The notes under the pieces: model-generated
The model's database searches: none
What the model saw: the letters and a program-made list of their open reading frames with translations, nothing else
What the model was told of the DNA's origin: nothing
Shown here: in pieces, positions 1-64,000 of the stretch
Layout: each line of letters starts with the position of its first letter
Numbering within the stretch: the first letter of the stretch is position 1
Translations under genes and position numbers: made by a program
Source of the DNA: Bradyrhizobium sp. SK17
Lineage (GTDB): Bacteria; Pseudomonadota; Alphaproteobacteria; Rhizobiales; Xanthobacteraceae
NCBI RefSeq assembly: GCF_002831585.1
Contig: NZ_CP025113.1
Coordinates: 2,681,001 to 2,745,000, forward strand
Direction: 5' to 3'
Length of the DNA stretch: 64,000 bases

Positions 1-636
1 CAGGCGGGGAAACTTGCGCTCGGGTTCGTCGGCTCCGCCATGTTTGCCGGCCTTCCGGATGTTGTCGGCGCCTATCGCGACGCCTGTCCCGATGTCGAGC
101 TCGTGCTCGACGAGATGCTGGCGGCGGAGATCGCCGAGGCGCTGCGGCGGCGCCGGATCGATGTCGGGTTCGCGCGTCCGGCGCTGCTGCCCGAAGCGGG
201 CCTGGCCCAGCGCGTGATCCTCGAGGAGCCGTATGTCGCGGCGTTGCCGCGGACGCATCCGCTCGCCGCCCGGCGTAGCGTTGCGCTCGCCGAATTGTCC
301 GATGATGCGTTCGTGCTTTATCCGGCGCGGCCGGAGCCTTCGGTCACCGGTTTGATCGTGGCGGCCTGCGCGGCCGCGGGCTTCACACCGCGGCTGGCGC
401 AGGAGGTTCTGCATCTGCAAACCGCGATCGGGTTGATCGCCGCCGGCGTCGGTGTGTCGCTCGTTCCTGAAGCTGCGGCACGCGCGCAAACCGGGCGCGG
501 GGTGGCCTACATTCCGCTCGCCAATCCTACAGTCATGGCGCCGCTTACCATTGCGTGGCGCGAGGAGGATGTTTCGCCTGCCGTGCAGCGCCTGCTCGAA
601 ATCGCGGCACGCTGGCGCGACATTTCGGCGCTGTAA
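1..636 (+). CDS. LysR-family transcriptional regulator, C-terminal part
   Basis: The frame is open from the first base and ends at TAA 634-636, so this is the 3' part of a gene that begins before the window; 211 residues are visible. The DNA-binding helix-turn-helix is outside the window. What remains is the effector-binding (periplasmic-binding-like) domain of LysR regulators, with the typical IDVGFARPAL stretch, a 'dictate of a ligand' loop around EEPYVAALP, and a GVGVSLVPE segment near the end. Its ligand and targets cannot be told from this fragment. Confidence 0.9.
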   Translation, partial: QAGKLALGFVGSAMFAGLPDVVGAYRDACPDVELVLDEMLAAEIAEALRRRRIDVGFARPALLPEAGLAQRVILEEPYVAALPRTHPLAARRSVALAELSDDAFVLYPARPEPSVTGLIVAACAAAGFTPRLAQEVLHLQTAIGLIAAGVGVSLVPEAAARAQTGRGVAYIPLANPTVMAPLTIAWREEDVSPAVQRLLEIAARWRDISAL

Positions 637-811
637 GGAACATCCGCACCGGATGCAATCGTCCGGACATTGATGGTTGCACGCTGCGTCGGTCGATCTC
701 CGTGCCGCCGCACCGCAGCGAAGTTTCCCGCTTGCCAAATGCCAAACGCAGGCAGAGCATGAACGGTCGCCGACCCAATCATGGGCCGAGCTCCAACACG
801 AGGAGGCGGCA

Positions 812-2860
812 ATGGGACAAGACGTCAGAAGTCCCCGAGGTCCACGGTGCATCGCATTGGTGGGCCCTTTCCAAAGCGGTAAAACCACACTTCTGGAAGC
901 GATCCTGGCGCGCACGGGCGCCATCAAGAGTGCCGGCAGCGTCGATGCCGGAACCTCCGTCGGCGATGCCAGCCCCGAGGCACGGCAACACAAGATGGGT
1001 GTAGGCCTGACCGCCGCCACCACCAGCTTTATGGGTGACAGCTACACCTTTATCGATTGTCCCGGCTCCGTCGAATTCGCGCACGACATGCGTGCCGCGT
1101 TGCCGGCGGTCGATGCCGCGGTCGTGGTCTGCGAAGCCGATGAGAAGAAGCTGCCGCAGCTGCAAATCATCCTGCGCGAGCTCGAGGAGCTCGCAATCCC
1201 CCGTTTCCTGTTCCTGAACAAGATCGACCGCGCCAACAAGCGGGTCCGCGAAACGCTTGCGACGCTGCAACCAGCCTCGCGCGTGCCGTTGGTGCTGCGC
1301 CAGATCCCGATCTGGAACGGCGATCTGATCGAAGGCTTCGTCGATCTCGCGCTGGAGCGCGCCTTCGTCTATCGTGAGCACAAGCCGTCCGAGGTGATGG
1401 CGCTGGAGGGTGGCAATCTCGATCGCGAGAAGGAAGCGCGCTTCTCGATGCTGGAGAAGCTCGCCGATCACGACGACGCGCTGATGGAGCAATTGCTGGA
1501 GGATATCCAGCCGCCGCGCGACGCGGTGTTCGACGATCTCTCCCGCGAATTGCGCGAAGGCCTGATCTGTCCGGTGCTGCTTGGCGCCGCGAGCCGCGAA
1601 AACGGCGTGCTGCGCCTGATGAAGGCGTTGCGGCACGAGGCGCCCGGCATCACCGAGACCGCCGCGCGGCTCGGCATCAAGGAGCAGAAGGACGCGCTGG
1701 CCTACATATTCAAGACCGTGCATTTGCAGCACGGCGGCAAGCTGTCGCTGGCGCGCGTGCTTGCGGGCCGGCTCGACGACGGCGCGACATTGCAATCCTC
1801 GTCCGGCGAGAGCGGGCGCGTCTCCGGCATCCTCGCGGTCTCCGGCACGCACGACAGCAAGCGGCCGTCGGCGGAGGCTGGCGACTCGGTCGCGCTCGGC
1901 AAGCTCGATGCGATCAAGACCGGTGATACGGTCTCGAGCGGCAAGACCGCCCCGGCGTCGCTGGTCAAGGTCGATCCTGTGGCGGCGGTGCTGTCGATCT
2001 CGATATCCGCGACCGACCGCAAGGACGACGTCAAGCTCGGGCAAGCGCTGTTGCGGCTGAACGAGGAGGATCCGTCGCTGACGATGATCCAGAACCCGCG
2101 CACCCACGACACCGTGCTGTGGGGGCAGGGCGAGATGCACCTGCGCGTCGCGCAGGAGCGGCTCAAGGACCGCTACGGCGTTAGCGTCAAATCGCACCCG
2201 CCGGCGATCGGCTATCAGGAAACCATCCGCAAGGCCGTGACCCAGCGCGGCCGGCACAAGAAGCAGTCCGGCGGCCACGGCCAGTTCGGCGACGTCGTGC
2301 TCGACATCAAGCCGAAGCCGCGCGGCTCGGGCTTCGAATTCCACGAGAAGGTGGTCGGCGGCGCGGTGCCGCGCAACTACATCGGCGCGGTGGAGGAAGG
2401 CGTCGTCGACGCGCTGGCGCGGGGGCCGCTCGGCTTTCCGGTGATCGACCTCGACGTCACGCTGACCGACGGCTCCTATCACAGCGTCGACTCCTCCGAT
2501 CTGGCGTTCCGCACCGCGGCGCGGATCGGGGTCAGCGAAGGCTTGCCGCAGTGCCAGCCGGTGCTGCTGGAGCCGATCCATCTGGTCGAGATCGTCTGTC
2601 CGACCGAGGCCACCGCCAAGATCAACGCGATCCTGTCGGCGCGGCGCGGCCAGATCCTCGGCTTCGACACCCGCGAGGGCTGGAGCGGCTGGGACTGCGT
2701 TCGCGCCACGATGCCGGAATCCGAGATCGGCGACCTCATCGTCGAGCTGCGCTCGGCCACCGCCGGCGCCGGCACCTTCACCCGTCAGTTCGACCGCATG
2801 GCCGAAGTCACGGGCCGTGCCGCCGACCAGATCATCGCCGCGCATCGCGACGCGGCGTGA
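812..2860 (+). CDS. Elongation factor G-like translational GTPase (paralogue)
   Basis: A 682-residue protein with the full EF-G domain order: GTPase domain, domain II, then the EF-G III-V region. The P-loop is GPFQSGKT (about residues 18-25) and the G4 motif is NKID. The G2 and G3 regions differ from true EF-G: the switch region reads GVGLTAATT and G3 is DCPGS instead of DTPGH, so the catalytic His of translational GTPases is missing. I therefore call it an EF-G-like paralogue and not the main fusA product; its cellular role is not established from sequence. The frame is open upstream to 677, but AGGAGG at 801-806 sits five bases before the ATG at 812, which decides the start. A hairpin at 2871-2897 follows the gene. 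Confidence 0.9.
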   Translation: MGQDVRSPRGPRCIALVGPFQSGKTTLLEAILARTGAIKSAGSVDAGTSVGDASPEARQHKMGVGLTAATTSFMGDSYTFIDCPGSVEFAHDMRAALPAVDAAVVVCEADEKKLPQLQIILRELEELAIPRFLFLNKIDRANKRVRETLATLQPASRVPLVLRQIPIWNGDLIEGFVDLALERAFVYREHKPSEVMALEGGNLDREKEARFSMLEKLADHDDALMEQLLEDIQPPRDAVFDDLSRELREGLICPVLLGAASRENGVLRLMKALRHEAPGITETAARLGIKEQKDALAYIFKTVHLQHGGKLSLARVLAGRLDDGATLQSSSGESGRVSGILAVSGTHDSKRPSAEAGDSVALGKLDAIKTGDTVSSGKTAPASLVKVDPVAAVLSISISATDRKDDVKLGQALLRLNEEDPSLTMIQNPRTHDTVLWGQGEMHLRVAQERLKDRYGVSVKSHPPAIGYQETIRKAVTQRGRHKKQSGGHGQFGDVVLDIKPKPRGSGFEFHEKVVGGAVPRNYIGAVEEGVVDALARGPLGFPVIDLDVTLTDGSYHSVDSSDLAFRTAARIGVSEGLPQCQPVLLEPIHLVEIVCPTEATAKINAILSARRGQILGFDTREGWSGWDCVRATMPESEIGDLIVELRSATAGAGTFTRQFDRMAEVTGRAADQIIAAHRDAA

Positions 2861-2870
2861 GCTGGCCCTG

Positions 2871-2899
2871 CGATCACGCCCCGCGCGGGCGTGATCGTT
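2871..2899 (+). terminator. Hairpin after the EF-G-like gene
   Basis: Eleven-base perfect arms (CGATCACGCCC / GGGCGTGATCG) with a 5-base loop start 10 bases after the stop codon. The T tract is weak (TT only), so termination may be inefficient. Confidence 0.5.
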
Positions 2900-2954
2900 G
2901 GCAGGACGCCGAGAGGCGGTTAGCTTGCGTCCCTGATGGGGGCGCAAGGACAGC

Positions 2955-3596
2955 ATGCTTGAATCCCGCCGCAACCTGGCGCTGGCCTGCGCGCTCAGCG
3001 CCTTGGCCGGCTATGTCGACGGCATCGGCTATCTGCATCTCGGCGGGCTGTTCGTGTCGTTCATGAGCGGCAATTCGACCCGGCTGGGCGTGACGCTCGC
3101 CGAGGGGCATTGGCAGCATGCCCTGGAGGCGCTGGAGTTGATCGTGCTGTTCGTCGCTGGAGCGGCGGCCGGCAGCCTGATCGTGCTCAGCCGCATTGCG
3201 CATCGCCAGCCGCTGATCCTGCTGGTCGAGGCGCTGCTGCTGGCTGCGGCGGCCGGCGCCTATGCGTATGGCCTGCCGGCCACGGCGGTCGCGGCCATCG
3301 TGCTGGCGATGGGGCTCGAGAACGCCGTCTTCCAGCTCGAGGGCGGAGCCGGGCTCGGCCTCACCTATGTCACGGGGGCGCTGGTCAAGGCCGGCCAGCT
3401 GATCGCGGCCGCGCTGACCGGCGGGGCAGGCTGGGCCTGGCTGCCGAACCTGCTGCTGTGGGCGGCGCTGGTCGCCGGCGCGCTGCTCGGAGCTCTTGCC
3501 TACCGCTGGATCAATCTGGCCGCGGTCTGGTTCGCCGCGGCCACCGCCTTCGCCCTCAGTGCGCTGGTCGCGGCCACCGCGAAGCGGACGGATTGA
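2955..3596 (+). CDS. DUF1275 (YoaK-like) membrane protein
   Basis: A 213-residue hydrophobic protein with about six membrane segments. It has the features of the DUF1275/YoaK family: the N-terminal AGYVDGIGYL segment, then FVSFMSGNSTRLG just before the second membrane helix, and TYVTGALVKAGQ in the second half. The biochemical role of this family is not known; it is an inner-membrane protein. An AAGGA element lies 6-10 bases before the ATG. It runs directly into aroE (31 bases apart), so the two may be co-transcribed. Confidence 0.85.
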   Translation: MLESRRNLALACALSALAGYVDGIGYLHLGGLFVSFMSGNSTRLGVTLAEGHWQHALEALELIVLFVAGAAAGSLIVLSRIAHRQPLILLVEALLLAAAAGAYAYGLPATAVAAIVLAMGLENAVFQLEGGAGLGLTYVTGALVKAGQLIAAALTGGAGWAWLPNLLLWAALVAGALLGALAYRWINLAAVWFAAATAFALSALVAATAKRTD

Positions 3597-3627
3597 CAGG
3601 GCGCTTGCCTTGGCCGATGTCACGGCC

Positions 3628-4485
3628 ATGACATCCTCGAGCCCGACATCCCAAGGCAAGACCCGTGCGGCGTGCCTGATCGGCTGGCCGGCGGCGCATT
3701 CCCGCTCGCCGCTGATCCATCATTACTGGCTGCGCACCCTCGGCATCGAGGGCGGCTATGTGATCGAGGCGGTGCCGCCGCAGGATTTCAAGGATTTCCT
3801 GTTCCGCCTGTCGCTGCGCGGTTTCGTCGGCGCCAACGTTACCCTTCCGCACAAGGAGCAGGCGCTGGCGCTGTCGACCCCGGATGAGCGTGCCCGCGCG
3901 GTCGGCGCCGCCAACACGCTGTGGTTCGCCGATGGCGAATTGCGCTCGACCAACACCGATGTCGAAGGCTTCATCAACAATCTCGACGCCTGCGCGCCCG
4001 GCTGGGACAAGGCGGAGGACGTGCTGGTGCTCGGCGCCGGCGGCGCGGCGCGCGCGGTGGTGTTCGGCCTGATCGAACGTGGGATCGCGCGCGTGCATCT
4101 GGTCAACCGCACCATCGACCGTGCCCGCGCGCTCGCAGAGCAGTTTGGCGCGCGCGTCCATCCGGCAACCTGGGACACGGTCGGCGATTTGCTGCCGCGT
4201 GCCGGTCTGCTCGTCAATACCACGTCGCTCGGCATGCACGGCCAGCCTCCGTTGGAGATCGATGTCGGGCTGTTGCCACAGGGCGCGGTTGTTTCCGATA
4301 TTGTCTATGTCCCGCTGGTGACGCCGTTGCTGGCGGCCGCGCAGGCACGCTCCCTGAAGACCGCGGACGGGCTCGGCATGCTGCTGCACCAGGCGGTGCG
4401 CGGCTTTGAATTATGGTTCGGGCAGCGCCCTGAAGTCACCGCCGAACTGCGCGCGCTGGTCGAGGCCGATCTCACAAAGACTTGA
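3628..4485 (+). CDS. aroE: Shikimate dehydrogenase (NADP+)
   Basis: A 285-residue enzyme that reduces 3-dehydroshikimate to shikimate in the cytosolic aromatic amino acid pathway. The shikimate pocket is visible as HSRSPLIHHYW, the catalytic lysine in NVTLPHKEQAL, and the paired aspartate in STNTDVEGF. The Rossmann motif is VLGAGGAARAV and NRTIDRA follows beta-2, the usual NADP-preferring pattern. The frame extends upstream to 3496, inside the DUF1275 gene, but family length and alignment favour the ATG at 3628. Other aroE-linked genes (for example coaE or dnaQ) are not beside it here. Confidence 0.95.
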   Translation: MTSSSPTSQGKTRAACLIGWPAAHSRSPLIHHYWLRTLGIEGGYVIEAVPPQDFKDFLFRLSLRGFVGANVTLPHKEQALALSTPDERARAVGAANTLWFADGELRSTNTDVEGFINNLDACAPGWDKAEDVLVLGAGGAARAVVFGLIERGIARVHLVNRTIDRARALAEQFGARVHPATWDTVGDLLPRAGLLVNTTSLGMHGQPPLEIDVGLLPQGAVVSDIVYVPLVTPLLAAAQARSLKTADGLGMLLHQAVRGFELWFGQRPEVTAELRALVEADLTKT

Positions 4486-4551
4486 GGCCGGGAATAGCCT
4501 CTCCGGGCCGGGGTCTCGTGCTACGTCACCCCGCGTTCTTCCCGGAGATCG

Positions 4552-5181
4552 ATGATGCCTGCCAGTCGTTCCCATGTCATTCGTCCGTTCATCGCACTCG
4601 CGATGGTGACGGCGTCCACGCTCTCTGCGCTCGCGCAGCAGCCGCCGACGCCGACGCGGGTCCGTGGAACCGTCGAGAGCGTCGACGGCGATACGCTGGC
4701 GGTGAAGTCGCGCAGCGGCGAAGAGGTCAAGCTGCACATGGCGGGCAACATGGTGGTGCTTGGCCTGACCAAGATCGCGCTGTCCGACATCAAGGTCGGT
4801 TCCTTCATCGGCACGACCACGGTGCCCGGACCCGACGGCGTGCCGAAGGCGGTCGAGGTGCATGTGTTCCCCGAGAACATGCGCGGCACCGGCGAAGGGT
4901 CGCGGCCCTACGATCTGAAGCCGAACAGCAGCATGACCAACGCGACGGTCTCGCAATCCGTGGTCAGCAATGACGGCCAGACCTTGCTGGTCAAATACAA
5001 GGACGGCGAGAAGAAGGTGCAGGTCGGGCCGGATACGCCGGTCGTGACCTATGTTCCCGGTGACAAGACGGATCTGAAGGCCGGCGCCAAGGTCATCGCC
5101 TTCATGAAGAAATTGCCCGACGGCTCGTTCGAGACCGATCGCGTCAGCGTCGGCCGCGACGGGCTGACGCCGCCGATGTGA
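4552..5181 (+). CDS. Exported DUF5666-like protein, copy 1
   Basis: A 209-residue protein with a signal peptide (hydrophobic stretch about residues 10-30, cut likely after LSALAQ). The mature part contains TRVRGTVESVDGDTLAVKSR, the small beta-barrel pattern seen in DUF5666-type proteins, then a second segment built on the same theme (VSNDGQTLLVKYKDGEKKVQ). It is clearly a paralogue of the next gene: both share DGxTLxVKYKDGEKKV, PGDKTDLKxGAK and the end GRDGxTPPM. Function unknown; probably periplasmic. GGAG at 4544-4547 fits the ATG at 4555 slightly better than the one at 4552. Confidence 0.8.
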   Translation: MMPASRSHVIRPFIALAMVTASTLSALAQQPPTPTRVRGTVESVDGDTLAVKSRSGEEVKLHMAGNMVVLGLTKIALSDIKVGSFIGTTTVPGPDGVPKAVEVHVFPENMRGTGEGSRPYDLKPNSSMTNATVSQSVVSNDGQTLLVKYKDGEKKVQVGPDTPVVTYVPGDKTDLKAGAKVIAFMKKLPDGSFETDRVSVGRDGLTPPM

Positions 5182-5362
5182 CGTCAAGAACTCGCTCCCA
5201 TCAAGGGGAGAAGGAAAGGAGCGTTGCATCACCTGTCCGTTATCGCAGTAACAGCCTGTCATCCCGCGCGTAGTTGTCCTGCATGTCCTCTCTCCCGCGG
5301 AGATGCGACACGCACGGAATACCGCCAATTCCCCGGTGTTCCCTGAATCGCCAGCCCAACCC

Positions 5363-5983
5363 ATGAGGGACACCATGCCGAAATCGCCGCTCCTTGCCGC
5401 ATTGCTTCTCGTTGCCTTTGCATCAGTCGCATCGGCGCAACAGCCGCCGACCACGCGCATTCGCGGCACCATCGAAGCCGTCGACGGCGCGATGCTGTCG
5501 ATCAAGTCGCGCGACGGCACCGACATGAAGGTGCGGACGACCGACAACGTCGCGGTGTTCGGCGTCGCCAAGACCGACCTGTCGGAGATCAAGCCCGGTT
5601 CCTATATCGGCGTCACCGCGATGCCCGAGCCTGACGGAACGCAGAAGGCAATCGCAGTCCACATCTTCCCGGAGAACCAGCGTGGCGCCGCTGAGGGCTT
5701 TCGTCCATGGGATCTGCGCGCCAACTCGACCATGACCAACGCCACCGTCGCCGAGACGGTGAAGGGCACCGACGGCCAGAACATCACCGTGAAGTACAAG
5801 GACGGTGAGAAGAAGGTCGTGGTGCCGCCGGGCACGCCGATCGTCACCTTCGTCGCCGGCGACAAGTCGGAGCTGAAGCCGGGCGCCAAGATCATCATCT
5901 TCGGCGCGATGAAAAAGGACGACGGCACCCTGGAAGCCAACCGCGTCAATGTCGGGCGCGACGGCATCACCCCGCCGATGTGA
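5363..5983 (+). CDS. Exported DUF5666-like protein, copy 2
   Basis: A 206-residue tandem paralogue of the preceding gene, with its own signal peptide (MPKSPLLAALLLVAFASVAS, cut near SAQQ). The mature part aligns along its whole length with copy 1: TTRIRGTIEAVDGAMLSIKS, a central NSTMTNATV block, NITVKYKDGEKKV and the C-terminal GRDGITPPM. In-frame ATGs occur at 5363 and 5375; either is possible, and upstream extension to 5303 is unlikely because the signal peptide would be buried. Separated from copy 1 by about 180 bases, so it may have its own promoter. Confidence 0.8.
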   Translation: MRDTMPKSPLLAALLLVAFASVASAQQPPTTRIRGTIEAVDGAMLSIKSRDGTDMKVRTTDNVAVFGVAKTDLSEIKPGSYIGVTAMPEPDGTQKAIAVHIFPENQRGAAEGFRPWDLRANSTMTNATVAETVKGTDGQNITVKYKDGEKKVVVPPGTPIVTFVAGDKSELKPGAKIIIFGAMKKDDGTLEANRVNVGRDGITPPM

Positions 5984-5990
5984 CGCGAAG

Positions 5991-6078
5991 CGTCATCCCG
6001 GGGCGATGCGTGGCATCGAACCCGGGATCTCGGGCCACACGCTACTCCGTCGTCCCGGCTTTCGCGGGGACGACGAAG
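5991..6078. repeat. Dispersed hairpin repeat between convergent genes
   Basis: Starts with CGTCATCCCGGGGCGATGCG and a paired CCCGGGATC, and ends with a perfect 9-bp stem (CGTCGTCCC / GGGACGACG, 6048-6075). It fills the gap between two convergent genes and could act as a two-way terminator. The style is that of the short intergenic palindromes common in bradyrhizobia. Confidence 0.6.
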
Positions 6079-6094
6079 AGTGTGTGGCTGGGAG

Positions 6095-7231
6095 CTAAAC
6101 CGCCAGCACCTTGTCGTCGATCTCGGCGATCGTATTGACGCCGCACAGGCCCATCGTCGTGGTGAGCTCCTTGCCGAGGATGTCGAGCGCCTTGGCGACG
6201 CCTTGCTGCCCGCCGGCACCGAGGCCGTAGGCATAGGCGCGGCCGATCATGCAGGACTTCGCGCCGAGCGCCAGCGCGCGCATGATGTCCATGCCGGTAC
6301 GGATGCCGCCGTCGAACATGATCTCGAGCTGCGAGCCGACCGCGTCGGCGATCTCGGGCAGCACCTCGATCGAGGAGGGGGCGCCGTCGAGCTGGCGGCC
6401 GCCATGGTTGGAGACCACGATCGCCTGCGCGCCGCTCTTGGCGGCAAGCTCGGCGTCCTCGACATCGAGAATGCCCTTCAGGATCAGCTTGCCCGGCCAG
6501 ATGCTGCGGATCCAGTCGATGTCCTTCCAGTTCAGCGTGGTGTCGAACTGCGATGCCGTCCATTCCGACAGCTTGACGATGTCGTCCATGCCTTTGACGT
6601 GACCGGCGATGTTGCCGAAGGTGCGGCGCTTGCCTTGCAGCACGCCGGAGACCCAAGCCGGCTTGGTCGCGAAATCGATCAGCTTCGACAGCGACCATTC
6701 CGGCGGCACCGTCATGCCGTTCTTGATGTCCTGGTGGCGCTGGCCGATCACCTGCAAGTCGACGGTCAACACCAGCGCCGAGCATTTCGCCGCGATCGCG
6801 CGCTCGATCAGCGACTTGATGAAGCCGCGGTCCTTCATGACGTAGAGCTGGAACCAGAACGGCTTGTCGACGGCGGCTGCGATGTCCTCGATCGAGCAGA
6901 TCGACATCGTGCTCTGGGTGAAGGGGATGCCGGCCGCCTGCGCCGCGCGGCAGGCATGGATCTCGCCGTCGCCATGCTGCATGCCGAGCAGGCCGACCGG
7001 CGCGAGGATCAGCGGCATCGCCGAGGGCTCGCCCAGGATCGTTGTCGCGAGGCTGCGCCTGGACACGTCGACCAGGATGCGCTGGCGGAACTTGATCTGT
7101 TGCAGGTCCTCAGAGTTGGCGCGCAGCGTGTCCTCGGTGTAGGAGCCGCGATCCGCATAGTCGAAGAACGCCTTCGGCACCCGGCGCTTGTGCAGCTGGC
7201 GCAGGTCTTCGATGCAGGTAATGTGCTTCAT
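6095..7231 (-). CDS. lldD: FMN-dependent alpha-hydroxy acid dehydrogenase (L-lactate dehydrogenase type)
   Basis: A 378-residue TIM-barrel flavoenzyme that oxidises an L-2-hydroxy acid, most likely L-lactate to pyruvate, passing electrons to the respiratory chain. Visible family features are DYADRGSYTEDTLRAN near the N terminus, LAPVGLLGMQHGDGE, the QLYVMKDRG strand, the catalytic-His motif SNHGGRQLDG, and the FMN-phosphate loop FDGGIRTGMD followed by GRAYAYGLGA. A second, more distant family member lies at 52484-53701, so substrate assignment between the two is uncertain. Confidence 0.88.
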   Translation of the reverse strand: MKHITCIEDLRQLHKRRVPKAFFDYADRGSYTEDTLRANSEDLQQIKFRQRILVDVSRRSLATTILGEPSAMPLILAPVGLLGMQHGDGEIHACRAAQAAGIPFTQSTMSICSIEDIAAAVDKPFWFQLYVMKDRGFIKSLIERAIAAKCSALVLTVDLQVIGQRHQDIKNGMTVPPEWSLSKLIDFATKPAWVSGVLQGKRRTFGNIAGHVKGMDDIVKLSEWTASQFDTTLNWKDIDWIRSIWPGKLILKGILDVEDAELAAKSGAQAIVVSNHGGRQLDGAPSSIEVLPEIADAVGSQLEIMFDGGIRTGMDIMRALALGAKSCMIGRAYAYGLGAGGQQGVAKALDILGKELTTTMGLCGVNTIAEIDDKVLAV

Positions 7232-7308
7232 GGACGTTCCCGGCCCTTCTTCTTTGCCGCAAGTTCTGGGGCGAGTTCTTGCAGATGTTCGGTCCTGCCG
7301 TCATCTAG

Positions 7309-7527
<219 letters not shown>

Positions 7528-7743
7528 TGGCCGCGGGCCGTTTCCGGGATTGCGGTAGAGGCGGTAATATTATATTTTTCAGTGCCTTAAGGTCGAACCA
7601 TGGGGTTCGGCGGCGGTAATGATTCATCATATTTTTTGAAGTCGTTTTAGCGTCTGACAGTCTATAAGGCCGATGCACGCTAGACTGGTGGGCGTTCGGG
7701 ACTGTCTCGCCGTGTGGTTCGAGAGGTCCGTGTTGGGGGTATC

Positions 7744-9090
7744 ATGAGCCGCAAATATTTCGGGACCGATGGAATTCGGGGCCGCGCCAATGGGCTGATC
7801 ACGCCGGAGCTCGCGCTCAAGGTGGGGCAGGCCGCAGGCCTTGTGTTTCAGCGTGGCGACCATCGCCATCGGGTCGTCATCGGCAAGGACACGCGGCTGT
7901 CCGGCTACATGATCGAATACGCCATGGTCGCGGGCTTCACCTCGGTCGGCATGGACGTGCTGCTGCTCGGCCCGATGCCGACGCCGGCGGTCGCGATGCT
8001 GACCAAGTCGATGCGCGCCGACCTCGGCGTCATGATTTCGGCATCGCACAATCTGTTCGAGGACAACGGCATCAAGTTGTTCGGTCCGCAGGGCTTCAAG
8101 CTGTCGGACGACGTCGAGAAGCAGATCGAGCAACTGCTCGACGAATCGCTCGACCGCCGCCTGGCGCAGAGCGCGAGCCTCGGCCGTGCCCGCCGCATCG
8201 ACGGCGTCCATGACCGCTACATCGAATTCGCCAAGCGTACCTTGCCGCGCGACCTCTCGCTCGACGGTCTGCGGGTCGTGATCGATTGCGCCAATGGCGC
8301 TGCCTACAAGGTGGTGCCCGAGGCGCTGTGGGAGCTCGGCGCCGATGTGGTGCCGATCGGGGTCGAACCGGACGGCTTCAACATCAACAAGGAATGCGGC
8401 TCGACCTCGCCCGAGGCGCTCGCCCGGAAGGTGCGCGAGATGCGCGCCGACATCGGCATTGCGCTCGACGGCGATGCCGACCGCGTCATCCTGGTCGATG
8501 AACGCGGCCATATCGTCGACGGCGACCAGCTGCTCGCGGTGATCGCACAGAGCTGGAAGGAAGACGGCCGTCTCGCCAAGCCCGGTATCGTCGCCACCGT
8601 GATGTCCAACCTCGGCCTCGAGCGGTTCCTGCAAGGCCATGGCGTGCAGCTGATCCGTACGCCCGTCGGCGACCGCTACGTGCTCGAGCAGATGCTGAGT
8701 GGCGGCTATAATCTCGGTGGCGAGCAATCCGGCCACATCATCCTGTCCGACTATGCGACGACCGGCGACGGCTTCGTTGCGGCGTTGCAGGTGCTCGCCG
8801 TGGTGCAGAAGCTGCGCCGGCCGGTCTCGGAAGTTTGCCGGCGTTTTGATCCATTGCCCCAAATTCTGAAGAACGTGCGCTATCGCAGCGGCAAGCCGCT
8901 CGACTCCGCCGAGGTCAAGTCCGCGATCACCGACGGCGAGAAGCGCCTCAACGGCCATGGCCGCCTCTTGATCCGTCCCTCCGGCACCGAGCCGGTGATC
9001 CGCGTCATGGGCGAGGGTGACGATCGCATCCTGGTGGAAGAGGTCGTCGACAACATCGTCAACGCACTCGGCCACGCCGCCGCGGCTTGA
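7744..9090 (+). CDS. glmM: Phosphoglucosamine mutase
   Basis: A 448-residue enzyme that converts glucosamine-6-phosphate to glucosamine-1-phosphate for UDP-GlcNAc, peptidoglycan and LPS synthesis. Starts with the family signature [13 protein letters not shown]. The phosphoserine loop is [15 protein letters not shown] (Ser101), the metal-binding loop is LDGDADR, the sugar loop is GGEQSGHII and the phosphate loop [12 protein letters not shown]. The frame is open to 7714, but only the ATG at 7744 gives the family N terminus. In many relatives glmM follows folP and ftsH; here it stands alone behind an AT-rich upstream region. The gene ends just before a large inverted repeat. Confidence 0.97.
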
Positions 9091-9117
9091 GCGCCGAGCT
9101 CTCCGGTCGACGTTTCC

Positions 9118-9223
9118 GTCATCCTGAGGAGCGGCCACTTGGCCGCGTCTCGAAGGATGCACCGCGATCAGCCGGGCCGTTCATCCTTCGAGACGCGGCC
9201 AAGTGGCCGCTCCTCAGGATGAC
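9118..9223. repeat. Perfect 42-bp inverted repeat (family A copy 1)
   Basis: Arms at 9118-9159 and 9182-9223 are perfect reverse complements, with a 22-base spacer. Outer ends read GTCATCCTGAGGAGCG. Related copies are at 39141-39239 and 49527-49624, sharing the CATCCTTCGAGACGCG core but with different, still paired, inner bases. It lies downstream of glmM and could terminate it. Confidence 0.9.
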
Positions 9224-9324
9224 GGGGCGACGAGACGGTAGCGGTGAGAACCACGCAACGCATCGCTGCCATCGGCTAGCGCAACTGGTCCCGGCTACCT
9301 TCGCGTCGTACGACACGGAGGTAT

Positions 9325-10608
9325 TTGCGAATCCATTCCGGGAATGCTGCATTGAACAAGCCTGTCGTGAGCGAAGAGGCACTGGGCGAGCCGGTGCTGG
9401 TGCCGGAACTGACGGCGGCGCAGACCGCGAAGGCGGTCGTCGCGGGGCCGGCCTATGTGGTGCTCGCCGGCATCAGCTTCTCGCATTTCCTCAACGATAC
9501 GATGCAGTCGCTGATCGCCTCGGTCTATCCGATCCTGAAGGATAATTACGCGCTCGACTTCGCCCAGATCGGCATGATCACGCTGGCGTTCCAGTTCACG
9601 GCCTCGCTGTTGCAGCCGCTGGTCGGGCATGTCACCGACAAGAAGGCGCAGCCGTTCTCGCTCGCGATCGGCATGGGCTTCACCTTCTTCGGCCTGTTGC
9701 TGCTCAGCGTCGCGCACTCCTACGGGATCATCCTGATCGCCGCGTCGCTGGTCGGGCTCGGCTCCGCAGTGTTCCACCCGGAATCCTCGCGCATCGCGCG
9801 GCTCGCTTCCGGCGGCCGTTACGGCTTCGCGCAATCGGTGTTCCAGCTCGGCGGCAGTTTCGGCACCTCGATGGGGCCGGTGCTGGCGGCCTTGATCGTG
9901 GTGCCGTTCGGCCAACCCTCGATCGCCTGGTTCTCCTCGATCGCGTTCCTCGCCATCGTGACCCTTTGGCGCATCGGCGTCTGGTACAAGCCGCAGATCG
10001 CGGCGAGGAAGGCCGCCGTCATCGAGCGCCATCCCGACCATCCGGATCAGCGGCGCGTGATGATCGCACTCGTCGTGCTGGTGGCGCTGCTGTTCTCCAA
10101 GCAGCTCTACGTCTCGAGCCTGTCGAGCTATTACATCTTCTACCTGATGGACAGGTTCGACGTCTCGACGCAGGCGGCGCAGCTCTACCTCTTCATCTTC
10201 CTCGCCGCGAACGCCGTGGGCACCTTCTTCGGCGGGCCGCTGGGTGATCGCTTCGGCCGCAAATACGTGATCTGGTTCTCGATCCTCGGTGCGCTGCCGT
10301 TCACGCTGGCGCTGCCCTATGCCGGCCTGTTCACGAGTGCCGTGCTGACGGTCGTGATCGGCCTGATCATCTCGTCGGCGACGTCGGCGATCATCGTGTT
10401 CGCGCAGGAACTGATGCCGCATCGCTTCGGCATGATCTCCGGCCTGTTTTTCGGCGTCGCGTTCGGGATCGGTGGTCTCGGCGCGGCGGTGCTCGGCAAG
10501 CTCGCCGACCACACCAGCATCGCCTACGTCTATCAGCTGTGCGCGTTCCTGCCGGCGATCGGTCTGCTCGCGGTGTTCCTGCCGAAGATGCCGAAGGCCG
10601 TTCGCTGA
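9325..10608 (+). CDS. MFS transporter, fosmidomycin-resistance (Fsr) type
   Basis: A 427-residue major facilitator protein with twelve membrane segments. The opening block ISFSHFLNDTMQSLIASVYP and the DFAQIGMITLAFQ loop are characteristic of the Fsr-like exporters; LVGHVTDKKAQ and GDRFGRKYV match the two MFS loop-2/loop-8 motifs. The likely role is drug or metabolite export at the inner membrane; the substrate is unknown. The start is not settled: TTG at 9325, TTG at 9352 or GTG at 9367 are in frame and no ATG lies before the first helix. Confidence 0.85.
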   Translation: MRIHSGNAALNKPVVSEEALGEPVLVPELTAAQTAKAVVAGPAYVVLAGISFSHFLNDTMQSLIASVYPILKDNYALDFAQIGMITLAFQFTASLLQPLVGHVTDKKAQPFSLAIGMGFTFFGLLLLSVAHSYGIILIAASLVGLGSAVFHPESSRIARLASGGRYGFAQSVFQLGGSFGTSMGPVLAALIVVPFGQPSIAWFSSIAFLAIVTLWRIGVWYKPQIAARKAAVIERHPDHPDQRRVMIALVVLVALLFSKQLYVSSLSSYYIFYLMDRFDVSTQAAQLYLFIFLAANAVGTFFGGPLGDRFGRKYVIWFSILGALPFTLALPYAGLFTSAVLTVVIGLIISSATSAIIVFAQELMPHRFGMISGLFFGVAFGIGGLGAAVLGKLADHTSIAYVYQLCAFLPAIGLLAVFLPKMPKAVR

Positions 10609-10916
10609 ACGCGCGGCCGCGGAGCACCGACGGCGTACCAGCATTAAGCATTCGCTAACCCACGCGGCTTGCGTGCGCTGCAAACGGCGCGCGGATGTCA
10701 ACGCTTCGTTAGCACCTGTGGCGGGATCGCCATGGTTCGCTGCCGCATGCGCGAATCTATGGACCCATAAGCAACAGCCGCAGCAGAAGGTGAGAGAAAA
10801 TCAACCTTAAAAATTAGGGTTAAGTGCCGCTTAAACATTTGCTGCCATCGTCCGCCTGTGAGTTTCAGACGTGGGGCTTTTCGTGTCGCCTCACTTGGCC
10901 CAAAAGGACGAAGCCA
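10609..10916. other. Intergenic region with leader of the first outer-membrane gene
   Basis: About 300 bases without a credible gene. The second half is AT-rich and holds two CtrA-like elements: TTAA-N7-CTAACC at 10644-10660 and an exact TTAA-N7-TTAA at 10820-10834. The likely promoter of the porin-like gene at 10917 lies here. Confidence 0.5.
10820..10834 (+). promoter_or_regulatory. Candidate CtrA-binding site
   Basis: TTAAGTGCCGCTTAA is an exact match to the alphaproteobacterial CtrA consensus TTAA-N7-TTAA, 83 bases before the start of an outer-membrane gene. A second near-match is at 10644-10660. Binding is inferred from consensus only. Confidence 0.4.
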
Positions 10917-11771
10917 ATGCGTAGCGTAAAGACCCTGATTGCCGCGGGAGCGGCATCTCTGTTGTCCTCGGCGGCAGCGTTCGCTGCCGACATGCCCATC
11001 ATGCCGCCGCCCCCGATGGCGTATGCTCCCCCGCCGGTCCAGGATTTCGGTGGCTGGTATCTGCGCGGCGATATCGGCATGACCAACACCAGCGGCAAGC
11101 TGCACGTCAACGCCTATGACACGCTGCCCGCCGGCACCGCGTTCAATCAGTACGGTACGGGCTTCGACAGCGGCATGCTGTTTGGCCTCGGCGTCGGCTA
11201 TCAGTTCAATAGCTGGTTCCGCGCCGACATCACCGGTGAGTATCGCTCGAAGGTGAGCTTCAACGGCACCGACTTCTTCACGTTCCCCGGGCCGAGCTCG
11301 CTCGCTGACACTTATCATGGCGGCGTCCAGAGCTGGGTCGGCCTCGTGAACGTCTATGCCGATCTCGGCACCTGGGGTTGCTTGACCCCGTTCATCGGCG
11401 CTGGTGTCGGTGCCGCTGTGATCAAAACCTCGGCCTTCTCCGACAATGCGACGTTCCCGAGCGGATCCGGGCTGACCAGCTCGTACATCGCCGACGGCGC
11501 GACCAAGACCAACTTCGCCTGGGCACTGCATGCCGGTGTCGCCTACAAGGTCACCAACAACTTCACGGTTGAACTGGCCTATCGCTATCTCGACATGGGC
11601 ACTGCCGGCCAGGGGCAGGGTCACTTCTTCGATGGCACGCCGGCCGGTCCCTCGAGCTTCCAGTATCGCGACATGACCTCGCAGGACGTCAAGCTTGGCG
11701 TGCGCTTCAACCTGCCCTGCTGCGACGTGCTGCCGCCTCCGCCGCCGCCGGTGCTGATCCGCAAGGGTTAA
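10917..11771 (+). CDS. Outer-membrane beta-barrel protein (Omp25/RopB-like)
   Basis: A 284-residue protein with a clear signal peptide (MRSVKTLIAAGAASLLSSAA, cut after AFAA). The mature protein starts with a proline-rich stretch (PPPPMAYAPPP), then alternating strands beginning GGWYLRGDIGMTN, as in rhizobial Omp25/Omp31/RopB barrels, with GVAYKVTNNFTVELAYRYLD near the end; it closes with PPPPPPVLIRKG instead of a terminal Phe. Location: outer membrane. Start set by the signal peptide at 10917. Candidate CtrA sites lie upstream, and a strong terminator at 11799-11827 follows. Confidence 0.85.
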   Translation: MRSVKTLIAAGAASLLSSAAAFAADMPIMPPPPMAYAPPPVQDFGGWYLRGDIGMTNTSGKLHVNAYDTLPAGTAFNQYGTGFDSGMLFGLGVGYQFNSWFRADITGEYRSKVSFNGTDFFTFPGPSSLADTYHGGVQSWVGLVNVYADLGTWGCLTPFIGAGVGAAVIKTSAFSDNATFPSGSGLTSSYIADGATKTNFAWALHAGVAYKVTNNFTVELAYRYLDMGTAGQGQGHFFDGTPAGPSSFQYRDMTSQDVKLGVRFNLPCCDVLPPPPPPVLIRKG

Positions 11772-11798
11772 TTTCGAGCCTTCACGGTTAACGATTGC

Positions 11799-11827
11799 AA
11801 CGGCGCGGGACCATCCCGCGCCGTTTT
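11799..11827 (+). terminator. Rho-independent terminator
   Basis: A 12-bp stem (arm core ACGGCGCGGGA / TCCCGCGCCGT) with a three-base loop CCA, ending in TTTT, 28 bases after the stop of the outer-membrane gene. Confidence 0.9.
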
Positions 11828-11949
11828 GCTTTGCGTCCTGGGTTCGAACTTCCTGCAACTTGCATGCTTGAAAGCGGGCGACGACAACGATTGGTTAAGG
11901 TTAACAGGCGATGATCAACGCGCATTCGGTGAGTGGATGGAGCGTTGCG

Positions 11950-12834
11950 ATGCGTAGGTTCTTGCTGGCGGCGATGATGTTCGGGGCGGCAACCGGCGCG
12001 CACGCGGCCGACATGCCCGATTTTCTTCGCGGCAGTCTTCCCGCTTCAAGCGCGCCCACCAGGAACTGGGACGGCTGGTATGCCGGTGGCCAGGTCGGTT
12101 ACTCCTCGGCGACCACGGATTTCAGCCAGACGGTCGTCGGCCAGACGAACTACATCTTCCGCAACAGCGTGCTTCAGGAGCCGACGTCGCAATGGGCGCT
12201 GTTGAGCAAGGCCAGTACACAAGGCACCGGCTTCGGTGGCTTCGTCGGCCGTAACTACCAGTGGGACGATGTCGTGCTCGGCGTCGAAGCCAATTACAAT
12301 TATATCGGCAATCTGGCGATGACGACCTCTGGCTCGATCGGGCCGCTGTCCATCATCAACCCGGCCGGTGACAATCCGCCTCCCGGCGTGACCGACATCT
12401 ACCGGGTCCAGCTCGATGGCGCCGCCACCGCGCAGATCAGGGACGCGATCACGTTCAGGGGACGTGCTGGCTGGGCGACCGGAGACTTCCTGCCTTATAT
12501 CTTCGGCGGCCTTGCCGTCGGCCGCATCGACGTCGCGCGCACCGTCACGAGCCAGGCATCGTTGCAGCAGGCTACGACCTCAACCAACCCCGTCACCGGC
12601 GCTACCACCACCACATACGGCCCGATCAATCCCCTGCCGCAAGTGTCGCAGACCCAGACCCAGGGCAGGTCCAATAACTACGCGGTCGGTTGGACCGCCG
12701 GCATCGGCATGGAATACATGCTCTGGGGCAATGTGTTCGTGCGCGGCGAATGGGAATACATCAGGTTCATGTCGGTCGAGAATACGGCGGTCACCGTGAA
12801 CAGTGCGCGCGCCGGCATCGGCTACAAGTTCTGA
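11950..12834 (+). CDS. Outer-membrane beta-barrel protein, second copy type
   Basis: A 294-residue protein with a signal peptide (MRRFLLAAMMFGAATGAHAA) and strands of the Omp25/opacity-protein type: NWDGWYAGGQVGYSS, GVEANYNYIGNL, AGIGMEYMLWGNVFVRGEWE and the terminal strand ARAGIGYKF that ends in Phe, the usual signal for barrel insertion. It is only distantly similar to the preceding gene, so this is a functional neighbour and not a recent duplicate. GGAG at 11939-11942 supports the ATG at 11950; an ATG at 11911 would place 13 residues before the signal peptide. A terminator separates it from the previous gene. Confidence 0.82.
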   Translation: MRRFLLAAMMFGAATGAHAADMPDFLRGSLPASSAPTRNWDGWYAGGQVGYSSATTDFSQTVVGQTNYIFRNSVLQEPTSQWALLSKASTQGTGFGGFVGRNYQWDDVVLGVEANYNYIGNLAMTTSGSIGPLSIINPAGDNPPPGVTDIYRVQLDGAATAQIRDAITFRGRAGWATGDFLPYIFGGLAVGRIDVARTVTSQASLQQATTSTNPVTGATTTTYGPINPLPQVSQTQTQGRSNNYAVGWTAGIGMEYMLWGNVFVRGEWEYIRFMSVENTAVTVNSARAGIGYKF

Positions 12835-12905
12835 GCAACGCCGCGTCGCTTGACTCCGTAATGTGCGGCTGATCGGATATCGTTCCGCAAGCGGAGCGAC
12901 CTCAC

Positions 12906-13496
12906 ATGAAAATCTACGGCGACGCCAATTCAGGCAATTGCCTGAAGGTGAAGTGGGTGTGCGACAGGCTGGCGCTGCCATACACATGGGTCGAGATCGA
13001 CACCATGAAGGGCGGCAGCCGGACGCCGGAATTCCTCACCCGCAACGGCTGGGGGCAGGTGCCGACGGCGGAGCTGGATGACGGCCGCACGCTCGCGCAA
13101 TCCAACGCCATCATCCGCTACCTCGCGCGCGGCAGCGATCTGATCCCGAGCGAGGCTTATCGCGCGGCGCAGATGGATGCCTGGATGTTCTGGGAGCAGA
13201 ACAGCCACGAGCCCTATGTCGCCGTCTGCCGCTTTCAGGCCGTGTATCTCGGCAAGGCCGTCTCGGAGATCGATCCGAATCTGTTGCAGCGCGGCCATAT
13301 CGCGCTCGCTCATCTCGAGTGGCATCTGGCGGGCGCGCGATTCCTGGTCGGCGATGCGTTCTCGCTCGCCGACGTCTCGCTGCTCGCCTATACGCGGGTC
13401 GCGGAGGATGGTGGTCTCGAACTCAAGAATTATCCTATGGTCCGGCGCTGGATCGCCGATGCCGAGCAGGTGCTCGGACTGCCGCCGGCCCGCTGA
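12906..13496 (+). CDS. Glutathione S-transferase family protein
   Basis: A 196-residue cytosolic GST. The N-terminal thioredoxin-like domain has MKIYGDANSGNCLKVKWV, the cis-proline segment GQVPTAELDDGRTLAQSNAI (the SNAI turn holds the glutathione gamma-glutamyl group) and the C-terminal helical domain contains FLVGDAFSLADVSLLAY with the capping-box Asp. The catalytic Ser/Cys is probably in the SGNC turn. Substrate unknown. The next gene begins 18 bases later. Confidence 0.88.
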   Translation: MKIYGDANSGNCLKVKWVCDRLALPYTWVEIDTMKGGSRTPEFLTRNGWGQVPTAELDDGRTLAQSNAIIRYLARGSDLIPSEAYRAAQMDAWMFWEQNSHEPYVAVCRFQAVYLGKAVSEIDPNLLQRGHIALAHLEWHLAGARFLVGDAFSLADVSLLAYTRVAEDGGLELKNYPMVRRWIADAEQVLGLPPAR

Positions 13497-13514
13497 CCTC
13501 TGGTGCACACCGAC

Positions 13515-13985
13515 ATGACCCAAGCTTCATCGATCACGATTCGTCGCGCGCGCCGCGAGGATGTTGCCACCATCGTCAGCATGCTGGCGGATGATGCGCT
13601 CGGCCGTGCCCGCGAGCGGATCGAGGATCCGTTGCCGCAAGGCTATTATGAGGCATTCGAGCGGGTCGAACGCGATCCCAATCTGCAACTCGTCGTCGCC
13701 GTCGACGGGGAAGGAACTGTCGTCGGCTGCCTGCAACTCGCGGTGCTGGCTGGCATCAGCTCCCAGGGCGGCTGCCGCGGCCTGCTCGAGGATGTCCGCG
13801 TCGCAACGCATTGTCGCGGCCGCGGCATTGGCGAGCGGCTGGTGCAATGGGCGGTCGCGGAAGCGCGCGAGAGAGGTTGCATGATGGTCGAGCTGCTGAC
13901 GCATCACACCCGCGTCGATGCGCAACGCTTCTATGAACGGCTTGGTTTTACACGCAGCCATGTCGGCATGACGATTCGCTTCTGA
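13515..13985 (+). CDS. GNAT-family N-acetyltransferase
   Basis: A 156-residue acetyl-CoA-dependent acetyltransferase. Motif A is seen as VRVATHCRGRGIGERLVQWA, containing the pyrophosphate-binding R-G-x-G-I-G turn, and the C-terminal strand block is DAQRFYERLGFTRSHVGM, typical of small-molecule GNATs. The substrate cannot be predicted. ATG at 13515 is preferred to a GTG at 13503. It follows the GST gene closely and may be co-transcribed. Confidence 0.88.
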   Translation: MTQASSITIRRARREDVATIVSMLADDALGRARERIEDPLPQGYYEAFERVERDPNLQLVVAVDGEGTVVGCLQLAVLAGISSQGGCRGLLEDVRVATHCRGRGIGERLVQWAVAEARERGCMMVELLTHHTRVDAQRFYERLGFTRSHVGMTIRF

Positions 13986-14152
13986 GGCGTGCGCAAGAGG
14001 TTGTGCCGCCTATCCGGCAATGCCTGCGGTAGTCGCTGCTCTGCTGTCCGGTTAAGAACCAGTAAACTACGCCGGTCTCCACGATTTTACCGGCCGGAAC
14101 GAGTCCGATATGTCCAGCGTCTCCCACGGGGCGCGGGCAACTGGGGATTTGG

Positions 14153-14368
14153 ATGTCGGATTATTCGATCGTGCGGGTCGGCAACGAGTACATCGTGCAG
14201 GCCGGCGATAAGAGCATTTTGAAAGTTTCGAGCAGGCGCAAGGCGGTCAAGCTGGTGACGCTTGCGACGGATCTGCTGGATCAGGGAACGACCGTGCAGA
14301 CGCTTGAGCAATCCCCTTCAATCAGCCGTGATCGCGACGTGGTTCCGGACAAGTCCGAACTTCCTTGA
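14153..14368 (+). CDS. Conserved-looking hypothetical protein (71 aa)
   Basis: A 71-residue protein beginning MSDYSIVRVGNEYIVQAGDK, with alternating strands then a helix (KAVKLVTLATDLLDQ). The strand pattern IVRVGNEYIVQAGDKSILKV could form a small beta unit. No signal peptide or membrane segment and no family recognised. It lies directly before the serC leader on the same strand. Coding potential is supported by third-position GC and lack of better overlapping frames, but not by any motif. Confidence 0.5.
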   Translation: MSDYSIVRVGNEYIVQAGDKSILKVSSRRKAVKLVTLATDLLDQGTTVQTLEQSPSISRDRDVVPDKSELP

Positions 14369-14403
14369 CGTTCGCCGACCTTTCCACTATCTGCGACGGC
14401 GGG

Positions 14404-14446
14404 ATACCTCTCCCCACCGAGAGGCAGCTATCTGGAAGGGTAGATC
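14404..14446 (+). ncRNA. Two-hairpin leader of serC (candidate serC RNA motif)
   Basis: Two consecutive hairpins sit immediately before the serC start: CCTCTC/GAGAGG with a 6-base loop (14407-14424), then a stem CTATCT/GGGTAG closed by a GGAA tetraloop (14428-14443), three bases before the ATG at 14447. The second stem-loop contains the only Shine-Dalgarno-like purine run. Position and two-hairpin layout agree with the 'serC' RNA motif described upstream of serC in alphaproteobacteria; I matched it from memory and could not run a covariance search. Confidence 0.5.
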
Positions 14447-15619
14447 ATGACTGCAGCGAAGCCCGCTTCGCGGCCCAATGTGCCGCATTTCTCCTCCGGC
14501 CCGTGTGCCAAGCGCCCCGGCTGGAACCCCACCAATCTCAAGGATGCCGCCCTCGGCCGTTCGCACCGCGCGAAGGTCGGCAAGGCCAAGCTCAAACTCG
14601 CGATCGAACTGACGCGCGAAGTGCTTGAGGTGCCTGCCGATTACAAGATCGGTATCGTGCCGGCGTCGGACACCGGCGCGGTCGAGATGGCGCTGTGGTC
14701 GCTGCTCGGCGCGCGGCCCGTCACCACGCTCGCCTGGGAATCCTTCGGCGAGGGCTGGGTCAGCGATATCGTCAAGGAATTGAAGCTGAAGGACGTCACC
14801 AAGCTGAACGCGGCTTACGGTGAAATCCCCGATCTCTCCAAGGTCGATCCGGCGTCGGACGTCGTCTTCACCTGGAACGGCACCACGTCTGGCGTGCGCG
14901 TGCCGAACGCGGACTGGATCAGCGCGACCCGCGAAGGCCTGACGATCTGCGACGCCACCTCGGCCGCGTTCGCGCAGCCGCTTGATTTCGCCAAGCTCGA
15001 TGTCGTCACCTTCTCCTGGCAGAAGGCGCTCGGCGGTGAGGCTGCGCACGGCATGCTGATCCTGTCGCCGCGCGCGGTGGAGCGGCTCGAGACCTACAAG
15101 CCGGCCTGGCCGCTGCCGAAGATCTTCCGCCTCACCAAGGGCGGCAAGCTCAACCAGGGCATCTTCGAAGGCGAAACCATCAACACGCCGTCGATGCTGT
15201 GCGTCGAGGATTATCTCGACGCGCTGGCCTGGGCGAAGTCGATCGGCGGGCTCAAGGCCCTGATCGCGCGCGCCGACGCCAACACCAAGGCGCTCGCCGA
15301 CTGGAAGGCACGGACGCCCTGGATCGACTTCCTGGCCAAGGATCCTGCGATCCGCTCCAACACCTCGGTGTGCCTGAAGTTCACCGATCCCGCGATCACT
15401 TCGCTTCCCGCCGACGCCCAGGCCGACTTCTGCAAGAAGCTGGTCGCGCTGGTCGAGAAGGAGAACGCCGGCTTCGACTTCGCCTATTATCGCGATGCGC
15501 CGGCCGGCCTGCGGATCTGGTGCGGCGCCACCGTCGAAGCCAAGGACGTCGAACTGCTGACGCAGTGGATCGACTGGGCCTTTGCCGAGACCAAGGCAGC
15601 GTTGCCCAAGGCGGCTTGA
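14447..15619 (+). CDS. serC: Phosphoserine aminotransferase
   Basis: A 390-residue PLP enzyme of the cytosolic serine pathway: it transaminates 3-phosphohydroxypyruvate to phosphoserine (and, in some bacteria, acts in pyridoxal phosphate synthesis). The opening [16 protein letters not shown] is typical of the alphaproteobacterial class, the [11 protein letters not shown] segment lies at the cofactor phosphate, CDATSAAFA carries the Asp that pairs with the pyridine nitrogen, and the PLP lysine is K193 in [10 protein letters not shown]. Behind it lies serA, the enzyme of the preceding step. Translation is probably controlled by the structured leader. Confidence 0.96.
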
Positions 15620-15639
15620 AGAGGCGGCTTGAGCCTTCT

Positions 15640-15776
15640 CTTGTCACCTCTCCCCGTTGGGGAGAGGTCGGATTGCGCAGCAATCCGGGTGAGGGGCCTT
15701 CTCGGCTTGTTCCTCGCCTGCGGCTGCCCTTCACCCCAACCCACTCCCCGTAACAACGGGGCGAGGAAGAAGTGAT
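15640..15776. repeat. Dispersed hairpin repeat between serC and serA
   Basis: Contains three hairpins: ACCTCTCCCC/GGGGAGAGGT (15646-15668), GGATTGC/GCAATCC (15670-15686) and CCCCGT/ACGGGG near 15746-15761. This family of intergenic palindromes (ctctccccgttggggagagg type) is frequent in bradyrhizobia. It may partly terminate serC transcripts or protect the mRNA. Confidence 0.65.
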
Positions 15777-15836
15777 CAGAGACTTCACCACATTGGTCCG
15801 CGCGACCCGCCCGCTGCCAGGCAGAGGAACAATCAC

Positions 15837-17426
15837 ATGACAAAACCCAAGGTTCTCATTTCCGACGCGCTGTCTCCCGCTGCCGTGCAGATCTTCAAGG
15901 ACCGCGGCGTCGAGGTCGATTTCCAGCCCAACCTCGGCAAGGACAAGGACAAGCTCGCCGAGATCATCGGCAATTATGATGGCCTTGCGATCCGCTCGGC
16001 GACCAAGGCAACCGCCAAGATCCTCGAGAAGGCAACCCGGCTCAAGGTGATCGGCCGCGCCGGCATCGGCGTCGACAATGTCGAGATTCCCGCCGCGACG
16101 GCGAAGGGCATCATCGTGATGAACACGCCGTTCGGCAATTCGATCACGACCGCCGAGCATGCGATCACCTTGATGCTGGCGCTGGCGCGCGAGATCCCGC
16201 AGGCCGACGCCTCGACCCAGGCCGGCAAGTGGGAGAAGAACCGCTTCATGGGCGTCGAGATCACCGCCAAGACGCTCGGCGTGATCGGCTGCGGCAATAT
16301 CGGCTCGATCGTCGCCGACCGCGCGCTCGGCCTGCGCATGAAGGTGATCGCGTTCGATCCGTTCCTGTCGCCGGAGCGCGCCAAGGACATCGGCGTCGAG
16401 AAGGTCGAGCTCGACGACCTCTTGAAGCGCGCCGATTTCATCACGCTGCACACCCCGCTGACCGAGAAGACCCGCAACGTGATCGACGCCGCCGCGCTCG
16501 CCAAGACCAAGAAGGGCGTCCGCATCATCAATTGCGCCCGCGGCGGCCTGGTCGACGAGCAGGCGCTGGTCGACGCGCTGAATTCCAAGCATGTCGCCGG
16601 CGCCGCCTTCGACGTGTTCTCCGAGGAGCCGGCGACGTCGAACGTGCTGTTCGGCCATCCCAACGTGATCTGCACCCCGCATCTCGGCGCCTCCACCACC
16701 GAGGCGCAGGAGAACGTCGCGCTGCAGGTCGCCGAGCAGATGTCGGATTATCTGCTGTCGGGCGCGATCTCGAACGCGGTCAACTTCCCCTCGATCACGG
16801 CGGAAGAGGCGCCGAAGCTGAAGCCGTTCATCGAACTCGCCGAGAAGCTCGGCTCGTTCGCCGGCCAGCTCACCGAGAGCGGCATCCTCAAGACCGCCAT
16901 CACCTATGAGGGCCACGTCGCCGAGATGAAGATCAAGGCGATCACCTCGGCGGTGCTGTCCGGCCTGCTGCGTCCGATGCTGGGCGAGGTCAACGTGGTC
17001 TCGGCGCCGATCGTCGCCAAGGAGCGCGGCATGGTGGTCGACGAGGTCGTCCGCGCTGCGCAGAGCGACTATGAGAGCCTGATCACGGTCACGGTCGCCA
17101 CCGAGCGCCAGGAGCGTTCGGTGTCCGGTACGGTCTACGCCGACGGCAAGCCGCGCCTCGTCGACATCAAGGGCATCCGCGTCGACGCCGAGTTCGGCAA
17201 ATCGATGATCTACGTCACCAACGAAGACAAGCCGGGCTTCATCGGCGCGTTCGCGAGCCTGCTGGGTGATGCGAAAATCAATATTGCGACCTTCCATCTC
17301 GGTCGCGTCAAGCAGGGCGGCGATGCCATCGCGCTGGTCGAGGTCGACGGCGCGGTGCCGGCGGACCTGCTCGGCAAGGTGCAGTCTTTGCCGCAGGTGA
17401 AGCAGGCCAAGGCGCTGACGTTCTGA
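15837..17426 (+). CDS. serA: D-3-phosphoglycerate dehydrogenase
   Basis: A 529-residue, long-form enzyme that oxidises 3-phosphoglycerate with NAD, the first step of serine synthesis. The NAD motif is GVIGCGNIGSIVA followed by an acidic residue in AFDPF. The catalytic triad is in NCARGGLVDE (Arg), the FDVFSEEPA region (Glu) and PHLGASTTEA (His). After the catalytic core come the intervening domain and a C-terminal ACT domain (YVTNEDKPGFIGAFASLLGD), which usually mediates serine feedback. serC, the next enzyme in the pathway, lies immediately upstream. Confidence 0.97.
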   Translation: MTKPKVLISDALSPAAVQIFKDRGVEVDFQPNLGKDKDKLAEIIGNYDGLAIRSATKATAKILEKATRLKVIGRAGIGVDNVEIPAATAKGIIVMNTPFGNSITTAEHAITLMLALAREIPQADASTQAGKWEKNRFMGVEITAKTLGVIGCGNIGSIVADRALGLRMKVIAFDPFLSPERAKDIGVEKVELDDLLKRADFITLHTPLTEKTRNVIDAAALAKTKKGVRIINCARGGLVDEQALVDALNSKHVAGAAFDVFSEEPATSNVLFGHPNVICTPHLGASTTEAQENVALQVAEQMSDYLLSGAISNAVNFPSITAEEAPKLKPFIELAEKLGSFAGQLTESGILKTAITYEGHVAEMKIKAITSAVLSGLLRPMLGEVNVVSAPIVAKERGMVVDEVVRAAQSDYESLITVTVATERQERSVSGTVYADGKPRLVDIKGIRVDAEFGKSMIYVTNEDKPGFIGAFASLLGDAKINIATFHLGRVKQGGDAIALVEVDGAVPADLLGKVQSLPQVKQAKALTF

Positions 17427-17447
17427 TCCTGCGGGGATCTCCGGCCG

Positions 17448-18383
17448 TCAGCGATCGAACCCATAGAGCCGCGCCGGATTGTCGACCAGGATCGCGTCGC
17501 GGGTCTTTTCGCTGCCGGCCCACACCGCGAGCAGATCGAACAGCTCCGCGTCGTCGGGTTTGCGTGGTTCGGTGACGTGGGGCCAGTCGCTGCCCCAGAC
17601 CAGGCGCTCGGGCGCCTCCTTGACGAAAGCCTGCGCGATCCGCGTCGCGTCGGCATAGGGCGGGCCCTGCTCGGTGTTGAGATAGGCGCCGGCGAGCTTG
17701 ACCCAGGCGCGGTTCTTTCCCGCGAGATCGACGATGACGCGGAACGCCGGATGCTCCGGCCCCTGCTTGGGCGGTAACCGTCCCATGTGGTCGAACACGA
17801 TCGGGCAGGGCAGGCGGTTCAGCAGCGCCGACGTCTCGACGATCTGATCGCCGGACATGTGAAGCTGGACGTGCCAGCCGAAGCCGGCGATGCGCTTGGC
17901 CAGCGGCTCGATCATGTCGATCGTGGTCACCGTGTCGCTCGGATTCCAGACACTGAAGCGTAGCCCCCGGATGCCGCCGGCATCGAGCCGCTTCAATTCC
18001 GTATCGGGTACGTCCGGATGACAGACACCGACGCCACGCCCGTTCTTGCCGAGCCGGCCGAGCGCATCCAGGATGCAGGCGTGGTCGGTGCGGTGAAACT
18101 TCGGTTGCACCGGAACGGCGCGCGTCGTTCCGATGCGGCGCTTGTGGAGCAGATAGTCGTCGAAGGTCGAACCCACGGGTTTGGTGGTTTCCGGTGTCGG
18201 AAAGCGGGGATCGATGATGTGGAAATGCGTGTCGCAGGCGTTCGCCGGGGCCCGCGTTTTCGGTGTCTCGATGCCGGACGAATTGGGGACCGTCCCGGCG
18301 ACCGCTGAATGGGATCGGGCGAGCCCCGCTGCCGTTACGGCAGCCGCTCCGACGAATGTCCTTCGTGTCATCCGGTACGGCAT
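17448..18383 (-). CDS. Tat-exported amidohydrolase/lactonase-like protein (amidohydrolase_2 family)
   Basis: A 311-residue TIM-barrel hydrolase of the amidohydrolase-2 family that includes 2-pyrone-4,6-dicarboxylate lactonase and sugar lactonases. Metal ligands are visible as CDTHFHIIDPRF (HxH), the VFDHMGRLPP histidine, and the terminal Asp in VWGSDWPHV. A twin-arginine signal leads it (MTRRTFVGAAAVTAAGLARS), so it should act in the periplasm, unlike the cytosolic LigI. Its start overlaps the stop of the CoA-transferase gene: ATG at 18383 gives 16 bases of overlap and ATG at 18371 gives ATGA. The likely role is opening a lactone whose product enters by the transporter of this cluster; that is inference. 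Confidence 0.75.
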   Translation of the reverse strand: MPYRMTRRTFVGAAAVTAAGLARSHSAVAGTVPNSSGIETPKTRAPANACDTHFHIIDPRFPTPETTKPVGSTFDDYLLHKRRIGTTRAVPVQPKFHRTDHACILDALGRLGKNGRGVGVCHPDVPDTELKRLDAGGIRGLRFSVWNPSDTVTTIDMIEPLAKRIAGFGWHVQLHMSGDQIVETSALLNRLPCPIVFDHMGRLPPKQGPEHPAFRVIVDLAGKNRAWVKLAGAYLNTEQGPPYADATRIAQAFVKEAPERLVWGSDWPHVTEPRKPDDAELFDLLAVWAGSEKTRDAILVDNPARLYGFDR

Positions 18384-19657
18384 TGAGGATTCTCCGTCAC
18401 TTGCGGCTCTTGAGCAGAGGCGATCCTGTTCGGCGTCTCGCAGACCACCCCGGCCTCGACCAGCGCCGCGTAGCCGGCGCCATCGATACCGATTTCATCG
18501 AGCAATGCGCGATTGTGCTGGCCGAGCGCCGGCGCCGGAGTCCGGATCGAGCCCGGCGTCTGCGACAGCCGTGGCACCACGTGATGCATCGGGATTTGGC
18601 CCATCTCGGGATCGGGATAGTCGGCGATCAGGTCGCGAGCGATGACGTGGGGGTCGGTCATGATCTGCGGCGTGTCGTAGATCGGGCCGATCGTGACCTC
18701 GGCCTGCTCGAAGAAGGCGATGTTCTCGGCCTGCGTGCGCGCGCCGATGAATTCGCCGATGATGGCATCGAGCTCATCGGCGTGCCGCAGGCGGTCGGCG
18801 TTGGTGCGGAAGCGCGGGTCGTCAATCAGGTCGGGGCGGCCGATGGCGCGGAACAGCCGCTCCGCCATCTTCTGGATCGAGCCGGACAGGCTGACATAGT
18901 GTCCGTCGCCGCAGCGATAGGCATTGCGCGGTGCCGAATTGCTGGAGCGGCTGCCGGTGCGCTGTCTGACCTTGCCGGTGAGCCGGTAGTTCGCGGCCTG
19001 CGGGCTGAGGATTGCAAACAGCGGATCGAGCAGCGGCAGGTCGATCACCTGGCCGCGGCCGCCGTTGATCTCGACCTCGCGTAGCGCGATCATCGCGGCG
19101 GAGGCGCCGTAGATTCCGGCGACGCCGTCGGCGAGATACATCGGCGGCAACACCGGCTCGCGGTCGGCAAAGCCGTTGATGGCAGCGAAGCCGGATATGC
19201 CCTCGATCACGGTGCCGAAGCCCGGGCGCTGCGCGTATGGTCCGTCCTGTCCCCATCCGGAAATCCGGATGATGATCAGCGACGGATTGAGCGCCAGCAG
19301 CGCCTCCGGGGACAATCCCATCTTCTCCAATATGCCCGGCCGAAAGCTCTCGATGAAGATCTGTGCCGATGGCACCAGCTTCCGGATGATGTCGATCGCG
19401 CGAGGATCGCGCATCGACAGGCACAGGCTCTTCTTGTTGCGCGAATAGACCTTCCAGTGCGTCTCGATGCCCTCGGTCTTCCAGGCGCGCAGCGTGTCGC
19501 CTTCGGGCGGTTCGACCTTGATCACCTCCGCGCCGAAATCGCCGAGGATCTGCGTCAGCACGTTGCCGGCAAACAGGCGCGACAGGTCGAGGATACGGAC
19601 GCCGTCCAGCGTTCCGCGCCGGCCGGGTTCGTAGTCGCGGGCGTGCAGTTGGTTCAT
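18368..19657 (-). CDS. Class III (CaiB/BaiF) CoA-transferase
   Basis: A 429-residue family III CoA-transferase. The N-terminal GVRILDLSRLFAGNVLTQIL and FGAEVIKVEPPEGD are diagnostic, and YLADGVAGIYGASAAMIAL carries the Asp expected to form the acyl-anhydride intermediate. It would move CoA from a donor such as succinyl-CoA to a carboxylic acid. Start: the ATG at 19657 overlaps the preceding lyase stop (ATGA); a longer frame runs to 19915 but lacks family similarity. Coupling to a CitE-like lyase suggests the acceptor is a 2-hydroxydicarboxylate such as citramalate or malate, as in Chloroflexus succinyl-CoA:malate/citramalate transferases. Confidence 0.88.
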   Translation of the reverse strand: MNQLHARDYEPGRRGTLDGVRILDLSRLFAGNVLTQILGDFGAEVIKVEPPEGDTLRAWKTEGIETHWKVYSRNKKSLCLSMRDPRAIDIIRKLVPSAQIFIESFRPGILEKMGLSPEALLALNPSLIIIRISGWGQDGPYAQRPGFGTVIEGISGFAAINGFADREPVLPPMYLADGVAGIYGASAAMIALREVEINGGRGQVIDLPLLDPLFAILSPQAANYRLTGKVRQRTGSRSSNSAPRNAYRCGDGHYVSLSGSIQKMAERLFRAIGRPDLIDDPRFRTNADRLRHADELDAIIGEFIGARTQAENIAFFEQAEVTIGPIYDTPQIMTDPHVIARDLIADYPDPEMGQIPMHHVVPRLSQTPGSIRTPAPALGQHNRALLDEIGIDGAGYAALVEAGVVCETPNRIASAQEPQVTENPQCRTG

Positions 19658-20511
19658 GTCGTGACCTCGGTTGCGAATTTGTCGGCGAGCGCCACGACCG
19701 CACGGGCGCGTTCGACGAACGGTTTGTCGATCATGTGGCCATCGACGAGATAGGCGCCGACGCCGCGGGTATCGGCAATGGCGGCCGCGGACACCACTTT
19801 GCGTGCCCAGGCGATCTCGGCCGCATCGGGCATGAACGTTTCGTTGGCGATCGCGATCTGGCTCGGATGGATGCAGCTCTTGCCGGCGAAGCCGTGCGCC
19901 TTCGCCATCAGGCATTCGGCGCGGTAAGCGTCGGCGTCCTTGACGGCGGCAAAGGCGCCGTCGTAGGCGGCGACGCCGGCCTCGGCGGCCGCAAACCTCA
20001 CTGCGAGGCGGACGTGAGCGAGCGCGTCGCGATCGGATCGTGCGATGCCGCAGGGTTCGAGCAGGTCGGCATAGCCGATCTGCAGCCCCACCACCCGCGG
20101 ATGCGACCTGGCGAGTTCTGCCGCCTTGCGCAGACCTCTGGGGGTCTCGATGTTGAGCAGTACGCCGACCCGTCGCGACGAGGTCTGTAGCGTTTCAATC
20201 CTGGCGATCGCCTGGATCACGGCGCTTGCGTCCTCGGCCATCGGCAGGTTGACGATGTCGACCCGGGTTCCGGCCAACGCGTCGATGTCGGCGCCGAACT
20301 CGTCGGTACCGAACGCGTTCACCCGGACCACGATGGTCTTGTCGGACGCCGGCAGCTCGCGCAGGAACCTGGCGAGCAGCGCACGCGCTTGCGACTTCTG
20401 GCTTTGGGCGACGGCGTCCTCGAGATCGAATGACAGCGCATCGGCGGCGGAGCTCATCGCCTTGTCGAACAATTCGGGCCGCGAGGCCGGAACGAACAGT
20501 TTGCTTCGCAT
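19654..20511 (-). CDS. HpcH/HpaI aldolase - CitE-like (malyl/citramalyl-CoA) lyase
   Basis: A 285-residue TIM-barrel lyase. It begins MRSKLFVPASRPELFDKAMS and contains SFDLEDAVAQSQK, the metal-binding motif of CitE-like and malyl-CoA lyases; VVRVNAFGTDEFGADIDAL and KSCIHPSQIAIAN are further family marks. The expected reaction is aldol cleavage of a 3-hydroxyacyl-CoA into acetyl-CoA plus a 2-oxo acid (glyoxylate or pyruvate). It overlaps the CoA-transferase by four bases and follows the transporter by 20 bases, so the four genes appear to be one transcript. A GTG at 20517 is an alternative start. Confidence 0.88.
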   Translation of the reverse strand: MRSKLFVPASRPELFDKAMSSAADALSFDLEDAVAQSQKSQARALLARFLRELPASDKTIVVRVNAFGTDEFGADIDALAGTRVDIVNLPMAEDASAVIQAIARIETLQTSSRRVGVLLNIETPRGLRKAAELARSHPRVVGLQIGYADLLEPCGIARSDRDALAHVRLAVRFAAAEAGVAAYDGAFAAVKDADAYRAECLMAKAHGFAGKSCIHPSQIAIANETFMPDAAEIAWARKVVSAAAIADTRGVGAYLVDGHMIDKPFVERARAVVALADKFATEVTT

Positions 20512-20531
20512 CAGCACGTCGCTCTCTCCGC

Positions 20532-21905
20532 CTAGATGACTTTGAAATGGGCCATCGCGACGATCGCGAGCGTCACGGTGATGGCGCCGCCGATCCGGGT
20601 CGCCACCTGCGCGAACGGCATCAGCTCCATCCGTTCGGCCGCAGTCAGGATCATGACGTCGCCGGTACCGCCAAGGCCGCTGTGGCAGGCGTTCACGATC
20701 GCGGTCTCGATCGGATACATCTTCAGCAGGCGGCCGACGTAGAACCCCGTCGCCGTCAGCGTCGCGACGGTCGCGATGATGGTGACCAGGTTGGCCGGAT
20801 GGAACGCTTCCACCAGTTCGTGCCACGGCGTCAGCGCCACCGCGGTGGAAAACAGCAGCGGATAGGTCACCGCGATGACGAAGAAACGGAACACGACGCG
20901 CGCGCCTTCCTCCAGCGAAGCCGGTACCGCGCGGAGTAGCTTGACCAGCACGACCAGGAACAGCATGGCGACCGGAGCCGGCAGGCCGATCATGCTGTGG
21001 ATCAGCGTACCAAACACGTAGATGGCGATGCCGGTGATACCGCCGGCTGCAACGGTCGCGACGTCGATGCGGGTGACACTCGAATGCGCGCGGTCGGAGA
21101 CGGTATCCGCCGCATCGCCGGCGCCAGGCTGGAGCTGGCCGTTGCCGGTGAGATCCGGTCGCCGTTTTCCGAGCGAGTTCAGCGCGCCGCAGCAGATGAT
21201 GGCGACCAGATTGCCGAAGAACACCAGCGGCAGGATCTGGCCGAGCATGGCGCCCTGGTTGAGACCCAGTGCCTCCGCATAGCCGACCGAGAGCGGGATC
21301 GCGCCTTCGCCGACGCCGCCAGCCATGACCGGCACGACCACGTAGAGGATCGAACGCCAGAACCCGATCCCGCACAACCAGCCGACCGTGCCGCCGACGC
21401 CGAGTGCGAGGACCGAGCCGCTGATCAGCGGAATGAAGATCTTGACGAATCCCTGGATCAGGACGCGGCGGTCCATGCTCAGAATCGAGCCGACCACAAC
21501 GGCGGTGATGAAAAGATAGATGAAGTTGGTGGACTTGGTGAATGTCGTGACCTGCTGCACCAGCGGTGCCGGCAGGAGTTGATGCGCGACCAGGAACGAA
21601 GGCAGGAAGATCGTCACCAGTGACGACCCGCCGATCGCATTCAGGATCGGGATGCGTCTGCCGATCTCGGCGCAAGTGAAGCCGCCGACGACGAGAACGG
21701 CGATCATCACCGTGACCTCGCCGGAAACCTTACCCTTGAACGAAAAGGCCGCGATCAGGCCGAGCAGCACCAGATAGATCGGCAGCGGGATGATGCCGAT
21801 CCGTACCTGCATCGCGCGCTGAAGGACGTTGGCGCCGGATTTCTCGGTCGGCGGCGCGTGCTCCGTCACCCCGTGCACGGGACCTGCCACCGCATTCGTC
21901 GTCAT
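20532..21905 (-). CDS. 2-hydroxycarboxylate transporter (2HCT, CitS/MaeN-like)
   Basis: A 457-residue inner-membrane symporter of the 2HCT family, which takes up citrate, malate or lactate-type 2-hydroxy acids, generally with Na+ or H+. There are about eleven membrane segments. The two inverted halves carry the expected re-entrant-loop GGxG motifs: MAGGVGEGAIPLSVG in the first and CHSGLGGTGDVMIL in the second. GGGAGG-like RBS (GGGAGGAAACG) lies directly before the ATG at 21905, which I prefer to the ATG at 21923. It is the first gene of the minus-strand cluster and is divergent from a LysR gene. Confidence 0.9.
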   Translation of the reverse strand: MTTNAVAGPVHGVTEHAPPTEKSGANVLQRAMQVRIGIIPLPIYLVLLGLIAAFSFKGKVSGEVTVMIAVLVVGGFTCAEIGRRIPILNAIGGSSLVTIFLPSFLVAHQLLPAPLVQQVTTFTKSTNFIYLFITAVVVGSILSMDRRVLIQGFVKIFIPLISGSVLALGVGGTVGWLCGIGFWRSILYVVVPVMAGGVGEGAIPLSVGYAEALGLNQGAMLGQILPLVFFGNLVAIICCGALNSLGKRRPDLTGNGQLQPGAGDAADTVSDRAHSSVTRIDVATVAAGGITGIAIYVFGTLIHSMIGLPAPVAMLFLVVLVKLLRAVPASLEEGARVVFRFFVIAVTYPLLFSTAVALTPWHELVEAFHPANLVTIIATVATLTATGFYVGRLLKMYPIETAIVNACHSGLGGTGDVMILTAAERMELMPFAQVATRIGGAITVTLAIVAMAHFKVI

Positions 21906-22002
21906 CGTTTCCTCCCGGTTCATCGCTCGGCGCGGTGGGTTGCCTGTCCGGCCGTTACAACGATCTTGCGGGACGCCGCTCGCTGCGTAAAATGCAATAA
22001 TA

Positions 22003-22025
22003 GCAATTTTTCATGAGAAATTTGC
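22003..22025. promoter_or_regulatory. Palindrome in divergent promoter, candidate LysR operator
   Basis: Inverted repeat GCAAnTTT-N7-AAAnTTGC ends one base before the LysR start codon at 22026. It sits between the lysR gene and the transporter cluster that diverges from it, as expected for an autoregulated LysR operator. Half-site pattern also fits the T-N11-A rule. Confidence 0.5.
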
Positions 22026-22925
22026 ATGAAAATCCCGATCGATGGCGTGCAGGCCTTTGTCCATGTGGCTGATCTCGGCAGCTTCAACCGGGCAGCGGAG
22101 CATCTCTTCATCACCCAGACCGCGCTGACGCGTCGCATCCAGCGGCTGGAGGCCTTTGTCGGCCTCAGGCTGATCGACCGCACCACGCGGTCAACGGCGC
22201 TGAGCCCGACGGGAAGGGATTTCCTGCCATTGGCGCGCCGCATCGTCGACGACCTCGTTCACGGTCTCGACCGGCTGCGCACGACGTCGCGGCTTGGGGT
22301 CGGTGACGTCACGCTGGCGACGCTGCAATCGATCGCATTCCGGCAATTGCCGCGAGCGCTTCGCAGCTATGCCAAGACGTATCCGCACAATCGCGTCCAC
22401 CTCCTGGAGCGATCCGGCGCGCTCGTCACCAGCGCGGTGCGCGAGGGGCAGGCCGATTTCGGTATCCACATCCAGCAGGAGACCAATCCGGAGCTTGCCG
22501 AGGAGATGCTGATGCGGGATCCCTTCGTCCTGGTTTGCAGCCGATCGCATCCGGCGTCGAAGCTGAAGCGGGTGGGGTGGTCGAACCTGGCGGGCATCGA
22601 CCTCATCACGCTCGGCGGCGCCAGCGGCAACCGCCGCATCGTCGAGGCGCAATTGGTCAAGGCCGGTCTGGAAACCCGAGGCCGCTTCGTGGTCGAGAGC
22701 ACGCCGAGCGCGATCGCGCTGGCGCGGGAGAATGTCGGCGCGGCGATCCTCCCCGCCGCGATGAAGGCGACCGCCGTCGCGAGCGGCCTGGTCGAGGTGC
22801 CGCTGGTCGATCCTGTCCTGTACCGCGCGATCGCGCTGGTGCGTCGGCGCAACGAGACGCTGTCACCCGCCGCCAGCGCACTCTACGGGATCATCAAGGC
22901 GCGGCTTTCGAGCGCTACGCGATGA
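22026..22925 (+). CDS. LysR-family transcriptional regulator
   Basis: A 299-residue regulator. The N-terminal winged helix-turn-helix is complete (ADLGSFNRAAEHLFITQTAL, then TRRIQRLEAFVGLRLIDRTT), followed by the linker helix and the effector-binding domain. It faces the transporter-lyase-transferase-lactonase cluster and its start codon abuts a palindrome, so it most likely controls that cluster in response to its substrate. That role is inferred from position. Confidence 0.93.
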   Translation: MKIPIDGVQAFVHVADLGSFNRAAEHLFITQTALTRRIQRLEAFVGLRLIDRTTRSTALSPTGRDFLPLARRIVDDLVHGLDRLRTTSRLGVGDVTLATLQSIAFRQLPRALRSYAKTYPHNRVHLLERSGALVTSAVREGQADFGIHIQQETNPELAEEMLMRDPFVLVCSRSHPASKLKRVGWSNLAGIDLITLGGASGNRRIVEAQLVKAGLETRGRFVVESTPSAIALARENVGAAILPAAMKATAVASGLVEVPLVDPVLYRAIALVRRRNETLSPAASALYGIIKARLSSATR

Positions 22926-23059
22926 GGGGCCGGGCCGGGCGTGCCGATTAGTTCCGCTGGCCGGAAAATGAGGCGAAAACAATTTCTGTTGCCTTGGCGG
23001 GATATCTGTATGAATAGCATCCGAAGCGTCATAATGGGCGATCTCGAAGGGAGAAAACA

Positions 23060-24232
23060 ATGCGTGAAGCCGTAATCGTTTCCTACGCGCGCACCGGCCT
23101 GGCAAAGTCCGGCCGTGGCGGATTCAACATCACCCCGCCGATGTCGCTGGCCGGACATGCCATCAAGCACGCGGTCGAGCGCGCCGGCGTCGACAAGGAC
23201 TATGTCGAGGACTGTTATCTCGGCAATTGCGCGCATGGCGCGCCGAACATCGGCCGTCAGGCGGCGCTGCTCGCCGGCCTGCCGAAGTCGACCGCAGGCG
23301 TTTCGGTGAATCGCTTCTGTTCGTCGGGCTTGCAGACCATCGCAATGGCCGCCAATTCCATTCGTTCGGATGGCTCTGACTGCATCGTCGCCGGTGGCGT
23401 CGAGAGCATCTCGATTCCGGGCGGCGGCTCGCCGAAGGAATCGATCGATCCGGACCTGCTCAAGACCGCGCCCGCCATCTTCATGGCGATGATCGATACC
23501 GCCGACATCGTCGCCGAGCGCTACAAGGTCAGCCGCGAATACCAGGACGAGTATTCGCTGGAATCGCAGCGCCGCATGGCCGCCGCGCAGCAGGCCAACA
23601 AGTTCAAGGACGAAATCGTCCCGATGAAGACCAAGATGAAGGTGGTGGACAAGGCGACCAAGGCCGAGTCGATCGTCGACTACGTCGTCGACCGCGACGA
23701 GTGCAATCGCCCCGAGACCACACTGGAAGGTTTGGCAAAACTTGAGCCGGTCAAGGGCCCGGGCAAGTACATCACCGCCGGCAATGCCAGCCAGCTCTCG
23801 GACGGCGCCGCCGCCGTGGTGCTGATGGAAGCCAAGGACGCCGAGAAGCGCGGCCTCAATCCGCTCGGTCGCTTCGTGGCCTGGGCCTCGGCCGGCTGCG
23901 AGCCCGACGAGATGGGCATCGGCCCGGTGTTCGCGGTGCCGAAGCTGTTGAAGCGTCACGGCCTGAAGATCGACGACATCGATCTCTGGGAGCTCAACGA
24001 GGCGTTCGCCAGCCAGTGCCTTTACTCGCGCGACCAGCTCGGCATCGATCCCGAGAAGTACAACGTCAATGGCGGCTCGATCGCGATCGGCCATCCGTTC
24101 GGCATGACCGGCGCCCGTCTCACCGGCCATCTGTTGCAGGAAGGCCGCCGCCGCAAGGCCAAGTGGGGCGTCGTGACCATGTGCATCGGCGGTGGCCAGG
24201 GCGGCGCCGGCCTGTTCGAGATCTATAGCTAA
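23060..24232 (+). CDS. Thiolase (acetyl-CoA C-acyltransferase)
   Basis: A 390-residue thiolase. The nucleophile is Cys87 in VNRFCSSGLQTIA, the catalytic His345 in SIAIGHPFGMTGAR, and the second cysteine Cys375 in MCIGGGQGGAGLFE. It cleaves 3-ketoacyl-CoA (beta-oxidation) or condenses acetyl-CoA; the alpha-subunit (FadA) versus PhaA-type role cannot be settled from sequence alone, and no fadB or phaB partner is next to it. A strong terminator follows. Confidence 0.92.
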   Translation: MREAVIVSYARTGLAKSGRGGFNITPPMSLAGHAIKHAVERAGVDKDYVEDCYLGNCAHGAPNIGRQAALLAGLPKSTAGVSVNRFCSSGLQTIAMAANSIRSDGSDCIVAGGVESISIPGGGSPKESIDPDLLKTAPAIFMAMIDTADIVAERYKVSREYQDEYSLESQRRMAAAQQANKFKDEIVPMKTKMKVVDKATKAESIVDYVVDRDECNRPETTLEGLAKLEPVKGPGKYITAGNASQLSDGAAAVVLMEAKDAEKRGLNPLGRFVAWASAGCEPDEMGIGPVFAVPKLLKRHGLKIDDIDLWELNEAFASQCLYSRDQLGIDPEKYNVNGGSIAIGHPFGMTGARLTGHLLQEGRRRKAKWGVVTMCIGGGQGGAGLFEIYS

Positions 24233-24262
24233 CCGCGCATCGACGCGGATCGCATACGAACG

Positions 24263-24294
24263 AGCGGCCCGGCGGCAATGCCGGGCCGCTTTTC
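24263..24294. terminator. Rho-independent terminator
   Basis: An 11-bp stem (AGCGGCCCGGC / GCCGGGCCGCT) with a 6-base loop, ending TTTT on the plus strand. It lies between the convergent thiolase and marR genes and may serve both. Confidence 0.9.
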
Positions 24295-24306
24295 ATTTGA
24301 CGCCCG

Positions 24307-24765
24307 TCATGACGCCGGCAAATCGGGAGCGCGTTCGCCGAATTCGAGTGCGGCGACCAGTTCGAGCGTCTGCCTGAGATCGGCAGCCTGCCTGGCGCCG
24401 AACGCCATCTCGAAGAGGTCCTGCGCCTCGAGCCAGGCGGCCTGCGACTCCGTAAGCCTCGCTTCGCCGCGCTTGGTGAGCCGTACCAGCCGGCTGCGGC
24501 GGTCACTCTTGTCGACGGTAACGGTCACCAGGCCGTCGCGCTCGAGCGGTTTCAGGTTGTGATTGAGCGCGGTGCGATCGAGCACCAGCGCCGTGGCCAG
24601 TTCTCCCATCGTCGGCGAACCCGACCGTCTGACATAGACCAGGATGGCCCGCTGCGTGCCACGCAGCCCCGACGTCGCGAGGGCCTGGTCGTAGAGCTGC
24701 GACACCCGCCGTGTCGCCTTGCGCAATGCCGTGAGGTTGCACCGGGTGGCTTCCGTCTTCGCCAT
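24307..24765 (-). CDS. MarR-family transcriptional repressor
   Basis: A 152-residue MarR regulator with the expected fold: TLRKATRRVSQLYDQALATS, the DNA-reading helix (MGELATALVLDRTALNHNLK), and the wing VTVDKSDRRSRLVRLTKRGE. It is divergent from an MFS exporter and the gap holds a long palindrome that overlaps a TTGACA element. The simplest reading is repression of the exporter and of itself, relieved by a toxic ligand. Start fixed at the ATG at 24765, preceded by GGAGG; longer in-frame extension crosses the operator. Confidence 0.93.
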   Translation of the reverse strand: MAKTEATRCNLTALRKATRRVSQLYDQALATSGLRGTQRAILVYVRRSGSPTMGELATALVLDRTALNHNLKPLERDGLVTVTVDKSDRRSRLVRLTKRGEARLTESQAAWLEAQDLFEMAFGARQAADLRQTLELVAALEFGERAPDLPAS

Positions 24766-24790
24766 TGGCTGCCTCCAAACTGGACTTGAC

Positions 24791-24839
24791 AGATACATGC
24801 ATATGCACCTAATGGCAATAGGTGTATATGCACGTATCT
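24791..24839. promoter_or_regulatory. Operator with 21-bp inverted arms, shared by marR and MFS gene
   Basis: Arms 24791-24811 and 24819-24839 are reverse complements at 19 of 21 positions, separated by ATGGCAA. Each arm contains the near-palindrome TGCATATGCA or TGTATATGCA. A TTGACA -35-like element at 24786-24791 touches the left edge, so bound repressor would block it. Confidence 0.8.
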
Positions 24840-24851
24840 GAAGGATGTGTG

Positions 24852-26279
24852 ATGTCGGGTGCCGAAGCGGAGACGATCGGGCTGGCGGTCGGAAGTGCAG
24901 CGCGGCCACGGTCCCGCGCGGCGACCCCGCGGCAGGTTCTGGCGATCGTCTCGGTCGGAATCTGCCTGGCAAATCTCGACCTGTTCATCGTCAATGTCGG
25001 GCTGCCGAACATCGCTCAGGAATTCCGCGGTGCCTCGCTCGAGGATTTGTCCTGGATCCTCAATGGCTATGCGATCGTCTATGCAGCGCTGCTGGTGTTC
25101 TTCGGCAGGCTCGCCGAACGCCACAGCCGCAATCTCAGCTTCCTGCTTGGCGTTGCGCTGTTCACGGCGGCATCGGCGGCGTGCGCGCTGGCGTCCAGTG
25201 TCGAGCTCCTGGTCCTCTCCCGCGTGGCACAGGCCGCCGGGGCTGCATTGATGACGCCGACCTCGATCGGCCTGCTGCTGGCCTCGTTTCCGCCCGAGCA
25301 GCGCGCCGGCGCGGTGCGCACCTGGACCGCGATCGGCGGCCTTGCCGCGGCGCTCGGGCCGCTCGCCGGCGGCGTGCTGGTTACCTTCGACTGGCGCTGG
25401 ATCTTCATCGTCAATGTCCCGATCGGCGTGCTCGCGCTGATCATCGGCTGGTTCAAGTTGCCCGAGGTGCCCGGCCACGACGTGCCGCGTCCGAGCTGGT
25501 GGGCGGCGCTGCTCGTGACCTGCGGCATCGGCGCGCTGACATTTGCCATCGTGAAGGCGAATGACTGGGGATGGGGTTCGCGCGGCGTCGTGCTCGGCCT
25601 CGTCCTCGCAGGGCTCTCGCTCGCGGCCTTCGCGTGGCACTGTCTGCGCTCGAAGAATCCGTTCGTCGATCCCGCACTGTTTGCCGTCAGGCCGTTTACC
25701 GGAGCGACGCTGGTCATGGCGCCTTACTCGGCGGCCTTCGGTGCGATGCTGTTGTCGGTGGCGCTGTGGGAGCAAACCGTGTGGGGATGGTCGGCACTAA
25801 AGACCGGCCTCGCGATCGCGCCAGGTCCGCTGCTTGTCCCGTTCACATCGCTGTTGTTCGCCGGTCGCCTGATCGCACGCTTCGGTGCGGCCGCCGTGGT
25901 GTCCGCCGGCATCTTGTCGTTCGCGGGCGGGCTTGTGATCTGGGCAATGCTGCTCGGCGCGGACCCCAACATGCCTGCCTTCGTGGCCGGTATGATGCTC
26001 ACGGGTATCGGCGTCGGGCTTACATTTCCGACCCTGATGGGCGTCGGCGCCGGCTCGCTGCCGCCGTCGTCGTTCGCAACCGGCTCCGGCGTCATCAACA
26101 TGATCCGGCAGGCGGCGCTGGCGATCGGCGTTGCGATCTTTGTCGCGATCCTGGCTACCCCGGCCACGATGACCGAGCGGATCGCGGCGTTTCATCGCGG
26201 CTGGTGGATCATGATCGCGATCACCATGGCCGGCTTCGTGCCGAATTACCTGTTCATCTGGCGCAGATCGAACCGCTAA
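24852..26279 (+). CDS. MFS drug exporter, DHA2 (EmrB/QacA) family
   Basis: A 475-residue, 14-helix proton-driven exporter. Motif A is at FFGRLAERHSRN, and LDLFIVNVGLPNIAQEF is the helix-1 motif of DHA2 pumps; LSWILNGYAIVYAALLV and GWRW-like DWRWIFIVNVPIG follow. The likely role is drug or toxic metabolite efflux. A start at 24822 lies inside the operator, so I prefer ATG 24852, with GAAGGA at 24839-24844. Divergent from its presumed repressor. No EmrA-like partner is beside it. Confidence 0.92.
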   Translation: MSGAEAETIGLAVGSAARPRSRAATPRQVLAIVSVGICLANLDLFIVNVGLPNIAQEFRGASLEDLSWILNGYAIVYAALLVFFGRLAERHSRNLSFLLGVALFTAASAACALASSVELLVLSRVAQAAGAALMTPTSIGLLLASFPPEQRAGAVRTWTAIGGLAAALGPLAGGVLVTFDWRWIFIVNVPIGVLALIIGWFKLPEVPGHDVPRPSWWAALLVTCGIGALTFAIVKANDWGWGSRGVVLGLVLAGLSLAAFAWHCLRSKNPFVDPALFAVRPFTGATLVMAPYSAAFGAMLLSVALWEQTVWGWSALKTGLAIAPGPLLVPFTSLLFAGRLIARFGAAAVVSAGILSFAGGLVIWAMLLGADPNMPAFVAGMMLTGIGVGLTFPTLMGVGAGSLPPSSFATGSGVINMIRQAALAIGVAIFVAILATPATMTERIAAFHRGWWIMIAITMAGFVPNYLFIWRRSNR

Positions 26280-26390
26280 CGCCCGAAAGACATCGCCGCG
26301 CCATCCGGCCGCCGCGACGGCGCCATCCTCGCGCCGCGGGGAAACCTCAATCGAACCAGTCTCTTCCTTGGTGCGTCTCACCACGAGAAG

Positions 26391-26417
26391 CGGCGCGCCT
26401 GTGCGTTTGGCGCGCCG
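26391..26417 (+). terminator. GC-rich hairpin before the DUF4139 gene
   Basis: Perfect 9-bp arms CGGCGCGCC / GGCGCGCCG with a 9-base loop, without a long T tract, 112 bases after the exporter stop. It may end the exporter transcript. Confidence 0.35.
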
Positions 26418-26456
26418 TTCAACTCGTGCGATGCGGCGTTTTCCCGGAGGGATGTG

Positions 26457-28121
26457 ATGCGAAGGATTGCGAATTGTCTTGTGACCACCAGCCTGGTGCT
26501 GGCGGGCGCGCTGGTTGCCGGGCCGCTCCACGCGGCCGATCTCGATACGGCGTCGCAGGTCGACGCCGTCACCGTCTATCCGGACGGCGCGAGCGTCACC
26601 CGCGTCATCACGCTGGATCTGCCAGCCGGAGACAACACGCTCATCGCGAAGGATTTCCCGATGGGGCTCGATCCATCCTCGCTGCGGGTCGAGGGCGATG
26701 CCGGCGCCAAGCTGACGATCGGCGCCATCGACGCGCGGCCGCCGCGCCTGGTGCCGCCGGCCAACCTGCCCGACATCGACAAGCGGATCGAGGCGCTGAG
26801 GGATCAACGCGAGGATTTGCAGGGGATCATCAGTTCGGCCGAGGCGCGGCGCAAATTCGCCGAGCACTTCGCCGAGGCCGCGCCGGTCGGGATCGGCGAG
26901 AAGGGCGAGGCACGCCCGGTCAGCGAATGGCGGGCGGCGTTCTCGGCGGTGGCGGATGAAGTCGCAACCGCCGACAGCGCGATCCGCGACGCCACGCGCA
27001 AGCAGCGCGACATCGACCGCGAACTGGCGCGCCTGGAAGCCGACCGCGGTGCCAAGCCGCCGAGCCACCTCGAGGTTCGGATCGAGCTTGCCTCCGCCGC
27101 AGCTACCAAGGCCACCCTGCGGGTAACCTATGCGGTGCGCAATGCGCGCTGGATGCCGATTTACGACGCCCGTCTCGATACCGGCAGCAAGGACCGCAAG
27201 CCTGCGATCGAGCTGGTACGCCGTGCCGAGATCACCCAGTCGACCGGCGAGGACTGGTCGAACGTGGTGCTTGCGGTCTCCACTGTGCGGGTTGCGCGTG
27301 GCGGCAATGCGCCCGAGCTCAATTCACTGCTGGTGCAATACCCGCAGCCGCCGCGGCCGCTGCCGTCGGCCAGCACACGGTCGCGTGAGGCTGTGGCGGC
27401 TGCGCCGCAGGCCGATATGGTCCAGCAATTCCGCTTCGGCGGCGGGTCGACCTTTGGCGAACAAGAGGCGACGGCGGAAATCGGGGCGTTCCAGGCCACC
27501 TTCAAGATCCCCGGTCGCGTCAGCGTTTCAGCCAATGAGGGCACCAAGAGTCTGCGCATCGCAACGGCGACGATCACCCCCGATCTCGCGATTCGCGCCG
27601 TCCCCGTGATCGATCCGACCGCGTTCCTGGAAGCGAGCTTCGTGCAGGCCGACGACGCGCCGCTGTTGCCCGGCCAGGTCTCGATCTATCGCGACGGCAT
27701 TTTTGTCGGCCGCAGCCGGATGGCCACGGCCGCCAAGGACGAGACGGTGCGGCTCGGCTTCGGCGCCGACGACAAGGTCAAGATCGAGCGCACGGTGGTG
27801 AAGCGCAACGAAGGCTCCGCCGGGCTGATCGTGACGACGTCGAAGACCGACGAGCGCGCGTTCAAGACCGTTGTGCGCAACGGCCACGACTTCCCGATCA
27901 AGGTCGCGATCCTGGATCAGCTTCCGGTCAGCGAGAACGACGATATCGTGGTCGAGATGCTGCCGTCGTCGACGCCTGCGACCACGACCAATCTGCGCGA
28001 CAAGCGCGGCGTGCTGGAATGGGCATTCGAGGCCAAGGCCGGCGAAGTTCGTGACATCAATTTCGCCTGGCGGATGCGCTGGCCGAAAGACAAGGGCGTC
28101 GTGATGGTGCCGGCGGGCTAA
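26457..28121 (+). CDS. DUF4139 protein (mucoidy-inhibitor MuiA-like)
   Basis: A 554-residue exported protein. A signal peptide (cut near PLHA) is followed by the DUF4140 N-terminal domain (VTVYPDGASVTRVITLDLPA), a coiled-coil stretch with many EAR/DKR repeats (about residues 110-200), then the DUF4139 C-terminal region (RNARWMPIYDARLDTG, VRRAEITQSTGEDWSNV, RIATATITPDLAIRAVP, and DINFAWRMRWPKDK near the end). These proteins are periplasmic or surface-linked with no known enzyme activity. RBS GGAGG fits the ATG at 26457. No gene partner nearby suggests a role. Confidence 0.85.
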   Translation: MRRIANCLVTTSLVLAGALVAGPLHAADLDTASQVDAVTVYPDGASVTRVITLDLPAGDNTLIAKDFPMGLDPSSLRVEGDAGAKLTIGAIDARPPRLVPPANLPDIDKRIEALRDQREDLQGIISSAEARRKFAEHFAEAAPVGIGEKGEARPVSEWRAAFSAVADEVATADSAIRDATRKQRDIDRELARLEADRGAKPPSHLEVRIELASAAATKATLRVTYAVRNARWMPIYDARLDTGSKDRKPAIELVRRAEITQSTGEDWSNVVLAVSTVRVARGGNAPELNSLLVQYPQPPRPLPSASTRSREAVAAAPQADMVQQFRFGGGSTFGEQEATAEIGAFQATFKIPGRVSVSANEGTKSLRIATATITPDLAIRAVPVIDPTAFLEASFVQADDAPLLPGQVSIYRDGIFVGRSRMATAAKDETVRLGFGADDKVKIERTVVKRNEGSAGLIVTTSKTDERAFKTVVRNGHDFPIKVAILDQLPVSENDDIVVEMLPSSTPATTTNLRDKRGVLEWAFEAKAGEVRDINFAWRMRWPKDKGVVMVPAG

Positions 28122-28190
28122 CGGGGCCGCAGCCTGGCTGTTTGACGGGCGCTCCGCACGCGAACCAGTAGCTTCAGCAGCTAGCGCCGG

Positions 28191-28646
28191 CTAGAAGCCG
28201 GCGTCCTCCTCCAGCCATTGCTGGTTGTCCCAGTGCGCGCGCCGGCCGAGGACGTATTCGCGAACATCGTCCATGAAGCGTACCTTGCTGGCGAGTGCTC
28301 CAATGAAAGCGGCGACCGCTGCGATCCAGGGCCACAGATGCGCGAGCAGGGAGGCGGGTATCTGATTGGCAAACCCGGCTTGCAGCGCGCTCACTGCGAA
28401 GTACGCCACTCCGGCCCATGCGAGAGCCAAGATCGTTGCCACGGCCTCGTAGCTGGTCTGATGGAGCCGCACCAGCCAGCGCATCAGGCATAGATAGGCA
28501 AAGTAGGTGACCACGCCGAGGATGAAGGCAATACATCCCGGCGGAAGGCCCCAGCTTTCATCCCAGGCCTGGTACACGACGAAGCCCGCGGCTATGAGCG
28601 CTTCAATGTAGGTCAGGCAAGACTTTTCCATCATGATTTGCCCCAA
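28191..28646 (-). CDS. Small membrane protein of unknown family (151 aa)
   Basis: A 151-residue protein with about four hydrophobic helices: LIAAGFVVYQAWDESWGLPP, IAFILGVVTYFAYLCLMRW, ATILALAWAGVAYFAVSAL and HLWPWIAAVAAFIGALASKV, then a charged C-terminal tail (DDVREYVLGRRAHWDNQQWL). I do not recognise the family. Two in-frame ATGs (28646, 28634) are possible starts. It sits before a dispersed repeat and is not linked to an obvious operon. Confidence 0.65.
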   Translation of the reverse strand: MGQIMMEKSCLTYIEALIAAGFVVYQAWDESWGLPPGCIAFILGVVTYFAYLCLMRWLVRLHQTSYEAVATILALAWAGVAYFAVSALQAGFANQIPASLLAHLWPWIAAVAAFIGALASKVRFMDDVREYVLGRRAHWDNQQWLEEDAGF

Positions 28647-28762
28647 AGCGATTCAAGTATCCGCCGAGGCTATCATCATCTGGCGCGATGCCAGAAGTGT
28701 ATTTGTCGGACAACCGCTGGATTGGCGTTGGCTTGATGATCACGAGGGTCGCCGCATATTCA

Positions 28763-28866
28763 CCGTCATGCCCCGCCTCGAGCGGGGCATCCAGTACGCC
28801 GCGGCCTTTCCGTTGAAACGCAAAAGCCTATGGAATACTGGGTCGCCCGGTCCAGCCGGGCGACGA
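28763..28866. repeat. Dispersed two-hairpin repeat
   Basis: A first hairpin ATGCCCCGC/GCGGGGCAT (28768-28790) and a second GTCGCCCGG/CCGGGCGAC (28842-28865) are joined by about 50 bases. The pattern CGTCATGCCCCGC...GCGGGGCATCC is typical of dispersed repeats in this group of bacteria. It lies between two minus-strand genes. Confidence 0.6.
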
Positions 28867-28895
28867 CATTGTCGTATGCGACGAAAGTGACTGCG

Positions 28896-30248
28896 TCACT
28901 TCGCCTTCAGGAAGTCACCCACTTCGAGCAGCACGAACTCGTTGTCGTCCGCCTTGTTCGGATCGCGGCTCGAGGAGAACGGCAGGTTGTTGTCGTTGCC
29001 GACGATGATGTGGGTCTCGTCGACCCGATCGACGTTCTCGATGGTGAAGAACGGGAAGGTGTAGACGCCGTCATTGAGCGGCTTGCGGGCCTTCTTGTTC
29101 GGATCGCGGATCTTCATCAGGTCGACATAGGCGATCTTGCGCACCGGCTTGCCGACATTGGCGTCCGACAGCTCGATCTTGTAGACGCGCTTGAACTTGG
29201 CGAGATCGGGGAAGCAGTTCTCGCCACGCTGGCCTTGCGGGCAGGCCTTGTCGGCGGTGCCTTCGCCATTGTCGCGCTCGATCACCAGGCCCTGGGTCGG
29301 ATCGATCATGTTGAAGTCGCCGATCGCATTGCCGTTCTGCTCGAACACATAGTGCCAGTAGCGCCCAGTGAACTTCTCCGCGGCGACGTCGAATTCGAGG
29401 ATGCGGGAGGCTTCCTTGCCGTCGACCTTCTCCCAGTCCTTCTTGTCGGCGTCCCACAGCGGCCCTTCGAGGAGACCGTACAGGAACTTGCCGTCCTTGG
29501 AGGAGGCGAAGCCTTCATAGCCCTTGGAGCGGCGCAGATTGACGTTAGTGTAGCTCGCGCCGGGCGCGCCGGGCGACTGCACCGCCCAGTGATCCGGCGA
29601 GCGCACCGGCTTGCCGTCGGCAACCGTCTCGAACACCGCGAGGATCTTGCCGGTCTTGTCCGCCTTGAGGATGTAGGGTCCGAACTCGTCGCCGATCCAG
29701 AACGTGTCGTTGATGATCTGGAAGCCCTCGGTGTCGAAGTCGGCGCCGGTGAGGTAGCGCTTGGCGGTGTCCTCATGCACGATGCGGAACGGCACCTTCT
29801 TGTCGGGATCGTGCAGGAACATGGTCTCCTGGCGCTCGATCTTGCCTGCCGCCCAATCCATCTTGTACCGGTTCAGGTACAGCATCGAGTCCGCCGAGTT
29901 GTAGCGCGAGCCCATGCCGTTGTCGGTGAGCACCCAGAACGAACCGTCGGGCATCGTCTTGATGCCGGAATTGCCCTGCAACGGCTGGCCCTTGAACGGC
30001 AGCGACACGCCGGTCGGCCGCTCGTAGGACTTGCCCATCACGGTGCCGATGGCGTCGACGCGCTTGCCGGTGGTGTATTTGCCCGAGGTCTTCAGATCGT
30101 TCGGAGCGTCGGCGGGGGCCTCGATGAAGCTCTCCGCCGGCATCACGGCGTGTCCCGCCAGCGTCGCCGGGAATTCGCCCTCGCTTTGCGCGAACGCCGA
30201 TGTGGCGAGCAGCATGGTGGCGACGGAGCAGAGCAGGGACAGACGCAT
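28896..30248 (-). CDS. Phytase-like esterase domain protein, exported
   Basis: A 450-residue protein with a signal peptide (MRLSLLCSVATMLLATSAFA). It belongs to the family with 'esterase-like activity of phytase' (PF13449): a beta-propeller-like chain with DGSFWVLTDNGMGSRYNSAD, FWIGDEFGPYILKADKTGK and DPTQGLVIERDNGEG. The predicted location is the periplasm. Actual substrate is not known; hydrolysis of phosphate esters or other esters is an inference. It is the neighbour of the heme locus but on its own transcript, with 108 bases between. Confidence 0.8.
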   Translation of the reverse strand: MRLSLLCSVATMLLATSAFAQSEGEFPATLAGHAVMPAESFIEAPADAPNDLKTSGKYTTGKRVDAIGTVMGKSYERPTGVSLPFKGQPLQGNSGIKTMPDGSFWVLTDNGMGSRYNSADSMLYLNRYKMDWAAGKIERQETMFLHDPDKKVPFRIVHEDTAKRYLTGADFDTEGFQIINDTFWIGDEFGPYILKADKTGKILAVFETVADGKPVRSPDHWAVQSPGAPGASYTNVNLRRSKGYEGFASSKDGKFLYGLLEGPLWDADKKDWEKVDGKEASRILEFDVAAEKFTGRYWHYVFEQNGNAIGDFNMIDPTQGLVIERDNGEGTADKACPQGQRGENCFPDLAKFKRVYKIELSDANVGKPVRKIAYVDLMKIRDPNKKARKPLNDGVYTFPFFTIENVDRVDETHIIVGNDNNLPFSSSRDPNKADDNEFVLLEVGDFLKAK

Positions 30249-30356
30249 GGTTGATCTCCTCGAGATGAAACGATGCGGTGTTCTCCGAGGCGCCTGTTAC
30301 AGCCGGCTGACAGTTTTGTGAATCGCCTGTGTTGCGACGGGATAAGGCTTGCGGCC

Positions 30357-31160
30357 TTACGTCGCTTTGCTGGCCGGCTGCATGGTCTGCGGCAGCAGGA
30401 ACGGCACGCCGTTATTGGTGTATTCGATCGCGACGTCGATTTCGAAGATCCGCCTCAGCGTGTCGGCCTGCATCGCGGCGGCGCGGTCGCCATCGACCGC
30501 AAGCCGGCCGCCATGCAGCAGCAGGATGCGATCGGCGAACCGCATCGCGAGGTTGAGGTCGTGCAGGATCGCGATCACGGCGGTGCCACGTGCGGCACGC
30601 CGCCGCGCGGTCTCGACCAGATCGATCTGATGCCGCAGATCGAGGCTCGATGTCGGCTCGTCAAGCAGCAACAGTCCGGGCCCATGCAGTGCCTCGCCGC
30701 AGGCGAGCTGCACCAGCACGCGGGCAAAATGCGCGCGCTGCTGCTCGCCGCCGGACAATGTCGGCAATTGCCTGAAACGGAATTGCGCCAGCCCGACCTC
30801 GTCCAGCGCCGCCTCGACCAGGCCATGCGCCGTTGCGCGCGGGCTCTCACCCGCGCCCATGGCGACGATCTCCTCGACAGTGAACGGAAAGGTGACGTGG
30901 ACGTGCTGCGACAGCATCGCACGGTGCCGCGCCAACTCGCGCGGCGCGTAGCCATGCAGGTCGCGCTGCTTCAGCCTGATCGTGCCGTGGGATGGTTTGA
31001 GATCGCCCGACAGCATCCGCAACAGCGTCGATTTGCCGGCGCCGTTGGGGCCGACGATCGCCACCATCTCGCCGGCGCCGATTTGCAGCGATACCGCGTC
31101 GACCAAGGTGGTGCCGCCGATGGTCATCGAGACCGATTGCGCCTCGAGCAGCGTCGTCAT
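30357..31160 (-). CDS. hmuV: Heme ABC transporter, ATP-binding protein
   Basis: A 267-residue ATPase that powers heme import from periplasm to cytosol. Walker A is GPNGAGKST, the signature is LSGGEQQRAHFARVL, and Walker B is LLLLDEPTSSLD followed by the switch His in ILHDLN. The start ATG at 31160 overlaps the HmuU stop (ATGA), consistent with translational coupling; a longer frame to 32024 lies inside hmuU and is not used. Last gene of hmuP-hmuT-hmuU-hmuV, all on the minus strand. Confidence 0.95.
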   Translation of the reverse strand: MTTLLEAQSVSMTIGGTTLVDAVSLQIGAGEMVAIVGPNGAGKSTLLRMLSGDLKPSHGTIRLKQRDLHGYAPRELARHRAMLSQHVHVTFPFTVEEIVAMGAGESPRATAHGLVEAALDEVGLAQFRFRQLPTLSGGEQQRAHFARVLVQLACGEALHGPGLLLLDEPTSSLDLRHQIDLVETARRRAARGTAVIAILHDLNLAMRFADRILLLHGGRLAVDGDRAAAMQADTLRRIFEIDVAIEYTNNGVPFLLPQTMQPASKAT

Positions 31161-32257
31161 AGCGACACCAGCCCGCGCTGGCGCAGCAGCATGGCAAGGA
31201 AGAACGGCGCGCCGATCGCCGCGGTCAGGATGCCGATCGGCATCTCCGCCGGCGCCACGATGGTGCGCGCCACCGTGTCGGCACCGACCAGCAGGATGGC
31301 GCCGAGCAGCGCCGATGCCGGCAGCAGCAGGCGATGCGAGGGGCCGATCACCAGCCGCAGCAGATGCGGCACCACGATGCCGACGAAGCCGACCACGCCG
31401 CACACCGAGACCGCGACGCCGGTCATCGCCGACACCAGCACGATCGAGATCCGCTTCAGCCGTTCGACATCGACGCCGCTGTGGAACGCCTCGGCCTCGC
31501 CGAGCACCAGCACGTCGAGCCCACGGGCGATCGAGACGCAGACGATCAACGCAATCGCCAGCACGGGCGCCAGCGTCGTGAGCTTGCTCCAGGTCGCGCC
31601 GCTGAGCGAGCCGAGCAGCCAGAAGGTGATGTCGCGCAGCTGGCGGTCGTCGGCCACGAACACCAGCAGCCCGATGCCGGCATTGGCGATCGCGGCGATC
31701 GCAAGCCCGGCGAGCAGGAAGATCGCAATCGACGTGCGGCCGCCGCGGCTGGCGATGGCGTAGAGGACGATGGTCGTGATCAGCGAGCCGGCAAAGGCCG
31801 CGATCGGCAGCAGCTGATGTTGCAGGAAACGCAGGCTCTCGCCGAGATGGCTGTCGGTGAACACGATCGCGGTCGCCGCCGCGAACGCACCGCCGGAGGA
31901 GACGCCGACCAGCGCGGGGTCGGCGAGGGGATTGCGGAACAGGCCCTGCATGATCGCGCCGGAGACCGCGAGGAGTCCGCCGACCATCGCGGCGGCGGCA
32001 ATCCGAGGGATGCGGATGGACCATACCACGAGCTGGTCGCGTGCCAGCAGCGGGTTGCCCGCGCTATCCACCCACAGGCCGAGCGCGGCCGGAAGCCGTG
32101 CCAGCGGAATGCCGGCGGCCCCGACCGTCAGGGCGACCAGCGCGGTAATCGTGAGCGCCGCCAGCAGGCCAAGCAAAGTGAGTGTCGCCGCCGGCCGCAG
32201 CGCCGTGCCGGCGCGCCGTTGTTTCGCAGGGCCGCTGCGCTCGGCCAGCACGCTCAT
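31157..32257 (-). CDS. hmuU: Heme ABC transporter, permease
   Basis: A 366-residue FecCD-family permease with about ten membrane helices; the family signature is seen in IRIPRIAAAAMVGGLLAVSG and GVSSGGAFAAATAI. It forms the heme channel with HmuV. Its stop overlaps hmuV by ATGA and its start overlaps the hmuT stop in the same way, so hmuTUV are translationally coupled. Confidence 0.95.
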   Translation of the reverse strand: MSVLAERSGPAKQRRAGTALRPAATLTLLGLLAALTITALVALTVGAAGIPLARLPAALGLWVDSAGNPLLARDQLVVWSIRIPRIAAAAMVGGLLAVSGAIMQGLFRNPLADPALVGVSSGGAFAAATAIVFTDSHLGESLRFLQHQLLPIAAFAGSLITTIVLYAIASRGGRTSIAIFLLAGLAIAAIANAGIGLLVFVADDRQLRDITFWLLGSLSGATWSKLTTLAPVLAIALIVCVSIARGLDVLVLGEAEAFHSGVDVERLKRISIVLVSAMTGVAVSVCGVVGFVGIVVPHLLRLVIGPSHRLLLPASALLGAILLVGADTVARTIVAPAEMPIGILTAAIGAPFFLAMLLRQRGLVSL

Positions 32258-33204
32258 TGCCGGCAGTTCGCGGTCAGCGCCGAAGGCTTGAAGTTTTCGG
32301 CTTGCGGGGCCAGCGTCGGATAGAGTTTGACCGAGAGGTCGCGGGCTGCGGCCGCGGTGCGCGGTCCGAAGCCGAGCAGATAAAGTCCTTCCATCGAGAT
32401 GAAGGCCTTGTTGGCGGCGACCGGCGTCAGCGCGAAGCCCGGATGCGCGAACACCGCCTCTGAGGTCAGCGAGTCCTTGCCGCGATCGATCGACAGCACG
32501 ACGTCCGGCTTCGCCGCCACGATCGCCTCGTCATTGACCGGCTTGTAGCCGTCATAGCCGTCGATCGCGTTGACGCCGCCGGCGAGCTGGATGATCTCGT
32601 CGGCAGCGGTCTTGTGGCCCGCGGCCATCGCCCGGCCGTTCAACAGCGACATCACGAACATCACGCGCACCGGCTTGGTCACCTTGGCGCGCAGCGTGCG
32701 CAGTTGCGCAAGGTCGCTCTCGACTGCCGTGGCCAGGCAGGCCGCACGCGGTTCGGCGCCCATGGCATGGCCGACCAGTTTGATCTTCTCGACCAGTCCT
32801 GCCTCCGAGAAGGTTTCCGGCACCAGCACCAGCGGCACCTTCGCCGCCTCCAGGACGTCCATGGTTTCCTTCGGCCCGGAGCCCTGCACCGCGAGCACCA
32901 GCGACGGATGCAGGCCGAGCACACCCTCGGGCGACAGCTGGCGCATATAGCCGACGTCGGGCTTCTCGCGCAGCGCTGACGGCGGATAGAGGCTGGTGGC
33001 ATCGACGCCGGCGATGCGATCCTCGAAGCCGAGCGCATAGAGAATTTCGGTGATCGCGCCGCCGATCGAGACGATCCGCGACGGATCGTCGATCACGACG
33101 TCGCGGTCGCGCGCGTCGTGCACGGTGATGCCCTCGGCGGTCGCCGCCTGGATCGGCAGCAAGCAGGAGAAGGCGAGCACAGCAAGCGTGCGACAAATTG
33201 TCAT
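32254..33204 (-). CDS. hmuT: Periplasmic heme-binding protein
   Basis: A 316-residue class III solute-binding protein with a signal peptide (MTICRTLAVLAFSCLLPIQA, cut near ATAEG). The fold is seen from RIVSIGGAITEILYALGFED and GYMRQLSPEGVLGLHPSLVL, through to the C-terminal half with LAGGVNAIDGYDGYKPV. It delivers heme from the outer-membrane receptor to HmuUV. Four-base ATGA overlap with hmuU. The ATG at 33204 is preferred: extensions up to 33636 would run through hmuP. Confidence 0.93.
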   Translation of the reverse strand: MTICRTLAVLAFSCLLPIQAATAEGITVHDARDRDVVIDDPSRIVSIGGAITEILYALGFEDRIAGVDATSLYPPSALREKPDVGYMRQLSPEGVLGLHPSLVLAVQGSGPKETMDVLEAAKVPLVLVPETFSEAGLVEKIKLVGHAMGAEPRAACLATAVESDLAQLRTLRAKVTKPVRVMFVMSLLNGRAMAAGHKTAADEIIQLAGGVNAIDGYDGYKPVNDEAIVAAKPDVVLSIDRGKDSLTSEAVFAHPGFALTPVAANKAFISMEGLYLLGFGPRTAAAARDLSVKLYPTLAPQAENFKPSALTANCRQ

Positions 33205-33212
33205 CGGGGCCG

Positions 33213-33419
33213 TCACTTGGTCAGGATCAGCTTGTTCTGCGAGGTCAGCCGCAAGCGGTATTGGTCCTCGCCATGCGCGATGATGATCTCGCGTTCGGTC
33301 GCGAACAGCTCGCGGCTGTCGAGACGATTTCCCCGCATGACGAGTGTTTTGGCGGTGCCAGAAGCGGAATCGGCTTGCCCGCCGGCCACGCCGATGTTCT
33401 CTCCGGAGGTTGCCGCCAT
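33213..33419 (-). CDS. hmuP: HemP/HmuP hemin-uptake protein
   Basis: A 68-residue protein of the HemP family. The conserved core is LDSRELFATEREIIIAHGEDQYRLRLT and NKLILTK, of which SxxLF-EI-I-H-G-YRLR-T--KLILTK is the family pattern. In Bradyrhizobium japonicum the homologue HmuP is known as a co-activator, with Irr, of heme-utilisation genes. It is the first gene of the minus-strand hmu operon, 8 bases before hmuT, and diverges from the receptor gene. Confidence 0.93.
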   Translation of the reverse strand: MAATSGENIGVAGGQADSASGTAKTLVMRGNRLDSRELFATEREIIIAHGEDQYRLRLTSQNKLILTK

Positions 33420-33462
33420 TGCCTGATGCTGCGCCTTTCGAAACCGTTGAATGTCGCCTGTC

Positions 33463-33490
33463 TGTATAAGACGGCCAAGGCGCTTTCCAA
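33463..33490 (-). promoter_or_regulatory. Candidate promoter of hmuPTUV
   Basis: Read on the minus strand: -35 TTGGAA (33490-33485), 16-base spacer, -10 TATACA (33468-33463), which lies 44 bases before the hmuP start. Irr (ICE) box was looked for and not clearly found. Consensus only. Confidence 0.35.
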
Positions 33491-33532
33491 CGGCCGCACT
33501 TTACAATCGATATAAACAGCGCTGCCGCATTC

Positions 33533-33561
33533 TTGACCGTTTTGTTGCTGGCTCGTAACCA
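33533..33561 (+). promoter_or_regulatory. Candidate promoter of hmuR
   Basis: TTGACC (33533-33538), 17-base spacer, TAACCA (33556-33561), about 115 bases before the receptor start. Weak -10. Lies in the divergent hmuP-hmuR gap. Confidence 0.25.
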
Positions 33562-33677
33562 ATCGTTGACGCGGTGCGAGCGGGTGGCTTGCAGCGCAAT
33601 GAAGTTGGTAGCCAGCAAGTCGCTCAACGAGCGCACGCCAGCCAGACCAGAAAAGCGATCATCGGGCTGGGGCTAGT

Positions 33678-36023
33678 ATGGCTGACGGGGCTAGGGTTTC
33701 GCGCGCCTTGATTTTAGGCGCGTCGGTGTTTTCATTCGCGGCGGCATTGCCGGAAAGTGGTTTGGCGCAAACCGCCGATGCTTCGGCGCCGCGTCCTTCA
33801 ACCGAGCGGCCCAAGCAGGCCAAGCGAAAGCCGAAGCCCGCCGCGCAACAACAGGCCGCGGCGCCGGCGATGAACGCGCGCGCGCAGATCGGCGCGGTGC
33901 CGGTGCAGTCGCTCGACACCATCACCGCCGTGGCGTCCAAGACCGACGAGCGCGCGATCGATGCGCTGGCTCCGGTCAGCTCCGTCACCCTGGAGAAAAT
34001 CCAGGGGTTGCAGCCGAACCGGGTGTCGGACATTTTCTACAACGTTCCGGGCGTCTCGTTCCAGGAGCGCGGCGATGACCCTGCGACCGTCATCAACGTC
34101 CGTGGCTTGCAGGATTTCGGCCGCGTCGCCGTCGTGGTCGACGGCGCGCGGCAGAACTATCAGCGCACCGGCCACAACGCCAACGGCTCGTTCTTCCTCG
34201 ATCCTGAGTTGATCGGCGGCGTCGACGTGGTGCGCGGTCCGACCGCGAACATCTACGGCTCCGGCGCGATCGGCGGCGTGGTGTCGTTCCGCACCAAGGA
34301 CATCGACGATGTGGTGCGCCCCGGCGAGCGCTGGGGCGTCGACATGTCGGGCTCCTACGGCAGCAACAAGGACCGCGGCATGGCCTCGGTGTTCGGCGGC
34401 GTGCGCGCCGATCCGAATGTCGACGTGTTCGGCGGCGCCGTCTATCGCACCCAGAGCAACTACAAGGATGGCTCCGGCACCGAGATCGGCAACACCGGCA
34501 ACGATATCGCGGCCGGCTTGATGAAGGTGACGATCCGCCCGGCCGAAGGCCACGAGTTCAAGATCGGCGGCATCTTCCAGGACTACCAGTACAATATCGG
34601 TCAGCAGAACCGCGGCCCGACCACGACGGCGGCGCCGCTGGCGGCGATCGCGGGCTCCTCGGTCTATGCCTCCGACGCCAGGAACTACACCGGCACGCTG
34701 AGCTGGAAGTACTCCAAGCCCGACGACATGCTGTTCGACTGGAATATCTCGGTCTACGGCAACCGCACCGACAACGACCAGGTCAAGACCTACAACAACC
34801 GCATCACCACGGGTGGCGGCGTGTGTACGCTCGGCAATCCCGGCAACAACATCTCCGGCTGCGTCGGCGACAAGCGTGGCTATTCGCTCGACACCGTCGG
34901 CATCGACGTCAACAACACCTCGCGCTTCAATTTTGGCGACTGGCGCAACGCCGTGACCTACGGCTTCGACGCTTTCCGCGACGATGTCGAGACCTTCGAT
35001 TCCCGCGGCAATTCCAACATCACGACGCCGGGCGGCCAGCGCACGGTGTCCGGCGGCTTCGTGCAGTTGAAGCAGAACTATTCGACCTGGCTCGAGCTCG
35101 TCAGCGCCGTCCGCTACGACCACTACGAGCTGACCTCGATCAACACCACGACCAGCGGCGACCGGCTGTCGCCGAAGATCACGCTCGGCGTCACGCCGGT
35201 CGCGGGCTTCACGCCCTATGTCAGCTATGCCGAAGGCTATCGCGCGCCGTCGATCACCGAGACCCTGATCGCGGGCGGCCACGCCACTGGCGGCGGGCCG
35301 GCGCTGTTCAACTGCCCCGACGGCACCAGCGGGCTGTTCTGCTTCCTGCCCAACGCGGCGCTGCGGCCCGAGGTCGGCAAGAACAAGGAAGCCGGCATCA
35401 ACCTGAAGTATGACGGCATCTTCACCGCGAGCGATTCGTTCCGCGGCAAGATCAACGTGTTCCAGAACGACGTCGACGGCTATATCGATCTCGTGGCGTC
35501 GGCGCCGACCACGACGCCGTTTGGACGCTTCAGCCAGTTCTATCAGTACCAGAACATCGCCCATGCCCGGATCGAAGGCTTCGAAGCCGAGACGATGTAT
35601 GACGCGGGCGACTGGTTCCTGGGCGTCGCCGGTCATCTGATGCGCGGCCGGAACACCCACACCAATATCGGGCTCGCCACCATCACGCCGCGCAAGGTGA
35701 CGACGACCGCCGGCGTGCGCCTGCTCGACCGCTCGCTGATCATTGCCGCGCAATGGTCCTCGTTCGGCGCCAACAACGATCTGCCGGCGGGCTATCTGCC
35801 GTCGACCGGCTACGAGCTGGTCAATCTCTACCTGACCTGGAACGCCACCAAGGACATCACCTTCACGGCGTCGGTCGACAACCTCTTGAACCAATACTAC
35901 CGGCCCTACGCGATCCCGGGCTCCTCGACCGACGGCACGACGCAGAACGACGTGCTGTTCTCGAGCCCCGGCCCGGGCACCGTTTACAAGGCCGGACTGA
36001 AAATTCACCTTGGTGGAGCGTAA
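33678..36023 (+). CDS. hmuR: TonB-dependent heme receptor
   Basis: A 781-residue outer-membrane receptor. A signal peptide is followed by a basic linker, the TonB-box region (LDTITAVASKTDERAI), the plug (about 90-250: VSSVTLEKIQGLQPNRVSDI, then VINVRGLQDFGRVAVVVDGA and GPTANIYGSGAIGGVVSFRT), and a 22-strand barrel. Heme-receptor marks are the YRAPSITETL ('FRAP'-like) and the NAALRPEVGKNKEAGI ('NPNL'-like) motifs with a His between them. It faces hmuP across a 258-base gap and has hmuQ, hutX and its energy complex downstream. The final strand ends in a small residue, not Phe. Confidence 0.93.
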   Translation: MADGARVSRALILGASVFSFAAALPESGLAQTADASAPRPSTERPKQAKRKPKPAAQQQAAAPAMNARAQIGAVPVQSLDTITAVASKTDERAIDALAPVSSVTLEKIQGLQPNRVSDIFYNVPGVSFQERGDDPATVINVRGLQDFGRVAVVVDGARQNYQRTGHNANGSFFLDPELIGGVDVVRGPTANIYGSGAIGGVVSFRTKDIDDVVRPGERWGVDMSGSYGSNKDRGMASVFGGVRADPNVDVFGGAVYRTQSNYKDGSGTEIGNTGNDIAAGLMKVTIRPAEGHEFKIGGIFQDYQYNIGQQNRGPTTTAAPLAAIAGSSVYASDARNYTGTLSWKYSKPDDMLFDWNISVYGNRTDNDQVKTYNNRITTGGGVCTLGNPGNNISGCVGDKRGYSLDTVGIDVNNTSRFNFGDWRNAVTYGFDAFRDDVETFDSRGNSNITTPGGQRTVSGGFVQLKQNYSTWLELVSAVRYDHYELTSINTTTSGDRLSPKITLGVTPVAGFTPYVSYAEGYRAPSITETLIAGGHATGGGPALFNCPDGTSGLFCFLPNAALRPEVGKNKEAGINLKYDGIFTASDSFRGKINVFQNDVDGYIDLVASAPTTTPFGRFSQFYQYQNIAHARIEGFEAETMYDAGDWFLGVAGHLMRGRNTHTNIGLATITPRKVTTTAGVRLLDRSLIIAAQWSSFGANNDLPAGYLPSTGYELVNLYLTWNATKDITFTASVDNLLNQYYRPYAIPGSSTDGTTQNDVLFSSPGPGTVYKAGLKIHLGGA

Positions 36024-36058
36024 CGCGACGAGCCGATCATTCCATCCAGGTTGCTCCG

Positions 36059-36085
36059 GCCGCGCTGGTGCCCCAGCGCGGCTTT
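36059..36085 (+). terminator. Terminator or attenuator between hmuR and hmuQ
   Basis: A perfect 10-bp stem (GCCGCGCTGG / CCAGCGCGGC) with 4-base loop and TTT tail, 36 bases after the receptor stop. Downstream genes on the same strand follow, so it may only attenuate. Confidence 0.6.
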
Positions 36086-36170
36086 GGCGCGTTCATGATA
36101 TCAACGAGATCAACCGGCAGGATCCAGGGCATCATCCAAGGCATCCGTCGGCAAACAGGAGAAGGCTTTC

Positions 36171-36506
36171 ATGTTCATCGCAATGAACCGGTTTCAGGTG
36201 ATCAAGGGCAAGGAGCAGGCGTTCGAGACGGTCTGGAGGACGCGTGAGTCCTATCTCGGCGACCTGCCGGGCTTCGTCGAGTTTCACCTGGTGAAGGGTC
36301 CCGAGGCCGAGGACCACACGCTCTATGCGACCCACACCGTGTGGGCCAGCAAGGCGGCGTTCGAGGACTGGACCAAGTCGGATGCGTTCCGCCGCGCCCA
36401 TGCCCGCGCCGGCAACGAGACCGGCGGCAGCCTCTATCTCGGCCATCCCCGGTTCGAAGGCTTCGAGGTGCTGATCACCGAGCGGGCGAAGAGCGCCGCG
36501 GCGTGA
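36171..36506 (+). CDS. hmuQ: Heme-degrading monooxygenase (IsdG-type, HmuQ)
   Basis: A 111-residue ABM-domain protein, the size of the IsdG/HmuQ heme oxygenases that release iron from heme in the cytosol. The start MFIAMNRFQVIKGKEQAFE carries the Asn that contacts the heme, LGDLPGFVEFHLVKG follows, and the ATHTVWASKAAFEDWTKSDA block holds the Trp typical of this group; the fold is a dimeric ferredoxin-like barrel. It lies between the receptor and hutX on the heme locus, which supports the assignment. Confidence 0.88.
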   Translation: MFIAMNRFQVIKGKEQAFETVWRTRESYLGDLPGFVEFHLVKGPEAEDHTLYATHTVWASKAAFEDWTKSDAFRRAHARAGNETGGSLYLGHPRFEGFEVLITERAKSAAA

Positions 36507-36517
36507 CGGGGGCGGCC

Positions 36518-37027
36518 ATGCCGAATGCGGATCTCGCCGGGTTGAAGGCCTACATGGCCGACAATCCCGGCGCCGTCATCGAGGATGTCGCGCGCGAGCG
36601 CAAGGTGATGCCGCGCGCGGTGATCGAGGCGCTGCCGGAAAGCATGGTGCGGATCGGCGCCGGCGATTTCGCTGCCGCGATGCAGGACATCGCGGAATGG
36701 GGCGAGGTCACGTTGATCGTGCACACCGATGACGCGATCTTCGAGTTCACCGGTGCCATCCCGAAGGGGGAGGTCGGCCGCGGCTATTTCAACCTGATGC
36801 AGCCGAAGGGCCTGCACGGCCACCTCAGGCACGAGCGCTGCGCGGCGATTGCCTTCGTCGAGCGGCCGTTCATGGGCAAGGTGTCGGCGTTCATCGCCTT
36901 CATCAATCTCGACGGCGGCATCATGTTCAAGGTGTTCGTCGGCCGCGACGAGACGCGCGCGCTGCGCGGCGATCAGCTGGTGCGTTTCCATGCGCTGGCG
37001 GACCGCCTCGCGCCGCAGGCGGGCTGA
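36518..37027 (+). CDS. hutX: Heme-trafficking protein HutX/HuvX
   Basis: A 169-residue protein of the HutX/ChuX/HuvX heme-utilisation carrier family: cytosolic heme binding, delivery to the heme oxygenase. The N-terminal helical part (VARERKVMPRAVIEALPESM) is followed by the HemS-like beta-rich fold, with GEVTLIVHTDDAIFEFTGAIP and GKVSAFIAFINLDGGIMFKV. The ATG at 36518 lies 12 bases after the hmuQ stop; an in-frame GTG at 36503 is the alternative. Confidence 0.9.
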   Translation: MPNADLAGLKAYMADNPGAVIEDVARERKVMPRAVIEALPESMVRIGAGDFAAAMQDIAEWGEVTLIVHTDDAIFEFTGAIPKGEVGRGYFNLMQPKGLHGHLRHERCAAIAFVERPFMGKVSAFIAFINLDGGIMFKVFVGRDETRALRGDQLVRFHALADRLAPQAG

Positions 37028-37052
37028 GGCGAACGCAGGACGGGAGGCGACC

Positions 37053-37838
37053 ATGGCGTATCGGTGGCTTGGGCGGCGGATCTGGATGGCGGCGACTGCC
37101 GGGTTCGGCATGTCGCCGGGAACGGGCCTTGCTGCCACCGACGCTGCGCTGCTGCCGCGCAACCTCTCGCCCTGGGGCATGTTCGAGAGCGCCGACATCG
37201 TCGTGAAGGCGGTCATGATCGGGCTCGCCTTCGCCTCGCTGGCGACCTGGACGATCTGGCTCGCCAAGACCATCGAGATCCGCCGCAAGACCGTGCTGGC
37301 CAGGCAGCGCATCAGCCTGCTCGAGCGCGACACCCAGCTTGCCGAGGTGGAACTGGCGAGCCGCGACGGCAACGATGCCGTTGCGCAGATCATCCAGTCG
37401 GCCTCGCGCGAGGCCACGCTCTCCCGCGGCATGTTCGACGACGGCTTCAAGGAACGCATTGCGCTGCGGCTGGAGCGGGTCGAAGCGGCGATGTCGCGGC
37501 AGATCGCGCGCGGCACCGGCGTGCTCGCGACGATCGGCGCCACTGCGCCGTTCGTCGGCCTGTTCGGCACGGTGTGGGGCATCATGAACGCCTTCATCGG
37601 CATCTCCGAGGCGCACACCACCAATCTCGCCGTGGTCGCGCCTGGTATCGCCGAGGCGCTGCTCGCAACCGCGCTCGGGCTCGTTGCCGCGATCCCGGCC
37701 GTCGTGATCTACAATCATTTGACCCGCTCGATCGCGGGCTACCGCGCGCTGCTCGGCGACGCCTCCGTCATGGTGAAGCTGCTGGTGAGCCGCGAAGGCG
37801 ATCGCAGCCTGTTCCGGCTGGCGCGCGCCGCGGAGTGA
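37053..37838 (+). CDS. exbB: Energy transducer complex protein ExbB
   Basis: A 261-residue TolQ/ExbB-family inner-membrane protein with three helices. The long N-terminal region includes a first membrane helix (VVKAVMIGLAFASLATWTIW). The paired helix block GVLATIGATAPFVGLFGTVW then GIAEALLATALGLVAAIPAV contains the conserved Gly/Thr. It forms with ExbD the proton channel that drives TonB and the heme receptor. RBS GGGAGG at 37041-37046 fixes the start. Confidence 0.94.
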   Translation: MAYRWLGRRIWMAATAGFGMSPGTGLAATDAALLPRNLSPWGMFESADIVVKAVMIGLAFASLATWTIWLAKTIEIRRKTVLARQRISLLERDTQLAEVELASRDGNDAVAQIIQSASREATLSRGMFDDGFKERIALRLERVEAAMSRQIARGTGVLATIGATAPFVGLFGTVWGIMNAFIGISEAHTTNLAVVAPGIAEALLATALGLVAAIPAVVIYNHLTRSIAGYRALLGDASVMVKLLVSREGDRSLFRLARAAE

Positions 37839-37841
37839 GAG

Positions 37842-38288
37842 ATGGGCGTCAAGCTTGGCACGGGCGGTGCGTTCGGTAGCCGGCGTCGCGGCGACGACGA
37901 CCTTGTCGAGGCGCATGAGATCAACGTCACGCCGTTCATCGACGTGATGCTGGTGCTGCTGATCATCTTCATGGTGGCGGCGCCGCTCGCCACCGTCGAT
38001 CTCGGCGTCGATCTGCCGGCCTCGACCGCCGAGCCGCAGCCGCGGCCGGACAAGCCGGTGTTCGTCACCGTGAAGCCGGATCTGTCGGTCGCGGTCGGCG
38101 AGGACGTCATCGCGCGCGATACGCTGACGTCGGCGCTCGACGGCGCCACGCAAGGCAAGAAGGACGAACGTATCTTCCTGCGCGCCGACAAGGCGGTCAG
38201 TTACGGCGACCTGATGGAGGTGATGAACCTCTTGCGTAACGCCGGCTACCTCAAGGTGGCGCTGGTCGGCCTCGACGGACGAAGTTGA
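37842..38288 (+). CDS. exbD: Energy transducer complex protein ExbD
   Basis: A 148-residue protein with a single N-terminal membrane helix in which the proton-relay Asp lies in INVTPFIDVMLVLLIIFMVA. The periplasmic domain follows. It is four bases after exbB and its stop lies inside the start region of tonB (TTGATC..ATG). Partner of ExbB and TonB. Confidence 0.96.
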   Translation: MGVKLGTGGAFGSRRRGDDDLVEAHEINVTPFIDVMLVLLIIFMVAAPLATVDLGVDLPASTAEPQPRPDKPVFVTVKPDLSVAVGEDVIARDTLTSALDGATQGKKDERIFLRADKAVSYGDLMEVMNLLRNAGYLKVALVGLDGRS

Positions 38289-38293
38289 TCAAG

Positions 38294-39115
38294 ATGAATG
38301 CCTATGCGCTGCATGATTCCCGCGGTGACATCTGGCTGAGACGCTGGGGTCTGTCGGCGACCGCGATCCTGGCGGCGCACGCGGCGATGATCGCGCTCGG
38401 CATGAGCTGGGTCGCGTTGCCGCCGCCGGGCGTCGCAGTGCCGGCAGTGCTGGTCGACCTGACGCCGATCACGTCAGCGCCGGAGATTTCCAAGACCGAG
38501 CTGCCGCCGGGTCCTGCGATGCAGGAGGCCGATGCCGCGCCGCCCGAGCCTGCCGCCGCGCAGGCCGTGCACGAGGAGATCGCGCCGACGCCGTTGCAGG
38601 AAAAGGCCGAGGTCGCCGCGCCGCCGGAGCAGAAGCCGCAGGTCACGCCGCCGAAACCCGAGCCCACCAAGGTCGTGCCTGAGCACAAGACCGAGCCCGT
38701 CAAGCCGAAGGTGGTGCGTCGGGACGCGAAGAAGCCGTCCGAGGCGACACCGGCACCGCGCACCAGTGCGCCGAGCCGTGCCGAGCGTCAGGCGCCGGCG
38801 GCGTCCGCGATCAGCGCGGGTGCCGCGGCATCGGCGATCGCGGCCTACAACGCGCGGGTCCGCGCGCATCTGTTGCGCTTCCATTCTTATCCAGCCGGCG
38901 GCAACGGCCAGCGCGGCGTGGTCCGGCTGGTGTTCACGCTCGGCCGCGGCGGGCAGGTGCTGTCGAGCCATCTCGGCGGCTCCTCCGGCAATCCGACTTT
39001 CGACGCGCGGGCGCTGGCGATGATCCGCCAGGCCCAGCCGTTCCCGGCGTTTCCTCCCGAGGTCACGCAGGGCTCGATGGGCTTCTCCGTGCCGGTCGCG
39101 TTCGTGCCGCGATGA
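38294..39115 (+). CDS. tonB: Energy transducer TonB
   Basis: A 273-residue protein: N-terminal membrane anchor (LSATAILAAHAAMIALGMSW), a long Pro/Glu/Lys-rich periplasmic spacer (about residues 60-165), and the C-terminal TonB domain (RVRAHLLRFHSYPAGGNGQR, GVVRLVFTLGRGGQVLSSHL, then ARALAMIRQAQPFPAFPPEV). It conducts the ExbBD energy to HmuR. A TTG at 38285 overlapping the exbD stop is the alternative start. Ends before a palindromic repeat. Confidence 0.94.
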   Translation: MNAYALHDSRGDIWLRRWGLSATAILAAHAAMIALGMSWVALPPPGVAVPAVLVDLTPITSAPEISKTELPPGPAMQEADAAPPEPAAAQAVHEEIAPTPLQEKAEVAAPPEQKPQVTPPKPEPTKVVPEHKTEPVKPKVVRRDAKKPSEATPAPRTSAPSRAERQAPAASAISAGAAASAIAAYNARVRAHLLRFHSYPAGGNGQRGVVRLVFTLGRGGQVLSSHLGGSSGNPTFDARALAMIRQAQPFPAFPPEVTQGSMGFSVPVAFVPR

Positions 39116-39140
39116 CGTCTGAGCTGCTAAGTCCATCCCC

Positions 39141-39239
39141 GTCATCCTGAGGCGCGAGCCCTTGCGAGCCTCGAAGGATGCACGGCCCTGCTGGTGGCCG
39201 TCGACCCTTCGAGACGCGCGTCGCGCTCCTCAGGGTGAC
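39141..39239. repeat. Palindromic repeat, family A copy 2
   Basis: GTCATCCTGAGGCGCGAGCC... pairs with ...GCTCCTCAGGGTGAC, with arms of about 35 bases, less perfect than the 9.1 kb copy. It lies between tonB and a convergent ABC permease gene and could terminate both. Confidence 0.75.
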
Positions 39240-39275
39240 GGAGATGGAGTGAGGTTGTTTCGTTCCGAAGCCTAC

Positions 39276-40166
39276 CTACTCCTTCACCGCGCCGGTCAGC
39301 GACGACACGTAATAGTCGACGAACAGCGAGTAGAACAGCGCGACCGGCAGCGAGCCGAGCAGCGAGCCGGCCATCAGCGCGCCCCATTGGTAGACGTCGC
39401 CGGTGACGAGCTCGGTCAGGATCGCGACCGGCACCGTCTTGTTGGCGCCGCTCTGGATGAAGGCGAGCGCATAGATGAACTCGTTCCAGGACAGCGTGAA
39501 GGAGAAGATGCCGGCCGAGATCAGGCCAGGCACCGCCAGCGGCAGCGTGATCCGCCACAGGATCTGCAACCGGGTCGCGCCGTCGACCAGCGCGCATTCC
39601 TCGAGCTCGTAGGGGATCGACTTGAAATAGCCGATCAGGAGCCAGGTGCAGAACGGCACCAGGAAGGTCGGATAGACCAGGATCAATGCCAGCGGCGAAT
39701 CGAACAGGCCGATCTGCACGATCACGGTGGCGAGCGGAATGAACAGGATCGACGGCGGCACCAGATAGGCGAGGTAGATGCCGAGCCCGACATAGGGGCT
39801 GCCGCGGAAGCGCAGCCGCTCGATCGCATAGGCGGCGAGCGTCGAGGCGAACAGCGACAGGAAGGTCGAGCCGATCGCGACCATCATGGTGGTCTTCAGC
39901 CAGCGCGGATACTCGGTGTCGAACAGCAGGTGCTTGACATGCGCGAGCGTCGGCGAGGTGATCCAGAACGGGTTGTGCTCCTTGTAATTCAGGAGCTCCG
40001 CGTTCGGCTTGAACGACGTGATCGCCATCCAGTAGAACGGAAACAGCAGGATCAGGATGAAGCAGGCGAGCGGCAGATAGATCATCACCATGCGCCGGGC
40101 GCCGGAGTCCCACGACATCGTGTCCGGCGCGGCGCGGGCGACGTTGGAAGCTGCGACGTCAGTCAT
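39276..40166 (-). CDS. ABC transporter permease, MalG type
   Basis: A 296-residue permease of the carbohydrate uptake-1 family with six helices and the EAA loop PYELEECALVDGATRLQILW facing the ATPase. It is the second permease of an importer; its start overlaps the stop of the partner permease by 8 bases. The ATP-binding subunit is not found on either side; the next gene downstream is on the other strand (tonB). Confidence 0.92.
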   Translation of the reverse strand: MTDVAASNVARAAPDTMSWDSGARRMVMIYLPLACFILILLFPFYWMAITSFKPNAELLNYKEHNPFWITSPTLAHVKHLLFDTEYPRWLKTTMMVAIGSTFLSLFASTLAAYAIERLRFRGSPYVGLGIYLAYLVPPSILFIPLATVIVQIGLFDSPLALILVYPTFLVPFCTWLLIGYFKSIPYELEECALVDGATRLQILWRITLPLAVPGLISAGIFSFTLSWNEFIYALAFIQSGANKTVPVAILTELVTGDVYQWGALMAGSLLGSLPVALFYSLFVDYYVSSLTGAVKE

Positions 40167-41115
40167 TGGCTTCTCCCTGCTGCCATTTGCGTCGCGCGAG
40201 GCCGAAATAGCTGAACAAGGTCGCGAACACCAGGAACGGGATCATCGAGACCGCGATCGCCGCACCTTCGCCGAGCTCGCCGCCGGCGATGCCGCGCTGG
40301 AACGCCAGCGTCGCCAAGAGATGCGTCGAGTTGACCGGGCCGCCGCGGGTGATGGCGTAGACCAGCTGGAAATCGGTGAAGGTGAAGATGATCGAGAACG
40401 TCATCACGATCGCGAGAATCGGCATCATCATCGGGAAGGTGATGTAGCGGAAGCGCTGCCAGGCGGTGGCGCCGTCGAGCATCGCTGACTCATAGAGCGA
40501 GGGCGAGATGGTTTGCAGCCCGGCCAGCAGCGAGATCGCGACGAACGGGATGCCGCGCCAGATATTGGCCGCGATCAGCGAGAACCGTGCCGGCCAGGGC
40601 GAGCCGAGGAAATCGACATTGCTGTCGCGCAAGTGCAGCACGTCGACCAGGAGATAGGAGATGATCGAGAATTGCGGATCATAGATCCACCAGAACGCCA
40701 GCGCGGACAGCACCGTCGGCACGATCCACGGCAACAGCACGATGGCGCGGACCAGGCTCTTGAACGGGAAATGGTTGTTGAGCAGCAGCGCCAGCCAGAA
40801 GCCGAGCGCGAACTTTCCGAAGGTCGCGACCGCGGTGTAGAACACCGAGTAGAACACCGCGTTCCACCACAGCGGATCCTTGAGCAGGTACTGGAAGTTC
40901 TCGAGCCCGATATAGACGCCGCGCTGGCCGATCGTGGTGTCGGTGAAGGCGAGCCAGATGCCGAGGCCGAGCGGATAGGTGAGGAATACCAGCAGCAGGC
41001 CGATCGCGGGCGCAAGGCACATCACGATCAGGAACGGCTTGTAGTCGAACAGGCGCGCGAGCCAGCCCGGTTGCCGGAGCGCCGCGCCGCGCGATGGGAG
41101 GGTCGTGACAGACAT
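40159..41115 (-). CDS. ABC transporter permease, MalF type
   Basis: A 318-residue six-helix permease; EAA loop LYESAMLDGATAWQRFRYIT and the segment LAPAIGLLLVFLTYPLGLGI mark the MalF type. It works with the MalG-type partner (8-base overlap) and the solute-binding protein encoded just upstream. Substrate probably a sugar or sugar derivative. Confidence 0.92.
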   Translation of the reverse strand: MSVTTLPSRGAALRQPGWLARLFDYKPFLIVMCLAPAIGLLLVFLTYPLGLGIWLAFTDTTIGQRGVYIGLENFQYLLKDPLWWNAVFYSVFYTAVATFGKFALGFWLALLLNNHFPFKSLVRAIVLLPWIVPTVLSALAFWWIYDPQFSIISYLLVDVLHLRDSNVDFLGSPWPARFSLIAANIWRGIPFVAISLLAGLQTISPSLYESAMLDGATAWQRFRYITFPMMMPILAIVMTFSIIFTFTDFQLVYAITRGGPVNSTHLLATLAFQRGIAGGELGEGAAIAVSMIPFLVFATLFSYFGLARRKWQQGEAND

Positions 41116-41131
41116 TGAATGCTCGTCTTCT

Positions 41132-41214
41132 CGTCATTGCGAGGAACGAAGCGACGAAGCAATCCAGCTCTCGTCTATGGCGCTATGGATTGCTTCGCTT
41201 CGCTCGCAACGACG
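41132..41214. repeat. Palindromic repeat, family B copy 1
   Basis: CGTCATTGCGAGGAACGAAG... and its inverted partner ...GCTTCGCTCGCAACGACG surround TCTCGTCTATGGCGC. It lies between solute-binding and permease genes, which is unusual for a repeat inside an operon. A second copy of the same family is at 51077-51161. Confidence 0.75.
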
Positions 41215-41247
41215 GCTGATTTGAGTTTCGCAGTTCAATGATCGCCG

Positions 41248-42594
41248 TTACCGGTTCTGCCGCCGGAAGTACCGCTTGGCGCGCTGCTCGGCCTCCGCGG
41301 CGGCTGCCTCGGGCGTGGCCGCGTCGGTTGCGACCGAGGCGCACATCTGCACCAGCACGTAGTCGGCGTTGACGGCGCCGGTCGCGGTCGAGATCGGCCC
41401 CTTGTAGCCGTTGTAGTAGGGGCTCCTCATGGTGTCCTTGAAGATCGCGACCTTGGGATCGCCCGACCACACCGCAGCGTCGGCATAGGCGGCGAGTGGT
41501 TGCGACCAGTAGCCGGAATTGGCGTTGAGCCACGGCTCGTACTGCTCCTTCTCCAGCATGAATTGCAGGAACGCCTTCGCCGCATTGGGATAGGCGCTGT
41601 GCTTGAACACCATCGCATTCAGGGTCAGGCCCGACATCGGCGAGGTCGATGCCAGCCCCTTGGGCAGGAGCTGATGCTCGGTGTCGTCGGCGATCGCCTT
41701 GGTCGCGGGATCGTTCTTCAGCGAGAAGTACAGCGAAACGCCATTGGCGGTCAGGCCGATCTCCTGCGACGAGTAGGCGCGGTTGTTGGAGACGTCGTTC
41801 CACGACGGCGTGCCGGCGATGAAGGTCGGATAGAGCTCCTTCAGGTATTTCAGCGCGGCGATCGTCTCCTTGCTGTTGATGATGATATTGCCTTCCTCGT
41901 CCAGCAGCGCGGCGTTGTGCGACCACAACAGCCAGTTGGCGAAGCCATTGCCGTCGCCGACGGCGTTGCCGAGGGCAAAGCCCGCCGGCTTGCCGGCCGC
42001 CTTCAGCTTCTTGTAGAGTTCGAGGATGCCGGCATGGTCTTCCGGCACCTTGTCGAAGCCGGCCGCATTGACCAGCGACTTGCGGTACACCAGCGGGCCG
42101 CCGGAGGCGCCGAACGGCAGGCCGATCCAGCTCTTCGATTTCGAGCGCATGCCATAGCGTTTTGCGAGCGCGAGCCAGCCGCCGTAGCGCTTGTCGAGAT
42201 AATCGGCGACGTCGGTCAGCTCGATCAGCTTGTCGATATAGATGTGCGGCGCATCGCCGAAGCCGATGATGATGTCGGGACCTGCGCCGGAGTTCGAGGT
42301 CACCGCGGTCTGCTGGTTGATGTCCTCCCAGCCGACGAAGTCGACCTTAATCTCGACGCCGGTCTTGTCGGTGAATTTCTTGGCATTGGCGCGGAACACG
42401 TCCTCGTCGGCCTGGACGAAGCGCACCGGCCGCAGCATGCGCAGGGTCGCGCCCTTCTCGATCGGCAGCGACGGCGCCGCGACGTCGGCCGCCTTGACCT
42501 TCGACGCGTCCTGCGCCGAAGCACCGGTGATTGCCAGCGCCGCCGCGGAAGCTCCCAGCGCCAGCGCGTCGCGACGCGTGACCTCATACGTCAT
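41248..42594 (-). CDS. ABC transporter solute-binding protein (sugar type)
   Basis: A 448-residue extracellular solute-binding protein of family 1. The N terminus has a twin-arginine motif (TRRDALALGASAAALAITG), so export may be by Tat. Binding-lobe features are the VEIKVDFVGWEDI strand, GPDIIIGFGDAPHIYIDKL and the hinge block. It precedes two permeases, and the D-2-hydroxyacid dehydrogenase gene lies upstream on the same strand (145 bases apart). Start: ATG at 42594; longer extension to 42678 would put residues before the signal. Confidence 0.88.
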   Translation of the reverse strand: MTYEVTRRDALALGASAAALAITGASAQDASKVKAADVAAPSLPIEKGATLRMLRPVRFVQADEDVFRANAKKFTDKTGVEIKVDFVGWEDINQQTAVTSNSGAGPDIIIGFGDAPHIYIDKLIELTDVADYLDKRYGGWLALAKRYGMRSKSKSWIGLPFGASGGPLVYRKSLVNAAGFDKVPEDHAGILELYKKLKAAGKPAGFALGNAVGDGNGFANWLLWSHNAALLDEEGNIIINSKETIAALKYLKELYPTFIAGTPSWNDVSNNRAYSSQEIGLTANGVSLYFSLKNDPATKAIADDTEHQLLPKGLASTSPMSGLTLNAMVFKHSAYPNAAKAFLQFMLEKEQYEPWLNANSGYWSQPLAAYADAAVWSGDPKVAIFKDTMRSPYYNGYKGPISTATGAVNADYVLVQMCASVATDAATPEAAAAEAEQRAKRYFRRQNR

Positions 42595-42739
42595 GTCGTT
42601 TGCACTCCCTGCTTTGTCTGTTCTTATCGTTCCTTCCCGGCGTTGGTCGCCGGTGAAGGCCTTGTCGTCTCGGTGCACCCGCCGCGCGAAGGACCCATCT
42701 CGTCAGCGAGACGGGCCTTCGCGTGAAGCGCGCTGCCGT

Positions 42740-43783
42740 CTAGCTGTTCGGACCGCGATCCATGCTGACAGGCTGCCAGCGGCGCAACGCGGTGTTTTGC
42801 AGCACCGACGGGTTGACGCAGCTTACCGGCCACATGCCTTGCAGCACTAGTGACAATTCGTAGCCCACGCGACGCTTGCGCGCCTCGTCAAAACGTGCCG
42901 ATGCCGAGGCGACGTGGGCGGTCAAGGTAACATTGTCCATCCCGAGCATCGGGTTGTTGTGCGACGGCGGTTCCTTCTCCAGCACGTCGAGCGCGGCGTG
43001 GGCGATCCAGCCCTCTTGCAGCGCCTTGATCAGCGATTCCTCGTCGACGGTGGCGCCGCGGCCGGTGTTGATGAAGACTGCCGATTTTTTCATCTGACGA
43101 AAATGCTTCTCGGTCAGCATGTGGTGCACTTCGGGCCGCGCCGGGGCATGCATCGAGACGAAATCGGATTGCGCCAGCACCTCCGACAGCGTCGAGGGGA
43201 TCACGCCATGGTCGTACATCAGCGTTTCCTGGATGAAGGGATCGTAGGCCATCATCCTGAGGCCGAACGGCGCGGCGCGCTTGGCGACCGCGCGGGCGAC
43301 CCGGCCGAACGAGATGAAGCCGAGCGTCTGGCCCATCAGCCGCGGAATCTTCAAGAGCGCCGGGCGGCCTTCGGCCCAGCGGCCGGTGCGCACCATCTTG
43401 TCCTGCTCGATCAGGCGGCGGAAGCCTGCGAGCAGCAACATCATGGCGTGGTCGGCGACCTCCTCGATGAAGGTATCGGGGATGTTGGTGACGGGGATGC
43501 CGCGAGCGGTCGCCGCCTTGACGTCGACCGAGTCGACGCCGACGCTGCCGAGCGTGATCACCTTGCAGTTCTCCAGCGCGTCGATGACGGCCTTGGTGAT
43601 CGGCATGCCCTTGGCGTAGATCGCGTCCGCGGTGCGGGCCGCAGCGATGAATTCGGCCTCGTTGGCCGGCGCTTCGACGATCTCGGCGCCGATCGGATCG
43701 AGCGCCTCGCGCTCGTAGTCATAGCCGCCGCCGGCGACCGTGAAGCTCGCGCCCTTCGGCGTGACCACTCTGAATTTCGACAT
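42740..43783 (-). CDS. D-isomer-specific 2-hydroxyacid dehydrogenase
   Basis: A 347-residue NAD(P)-dependent dehydrogenase. The Rossmann motif is GFISFGRVARAV (in place of the usual GxGxxG, here GxxxFGxVA), the catalytic Arg is in INTGRGATVDEESL, Glu in DVLEKEPP and the His in LTAHVASASA. The degenerate dinucleotide motif, GFISFGRV, lacks the first two glycines of GxGxxG, so cofactor contacts may differ. It may act on the substrate of the adjacent ABC system; this is inference. RBS is a GGGAGC element 8-13 bases upstream. Confidence 0.85.
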   Translation of the reverse strand: MSKFRVVTPKGASFTVAGGGYDYEREALDPIGAEIVEAPANEAEFIAAARTADAIYAKGMPITKAVIDALENCKVITLGSVGVDSVDVKAATARGIPVTNIPDTFIEEVADHAMMLLLAGFRRLIEQDKMVRTGRWAEGRPALLKIPRLMGQTLGFISFGRVARAVAKRAAPFGLRMMAYDPFIQETLMYDHGVIPSTLSEVLAQSDFVSMHAPARPEVHHMLTEKHFRQMKKSAVFINTGRGATVDEESLIKALQEGWIAHAALDVLEKEPPSHNNPMLGMDNVTLTAHVASASARFDEARKRRVGYELSLVLQGMWPVSCVNPSVLQNTALRRWQPVSMDRGPNS

Positions 43784-44070
43784 TGTCTGCTCCCGATGTG
43801 AGGCTTCTGTTCTTGCTTCTTGCTGGTTTGTTTCTTGCTGGTTTGTTTCTTGATCTTGTTGCTTGCGGGAGCGCGGCTCGCATCGCCGCTTTTCCCTGTA
43901 TTTGTACGCGGGCTGAGCTGTCCTCCCCACAATTGCCGGTCGGTCCGGGGCCCGATTCTCCGGGCTTCTACGGGGAACCTCCGTAACCATCAGGTAAAGG
44001 GTCTCACATTACGGTGAGCGGAATCAATCCGCCAATCGCGTCGCGTTCCCCGCCTCTCCTGGAGATCCCC

Positions 44071-45756
44071 GTGAAGCTGTCAAATCTGAAGATCACCCCC
44101 AAGCTCGGCATTCTGGTGGGGGTGACCCTCCTTGGCCTGTGCGCGGCCGGCATCCTCGCCGGTCACCTGATGCAGCGTGAGATGACGAATTCGCGCATCG
44201 ACCAGGCCAAGGCCATCGTCGAGATGGCGAAGAACATGGCGGCAAGCCTCAAGAAGGAAGTCGACGCCGGCAAGATGACCAAGGAGGCCGCGCTCGCCGA
44301 GTTCGGCAAGCGCGCCAACGCGATGACTTACGACAACGGGGCCGGCTACCTGTTCGGCACGGATTACAATGGCATCACGGTGCTGGCGCCGGATCCGAAG
44401 CAGGTCGGAACCAACCGGATGGATGTCGTGACCAATGGCCGCAAGCTGTCGTGGGAGTTGATGAACGGCGTGAAGGCCAATGGCGAGATCCTGCTGTTCT
44501 ATGATTACGTGAAGCCCGGCCAGGAGACGCCGATCCGCAAGCTCGGCTATGCCGTCGCGGTTCCCGGCTTCGACATGTATGTCGGCACCGGCGCCTATCT
44601 CGACGACATCGACGCCAAGATGCGGCCGATCGCATGGCTGCTCGGCCTTGCGACCCTCGGCATCGGCATCGTGTCGAGCTCGGTGGCATGGCTGATCGGC
44701 CGCAGCATCTCCCGACCGCTCGATCTGCTCGGCGCGCGCATGCGCGACATCGCCGACGGCAAGCTCGACGGCGACATCCCGGGCGTCGGCCGCGGTGACG
44801 AGGTCGGCGGCATGGCGGCGACCGTGCAGATCTTCAAGGACAATGCGATCCGCATCCGCGGGCTCGAGCAGGCCGAGGCCGAAACGCAGGCCCGTTCCGC
44901 ATCCGAGCGCCGCAACGCGATGCAGGACCTTGCGAGCGACTTCGAGCGCAGCGTGAACGGCATCGTCCGCACCGTGGCGTCCGCCGCCGCCGGCATGCAG
45001 ACCACGGCGCAGTCGATGACCGCGACCGCGAGCGATGCCAGCGCACGCGCCGCGACCGTCGGCGCCGCCTCAGACAGCGCTTCCAACAATGTCGGCACCG
45101 TCGCCGCGGCGGCCGAGGAGCTGTCGAGCTCGGTTGCCGAGATCGCCCGCCAGGTGGCGCGTTCCAGCGAGGTCGCAAGCCAGGCCGTGGCCGATGCCGA
45201 GCGCACCAATGCGACCGTGCAGGCGCTGTCCACCGGCGCCGAGAAGATCGGCGAGGTGGTCAAGCTGATCCACTCGATCGCGGCTCAGACCAACCTGCTG
45301 GCGCTCAACGCCACCATCGAAGCGGCGCGGGCCGGCGAATCCGGCCGCGGCTTCGCGGTGGTCGCATCCGAGGTGAAGGCGCTGGCCAACCAGACCGCGA
45401 AGGCCACCGAGGAGATTTCGGCACAGGTCGCCGCGATGCAGGCCTCCACCGGCGAGGCCGTGACCTCGATCGGCGGCATCACCACGACGATCGCACAGAT
45501 GAGCGAGATCACCGCCTCGATCTCGACCGCGATCGACCAGCAGGGCGATGCGACGCGCGAAATCGCCCGCAACATCCAGCAGGTCGCGGCCGGCTCCAGC
45601 GAGATCTCCGCCCATATCGGCGGCGTCACCACCGCGGCGGCCGCCACCGGCACCGCGGCCGGCGACGTGCTGTCGAATGCGCGCGAGCTCGACACCCAGT
45701 CCGGCATGCTGCGCAATGCGGTGGACGAATTCCTGGAGAAGGTGCGCGCGGCGTAA
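44071..45756 (+). CDS. Methyl-accepting chemotaxis protein
   Basis: A 561-residue chemoreceptor. After a first membrane helix ([20 protein letters not shown]), a single Cache/PAS-like periplasmic domain ([38 protein letters not shown]) and a second helix (residues about 190-210), there is a HAMP segment ([20 protein letters not shown]) and a long coiled-coil cytoplasmic domain. The CheA/CheW contact tip is [23 protein letters not shown] 44071 is supported by GGAG at 44061-44064; a GTG at 44014 lacks an RBS. The ligand is unknown. No che genes nearby. Confidence 0.92.
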
Positions 45757-45785
45757 CGCCGGCGCGATCAATCGAAACCGTCATG

Positions 45786-45808
45786 ATGCCCGGGCCTGGC
45801 CCGGGCAT
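45786..45808. terminator. Bidirectional hairpin terminator
   Basis: Perfect 10-bp stem (ATGCCCGGGC / GCCCGGGCAT) with 3-base loop, between the convergent chemoreceptor and TctC-type genes. Confidence 0.6.
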
Positions 45809-45824
45809 TCGCGTTTCGATCCGT

Positions 45825-46802
45825 CTACTGCTTCTCGATCCCGGCGTCGGCGATCAGCCTTTCCCACAGCACGAGCTGCTCCTTGAGGAAGGCATCGAAC
45901 TCCTCGGGCGTGCCGGAAAATGCTTCCATGCCGCGTTCGGCGAGCTGGCTCTTGATGTCGGGCCGCTCGACGATCTTGCGGATCTCCGCATTCAGCCTGG
46001 CGACGACATCCTTCGGCATGTTGGCGGGCCCGAGATAGCCTTGCCAGGAGGTGATGTCGAAACCCTTGACGGTGTCGTCCATCGTCGGCAGGTCCGGAAG
46101 CAGCGCGGACTTTCGCTTGGTGGTGACGGCGAGCGGTTTCAGCGTCTTGGCATTGACGTGCGGCAACCCGGTCGGGACGTCGATGAACATCATCGAGATG
46201 CGGCCGGCGATGACATCCGTCAGTGCCGGCGGCGAGCTCTTGTAGGGCACATGCAGCAGGTCGATGCCGGCGAGGCGGGCGAAGGTCGCTCCGGAGACGC
46301 TCGCCGATGACGAGCCGCTGGCATAGGAGTATTTGCCCGGCTCCTTCTTGGCGAGCGCGATCAGCTCGGCGACCGAGTTCGCCGGGATATCCGGATGGAT
46401 CACCAGCATGAAGGGCAGGTCGCCGGTGCGCGCGATCGGCGTGAAATCCTTGATCGGATCGTAATTCATGATCTTGAGCAGATACGGATTGGCCGAGTGG
46501 GTGGTGTTGGTGGTGACGAACAGGGTGTAGCCGTCGGCGGCGGAGCGGGCGACATAGTTCGCCGCGATCGAGCCGTTGGCGCCCGCGCGGTTGTCGATCA
46601 CCATGCCGACGCCGAGTGCCACCCCGAGCTCTTTGGAAATCAGGCGGGTCGTGGTGTCGGTGCCGCTGCCAGCGGCGAATGGCAGCACCAGCGTGACGTT
46701 GCGGGTGGGATAAGGTGCCTCGGCAGCCGCAATCCCGGAAAGCGGCATGAGCATTGCCGCAGCGGCGACTGCTCGCCAACATCGTTTCAATCGCGCAATC
46801 AT
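45825..46802 (-). CDS. TctC/Bug-family tripartite tricarboxylate-type binding protein
   Basis: A 325-residue periplasmic solute-binding protein of the Bug family. A signal peptide (cut near IAAAEA) is followed by NVTLVLPFAAGSGTDTTTRL, GVGMVIDNRAGANGSIAANY and GYTLFVTTNTTHSANPYLLK, the standard Bug motifs. These proteins serve TctAB-type transporters or act alone. No tctA or tctB lies in the window. Start ATG 46802 fits the signal peptide; an in-frame ATG at 46865 would put a 21-residue Gly/Arg-rich leader before it. Confidence 0.9.
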   Translation of the reverse strand: MIARLKRCWRAVAAAAMLMPLSGIAAAEAPYPTRNVTLVLPFAAGSGTDTTTRLISKELGVALGVGMVIDNRAGANGSIAANYVARSAADGYTLFVTTNTTHSANPYLLKIMNYDPIKDFTPIARTGDLPFMLVIHPDIPANSVAELIALAKKEPGKYSYASGSSSASVSGATFARLAGIDLLHVPYKSSPPALTDVIAGRISMMFIDVPTGLPHVNAKTLKPLAVTTKRKSALLPDLPTMDDTVKGFDITSWQGYLGPANMPKDVVARLNAEIRKIVERPDIKSQLAERGMEAFSGTPEEFDAFLKEQLVLWERLIADAGIEKQ

Positions 46803-46857
46803 ATCGTCGTTCCCCCGCGTCGGGCCTGGGCCGGCCCGCGGGCGGGAACCTAGCTCG

Positions 46858-46886
46858 CCCACCACGGCCGCGGAAGCCGTGGTGGG
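46858..46886. terminator. Perfect 11-bp hairpin between NTF2-like and TctC genes
   Basis: CCCACCACGGC / GCCGTGGTGGG with a 7-base loop. It follows the stop (46923) of the minus-strand NTF2-like gene by 37 bases and precedes the TctC-type gene. No T tract. Confidence 0.5.
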
Positions 46887-46922
46887 AGCAGCTTATCGCC
46901 GCACGCGCCTGGCGAGGGATGG

Positions 46923-47306
46923 TTACGATCCCGCCGCGAAGACCTGCGCGACATGGAATGCCTTGGTGGTGATCAGCCATCTGCCGTCGATCCGGTGAAA
47001 CACGAGATGGTCGACGAAGCCGGTTTGACCGGCCCGGACGCGCACCTTGGCGATGGCCAGATCGGGCGCGGTCTGGTCGATGCTGATGATGGCTTCCTCG
47101 CGCGGCGATTTCATCGATGCCGGCGACGGACGGCTCTGGATGAAGTCGCGGAATTCCGCCGCCGACCGCACCGTGTGCTTGCCGTCCCGGATGCCGTGCA
47201 CGATGCAGGCGTCGGCGAACACGTCGCGAAACCGGCTGTCGTCGACGTCATACATCAGATTGAAATAGCCATCGATCGCGGATGCGATGGCCTGGATGTC
47301 GTTCAT
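46923..47306 (-). CDS. SnoaL/NTF2-like protein
   Basis: A 127-residue protein with an NTF2-like fold (SnoaL-like or putative lumazine-binding type): IDGYFNLMYDVDDSRFRDVF, then the sheet strands IAKVRVRAGQTGFVDHLVFH and RWLITTKAFHV. Function is not predicted; relatives are isomerases, cyclases or binding proteins. It diverges from a LysR gene, and the gap holds a palindrome. Confidence 0.75.
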   Translation of the reverse strand: MNDIQAIASAIDGYFNLMYDVDDSRFRDVFADACIVHGIRDGKHTVRSAAEFRDFIQSRPSPASMKSPREEAIISIDQTAPDLAIAKVRVRAGQTGFVDHLVFHRIDGRWLITTKAFHVAQVFAAGS

Positions 47307-47342
47307 TGCAGAATCTCCTTGGGCGATGATGTGGCGCTGACC

Positions 47343-47362
47343 TCACCGGATCGAACCGGTGA
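47343..47362. promoter_or_regulatory. Palindrome between NTF2-like and LysR genes
   Basis: TCACCGG-N6-CCGGTGA (7-base perfect arms), 37-56 bases before the NTF2-like start and 80 bases before the LysR start. A candidate operator for the LysR regulator. Confidence 0.45.
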
Positions 47363-47441
47363 TCTGCGCTGACAGTGGCCGATGTGGCAGCGGAGTGCTA
47401 CGACTGGGCTGTCATCTCATCGATGACTGAGAGGCATCGAC

Positions 47442-48437
47442 ATGGACGAAGTTGACGGTCGGCTCGTCGGCGGGCTCGTGGTTCTCGCGGCCGTGGCGAA
47501 CGCGCGTAGTTTCGGCAAGGCCGCCGAGCGGCTTGGCATGACGCAGTCCGGCGTCAGCAAGGCGATCGCCAAGCTCGAGGCGCGTCTCGACACCAGGCTG
47601 GTCCACCGCACGAGCCGCGCCGTCGATCTGACCGAGGAAGGACGTGCGCTCTGCGAGCGGGTCGCGCAGCATCTGGCCGGGATCGGCGAGGCCGCGGCCG
47701 AGACCTCGAAATCACGCGGTGCCATTCGCGGTCGGCTTCGGGTCAATGTCGACCCGCTGTTCTCCCGCATCGTCCTGTCGCCGAAACTGAGCGAGTTCTT
47801 GCTTCAGAATCCGGCGATGGAGTTGCGGATCGAGACCCGTGACCGCATCGCGGACCTCGTGAGCGACGGCTTCGATCTCGCGGTGCGCTTCGGCGAGCCG
47901 GCGCCGTCGGCCCTGATCGCGCGCCGGATTCTCGATGCGCGGGTCCTCACCGTCGCTTCTCCCGCTTACATCAGGCGCCATGGGCGGCCGGCTCATCCGG
48001 CTGATCTGGCAAGCGATGCCCATCAATGCATCCTGGCGATCGACCCGGCGACCGGACGGCCCTTCGATTGGGAGTTCTGGCGCGGCGGCGAGGTGTTGCC
48101 GGTGGCAGTCAATGGGCGGCTCACGGTGACCGATTCCGGCACCAAGCTGGGCGCCTGCCTGGCCGGCTTTGGCATCGCCCAGGTGATCGATCTCGGCCTC
48201 GACGATCACCTGAAGGGCGGCGCACTCGTCGAGCTGTTTCCGGATTGGTCCGACGAGCGCTACCCGCTCTACGTCTTCTATCCCTCGCGTAATCACGTGC
48301 CGGCGAAGGTGAGGAGTTTCATCGATTTCGTGACCGACAGCCTGAGCAGGCAGCCACGCACGGCATTGCCGGTTGTCAGTTCCGCCAAAAGAGGGAAGCG
48401 GGAGCCGTTGATCGCGGTGACGGCCGGGCGCCGCTAG
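47442..48437 (+). CDS. LysR-family transcriptional regulator
   Basis: A 331-residue regulator with an N-terminal winged helix-turn-helix (VANARSFGKAAERLGMTQSG, VSKAIAKLEARLDTRLVHRT) and effector domain (GFDLAVRFGEPAPSALIARR). Presumed target is the divergent NTF2-like gene, by position. Its last bases overlap the convergent EamA gene by 4. Confidence 0.93.
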   Translation: MDEVDGRLVGGLVVLAAVANARSFGKAAERLGMTQSGVSKAIAKLEARLDTRLVHRTSRAVDLTEEGRALCERVAQHLAGIGEAAAETSKSRGAIRGRLRVNVDPLFSRIVLSPKLSEFLLQNPAMELRIETRDRIADLVSDGFDLAVRFGEPAPSALIARRILDARVLTVASPAYIRRHGRPAHPADLASDAHQCILAIDPATGRPFDWEFWRGGEVLPVAVNGRLTVTDSGTKLGACLAGFGIAQVIDLGLDDHLKGGALVELFPDWSDERYPLYVFYPSRNHVPAKVRSFIDFVTDSLSRQPRTALPVVSSAKRGKREPLIAVTAGRR

Positions 48438-49387
48438 CTCTTTGCAGGTCCTTTCGCCGACCCCTGCCGCGAGGCGATGACGACGCCGGCCAGCACCAGG
48501 GCGTAGCCGATCAGATGAAACGGCGCGAGGGTTTCACCGAGCAGCAGGATCGCCATCGCCGAGCCGAACACCGGCACCAGATGGAAGAACGGCGCCGCGC
48601 GGTTCGGGCCGATCAGCGCGACGCCGCGGTTGAAGAACAGATAGGCCAGCGTCGACGGGAAGATCAGCGTGTAGCCCAGCGTGGCGAAGGTCAGCAGGTC
48701 GAGCTTCAGCGTCACGCCATTGGCGAATTCCCAGATCGCCACCGGCAGCAACATCAACGCGCCGCAGCAGGTGGTGAACGAGATCAGCGAGAGCTGATGG
48801 ATCTTCGGCCGCCGCGGGATCAGCGCCGAATAGAGCCCGAACGACACCAGCGAGGCGCCGAACATGATGTCACCCCGGTTGAAGGAGATGCTGGCGAGCG
48901 CCGAGAAATCGCCGCGCAGGATGATGGTCAGGACGCCGGCGAGCGAGATCGCGATGCCGGCAAGCTGCGCCGGAGTCAGCCGCACGCCGAACAGGATCAG
49001 CGACCACAGCGCCACGAACAGCGGCCCTGCCGACTGGATCAGCAGCGCGTTCAGCGCCTCGGTATATTGCATGGCCCAGTAGGAGATCGCGTTGTTGAAG
49101 GCGAAACCGACCGCCGACAGCAGCAGCATCAGCGGCAGGGCGCCGCGCAGCTTCGGCCAGTCCCGCTTCAGATGCGGCCACGCGAACGGCAACAGGATCA
49201 GGAATACGCCGAACCAGCGGATTGTGGTCAACGTGACCGGCGGCACATGGCTGCCGACATGCCGCGCCAGCACGATATTGGCGGCCCAGAACAGCGACGT
49301 CAGGCTGAGCAGCAAATAGGGCTGGTTGTTGAGCCAGTGCAGCGGCGAACGGCGCGGCGTTGTTGCAGGTGCGGGCAAGGCGGTCAT
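48434..49387 (-). CDS. EamA (DMT) transporter, copy 1
   Basis: A 317-residue inner-membrane protein with two EamA repeats (ten helices): LSLTSLFWAANIVLARHVGS and FASLVSFGLYSALIPRRPKIH. It resembles the gene at 54627-55556 along its length (for example LLIQSAGPLFVALWSLILFG versus LLLQSSVPLMVAVWSLVLLG). Likely exports metabolites; substrate unknown. Start ATG 49387; an extension to 49531 gives residues unlike the family. Confidence 0.9.
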   Translation of the reverse strand: MTALPAPATTPRRSPLHWLNNQPYLLLSLTSLFWAANIVLARHVGSHVPPVTLTTIRWFGVFLILLPFAWPHLKRDWPKLRGALPLMLLLSAVGFAFNNAISYWAMQYTEALNALLIQSAGPLFVALWSLILFGVRLTPAQLAGIAISLAGVLTIILRGDFSALASISFNRGDIMFGASLVSFGLYSALIPRRPKIHQLSLISFTTCCGALMLLPVAIWEFANGVTLKLDLLTFATLGYTLIFPSTLAYLFFNRGVALIGPNRAAPFFHLVPVFGSAMAILLLGETLAPFHLIGYALVLAGVVIASRQGSAKGPAKS

Positions 49388-49526
49388 TACCTGGTTGATG
49401 TTGTGCCCGAATCCACCGCCGCGACAAGACGAAAGTGCGGATTGGAGCCATGCGTGCCGGCAGCGCGATATATCGCCGAGGCCACCCGCCCGAGACGTCA
49501 TCCTGCCACGAGCAAGAATTATCACC

Positions 49527-49624
49527 GTCACCCTGAGGAGCGCGGTACGCGCGTCTCGAAGGATCGACGGCCACCGGTCGGGCCGTGCATCCTTCGAGAC
49601 GCGCTACGCGCTCCTCAGGATGAC
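49527..49624. repeat. Palindromic repeat, family A copy 3
   Basis: Arms begin at 49527 (GTCACCCTGAGGAGCGCGG) and end at 49624 (...CTCCTCAGGATGAC). The outer half and CATCCTTCGAGACGCG core match the 9.1 kb copy, while the inner stem reads GGTACGCG instead of GGCCACTTGG. The paired sequence is conserved by compensation. Confidence 0.85.
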
Positions 49625-49665
49625 GGGGATAGTTTTGCGTAGGGCCGGACGCACTGGCACGATGC

Positions 49666-50583
49666 CTATTTCTGCGGCCCCGACAGCGAGATATCGCGTT
49701 CGGCGCGAAACACGTTGCTGTAGAGATTGGCGATCCATTGCCGCCCGCTGGAGGTGATGTTGAGGTGGCGGATCGCGGCTTGCACATGCGGCGCGACGCT
49801 GTCCCAGTAGAAGCGCGGATAGAGGTCGACGAGGTCGGCCGGCGAATCGTAGCCGAGCTGGCGGTTCAGTCCGGCCTCCTCGAATTCGATGTACAGCGCG
49901 TTGGCCTTGCGGATGTAGTGCGGATCGCCGAGCTGGCCGATCAGGTCGGCGGCGCGCAGCAAGGTGGCCTCTTCGCCGAGATCGCCGTCCGCCTCGGGGG
50001 CGCTGAGCGGAAAGCGCGTGCCCTCGATGGCGCGCGCGATACGATCCCTGTCGAGTTGGGCGACGCCCTTGAGCCGCTCCATCACGAAGATCTTGGAGCG
50101 GTCGACGTGATAGGACATCAGCGCAGCATCCGACGCGCCGCGCGGCAGGATCACCTTGCGACCTTCGGCATTGACCAGATAACCGTCCTGGTCGTCGGCG
50201 TCGAACAGCCCGCGCACATAGCCGATGTCGTGGGTGAGGCAGGCGATGATGACATGCGCATAGTCCTCGGCGCTCATGTGCGAATGCAGCGCGCGGCCGC
50301 GCAGGATGGCGTGGCCGGCGAGCGTCACCAGCATGGTGTGCTCGACATTGTGATAGAGCGCGTCGCTGTTGCCGATGCATTCGAGCGCGATCCGCGCGAT
50401 CGATGGCACCATCTCCACCAACTGGGTCTGTGAAGAGCCGAACCGGCGCTGCATGTACTCGCCGAGGAATTTGCCGAGCGCGTCGGCCGCAAGTTCGGGA
50501 AGGGTCATCACGGCCTTGACCTCCGAGAGCTGACGCGAGCTTACGGCCCGGCGATATTTCAGGCTAGTCCGGCGATGTGACAT
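49666..50583 (-). CDS. HD-domain phosphohydrolase
   Basis: A 305-residue protein with an HD metal-binding core: NVEHTMLV (H), CLTHDIGYVRG (HD), SYHVDRSKIF and DLIGQLGDPHYIRKAN (D). This is the metal-dependent phosphohydrolase fold of the HD superfamily; nucleotide or cyclic-nucleotide hydrolysis is possible but the substrate is unknown. In-frame ATGs at 50583 and 50508 are both possible; the shorter form begins MTLPELAADALG. Confidence 0.8.
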   Translation of the reverse strand: MSHRRTSLKYRRAVSSRQLSEVKAVMTLPELAADALGKFLGEYMQRRFGSSQTQLVEMVPSIARIALECIGNSDALYHNVEHTMLVTLAGHAILRGRALHSHMSAEDYAHVIIACLTHDIGYVRGLFDADDQDGYLVNAEGRKVILPRGASDAALMSYHVDRSKIFVMERLKGVAQLDRDRIARAIEGTRFPLSAPEADGDLGEEATLLRAADLIGQLGDPHYIRKANALYIEFEEAGLNRQLGYDSPADLVDLYPRFYWDSVAPHVQAAIRHLNITSSGRQWIANLYSNVFRAERDISLSGPQK

Positions 50584-50637
50584 AATCGTTGCGGCCGGAC
50601 CGAAGTGGCCGGACCGAAGCGACCGTATTATTCCGGA

Positions 50638-51054
50638 ATGGGGCAGGAGCTGATGGGTGTCGATCTCTTGAACGTCAAAGGCCTGAACGAGCTGGATCGG
50701 CAGGCGCCGGTCGTGATGGTCAACCTGATGCGATTTCGGCAGCGCTCGGCCGACGGCGACGGTTCGGGCTGGGATGCCTATCTGCGCTACAGCGCGCTCA
50801 CGGTCCCGATGATCAAGGCGCGCGGCGGCACGCTGTTGTGGACCGGCAACGCCGAGACGGTTGCGCTCGGCGAGCCGGACGGCCAGCGCTGGGACTATCT
50901 CGCGCTGGTCTACTACCCGAGCGTCGCGGCCTTCATCGACATGATGACGTCAGCCGATTACGAGAACCGCTGCGACCCGCATCGCCGCAATGGCTGCGAG
51001 GAGCACGTCATCATCGCGACGCGCGAGGCCTACAGCAAGTTCAAGCTGGGGTGA
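50638..51054 (+). CDS. DUF1330-like dimeric alpha/beta-barrel protein
   Basis: A 138-residue protein (from ATG 50638; ATG 50653 preceded by AGGAG is the alternative, GTG 50605 the longest). The APVVMVNLMRFRQ strand, a WDAYLRYSALTVPMIKARGG helix, and YLALVYYPSVAAFIDMMTSA resemble the EthD/DUF1330 ferredoxin-like dimer fold. Function unknown. It diverges from the HD hydrolase gene (55 bases). Confidence 0.6.
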   Translation: MGQELMGVDLLNVKGLNELDRQAPVVMVNLMRFRQRSADGDGSGWDAYLRYSALTVPMIKARGGTLLWTGNAETVALGEPDGQRWDYLALVYYPSVAAFIDMMTSADYENRCDPHRRNGCEEHVIIATREAYSKFKLG

Positions 51055-51076
51055 GGTCGACCGCGGTTCTCCCCGC

Positions 51077-51161
51077 GTCATTGCGAGCGGAGCGAAGCAA
51101 TCCACTTTACCGCGTATGCGGAGCGATGGATTGCTTCGTCGCCATCGCTCCTCGCAATGAC
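51077..51161. repeat. Palindromic repeat, family B copy 2
   Basis: GTCATTGCGAGCGGAGCGAA... pairs with ...TCGCTCCTCGCAATGAC. Same family as 41132-41214, with a different centre. Lies between a convergent gene pair and may terminate transcription. Confidence 0.8.
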
Positions 51162-51177
51162 CGCTGATGGACCATGC

Positions 51178-51801
51178 TCAGGATGACGGGTTTGAGGGCG
51201 ACAGCGGCACAAGCGCCGCGTGGCAGGCCGCCTGTACGACGCGGCAGACCTCGTCCCGCGACCGGCCCGCGCTCAGCGAGGCGAAGGTCGGATAATCCGT
51301 CAGTGTGAAGATCAGGTCGATGGCGTCCTTGCGGGCCTGCTGCGATGCTGTCTTGCACGCGATACGGCCGATCAATGCCGCGACCCCGCGGCGGCGGCGT
51401 TCGTTGCGCTCGCGCAGGGCCTCGGCGAATTCGGGATCGGTCGCCATCGCGTCATGCAGCCGGCCGACCGCGGGATCGCGGCTCCAGAAGCCGCAGAAGA
51501 TCTCGACAATGCGGTCGAGTCCGGCGCGCGGATCGGCCATCGTCATGGCGTCGGGGAGCTGATGTAGTCCGCCGTGACGGGCGATCTCGTCGAACACGGC
51601 CTCGAGCAGCCCGCGCCGCGAGCCGAACTGGTTGTAGACGGTGAGCCGGGTCACGCCGGCGGCCTTCGCCACCGTGTCCAGCGAGAAGCGCGCGATGCTT
51701 TCGCCTTCGCGTAGCGCGCGCGAGGCCGCCTCGATCACGCGCTCGCGGGTCTCGGTCGCCGCGGCGCTGCGCGCCGGGCTCACATAGCTGCGCGGCGGCA
51801 T
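51178..51801 (-). CDS. TetR-family transcriptional regulator
   Basis: A 207-residue regulator with an N-terminal TetR helix-turn-helix (RERVIEAASRALREGESIAR, then FSLDTVAKAAGVTRLTVYNQ and FGSRRGLLEAVFDEI) and a C-terminal ligand domain. It diverges from a small membrane-protein gene, and the gap contains a perfect TATACA-N3-TGTATA operator. The inducer is unknown. Confidence 0.93.
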   Translation of the reverse strand: MPPRSYVSPARSAAATETRERVIEAASRALREGESIARFSLDTVAKAAGVTRLTVYNQFGSRRGLLEAVFDEIARHGGLHQLPDAMTMADPRAGLDRIVEIFCGFWSRDPAVGRLHDAMATDPEFAEALRERNERRRRGVAALIGRIACKTASQQARKDAIDLIFTLTDYPTFASLSAGRSRDEVCRVVQAACHAALVPLSPSNPSS

Positions 51802-51829
51802 CGGGTTGCCTTGCTTTGGTCATATTGAC

Positions 51830-51844
51830 TATACATACTGTATA
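51830..51844. promoter_or_regulatory. Candidate TetR operator
   Basis: TATACA-TAC-TGTATA, a perfect 6-base inverted repeat, in the 75-base divergent gap between the TetR gene (start 51801) and the membrane-protein gene (start 51877). Confidence 0.65.
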
Positions 51845-51876
51845 TCTAATTTCTGATACCGGTTTGGAGCAACATC

Positions 51877-52281
51877 ATGCAGAGCATCCTCATCATAGCC
51901 CTGTCTCTTCACGTCCTGTCATCGGTGTTTTGGGCTGGCTCCAGCTTCACTTTGGCGCGCACCGGCGGCCTCGGCGGCGAGAAGCTGCTGGTTCCGCAAA
52001 TCGGCGCCGCGACAGTCGCGATCGTGACCGGCGCGACGCTGTGGCAACTGGTTCATGAGGGCTCCTTCGGGCGGTCCGAGCAGATCCTTGCGGGTGGCGC
52101 GATCGCCGCGCTGGCGGCGATCGCCGTGCAGATCATCGTCGGCGGCGGTGCCATCAGGCAGATGCGCAACGGAGCGGGCGATCAATCAGCCGGACGTTCG
52201 CGACTGGCGGTCGCGCATCGCATCGCTGCCACGCTGCTTACCATCACCGCGCTGTGCATGGGAGCGGCGCGCTATGCCTGA
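51877..52281 (+). CDS. Small membrane protein, TetR target (134 aa)
   Basis: A 134-residue protein with four hydrophobic helices: ILIIALSLHVLSSVFWAGSS, VPQIGAATVAIVTGATLWQL, GGAIAALAAIAVQIIVGGGA and a C-terminal helix VAHRIAATLLTITALCMGA. The LHVLSSVFWAGSSF opening resembles copper-resistance-type (CopD-like) or DUF-type membrane proteins, but I cannot name it. Expression is probably controlled by the divergent TetR regulator. Confidence 0.75.
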   Translation: MQSILIIALSLHVLSSVFWAGSSFTLARTGGLGGEKLLVPQIGAATVAIVTGATLWQLVHEGSFGRSEQILAGGAIAALAAIAVQIIVGGGAIRQMRNGAGDQSAGRSRLAVAHRIAATLLTITALCMGAARYA

Positions 52282-52483
52282 GCGTTCATTGCTTCTCCCG
52301 CTCGCGGTATGCGCGACAGCCCCGCGGGCGAGGGTGCTTGCACGATTTCGGAATATTGGAAATATAATCCTGAGTTGCCCGTCGGGTCAAGCTGTCTCGT
52401 CAGGCGCCGGGTAGCCGTCAACTCCTTTGCATGGGGTTGTTTTCGATATTTTGACCGTGCGCGCCCGCGGTGGCGAATCCTCT

Positions 52484-53701
52484 CTAAAACTTCCGCACCA
52501 GGTCGGGCGTGATCTCCTTCAGGCTGCGGATGCCGAGCAGCGCGAGGTCGCGGTCGATCTCGGCATGCAGCAGCGAGATCGCGCGCGCCACGCCGGCCTC
52601 GCCGGCCACCACGGCGGCGTACAGGAACGGGCGTCCGACCCAGACGAAATCGGCCCCCAGCGCGAGCGCCTTGATCACGTCGGTGCCGCGGCGGATGCCG
52701 CCGTCCATCATCACCGTCATGTTGCCCTTCTGCGCCGCGATCTCCGGCAGCGTGCGAAGGCCAGAGACGGTGTAGTCAAGCTGGCGGCCGCCATGGTTGG
52801 AGACCATCACGCCGTCGCAACCGTGCTCGCGCGCCAGTCGCGCGTCTTCCGGCGAGATCAGTCCCTTGACCACGAGCTTGCCGCTCCAGCGCTTCCGGAT
52901 CAGCTCGACATGCTTCCAGGCGAGCTGGTCGCGGCTGCCGATATTGCGCATCAGGTTCTTGGACAGCACCGGCGGACCTTGCTTGGCGTCCATGTTCTCG
53001 AAATGCGGCATGCCATGGTTGAGCACGGTGCGTGCCCAGGTGTTCAGCAGCCAGTCGGGATGGGTGATGGTGTCCCAGAATACGCGCGGGGTGATCTCGA
53101 GCGGCACCTGGAAGCCGTTGCGGATGTTGTTCTCGCGGTTGGGCGGCACCGGCACGTCGGCAGTGACGACGAAGGTGTCGTAGCCGGCCGCCGCGACGCG
53201 GTCGACCAGCGGTTCGATCCGCTCGGGGAGGCCGGCCAGATAGGCCTGGTACCAGGCCTGCGGGTTGGCGGCGCGAACGTCCTCGAGCGTAATCAGCGAT
53301 GAGGCCGACAGGATCATCGGGACGTTGGCGGCGGCCGCGGCGCGGGCCAGCACGATATCGCCGCGATAGGCGCACAGCGCCGAGGATCCCATCGGTGGAA
53401 TCCCGAACGGCGAGGCGTAGGACTTGCCGAACAGCGTCGTGGTCTGATCGCGGCCGGAGACGTCGTTCAGCACGCGCGGCACGAAGCCATACTCGTCGAA
53501 CGCCCTGCGATTGTCGGTCCGTGCGGCGTCGGTCTCGGCGCCGCCCGAGATGTAGCCATAGAGGAATTTCGGCAGCAACCGCCGCGCCTGCGGCTCGAAA
53601 TCGTCGAGCGTGAGGTAGCGCCGCAACTGCCGCGGCACGGCGGGCGCCGCGCGGGTGACGGTTGCGGGCGGCGGTGAAGGGGCTGCGGTCCGGTCGTGCA
53701 C
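52484..53701 (-). CDS. FMN-dependent alpha-hydroxy acid oxidase (second paralogue)
   Basis: A 405-residue flavoenzyme of the glycolate/lactate oxidase family, with YGYISGGAETDAARTDNRRA, GSSALCAYRGDIVLARAAAA, catalytic-His motif VSNHGGRQLDYTVSG and phosphate loop MDGGIRRGTDVIKALALGAD. Compared with the lldD-type gene at 6095 it has a longer N terminus and belongs to a different branch, so the substrate may differ (lactate, glycolate or a longer hydroxy acid). Confidence 0.88.
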   Translation of the reverse strand: MHDRTAAPSPPPATVTRAAPAVPRQLRRYLTLDDFEPQARRLLPKFLYGYISGGAETDAARTDNRRAFDEYGFVPRVLNDVSGRDQTTTLFGKSYASPFGIPPMGSSALCAYRGDIVLARAAAAANVPMILSASSLITLEDVRAANPQAWYQAYLAGLPERIEPLVDRVAAAGYDTFVVTADVPVPPNRENNIRNGFQVPLEITPRVFWDTITHPDWLLNTWARTVLNHGMPHFENMDAKQGPPVLSKNLMRNIGSRDQLAWKHVELIRKRWSGKLVVKGLISPEDARLAREHGCDGVMVSNHGGRQLDYTVSGLRTLPEIAAQKGNMTVMMDGGIRRGTDVIKALALGADFVWVGRPFLYAAVVAGEAGVARAISLLHAEIDRDLALLGIRSLKEITPDLVRKF

Positions 53702-53745
53702 GGTGAGCGTTTCCGTTGTTCTTGGTTCTTGGTTCGGAGAAGAGG

Positions 53746-54555
53746 TTAGCGTCTGCCGGCGGGCCCGACAAATTTCTGATTGAATTGATTGACGGACTGG
53801 CTGACGTCGCTGAGCGTCCTGCGGGTCTCGGCGATCATGGTGCCGGACTTCTTGTCGAAGCTCTGGATCAGCTCACGCAGCGAGATCACGGTCGGCAGCA
53901 GCTCGCCGCCATATTTGTCGCTGCCGAAGCTCTTCAGGAACTTGTCGGCGGAGGTCAGCTTGGCGTCGACCGTGCTGATGCCGTCGTCGGCGGCGTCGAT
54001 GAAGCCGGCGATCAGCTCGCCATTGCCCGACAGCGAGTTGGTGAAGTTCTCGAGCCCGAGCAGCGAGTCCTTGATGTCGGCCTCGTTCTCGGTGATGACG
54101 CGGTCGACATTGCGCAGCGCGACGCGCAGCTTCTCCTGGATGCCCATCGTGCCTTCGGCGTCGGCGGTCAGCTCGGGAATGCCGTCGGCGCCAAGCGGCG
54201 GCGGCGGGGCGTCGTCGGTGCCGCCGGTGAAGGAGATCGAGGCGATCCCGGTCAGGCCCTGGAATTCGAGACCGACCTGGGTGTCCTTCCTGATCGGAGC
54301 GTTGCCCTCGATCCGTGTCATCGCCACCACGCGGTGGCGGTCGAGCCTGATCGAGACCACCTCGCCGACCCTGACGCCGGCGAAATTGACGCTGGCGCCG
54401 CGGCGCAAGCCGGAGGCCGAGCCCTCGAACACGACGCGGAACGGCACCATCCGCTTGATGCCGGCGTAGCGCTGATAGCCCAGCCAGCCGCCAAGGGAGC
54501 CGGCGACGAGGGCCAGCGTCAGGGTGCCGATCAACAGATTGCTGGCGCGCGCCAT
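53746..54555 (-). CDS. MlaD/MCE-domain lipid-transport protein
   Basis: A 269-residue protein: N-terminal membrane anchor (LLIGTLTLALVAGSLGGWLG), then a single MCE domain (FRVVFEGSASGLRRGASVNF, VRVGEVVSIRLDRHRVVAMT, GLTGIASISFTGGTDDAPPP), then a helical C-terminal region (DKFLKSFGSDKYGGELLPTV). In E. coli MlaD forms a hexamer that shuttles phospholipids with MlaE and MlaF; those genes are not beside it here. Other pieces may be elsewhere on the chromosome. Confidence 0.9.
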   Translation of the reverse strand: MARASNLLIGTLTLALVAGSLGGWLGYQRYAGIKRMVPFRVVFEGSASGLRRGASVNFAGVRVGEVVSIRLDRHRVVAMTRIEGNAPIRKDTQVGLEFQGLTGIASISFTGGTDDAPPPPLGADGIPELTADAEGTMGIQEKLRVALRNVDRVITENEADIKDSLLGLENFTNSLSGNGELIAGFIDAADDGISTVDAKLTSADKFLKSFGSDKYGGELLPTVISLRELIQSFDKKSGTMIAETRRTLSDVSQSVNQFNQKFVGPAGRR

Positions 54556-54626
54556 GCGTCAAGGTCCGTCCGCGAAGCAGACCCTAGGAGATAGCGGATT
54601 TGCCGCCAATAGTCACCGCGATCCGC

Positions 54627-55556
54627 TCATGCCGCCGCCGGCTTCCGCGACGCCGCAAAGACGCCAGCCAGCACCAGCGCAAAGCCGATGAAATGGAAGG
54701 CTTGCGGATGCTCGCCGATGAACACGATCGACATGACGGTGCCGAACACTGGAACCATGTGGAAGAACGGCGCGGCGCGGTTGGCGCCGATCAGCTGCAC
54801 GCCGCGATTGAAGCACAGATAGGCCAACGTCGAAGGGAACACGGCGACATAGAACAGCGACAGCAGATTGGTGGTCGTGAGCTGCATCACCGGCCGGGCG
54901 CCGAGTTCCCAGATCAGGAACGGGACCAGGAACAGCGCGCCGCAGCCGAAGGTGAAGGCAGCGACCGACAGGCCGTGGATGCGCGGCCGCTTCAGGCTCA
55001 GCACCGAATACAGCGCGAAGATCAGCAGTGCGACGATGAAGATCAGATCGCCCTTGTTGAACTCGATCTTCGACAGCGTCGTGAGATCACCGTGCAGCAG
55101 GATCACCAGCACGCCGGCGAGCGACAGCAGGACGCCGAGCAGCTGGCCGAGCGTCAGCCGAATGCCGAGCAGCACCAGCGACCACACCGCGACCATCAGC
55201 GGCACGGAGGATTGCAGCAGCAGCGTGTTGAGCGCCTGGGTGTGCTCGAGCGCCCAGTATTGCAGCGTGTTGAAGGCGCTGATGCCGGTGAACGACAGCA
55301 GCATCATCATGCCGAGATTCTTGCGGATCGCGGCCCAGTCCTGCGCGAGGTGTTTCCAGGCAAATGGCAGGATGATCAGGAAAGCCACGAACCAGCGCAG
55401 GAACGACAGCGTCACCGGCGGGATGTGGCCGGCGGCGAGCCGGCCGACGATCGCATTTCCGGCCCAGCACATCGCGGTGATGCACAGCAGCAAATACGGC
55501 TGGTTGGCAATCCAGGAGCCGGACGCCGGCGTTGTGGGGGAATCGGAGACAGACAT
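54627..55556 (-). CDS. EamA (DMT) transporter, copy 2
   Basis: A 309-residue ten-helix EamA-type protein, a close paralogue of the 48434-49387 gene: shared blocks include WIANQPYLLLCITAMCWAGN (vs WLNNQPYLLLSLTSLFWAAN) and YLCFNRGVQLIGANRAAPFF (vs YLFFNRGVALIGPNRAAPFF). Probably a metabolite exporter. The two are 6 kb apart in the same orientation, with different neighbours, so this is dispersed duplication and not a tandem pair. Confidence 0.9.
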   Translation of the reverse strand: MSVSDSPTTPASGSWIANQPYLLLCITAMCWAGNAIVGRLAAGHIPPVTLSFLRWFVAFLIILPFAWKHLAQDWAAIRKNLGMMMLLSFTGISAFNTLQYWALEHTQALNTLLLQSSVPLMVAVWSLVLLGIRLTLGQLLGVLLSLAGVLVILLHGDLTTLSKIEFNKGDLIFIVALLIFALYSVLSLKRPRIHGLSVAAFTFGCGALFLVPFLIWELGARPVMQLTTTNLLSLFYVAVFPSTLAYLCFNRGVQLIGANRAAPFFHMVPVFGTVMSIVFIGEHPQAFHFIGFALVLAGVFAASRKPAAA

Positions 55557-55710
55557 TCGAAGGGCCCGGGGTTCGCAACGCCGTGGCCCGCCCGGCCGAC
55601 GACGCCGGGCCGGTATAAATCTCCCCGGCTCCCGTGACAGACACGGATTCCGCTAGTCCATCAATGGGGACGGACGCATCGCGACCATGCGCGAAGGCCC
55701 CTTACGCGCC

Positions 55711-56100
55711 TCAGCCGGCTTGCGGCGGCGTGCCCTGGCGCTTGACGATCTGCTCGGCGAGCTCGATCAGGATCCGCTTGGTGTCGGAGTCCTGAACCTC
55801 GCGGAACACCCGCAACATGCGCAGCTCGAGCAGGGACTGTAGCGATTCCGTCGACTGGCTGCCGCTCCCAGGCTGCGCGGCGCCGGCGGTCTGGGGATTG
55901 AGCGTGGCGGCGGCGATCCCGAGCATCTCGGCGACATTTGCAAGGCGGCCGGCATCGATCTTCGCCGCCTCGGCGACGCCGGTCCTGGCCGGCAAGGACT
56001 CCGAGCACAAGATCTCGGCGAGATCACCCTGCGATAGCCCGATCGCGCGCCAGCGCGCCTGCACGAGTTGATCGATCTGGTCGTCCTGCGATGTGCTCAT
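55711..56100 (-). CDS. Possible XRE-like protein (129 aa)
   Basis: A 129-residue protein that begins MSTSQDDQIDQLVQARWRAI and continues with GLSQGDLAEILCSESLPART, which resembles the helix-turn-helix of XRE-type repressors but with only weak similarity. The centre contains a flexible Gly/Ala-rich stretch and the C-terminal half is helical (LELRMLRVFREVQDSDTKRI). It could be a regulator; I rate this as a possibility. It is upstream, on the same strand, of the EamA gene (155 bases apart). Confidence 0.5.
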   Translation of the reverse strand: MSTSQDDQIDQLVQARWRAIGLSQGDLAEILCSESLPARTGVAEAAKIDAGRLANVAEMLGIAAATLNPQTAGAAQPGSGSQSTESLQSLLELRMLRVFREVQDSDTKRILIELAEQIVKRQGTPPQAG

Positions 56101-56423
56101 GGTGCGCTCAGGCGATCTCCAGCAACGTTCGTGGACAGTATTCTGACGAATCTCGCCAACAAATGAACCGGCGGTTCGCCGTCGAAGACCTTGTGCGGTT
56201 CATCCGGATCGACGACCGGGTGACATGCAGCTCCGCACCTCCAATCCAGCCGCCCCGTCGCGCGAGGTGCGCTTCCGGCGTGCACATCACGGTCTGACAT
56301 GCTCGCATCCGCGTCATCCGGCCTTTGCCTTATTAGCAAGATCGTGCCCGAATGCAATCAAGAGGCGATGAGTCAAGCGGACCCAACCGGGAAAAACGAT
56401 CTCGGTGGGTTTTGTGGCGCCGC
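56101..56423. other. Gene-poor stretch downstream of luxR
   Basis: About 320 bases between the XRE-like gene (starts 56100) and the end of the LuxR gene (56424). Overlapping frames are present but none has a recognisable motif or good RBS. I see no convincing gene or terminator. Confidence 0.4.
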
Positions 56424-57197
56424 TCACAGGTCGATGATCCCGAGTGCGATGCTCTTCGCCACCCCGTGGGTCTTGTTGGACGCCTCGAGCTTCCGCAATG
56501 CCTGCTTGATGAAACCTTCCACCGTTTCTGGCGAAATACCGAGAATCTGCGCGGTGTCCGCCACGGTCTTGCCGCGCGCCGCCCAAGCCATCACTTCCTT
56601 TTCCCGCCCCGTGAGCTTGATCGTCTCGGCGGCGTCGGCGGGCCTGAGGATGGTCGGCGCGTTGCGCTGGTCGCGGTTGACGATGTCCATCGCCCGCTGC
56701 ACCCAGTAGATCATCAACAGATGCAGCTCGTGCCGGTGGCAGATGAACAACTTGTCGAAGTCGCGCGGCTGGTCTTCCCAGAAGAACACCGTCGAACTCG
56801 AGTGCACGGCACCGAGCCGGTCGCGATAGTGGAAGGGCACGACGAAGCCCTGACGAAAGCCTTGGTCGCGCGCGGCCTCCATCATCTTCAATTCCGGCGG
56901 CCGCTTGCGGCCCTGCCGCTCCGGCAGCTTCAGCTCGCCCCAGTGAAACGGTGTGTTGGTACGCCGGACCCGGGTCAATGCCGGATCGGCATGGACGAAG
57001 TCGTTCTGGATGTAAGCGCGCTCCCATGCCGGCGCGTAGGTGCCGGTATGGTAGGGTAGATCGAGTTCGGGCCGGCCCGCATCGATGAAGGCAAAACTGG
57101 CGAAGCCATAGTCCTGAATGATGCGATGAAGCGAGAGTCGAAGCTCGTCGATCGTGCTCGACGCCTCGATACTCGTAATCGCTTCTTCCAAGACCAT
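56424..57197 (-). CDS. LuxR-family quorum-sensing regulator
   Basis: A 257-residue regulator. The N-terminal autoinducer-binding domain has FASFAFIDAGRPELDLPYHT and the YAPAWERAYIQNDFVHADPA block, in which the Trp, Tyr and Asp line the signal pocket. The C-terminal GerE-type HTH is LTGREKEVMAWAARGKTVAD plus ISPETVEGFIKQALRKLEAS. Start: ATG 57197. It diverges from luxI with a gap of 79 bases that contains a perfect palindrome. Presumed to sense the signal made by the neighbouring synthase. Confidence 0.93.
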   Translation of the reverse strand: MVLEEAITSIEASSTIDELRLSLHRIIQDYGFASFAFIDAGRPELDLPYHTGTYAPAWERAYIQNDFVHADPALTRVRRTNTPFHWGELKLPERQGRKRPPELKMMEAARDQGFRQGFVVPFHYRDRLGAVHSSSTVFFWEDQPRDFDKLFICHRHELHLLMIYWVQRAMDIVNRDQRNAPTILRPADAAETIKLTGREKEVMAWAARGKTVADTAQILGISPETVEGFIKQALRKLEASNKTHGVAKSIALGIIDL

Positions 57198-57205
57198 TGA
57201 GTAAA

Positions 57206-57222
57206 ACCCCGGTTTCCGGGGT
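57206..57222. promoter_or_regulatory. Lux-box-like palindrome between luxR and luxI
   Basis: Perfect inverted repeat ACCCCGG-TTT-CCGGGGT, 8 bases before the luxR start and 54 bases before the luxI start. In this position it would serve as a LuxR binding site. LuxI-promoter distance suggests activation; proximity to the luxR start suggests autoregulation. Confidence 0.6.
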
Positions 57223-57244
57223 ATCACAATTAAGCCTTTTTGTC

Positions 57245-57265
57245 CCAGATGCCGGCGACATCTGG
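57245..57265 (+). promoter_or_regulatory. Hairpin near the luxI ribosome-binding site
   Basis: CCAGATG / CATCTGG arms, 7-base loop, in the luxI leader. Its 3' arm ends with the first two bases (GG) of the Shine-Dalgarno-like GGAGG at 57264-57268. A second purine run GGAGGGA ends one base before the ATG. The hairpin could affect initiation. Confidence 0.4.
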
Positions 57266-57276
57266 AGGCGGAGGGA

Positions 57277-57951
57277 ATGTCGCACCCACTAGGGGAATAC
57301 CATGCGCTCGTCACGACCGAGGAGCGCCATCCGGCGCATGTTCAGGCGTTGCTCAGGCTGCGGAAGCGGCTGTTCGTCGACCATTGCGGCTGGATACTGA
57401 CCACGACAGGGGACGTCGAGCGTGACCAGTTCGACGTCTGGTATACGGAGCACTGTCTTCTGTTTCTCGGTTCGGAGCTGATCGGCGGCTTCCGCGCCAT
57501 CCGCACCGACTATCCCTATCTCACCAAATCGGTCTTCCCGCAGCTTGCGCAGCGTCGCTTTCCCAGCCGACGTGACGCTTGGGAGATCAGTCGTTTCGGC
57601 GTGTTGCCCGGGGTCACGGCATCGGCTGCGCGCGTCAACTACGCCCTGATGTTTCGCTTCGCCGAATTGCGCGGTGCGGACGCGCTGGTGGCGATGGCCG
57701 ACCTTACCTACGAGCGCTTCCTCGCGCGGATGCGCATCCAGACCCACCGCTACGGTCCACCGCAAGTGATCGGCAACGATCGCTTCGGCCGCCCGCTGAC
57801 GGCGCTCGCCGGCGAGATCCCGCTCGATCGCGCCGGCAATCCCGGCCTGAGCAAATTCATCGACCTTGGACGGCAATTGGAGATTCACGATGCCACACAT
57901 GTTCTCGGACGTTCGAGCCTTCCGGAGCGACCCGCTCAAATTCCTGCTTGA
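57277..57951 (+). CDS. Acyl-homoserine-lactone synthase (LuxI family)
   Basis: A 224-residue synthase that joins S-adenosylmethionine and an acyl donor to make a homoserine-lactone signal. All key LuxI residues are at the expected spacing: Arg29, Phe33, Trp39, Asp50, Asp53, Arg73, Glu103 and Arg106 (motif WEISRFGV). Length fits the family. In Bradyrhizobium, LuxI homologues use branched or aryl acyl-CoA donors (isovaleryl-, cinnamoyl-HSL), so the substrate need not be a fatty acyl-ACP. The gene overlaps the downstream P450 by 62 bases, suggesting coupled translation. Confidence 0.93.
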   Translation: MSHPLGEYHALVTTEERHPAHVQALLRLRKRLFVDHCGWILTTTGDVERDQFDVWYTEHCLLFLGSELIGGFRAIRTDYPYLTKSVFPQLAQRRFPSRRDAWEISRFGVLPGVTASAARVNYALMFRFAELRGADALVAMADLTYERFLARMRIQTHRYGPPQVIGNDRFGRPLTALAGEIPLDRAGNPGLSKFIDLGRQLEIHDATHVLGRSSLPERPAQIPA

Positions 57952-59254
57952 GCGTGGCAAGGGCGCGCCGCTCGGGCTGGTGCCGCTGCATCTCGGGCCG
58001 GCGCCGGTCCTGCTGGTCAACGATCCCGACCTGATCCGCCCGATCCTGAAGGCGCCGGAGACCGACGTCGGCAAGGGCCGGCTGATCAAGAAGCTTTCGC
58101 CGGTGCTCGGCCAAAGCTCGCTGATGCTCCATGGCGACGAGCATAAGCGCCGGCGTGCGGTGCTGCACAAGCACATGGCCAAGGGCAACGTCGAAAAATA
58201 CCTGCCGCAGATGTGCGCCGAAATCCGCGCGGTCGGTGCCAAGCTGGCGCGGCTCGGCTCGTTCGATCCGCATCGCTTCACGGCGACGCTGGCGCTGCGC
58301 ACGATCTGCATCGCGGTGTTCGGCGCGCAGGTGATCTCGTCCGGCGACGAGGAGGCCCTGGTGCAGGCGGTCGGCACCATCGAGGATGATCTCGCCGACG
58401 AGATGTTCCGCGTGATGCCGCTTGGTCCGGTGTCCTGGTATCGCAGGCGGCAGAACCGGATTTGCGCCAAGCTCGCGATGTCGACCGTGGTGCAGCGGCT
58501 GCGCTCTAGCGCTGGCTCGACCAGCGCGTTGCGCGACCTCGAGGCGCTCGGCCTCAGCGATCGCGACCTGCACGACGAAATCCTCACGCTGCTGCTGGCC
58601 GGCCACCACACCACCGGGTCGACCGCGGCCTGGGTGCTGTATCACATGGCGGCCAATCCGGCGCTGATGGACGAGATCGCCGACGAGGCCGCCGATTGCA
58701 TCGGCGACGACGGCGAATTGCGCGTCGACGCGGTCAGGCGCGCCGACGTCAGCGCAACGCTGGTCAAGGAGGTCTGCCGGCTCTATCCCAGCGCCTGGTG
58801 GTTCTCGCGCGAGGTGATGCAGCCGGTGACGATCGGCGGCCGCGATCTCAAGGTCGGCACCTCGCTGCTGATCTGCCCCTGGCAGTTGCAGCGGGACGAC
58901 AGGCATTTCGAGGACCCGGACCGCTTCCTGATGACGCGACGCTACAACACCGACGCCTACATCCCGTTTGGTGCCGGTCCGCGTGCCTGCGCCGGGATGG
59001 GGGTTGCGATGCTCGAATTGCAATTGCTCGCACTCGAGATCGCCGCGGCCTATCGGTTCACCGCCGTCAGCCCGAATCCGGCACCGTGGCCGAAGGCCTC
59101 GGTGACGCTCGTACCGCCGCCGATGACGATCGACATCGAAGTCCGCGAGGTGCGCCCGAGCATCCTGCATCTTGGCGAGGAAGCCGAGCAGTTGCCGTAC
59201 ATCCCACCCGTCGGCGCCGCCTCCATCAGCACACTGCAATCGGTATCCCAATGA
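57890..59254 (+). CDS. Cytochrome P450
   Basis: A 454-residue cytosolic P450. Oxygen-binding I-helix motif LLLAGHHTTGST, ExxR in KEVCRLYPSAWW, and the heme-binding loop FGAGPRACAGMG with the iron ligand Cys367. No membrane anchor. ATG 57890 is preceded by GGAGA (57879-57883) and lies inside luxI, so translation of both is probably coupled. The closest-looking P450s in context are bacterial hydroxylases of fatty or terpenoid acids; the substrate is unknown. Adjacent to the signal synthase, it might oxidise the signal, its acyl precursor or a downstream product. It needs a redox partner, and no ferredoxin gene is beside it. Confidence 0.93.
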   Translation: MPHMFSDVRAFRSDPLKFLLERGKGAPLGLVPLHLGPAPVLLVNDPDLIRPILKAPETDVGKGRLIKKLSPVLGQSSLMLHGDEHKRRRAVLHKHMAKGNVEKYLPQMCAEIRAVGAKLARLGSFDPHRFTATLALRTICIAVFGAQVISSGDEEALVQAVGTIEDDLADEMFRVMPLGPVSWYRRRQNRICAKLAMSTVVQRLRSSAGSTSALRDLEALGLSDRDLHDEILTLLLAGHHTTGSTAAWVLYHMAANPALMDEIADEAADCIGDDGELRVDAVRRADVSATLVKEVCRLYPSAWWFSREVMQPVTIGGRDLKVGTSLLICPWQLQRDDRHFEDPDRFLMTRRYNTDAYIPFGAGPRACAGMGVAMLELQLLALEIAAAYRFTAVSPNPAPWPKASVTLVPPPMTIDIEVREVRPSILHLGEEAEQLPYIPPVGAASISTLQSVSQ

Positions 59255-59511
59255 CAACTCAGCTTACAACGGCCAGCATCGGGCAGAGGGCGATGGATCA
59301 AGTGCAACTGCGCAGTTTGCGCGACGTCATCGCGGTGTTGATCGAGCAACGCAGCATCGTGACGGCGGCGGGCGCAGGCTTTGCCGCGCATCTGCTCGAT
59401 CTCGCGATCATGCAACTCAGGCTCAATGTCAACGATATCACGGCGGAAGAACTGACCGGCCTGTCGGATTTCGTTGGTGCGGAGTTCGCGAGGGACAAGT
59501 CCTCGCATTGA
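59251..59511 (+). CDS. Small protein of the luxI-P450 operon (86 aa)
   Basis: An 86-residue protein that overlaps the P450 stop by four bases (ATGA). It is predicted helical: QVQLRSLRDVIAVLIEQRSI, then GFAAHLLDLAIMQLRLNVND and EELTGLSDFVGAEFARD. No cysteine motif, so not a ferredoxin; no signal or membrane segment. I do not recognise the family. Coupling to luxI and P450 argues it is a real gene. Confidence 0.7.
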   Translation: MTTQLTTASIGQRAMDQVQLRSLRDVIAVLIEQRSIVTAAGAGFAAHLLDLAIMQLRLNVNDITAEELTGLSDFVGAEFARDKSSH

Positions 59512-59538
59512 TCGCGGCGGTCCGGGTTGGACGGCGGG

Positions 59539-60021
59539 TCAGTCCTGCGTCGCCGTCAGCGCCTTGATCAAGGCGCCGGCGGCGAGCGCGGCGTCGTTCG
59601 GATCGATCTCGATCTGAAGGCCGCGCTGGCCACCATTGACGAAGATGGTAACGTGGGTGAGCGCCGCCTCGTCGATCGCGGTCGGCACCTTCTTCTTCTG
59701 GCCGAACGGGCTGATGCCGCCGACATGATAGCCGGTCAGCCGCTCGGCATCGGCCGGGCGCATCATCCTGGCCGACTTGCCACCATGGGCGGCGGCAAGC
59801 TTCTTCATGCTGACCTCGCAGTCGGACGGCACCACGGCGCAGACCGGCTTGCCGTCGACCTCTGCCATCAGGGTCTTGAACATCCGGTTCGGGTCGACGC
59901 CGAGCGCCTCGGCCGCTTGCAGCCCGATGCTCTCGGCGTTGGAATCATAGACATAGGTGTGGAGCTTGAAGGCGATGCCTAGCTTCCGCAGCGCCATCGT
60001 TGCTTGTGTCGAATTGGGCAT
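59539..60021 (-). CDS. ybaK: YbaK-type aminoacyl-tRNA deacylase
   Basis: A 160-residue protein of the YbaK/ProXp family, which removes mis-charged amino acids (Cys-tRNA-Pro in E. coli). The start [20 protein letters not shown] and the core [20 protein letters not shown], with [18 protein letters not shown], are typical. ATG at 60021 is used; the frame runs to 60168 but with no family similarity. Diverges from purA. The small operon at 57.3-59.5 kb ends just before its 3' end. Confidence 0.9.
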
Positions 60022-60369
60022 GGATCGGACCGGTTGATGCGGCCGGATGATCGCCGCAACGAGGCCGGCGATCAATCGGCTGCGCGGCTGGCGCGAGGGC
60101 GCGCCAACATTAAATTCTCGCCAGCACGGCGTGACCGTCAGCGATATGGAATTTTCAGGGGATATCAAAGGGTTGTAGCTCGTCTAAAAGGCGTAAAGCA
60201 CCCCGTTCTTGCTTGCGCAGCCGACCCGCTTCCTTTATCCGGTAGGCGCCTTGCGCGCGCGCGGTCGGGCGCCGTGATCTGGGCTCGGCATATCAATGCT
60301 TGGTCGCTGTGGACGGACGCGTTTTCGCCGCGATCATGGTCTGAAACACCTGAAGGGAACATCTTCGAA
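60022..60369. other. Intergenic region, ybaK/purA promoters
   Basis: About 350 bases without a convincing gene. It holds the divergent promoters. Between 60230 and 60280 there is a GC-rich run with GGCGCC elements. I saw no clear purine riboswitch or other RNA element. Confidence 0.4.
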
Positions 60370-61662
60370 ATGGCCAATGTTGTCGTCGTCGGCGCCCAAT
60401 GGGGCGACGAGGGGAAGGGCAAGATCGTCGACTGGCTGTCGGAACAGGCCGACATCGTCGTGCGCTTCCAGGGCGGCCACAATGCCGGCCATACGCTCGT
60501 GATCAATGGCGAGACCTACAAGCTGGCGCTGCTGCCGTCCGGCGTGCTGCGCCCGAACAAGCTGGCGGTGATCGGCAATGGCGTGGTGTTCGATCCGCAA
60601 GCCTTCCTCGACGAGGTCGCCAAGCTGAAGGGGCAGGGCGTCGCGGTCGGGCCGGACAATCTGCGCATCGCCGAGAACGTCACGCTGATCCTGCCGCTGC
60701 ACCGCGAGCTCGATTCGCTGCGCGAATCCTCCAACGCCATCACCTCGATCGGTACCACCCGCCGCGGCATCGGCCCGGCCTATGAGGACAAGGTCGGCCG
60801 CCGTGCCATCCGCCTGATGGACCTCGCCGACCTCGACACCCTGCCGCACAAGATCGACCGCCTGCTGGCGCACCACAATGCGCTGCGCCGCGGCAACAAC
60901 CTGCCGGAGATCGACGGCAAGAGCATCTTGGCCGAGCTGTCGGCGATCGCGCCGAAACTGCTGCCCTATGCCGAAACCGTGTGGCGGCTGCTCGACCTGA
61001 AGCGCCGCGAGGGCAAGCGCATCCTGTTCGAAGGCGCCCAGGGCGCGCTGCTCGACGTCGACCACGGCACCTATCCCTATGTGACGTCGTCCAATACGGT
61101 GGCCGGACAGGCTGCGACCGGCACTGGCCTCGGCCCGGGCGCGGTCGGCTATGTGCTCGGCATCTGCAAGGCCTACACCACCCGGGTCGGCCAAGGTCCG
61201 TTCCCGACCGAGCTGCTCGACGAGATCGGCGAGGAAATCGGCCGCCGCGGCAAGGAATTCGGCGTCAACACCGGCCGCAAGCGCCGGGTCGGCTGGTTCG
61301 ACGCCATGCTGGTGCGACAGACCGTCCGGACCTGCGGAATTGCCGGGCTGGCCCTGACCAAGCTCGATATTCTGGACGGGTTCGACAGCATCAAGGTCTG
61401 CATCGGCTACAAGCTCGACGGCAAGGAAATCGACCATCTGCCGGCGGGCGAGGGCGCACAGGCCCGGGTCGAGCCGATCTACGAGATCATCGAGGGCTGG
61501 AAGCAGCCGACCGCCAATGCGCGCTCATGGGCGGACCTTCCGGCCCAGGCCATCAAGTATGTCCGCCGGGTCGAGGAACTGGTGGGGTGTCCGATCGCCC
61601 TGCTGTCCACCAGCCCGGAGCGTGAAGATACTATTCTGGTACAGAATCCGTTCGAGGCTTAA
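60370..61662 (+). CDS. purA: Adenylosuccinate synthetase
   Basis: A 430-residue GTP-dependent enzyme of AMP synthesis: IMP + aspartate to adenylosuccinate. N-terminal [20 protein letters not shown] contains the catalytic Asp13, [18 protein letters not shown] the IMP-contact His, and the [20 protein letters not shown] motif (as [13 protein letters not shown] here) confirms the family. The ATG at 60370 gives the classic N terminus; a longer frame to 60004 is not used. The gene is followed after 35 bases by a large membrane protein. Confidence 0.97.
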
Positions 61663-61697
61663 CGGGATATTACCTATATCCCACCAATTGTGTGGAA

Positions 61698-63266
61698 ATG
61701 GCTGACTACTACCCGCTGATCGCCCGTGCCATCGCCGGACTGGATCCCAACGCTCCCGGCGAAGCCCGGCGCGCGCTCTATGCGCGGGCACGGACGGCGT
61801 TGATCCAGCAGCTCCGCGGCGTGCAGCCGCCGCTCTCCGAGTCCGAGATCACCCGCGAACGGCTGTCGCTGGAAGAGGCGGTTCGCAAGGTCGAGTCCGA
61901 AGCCGCGCAGCGCGCCCGCGAGGCCTCCCGCCCCGGCGGCGGCGCCCGCACCAGCGATCCGTTGCGTCGCGCCAATCCAAGACCGCCGGAAGCAGGTGCA
62001 AGGCCGCCGGAGGCAAATCCAAGGCCGCCGGAGGCAAATCCAAGGCCGCCGGAGGCAAATCAAAGGCCGTCGGAGGCCAGCTCCGCCGACAGTGCCGCGC
62101 GCCCGCGTCCCTCCGCTGAACCCCGCCCGCCGCGCAATCTGCGCCCCGATGCGCCGCCGGCTCCGCCGCGCCGGGCTGGCGAAGGCGCGCCGCCGGTGCC
62201 GCCGGCAGCGCCAGGCGTACGCGGTTTCCGCGACATCACCGCCGATGCCGACGATCTTGGGCGCGCCGCCGCGCAGGCCAGCCGCAACGCGCGCAAGACC
62301 TACGCCAACGTGCCGTCGCCCACGCCGGAATTCGACCGGCTCGAGCCGAGCCTGGAGAACCGTGGTGGCGATCCCGAACCGCCGTACTCCTACGACGAGT
62401 CGATCGAGGAGGCGGAGCGCTACACCCCGCAGCCGCCCCAGGCGCCTCCGCAGCAACGGTCGCGGGTCAGCAACGCCGACCGCGAGCCGAAGAAGCCGCC
62501 GCGCGTCGGCTCGATATTCCCATTCAAGACCGCGATCGCGGGCATCCTGCTGATCCTGGTGGGCGCCGGCCTGCTGATCTGGGGCAAGCCGGACTTTTCC
62601 TCGATCAGCAGCCTGTTCAAATCCTCCGCCCCGGTCGAGGCGCCGAAGGATGCCGCGGCGCCGGCAAGCAAGAAGATCACCGACCGCGTCGGCCAGCCCT
62701 CGTCGTCGGGCGAGCCGGTCGCGCCGATCGCGCAGCGCGTGGTGCTCTATGACGAGGACCCGTCGGATCCGAAGGGCAAGCAATATGTCGGTTCGGTGGT
62801 CTGGCGCACCGAGCAGATCAAGGGATCGGGCAACCAGAAGCCCGACATCGCCGTGCGCGCCGACATCGACATCCCGGATCGCAAGTTCAAGATGACGATG
62901 TCGTTCCGCCGCAACACCGATTCATCGCTGCCGGCGAGCCACACCGCGGAATTGACCTTCATCCTGCCGCAGGACTTCGCCAATGGCGGCGTCGGCAACG
63001 TGCCGGGCATTCTGATGAAGTCCAACGAGCAGGCGCGCGGCACGCCGCTCGCAGGCCTCGCGGTCAAGGTCACCGACGGCTTCTTCCTGGTCGGCCTCTC
63101 CAACGTCGACGCCGACCGCTCGCGCAATTTGCAGCTCCTGAAGGAGCGGTCCTGGTTCGACGTACCGCTGGTCTACACCAACCAGCGCCGCGCGATCATC
63201 GCGATCGAAAAGGGCGCCCCCGGCGAGCGCGCCTTCAACGACGCCTTCGCGGCGTGGGGTGAGTAG
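61698..63266 (+). CDS. Repeat-containing membrane protein of unknown function
   Basis: A 522-residue protein. The N-terminal helical domain (residues 1-85) begins MADYYPLIARAIAGLDPNAP. Residues about 90-125 are a tandem of RPPEANP-type heptads, encoded by 21-bp DNA repeats. A Pro-rich, disordered region follows, then a single membrane helix (TAIAGILLILVGAGLLIWGK, about residue 280) and a C-terminal periplasmic domain with YVGSVVWRTEQIKGSGNQKP and GGVGNVPGILMKSNEQARGT. No family recognised. ATG 61698 or GTG 61692 start. It is 35 bases after purA. Confidence 0.8.
   Translation: MADYYPLIARAIAGLDPNAPGEARRALYARARTALIQQLRGVQPPLSESEITRERLSLEEAVRKVESEAAQRAREASRPGGGARTSDPLRRANPRPPEAGARPPEANPRPPEANPRPPEANQRPSEASSADSAARPRPSAEPRPPRNLRPDAPPAPPRRAGEGAPPVPPAAPGVRGFRDITADADDLGRAAAQASRNARKTYANVPSPTPEFDRLEPSLENRGGDPEPPYSYDESIEEAERYTPQPPQAPPQQRSRVSNADREPKKPPRVGSIFPFKTAIAGILLILVGAGLLIWGKPDFSSISSLFKSSAPVEAPKDAAAPASKKITDRVGQPSSSGEPVAPIAQRVVLYDEDPSDPKGKQYVGSVVWRTEQIKGSGNQKPDIAVRADIDIPDRKFKMTMSFRRNTDSSLPASHTAELTFILPQDFANGGVGNVPGILMKSNEQARGTPLAGLAVKVTDGFFLVGLSNVDADRSRNLQLLKERSWFDVPLVYTNQRRAIIAIEKGAPGERAFNDAFAAWGE
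61986..62072 (+). repeat. 21-bp tandem repeat in coding sequence
   Basis: Four to five copies of a unit of the type AGGCCGCCGGAGGCAAATCCA, encoding RPPEANP. The last copies diverge (QRPSEAS). Three central copies are nearly identical, as expected of recent expansion and slippage. Confidence 0.85.
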
Positions 63267-63300
63267 CCGTCGGCGCTTCCGCTCTGTTGCTCACGATGTC

Positions 63301-63326
63301 ATCGCCCGGCTCCGTCCGGGCGATTT
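63301..63326 (+). terminator. Hairpin after the repeat-containing membrane protein gene
   Basis: ATCGCCCGG / CCGGGCGAT with a 6-base loop and TTT, 35 bases after the stop. The sequence also resembles dispersed palindromes of this genome (CATCGCCCGG... type). Confidence 0.6.
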
Positions 63327-63459
63327 CGTATCGCAGCGCGTCCGCATGTTGCGGCGCATTCGACGCGCAAGCTTCGGAACATTGTCGGGCGTTTTCGATT
63401 TTTCCTAGCACCGTCGCGCGACTGCGTTACACTTGCCGGAGGTCGGGCAAGAGGGTGCC

Positions 63460-63894
63460 ATGAAACGCTATCTGATCTTCGCGGCCATCGGGCCGTTCAT
63501 CGGCGGCTTCCTGCTGCTGGTGATGACCACCTATCAGTCCGGCTACTGGACCGATGCCGATGGCGGCGAGGTGGCGAAGCTGCTCGTCGTGTTCGTGAAG
63601 TCGCTGCAATACAATTATCTGTTCGGCATCGTGCCGTCGCTGATGTTCGGCGCGATCGACGACATCCTGATGCACGTGAAGCGGATCACGCCGGTGGTGC
63701 GGATGCTGATCGTCGGTGCGGTGGCGTTCGTGGGCGCCGCGCTGATGTATGCCTCGCACGGCTCCGAAAGCGGCGCAGTGCAGTTCATCCTGTACGGGTT
63801 GGTCGGCCTCATCCCGGGCGTGATCACCTCCTGGCTGGCGCACAAATATGCCGAGGAGCTGTACGTGCCGGCGCGGCCGGTATCCCAGCACTAG
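63460..63894 (+). CDS. Small membrane protein (144 aa)
   Basis: A 144-residue protein with about four helices: YLIFAAIGPFIGGFLLLVMT, YNYLFGIVPSLMFGAIDDIL, RMLIVGAVAFVGAALMYASH and QFILYGLVGLIPGVITSWLA. The family is not recognised with certainty; it resembles small DUF5413-type membrane proteins of bradyrhizobia. ATG 63460 has an AGAGGG element about 5-10 bases upstream. The last 106 bases of the window hold no gene. Confidence 0.75.
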   Translation: MKRYLIFAAIGPFIGGFLLLVMTTYQSGYWTDADGGEVAKLLVVFVKSLQYNYLFGIVPSLMFGAIDDILMHVKRITPVVRMLIVGAVAFVGAALMYASHGSESGAVQFILYGLVGLIPGVITSWLAHKYAEELYVPARPVSQH

Positions 63895-64000
63895 GTCTGT
63901 TACGCTAGTCTTATCAATGCATTAGACGCAGGTCCGGGCACCGGGTCGGCGCTCCTTCATGCAGCTGTCATATGGATGTCATGTAAACGTAGTCCCAATG

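What the first reader, a model, noticed from the sequence alone, without database searches (positions are those of the whole stretch)
57277..59511. AHL synthase coupled to a cytochrome P450 and an unknown small gene
Seen: luxI overlaps the P450 gene by 62 bases, which overlaps an 86-codon gene by 4; all three share a strand and follow a palindromic promoter. P450 and luxI motifs are all intact (Cys367, AGHHTTGS; Arg29/Phe33/Trp39/Asp50/Asp53). Known: Bradyrhizobium LuxI enzymes use unusual acyl-CoA donors. Inferred: the P450 oxidises either the acyl donor or the signal, so this strain may make a hydroxylated or otherwise oxidised homoserine lactone, with the small gene as helper or regulator. 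I know of no described signal pathway with this layout.
Basis: partly seen in the sequence, partly recalled or inferred. Interest (0 to 1): 0.8.

Follow-up and report, generated by a model that had tools for sequence, protein, structure and literature searches.

The report
Conserved LuxR–LuxI–P450 quorum-sensing operon
In this and many related soil and plant-associated bacteria, the gene that makes a cell-density signal overlaps a gene for an oxidising enzyme, which suggests that these bacteria communicate with an oxidised, not yet identified version of a common bacterial signal.

Summary

It is not a one-strain oddity. luxR-luxI-P450 is present in 21 of 22 loci of a genome scan (19 Bradyrhizobium, Microvirga, Methylocystis). 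All 31 genomes whose LuxI matched at E <= 1.3e-40 carry the P450; 0 of 24 other LuxI loci do. Outside the main Bradyrhizobium type the luxI/P450 overlap is exactly 41 nt in 21 of 28 loci, and a small ORF follows the P450 in 23 of 26, against 6 of 27 behind luxR.

Most likely: a LuxR/LuxI circuit with a dedicated P450 that oxidises the acyl chain of the signal or of its donor; the small protein is probably a CinS-like regulator. The chemistry is inferred, not shown. Ten searches of an open-access library listed no paper on a luxI-linked P450.

The parts
57277..57951 (+). luxI, AHL synthase, 224 aa
   Evidence: PF00765 E 3.4e-13; catalytic residues invariant among six divergent members
57890..59254 (+). 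cytochrome P450, 454 aa, overlapping luxI by 62 nt
   Evidence: PF00067 E 2.6e-51; start conserved with GGAG upstream in 19 of 19 named Bradyrhizobium loci
59251..59511 (+). 86-aa small helical protein, overlapping the P450 by 4 nt (ATGA)
   Evidence: no Pfam or NCBIfam match; present in 19 of 19 named Bradyrhizobium loci; dN/dS 0.11 to 0.32 in four Bradyrhizobium pairs; three helices predicted at moderate confidence
56424..57197 (-). luxR, divergent from luxI, 257 aa
   Evidence: PF03472 E 4.5e-20 and PF00196 E 2.8e-13
57206..57222 (.). 17-bp palindrome between luxR and luxI, probable LuxR operator
   Evidence: single copy in the genome with up to 2 mismatches; a 19-bp form ACCCCCGGTTTCCGGGGGT stands at the same place in 15 of 21 other Bradyrhizobium loci, variants in the rest
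57245..57265 (.). second dyad (7-bp arms) just before the luxI ribosome site; hairpin or second operator
   Evidence: kept in 13 aligned leaders, mostly by invariant pairs and one G-C/G-U pair; weak evidence
55711..56100 (-). 129-aa gene behind luxR, degenerate relative of a PraR-type XRE regulator
   Evidence: hhalign 95.9% probability, E 5.5e-9, against the XRE protein L054:441-836; in 19 of 19 named Bradyrhizobium loci

Best explanation
This is an AHL quorum-sensing circuit with a built-in tailoring enzyme. LuxI makes an acyl-homoserine lactone, probably from an ordinary fatty acyl-ACP. The P450, encoded on the overlapping reading frame, oxidises the acyl chain, either on the finished AHL or on its carrier-bound precursor. 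The divergent LuxR senses the product and controls the operon through the palindrome between luxR and luxI. The small protein encoded last is most likely a CinS-like partner of a PraR-type regulator. Shown: gene content, overlaps, conservation, purifying selection on the small gene, uniqueness of the operator in this genome. Inferred: co-transcription, acyl-ACP as donor, the oxidation step, LuxR's ligand and the role of the small protein.
For: luxR-luxI-P450 in 21 of 22 loci of the genome scan. P450 directly downstream in all 31 genomes with LuxI at E <= 1.3e-40, 27 of which were not in the query alignment; 0 of 24 other LuxI loci have one. Overlap of exactly 41 nt in 21 of 28 loci outside the main Bradyrhizobium type and 11 of 21 within it, 62 nt in the other 10. 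Pairwise identities of LuxI and P450 correlate at 0.91 over 30 loci. The operator is single-copy in the genome, so its only recognisable target is this unit. The P450 model lies among P450s such as CYP175A1, CYP184A1, CYP46A1 and BM3, with BM3 variants solved with N-decanoyl-homoserine lactone among the Foldseek matches. Precedent: a luxI-linked enzyme gene needed for an unusual AHL in Mesorhizobium (PMC10470506).
Against: No chemistry, expression or ligand data. P450 fold matches are near ties and do not give a substrate. LuxI-LuxR and P450-LuxR correlate as well as LuxI-P450, and shared species history is not controlled for. No LuxI-P450 fusion among the 120 listed of 324 homologues. No ferredoxin or reductase gene sits in the operon. 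Conserved overlap shows coupled expression, not a shared substrate.
Confidence: 0.6

Rival explanations
1. The P450 is an output: LuxI makes an ordinary AHL and the P450, switched on with it, makes a separate density-controlled metabolite from some other substrate.
For: The operator precedes the whole operon, so the P450 would be quorum-controlled in any case. P450s are common in secondary metabolism.
Against: No other biosynthetic gene travels with the pair: beyond luxR, luxI, P450 and a small ORF the flanks (EamA, YbaK, PurA region) are Bradyrhizobium-specific. The tight 41-nt overlap with luxI itself across genera is more than an output gene needs.
Confidence: 0.2
2. The P450 is a built-in quencher: it oxidises the AHL to an inactive form and limits its own circuit.
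For: Oxidation of AHLs by the P450 BM3 is cited in PMC5479921 (passages), and BM3 variants are solved with a C10 AHL.
Against: Equimolar coupling of synthesis and destruction from one overlapping message looks wasteful; conservation in all 31 genomes argues for a required step.
Confidence: 0.13
3. No functional link: the pair is a neutral neighbourhood held together by descent or co-transfer.
For: Within Bradyrhizobium the flanking genes are conserved too: EamA in 19 of 19 and YbaK in 18 of 19 named loci.
Against: Outside Bradyrhizobium the flanks differ while luxR-luxI-P450 and the 41-nt overlap stay, with LuxI identities down to 34%.
Confidence: 0.05

Closest known systems
R1-I1-crotonase 'three linked gene' circuit of Mesorhizobium japonicum (PMC10470506; abstract and sections 11-13 seen)
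   Same: luxR, luxI and a linked enzyme gene in one unit, conserved over several genera; the enzyme gene is needed for an unusual AHL
   Different: The third enzyme is a crotonase-superfamily protein 8 bp from the synthase gene, not a P450 in a 41- or 62-nt overlap; that LuxI is of the acyl-CoA type
cinR-cinI-cinS with PraR of Rhizobium leguminosarum (PMC5977203, passages)
   Same: A small protein gene co-expressed with the AHL synthase gene, and a PraR-type regulator in play
   Different: No P450 there; homology of CinS to the small protein was not tested; the window's PraR-type gene is degenerate and lies next to luxR
BjaI/RpaI/BraI acyl-CoA AHL synthases (PMC4234381, passages and section 6)
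   Same: Same LuxI family; a homologue lies on this genome's second contig
   Different: The window LuxI is nearer TofI and LasI and keeps the acyl-ACP-type helix
Polyhydroxylated AHLs of strain MOLA 401, with a P450 proposed by its authors (PMC5479921, passages)
   Same: Idea of P450-oxidised AHLs
   Different: There only a P450 homologue somewhere in the genome is mentioned, with no gene link to luxI and no test

Membership tests
LuxI AHL synthase (PF00765) | Pfam match above the gathering score | tested here: met
   50 bits, cut-off 24
LuxI AHL synthase (PF00765) | Conserved R, F, W, D, D of the N-terminal region and E, R of the core | tested here: met
   R29, F33, W39, D50, D53, R73, E103, R106 invariant in six members
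Acyl-CoA type LuxI clade (BjaI, RpaI) | Loss of conserved positive charges in the ACP-binding helix | tested here: not met
   R147 and R158 invariant and R151 in 5 of 6 members (Microvirga has Q); the RpaI-like LuxI of L105 lacks them
Cytochrome P450 (PF00067) | Pfam match and heme-binding Cys with the I-helix motif | tested here: met
   175 bits, cut-off 22.8; Cys367 and GHHT invariant in 28 proteins
Named P450 equivalogs of NCBIfam (albaflavenone monooxygenase, pentalenene oxygenase and others) | Score above the curated cut-off | tested here: not met
   best 139.8 bits against a cut-off of 700
Three-component AHL circuit (Mesorhizobium type) | luxR, luxI and a linked enzyme gene conserved as a unit | tested here: met
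Three-component AHL circuit (Mesorhizobium type) | The linked enzyme is required for the signal | not testable with these tools
   needs deletion and AHL analysis
Three-component AHL circuit (Mesorhizobium type) | The linked enzyme belongs to the crotonase superfamily | tested here: not met
   it is a P450
CinS small regulator | Small protein encoded in one transcription unit with the AHL synthase | tested here: inconclusive
   layout and overlaps fit; transcription not measured
CinS small regulator | Sequence homology to CinS | not tested
   no CinS sequence was fetched
CinS small regulator | Binds a PraR-type repressor | not testable with these tools
   only gene proximity was seen
PraR-type XRE regulator (129-aa gene) | Homology over the length of the XRE protein | tested here: met
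   hhalign 95.9%, E 5.5e-9 over 99 columns; that the XRE protein itself is of PraR type is recalled, not from a call
PraR-type XRE regulator (129-aa gene) | Intact helix-turn-helix at the Pfam gathering score | tested here: not met
   no HTH match in two orthologues, HTH_3 at 15.2 bits (cut-off 23) in a third

The most novel reading that the evidence does not exclude
A widespread class of alphaproteobacterial quorum-sensing circuits uses an obligatorily oxidised AHL: LuxI and a translationally coupled P450 make it together, the paired LuxR answers only to the oxidised form, and a small helical protein from the same operon passes the density information on to a PraR-type regulator without needing the AHL.
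Probability: 0.4. Interest if true: 0.85.

Novelty: new variant of a known kind. Interest (0 to 1): 0.7.

Why it matters
It would add a new enzyme class to AHL signal biosynthesis and predict a family of oxidised signals that standard AHL reporters may miss. The overlapping luxI/P450 pair is a simple genomic signature for finding producers, among them many Bradyrhizobium species of the group around B. elkanii. It also makes testable whether small CinS-like proteins are a common second output of AHL synthase operons.

Tried and rejected
A LuxI-P450 fusion as proof of function: none among the 120 listed of 324 P450 homologues, all 402-462 aa (candidates were capped). A named family for the small protein: no Pfam or NCBIfam match at E 0.001, only weak Pfam hits at a loose cut-off, no significant PDB sequence or fold match. 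A wider regulon: at 3 mismatches 24 operator-like rows, two of them the site itself, against 18 for the reversed control, so near chance. Palindromes elsewhere: in 19 of 31 loci the best palindrome lies 5-27 nt from the luxR side, but only 11 of these beat 93 or more of 100 shuffles, and for the window itself the best-scoring one was the second dyad, not the operator. P450 substrate from structure: top matches nearly tied, not decisive. Weaker LuxI hits (E above 1e-32): 4 of 18 have a P450 nearby, 22-29% identical to this one; I do not count them as the same unit. The small-ORF count uses loose rules (50-150 aa, start -40 to +120 from the P450 stop, Arg at most 13%) and surely holds some false ORFs; L051, L110 and L119 look doubtful. 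dN/dS: of ten pairs seven gave 0.09-0.34, one near-identical pair 0.68, two were saturated.

Papers: ten searches, several listing only the best 20 of more; no listed title or abstract opening names a luxI-linked P450. I looked inside eight papers: PMC10470506 (abstract, sections 11-13), PMC4234381 (passages, section 6), passages of PMC5479921, PMC8197338, PMC5977203 and PMC3386692, and term look-ups without hits in PMC5872303 and PMC13133039. The library lacks most subscription journals, so absence from print is not shown.

Full report
What is there. The window holds luxR (56424-57197, minus), luxI (57277-57951), a P450 (57890-59254) and an 86-aa gene (59251-59511); the last three are on the plus strand and overlap by 62 and 4 nt. 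LuxI, P450 and LuxR match their Pfam families and the small protein matches none. Between luxR and luxI lies the palindrome 57206-57222, whose first base is 9 nt beyond the luxR start. Behind luxR is a 129-aa gene (55711-56100).

How far it reaches. A scan of genome contigs with LuxI gave 22 loci: 19 Bradyrhizobium, Microvirga pudoricolor, Methylocystis rosea and one Pseudomonas. In 21 of 22 the divergent luxR and the downstream P450 are found; the Pseudomonas locus has no P450. All 19 Bradyrhizobium loci have the small gene and the 129-aa gene; the ATGA overlap was read in 18 of 19, the exception being L042, where the P450 is broken by a frame change. Searches of 60 relatives and of 391, 397, 385 and 398 genomes at family, order, class and phylum level (the sets overlap) gave 31 genomes, the window's own included, with LuxI at E <= 1.3e-40. 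All 31 have the P450 downstream on the same strand. The query was an alignment of LuxI alone, but from six loci already known to carry the P450; 27 of the 31 genomes were not in it. Controls: 0 of 24 other LuxI loci fetched have such a P450 within about 1.5 kb; of 18 weaker hits have a distant P450 and 14 none.

The overlap is the signature. With starts placed by homology, the luxI/P450 overlap is exactly 41 nt in 21 of 28 loci outside the main Bradyrhizobium type; the other seven are 140, 44, 1, -17, -19, -250 and -328 nt, the four negative ones (L107-L110) being the distant P450s, of which L107 could also start with a 4-nt overlap. In 21 Bradyrhizobium loci it is 41 nt in 11 and 62 nt in 10. 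The same stretch thus encodes the LuxI tail and the P450 start while LuxI identity falls to 34%.

Co-divergence. Over 30 loci, pairwise identities correlate at 0.91 (LuxI-P450), 0.95 (LuxI-LuxR) and 0.91 (P450-LuxR). Shared species history is not controlled for.

Donor. The best PDB matches of LuxI are 3p2f (E 4.7e-17) and LasI (8.2e-12), ahead of the 4-coumaroyl enzyme 6wn0 (4.8e-8) and 5w8c/5w8a (1.7e-6); that these are TofI, RpaI and BjaI is recalled. The helix that acyl-ACP users keep and acyl-CoA users lose (PMC4234381) is kept here: R147 and R158 are invariant, R151 is in 5 of 6 members, Microvirga having Q. The RpaI-like LuxI on this genome's second contig lacks these charges. I therefore favour acyl-ACP, as inference.

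Operator. The 17-bp palindrome has one exact copy in the genome and none with 1 or 2 mismatches. In 15 of 21 other Bradyrhizobium loci it is the 19-bp ACCCCCGGTTTCCGGGGGT, with variants in the rest; the window form is one base shorter in each arm. In 19 of 31 loci the best palindrome sits 5-27 nt from the luxR side with varying sequence; 11 of these stand out from shuffles.

Small gene and PraR-type genes. A small ORF follows the P450 in 23 of 26 evaluable loci outside the main type, against 6 of 27 behind luxR. Of ten pairs, seven from three lineages give dN/dS 0.09-0.34, one near-identical pair 0.68, two are saturated. The Bradyrhizobium protein is predicted as three helices at moderate confidence. 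Its closest paralogue in this genome (E 6.2e-4) lies about 0.6 kb from an XRE gene, and the 129-aa window gene is a degenerate relative of that XRE protein. Genes like that XRE gene number 2-3 per genome in ten genomes tested yet lie near the unit in 5 of 28 loci outside the main type, two of the five from one genus, one 5.6 kb away and one only a weak match. By a rough hand estimate about 0.2 would be expected. In Rhizobium leguminosarum CinS, co-transcribed with cinI, binds PraR (PMC5977203, passages). The parallel rests on position and size, not on tested homology.

Mechanism and rivals. I commit to tailoring of the signal or its donor by the P450 (0.6), over a separate output (0.2), self-quenching (0.13) and no link (0.05).

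Against what is known. The nearest precedent is the Mesorhizobium R1-I1-crotonase circuit, which makes this a new variant of a known kind. An alphaproteobacterial P450 survey lists three P450s in hserlactone clusters, CYP127A3v1, CYP199A26 and CYP152C2 (PMC8197338, passages); whether any is of this family was not tested. Authors of a study of polyhydroxylated AHLs in strain MOLA 401 proposed a P450 without a gene link (PMC5479921). No title or abstract opening listed in my ten searches names a luxI-linked P450.

Noticed in passing
57245-57265: A second dyad, CCAGATG...CATCTGG, just before the luxI ribosome site is kept in 13 aligned Bradyrhizobium leaders, partly through a G-C/G-U change; it could be an RNA hairpin or a second operator.
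   Followed up: partly
L107, L108, L109, L110: Four distant alphaproteobacterial LuxI loci also have a P450 downstream, 22-29% identical to this one, so luxI-P450 pairing may have arisen more than once or be older.
   Followed up: partly
L054:441-836 (-) and L054:1420-1731 (+): In the window's own genome a paralogue of the small protein lies about 0.6 kb from an XRE gene of PraR type (naming recalled).
   Followed up: partly
L111, about 100 nt after the P450 stop: Instead of a short ORF there is a 211-aa ORF that begins like the small helical proteins and goes on with what looks like a PAS-type stretch (recalled, not searched).
   Followed up: no
L103, L104, L105 (own genome): The genome has three further LuxI relatives; L103 is nearest LasI, L105 on the second contig nearest the 4-coumaroyl enzyme. 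L104 was not compared.
   Followed up: partly
L042:5531-6891: The P450 of B. viridifuturi SEMIA 690 is frame-broken near residue 403; sequencing error or decay.
   Followed up: no
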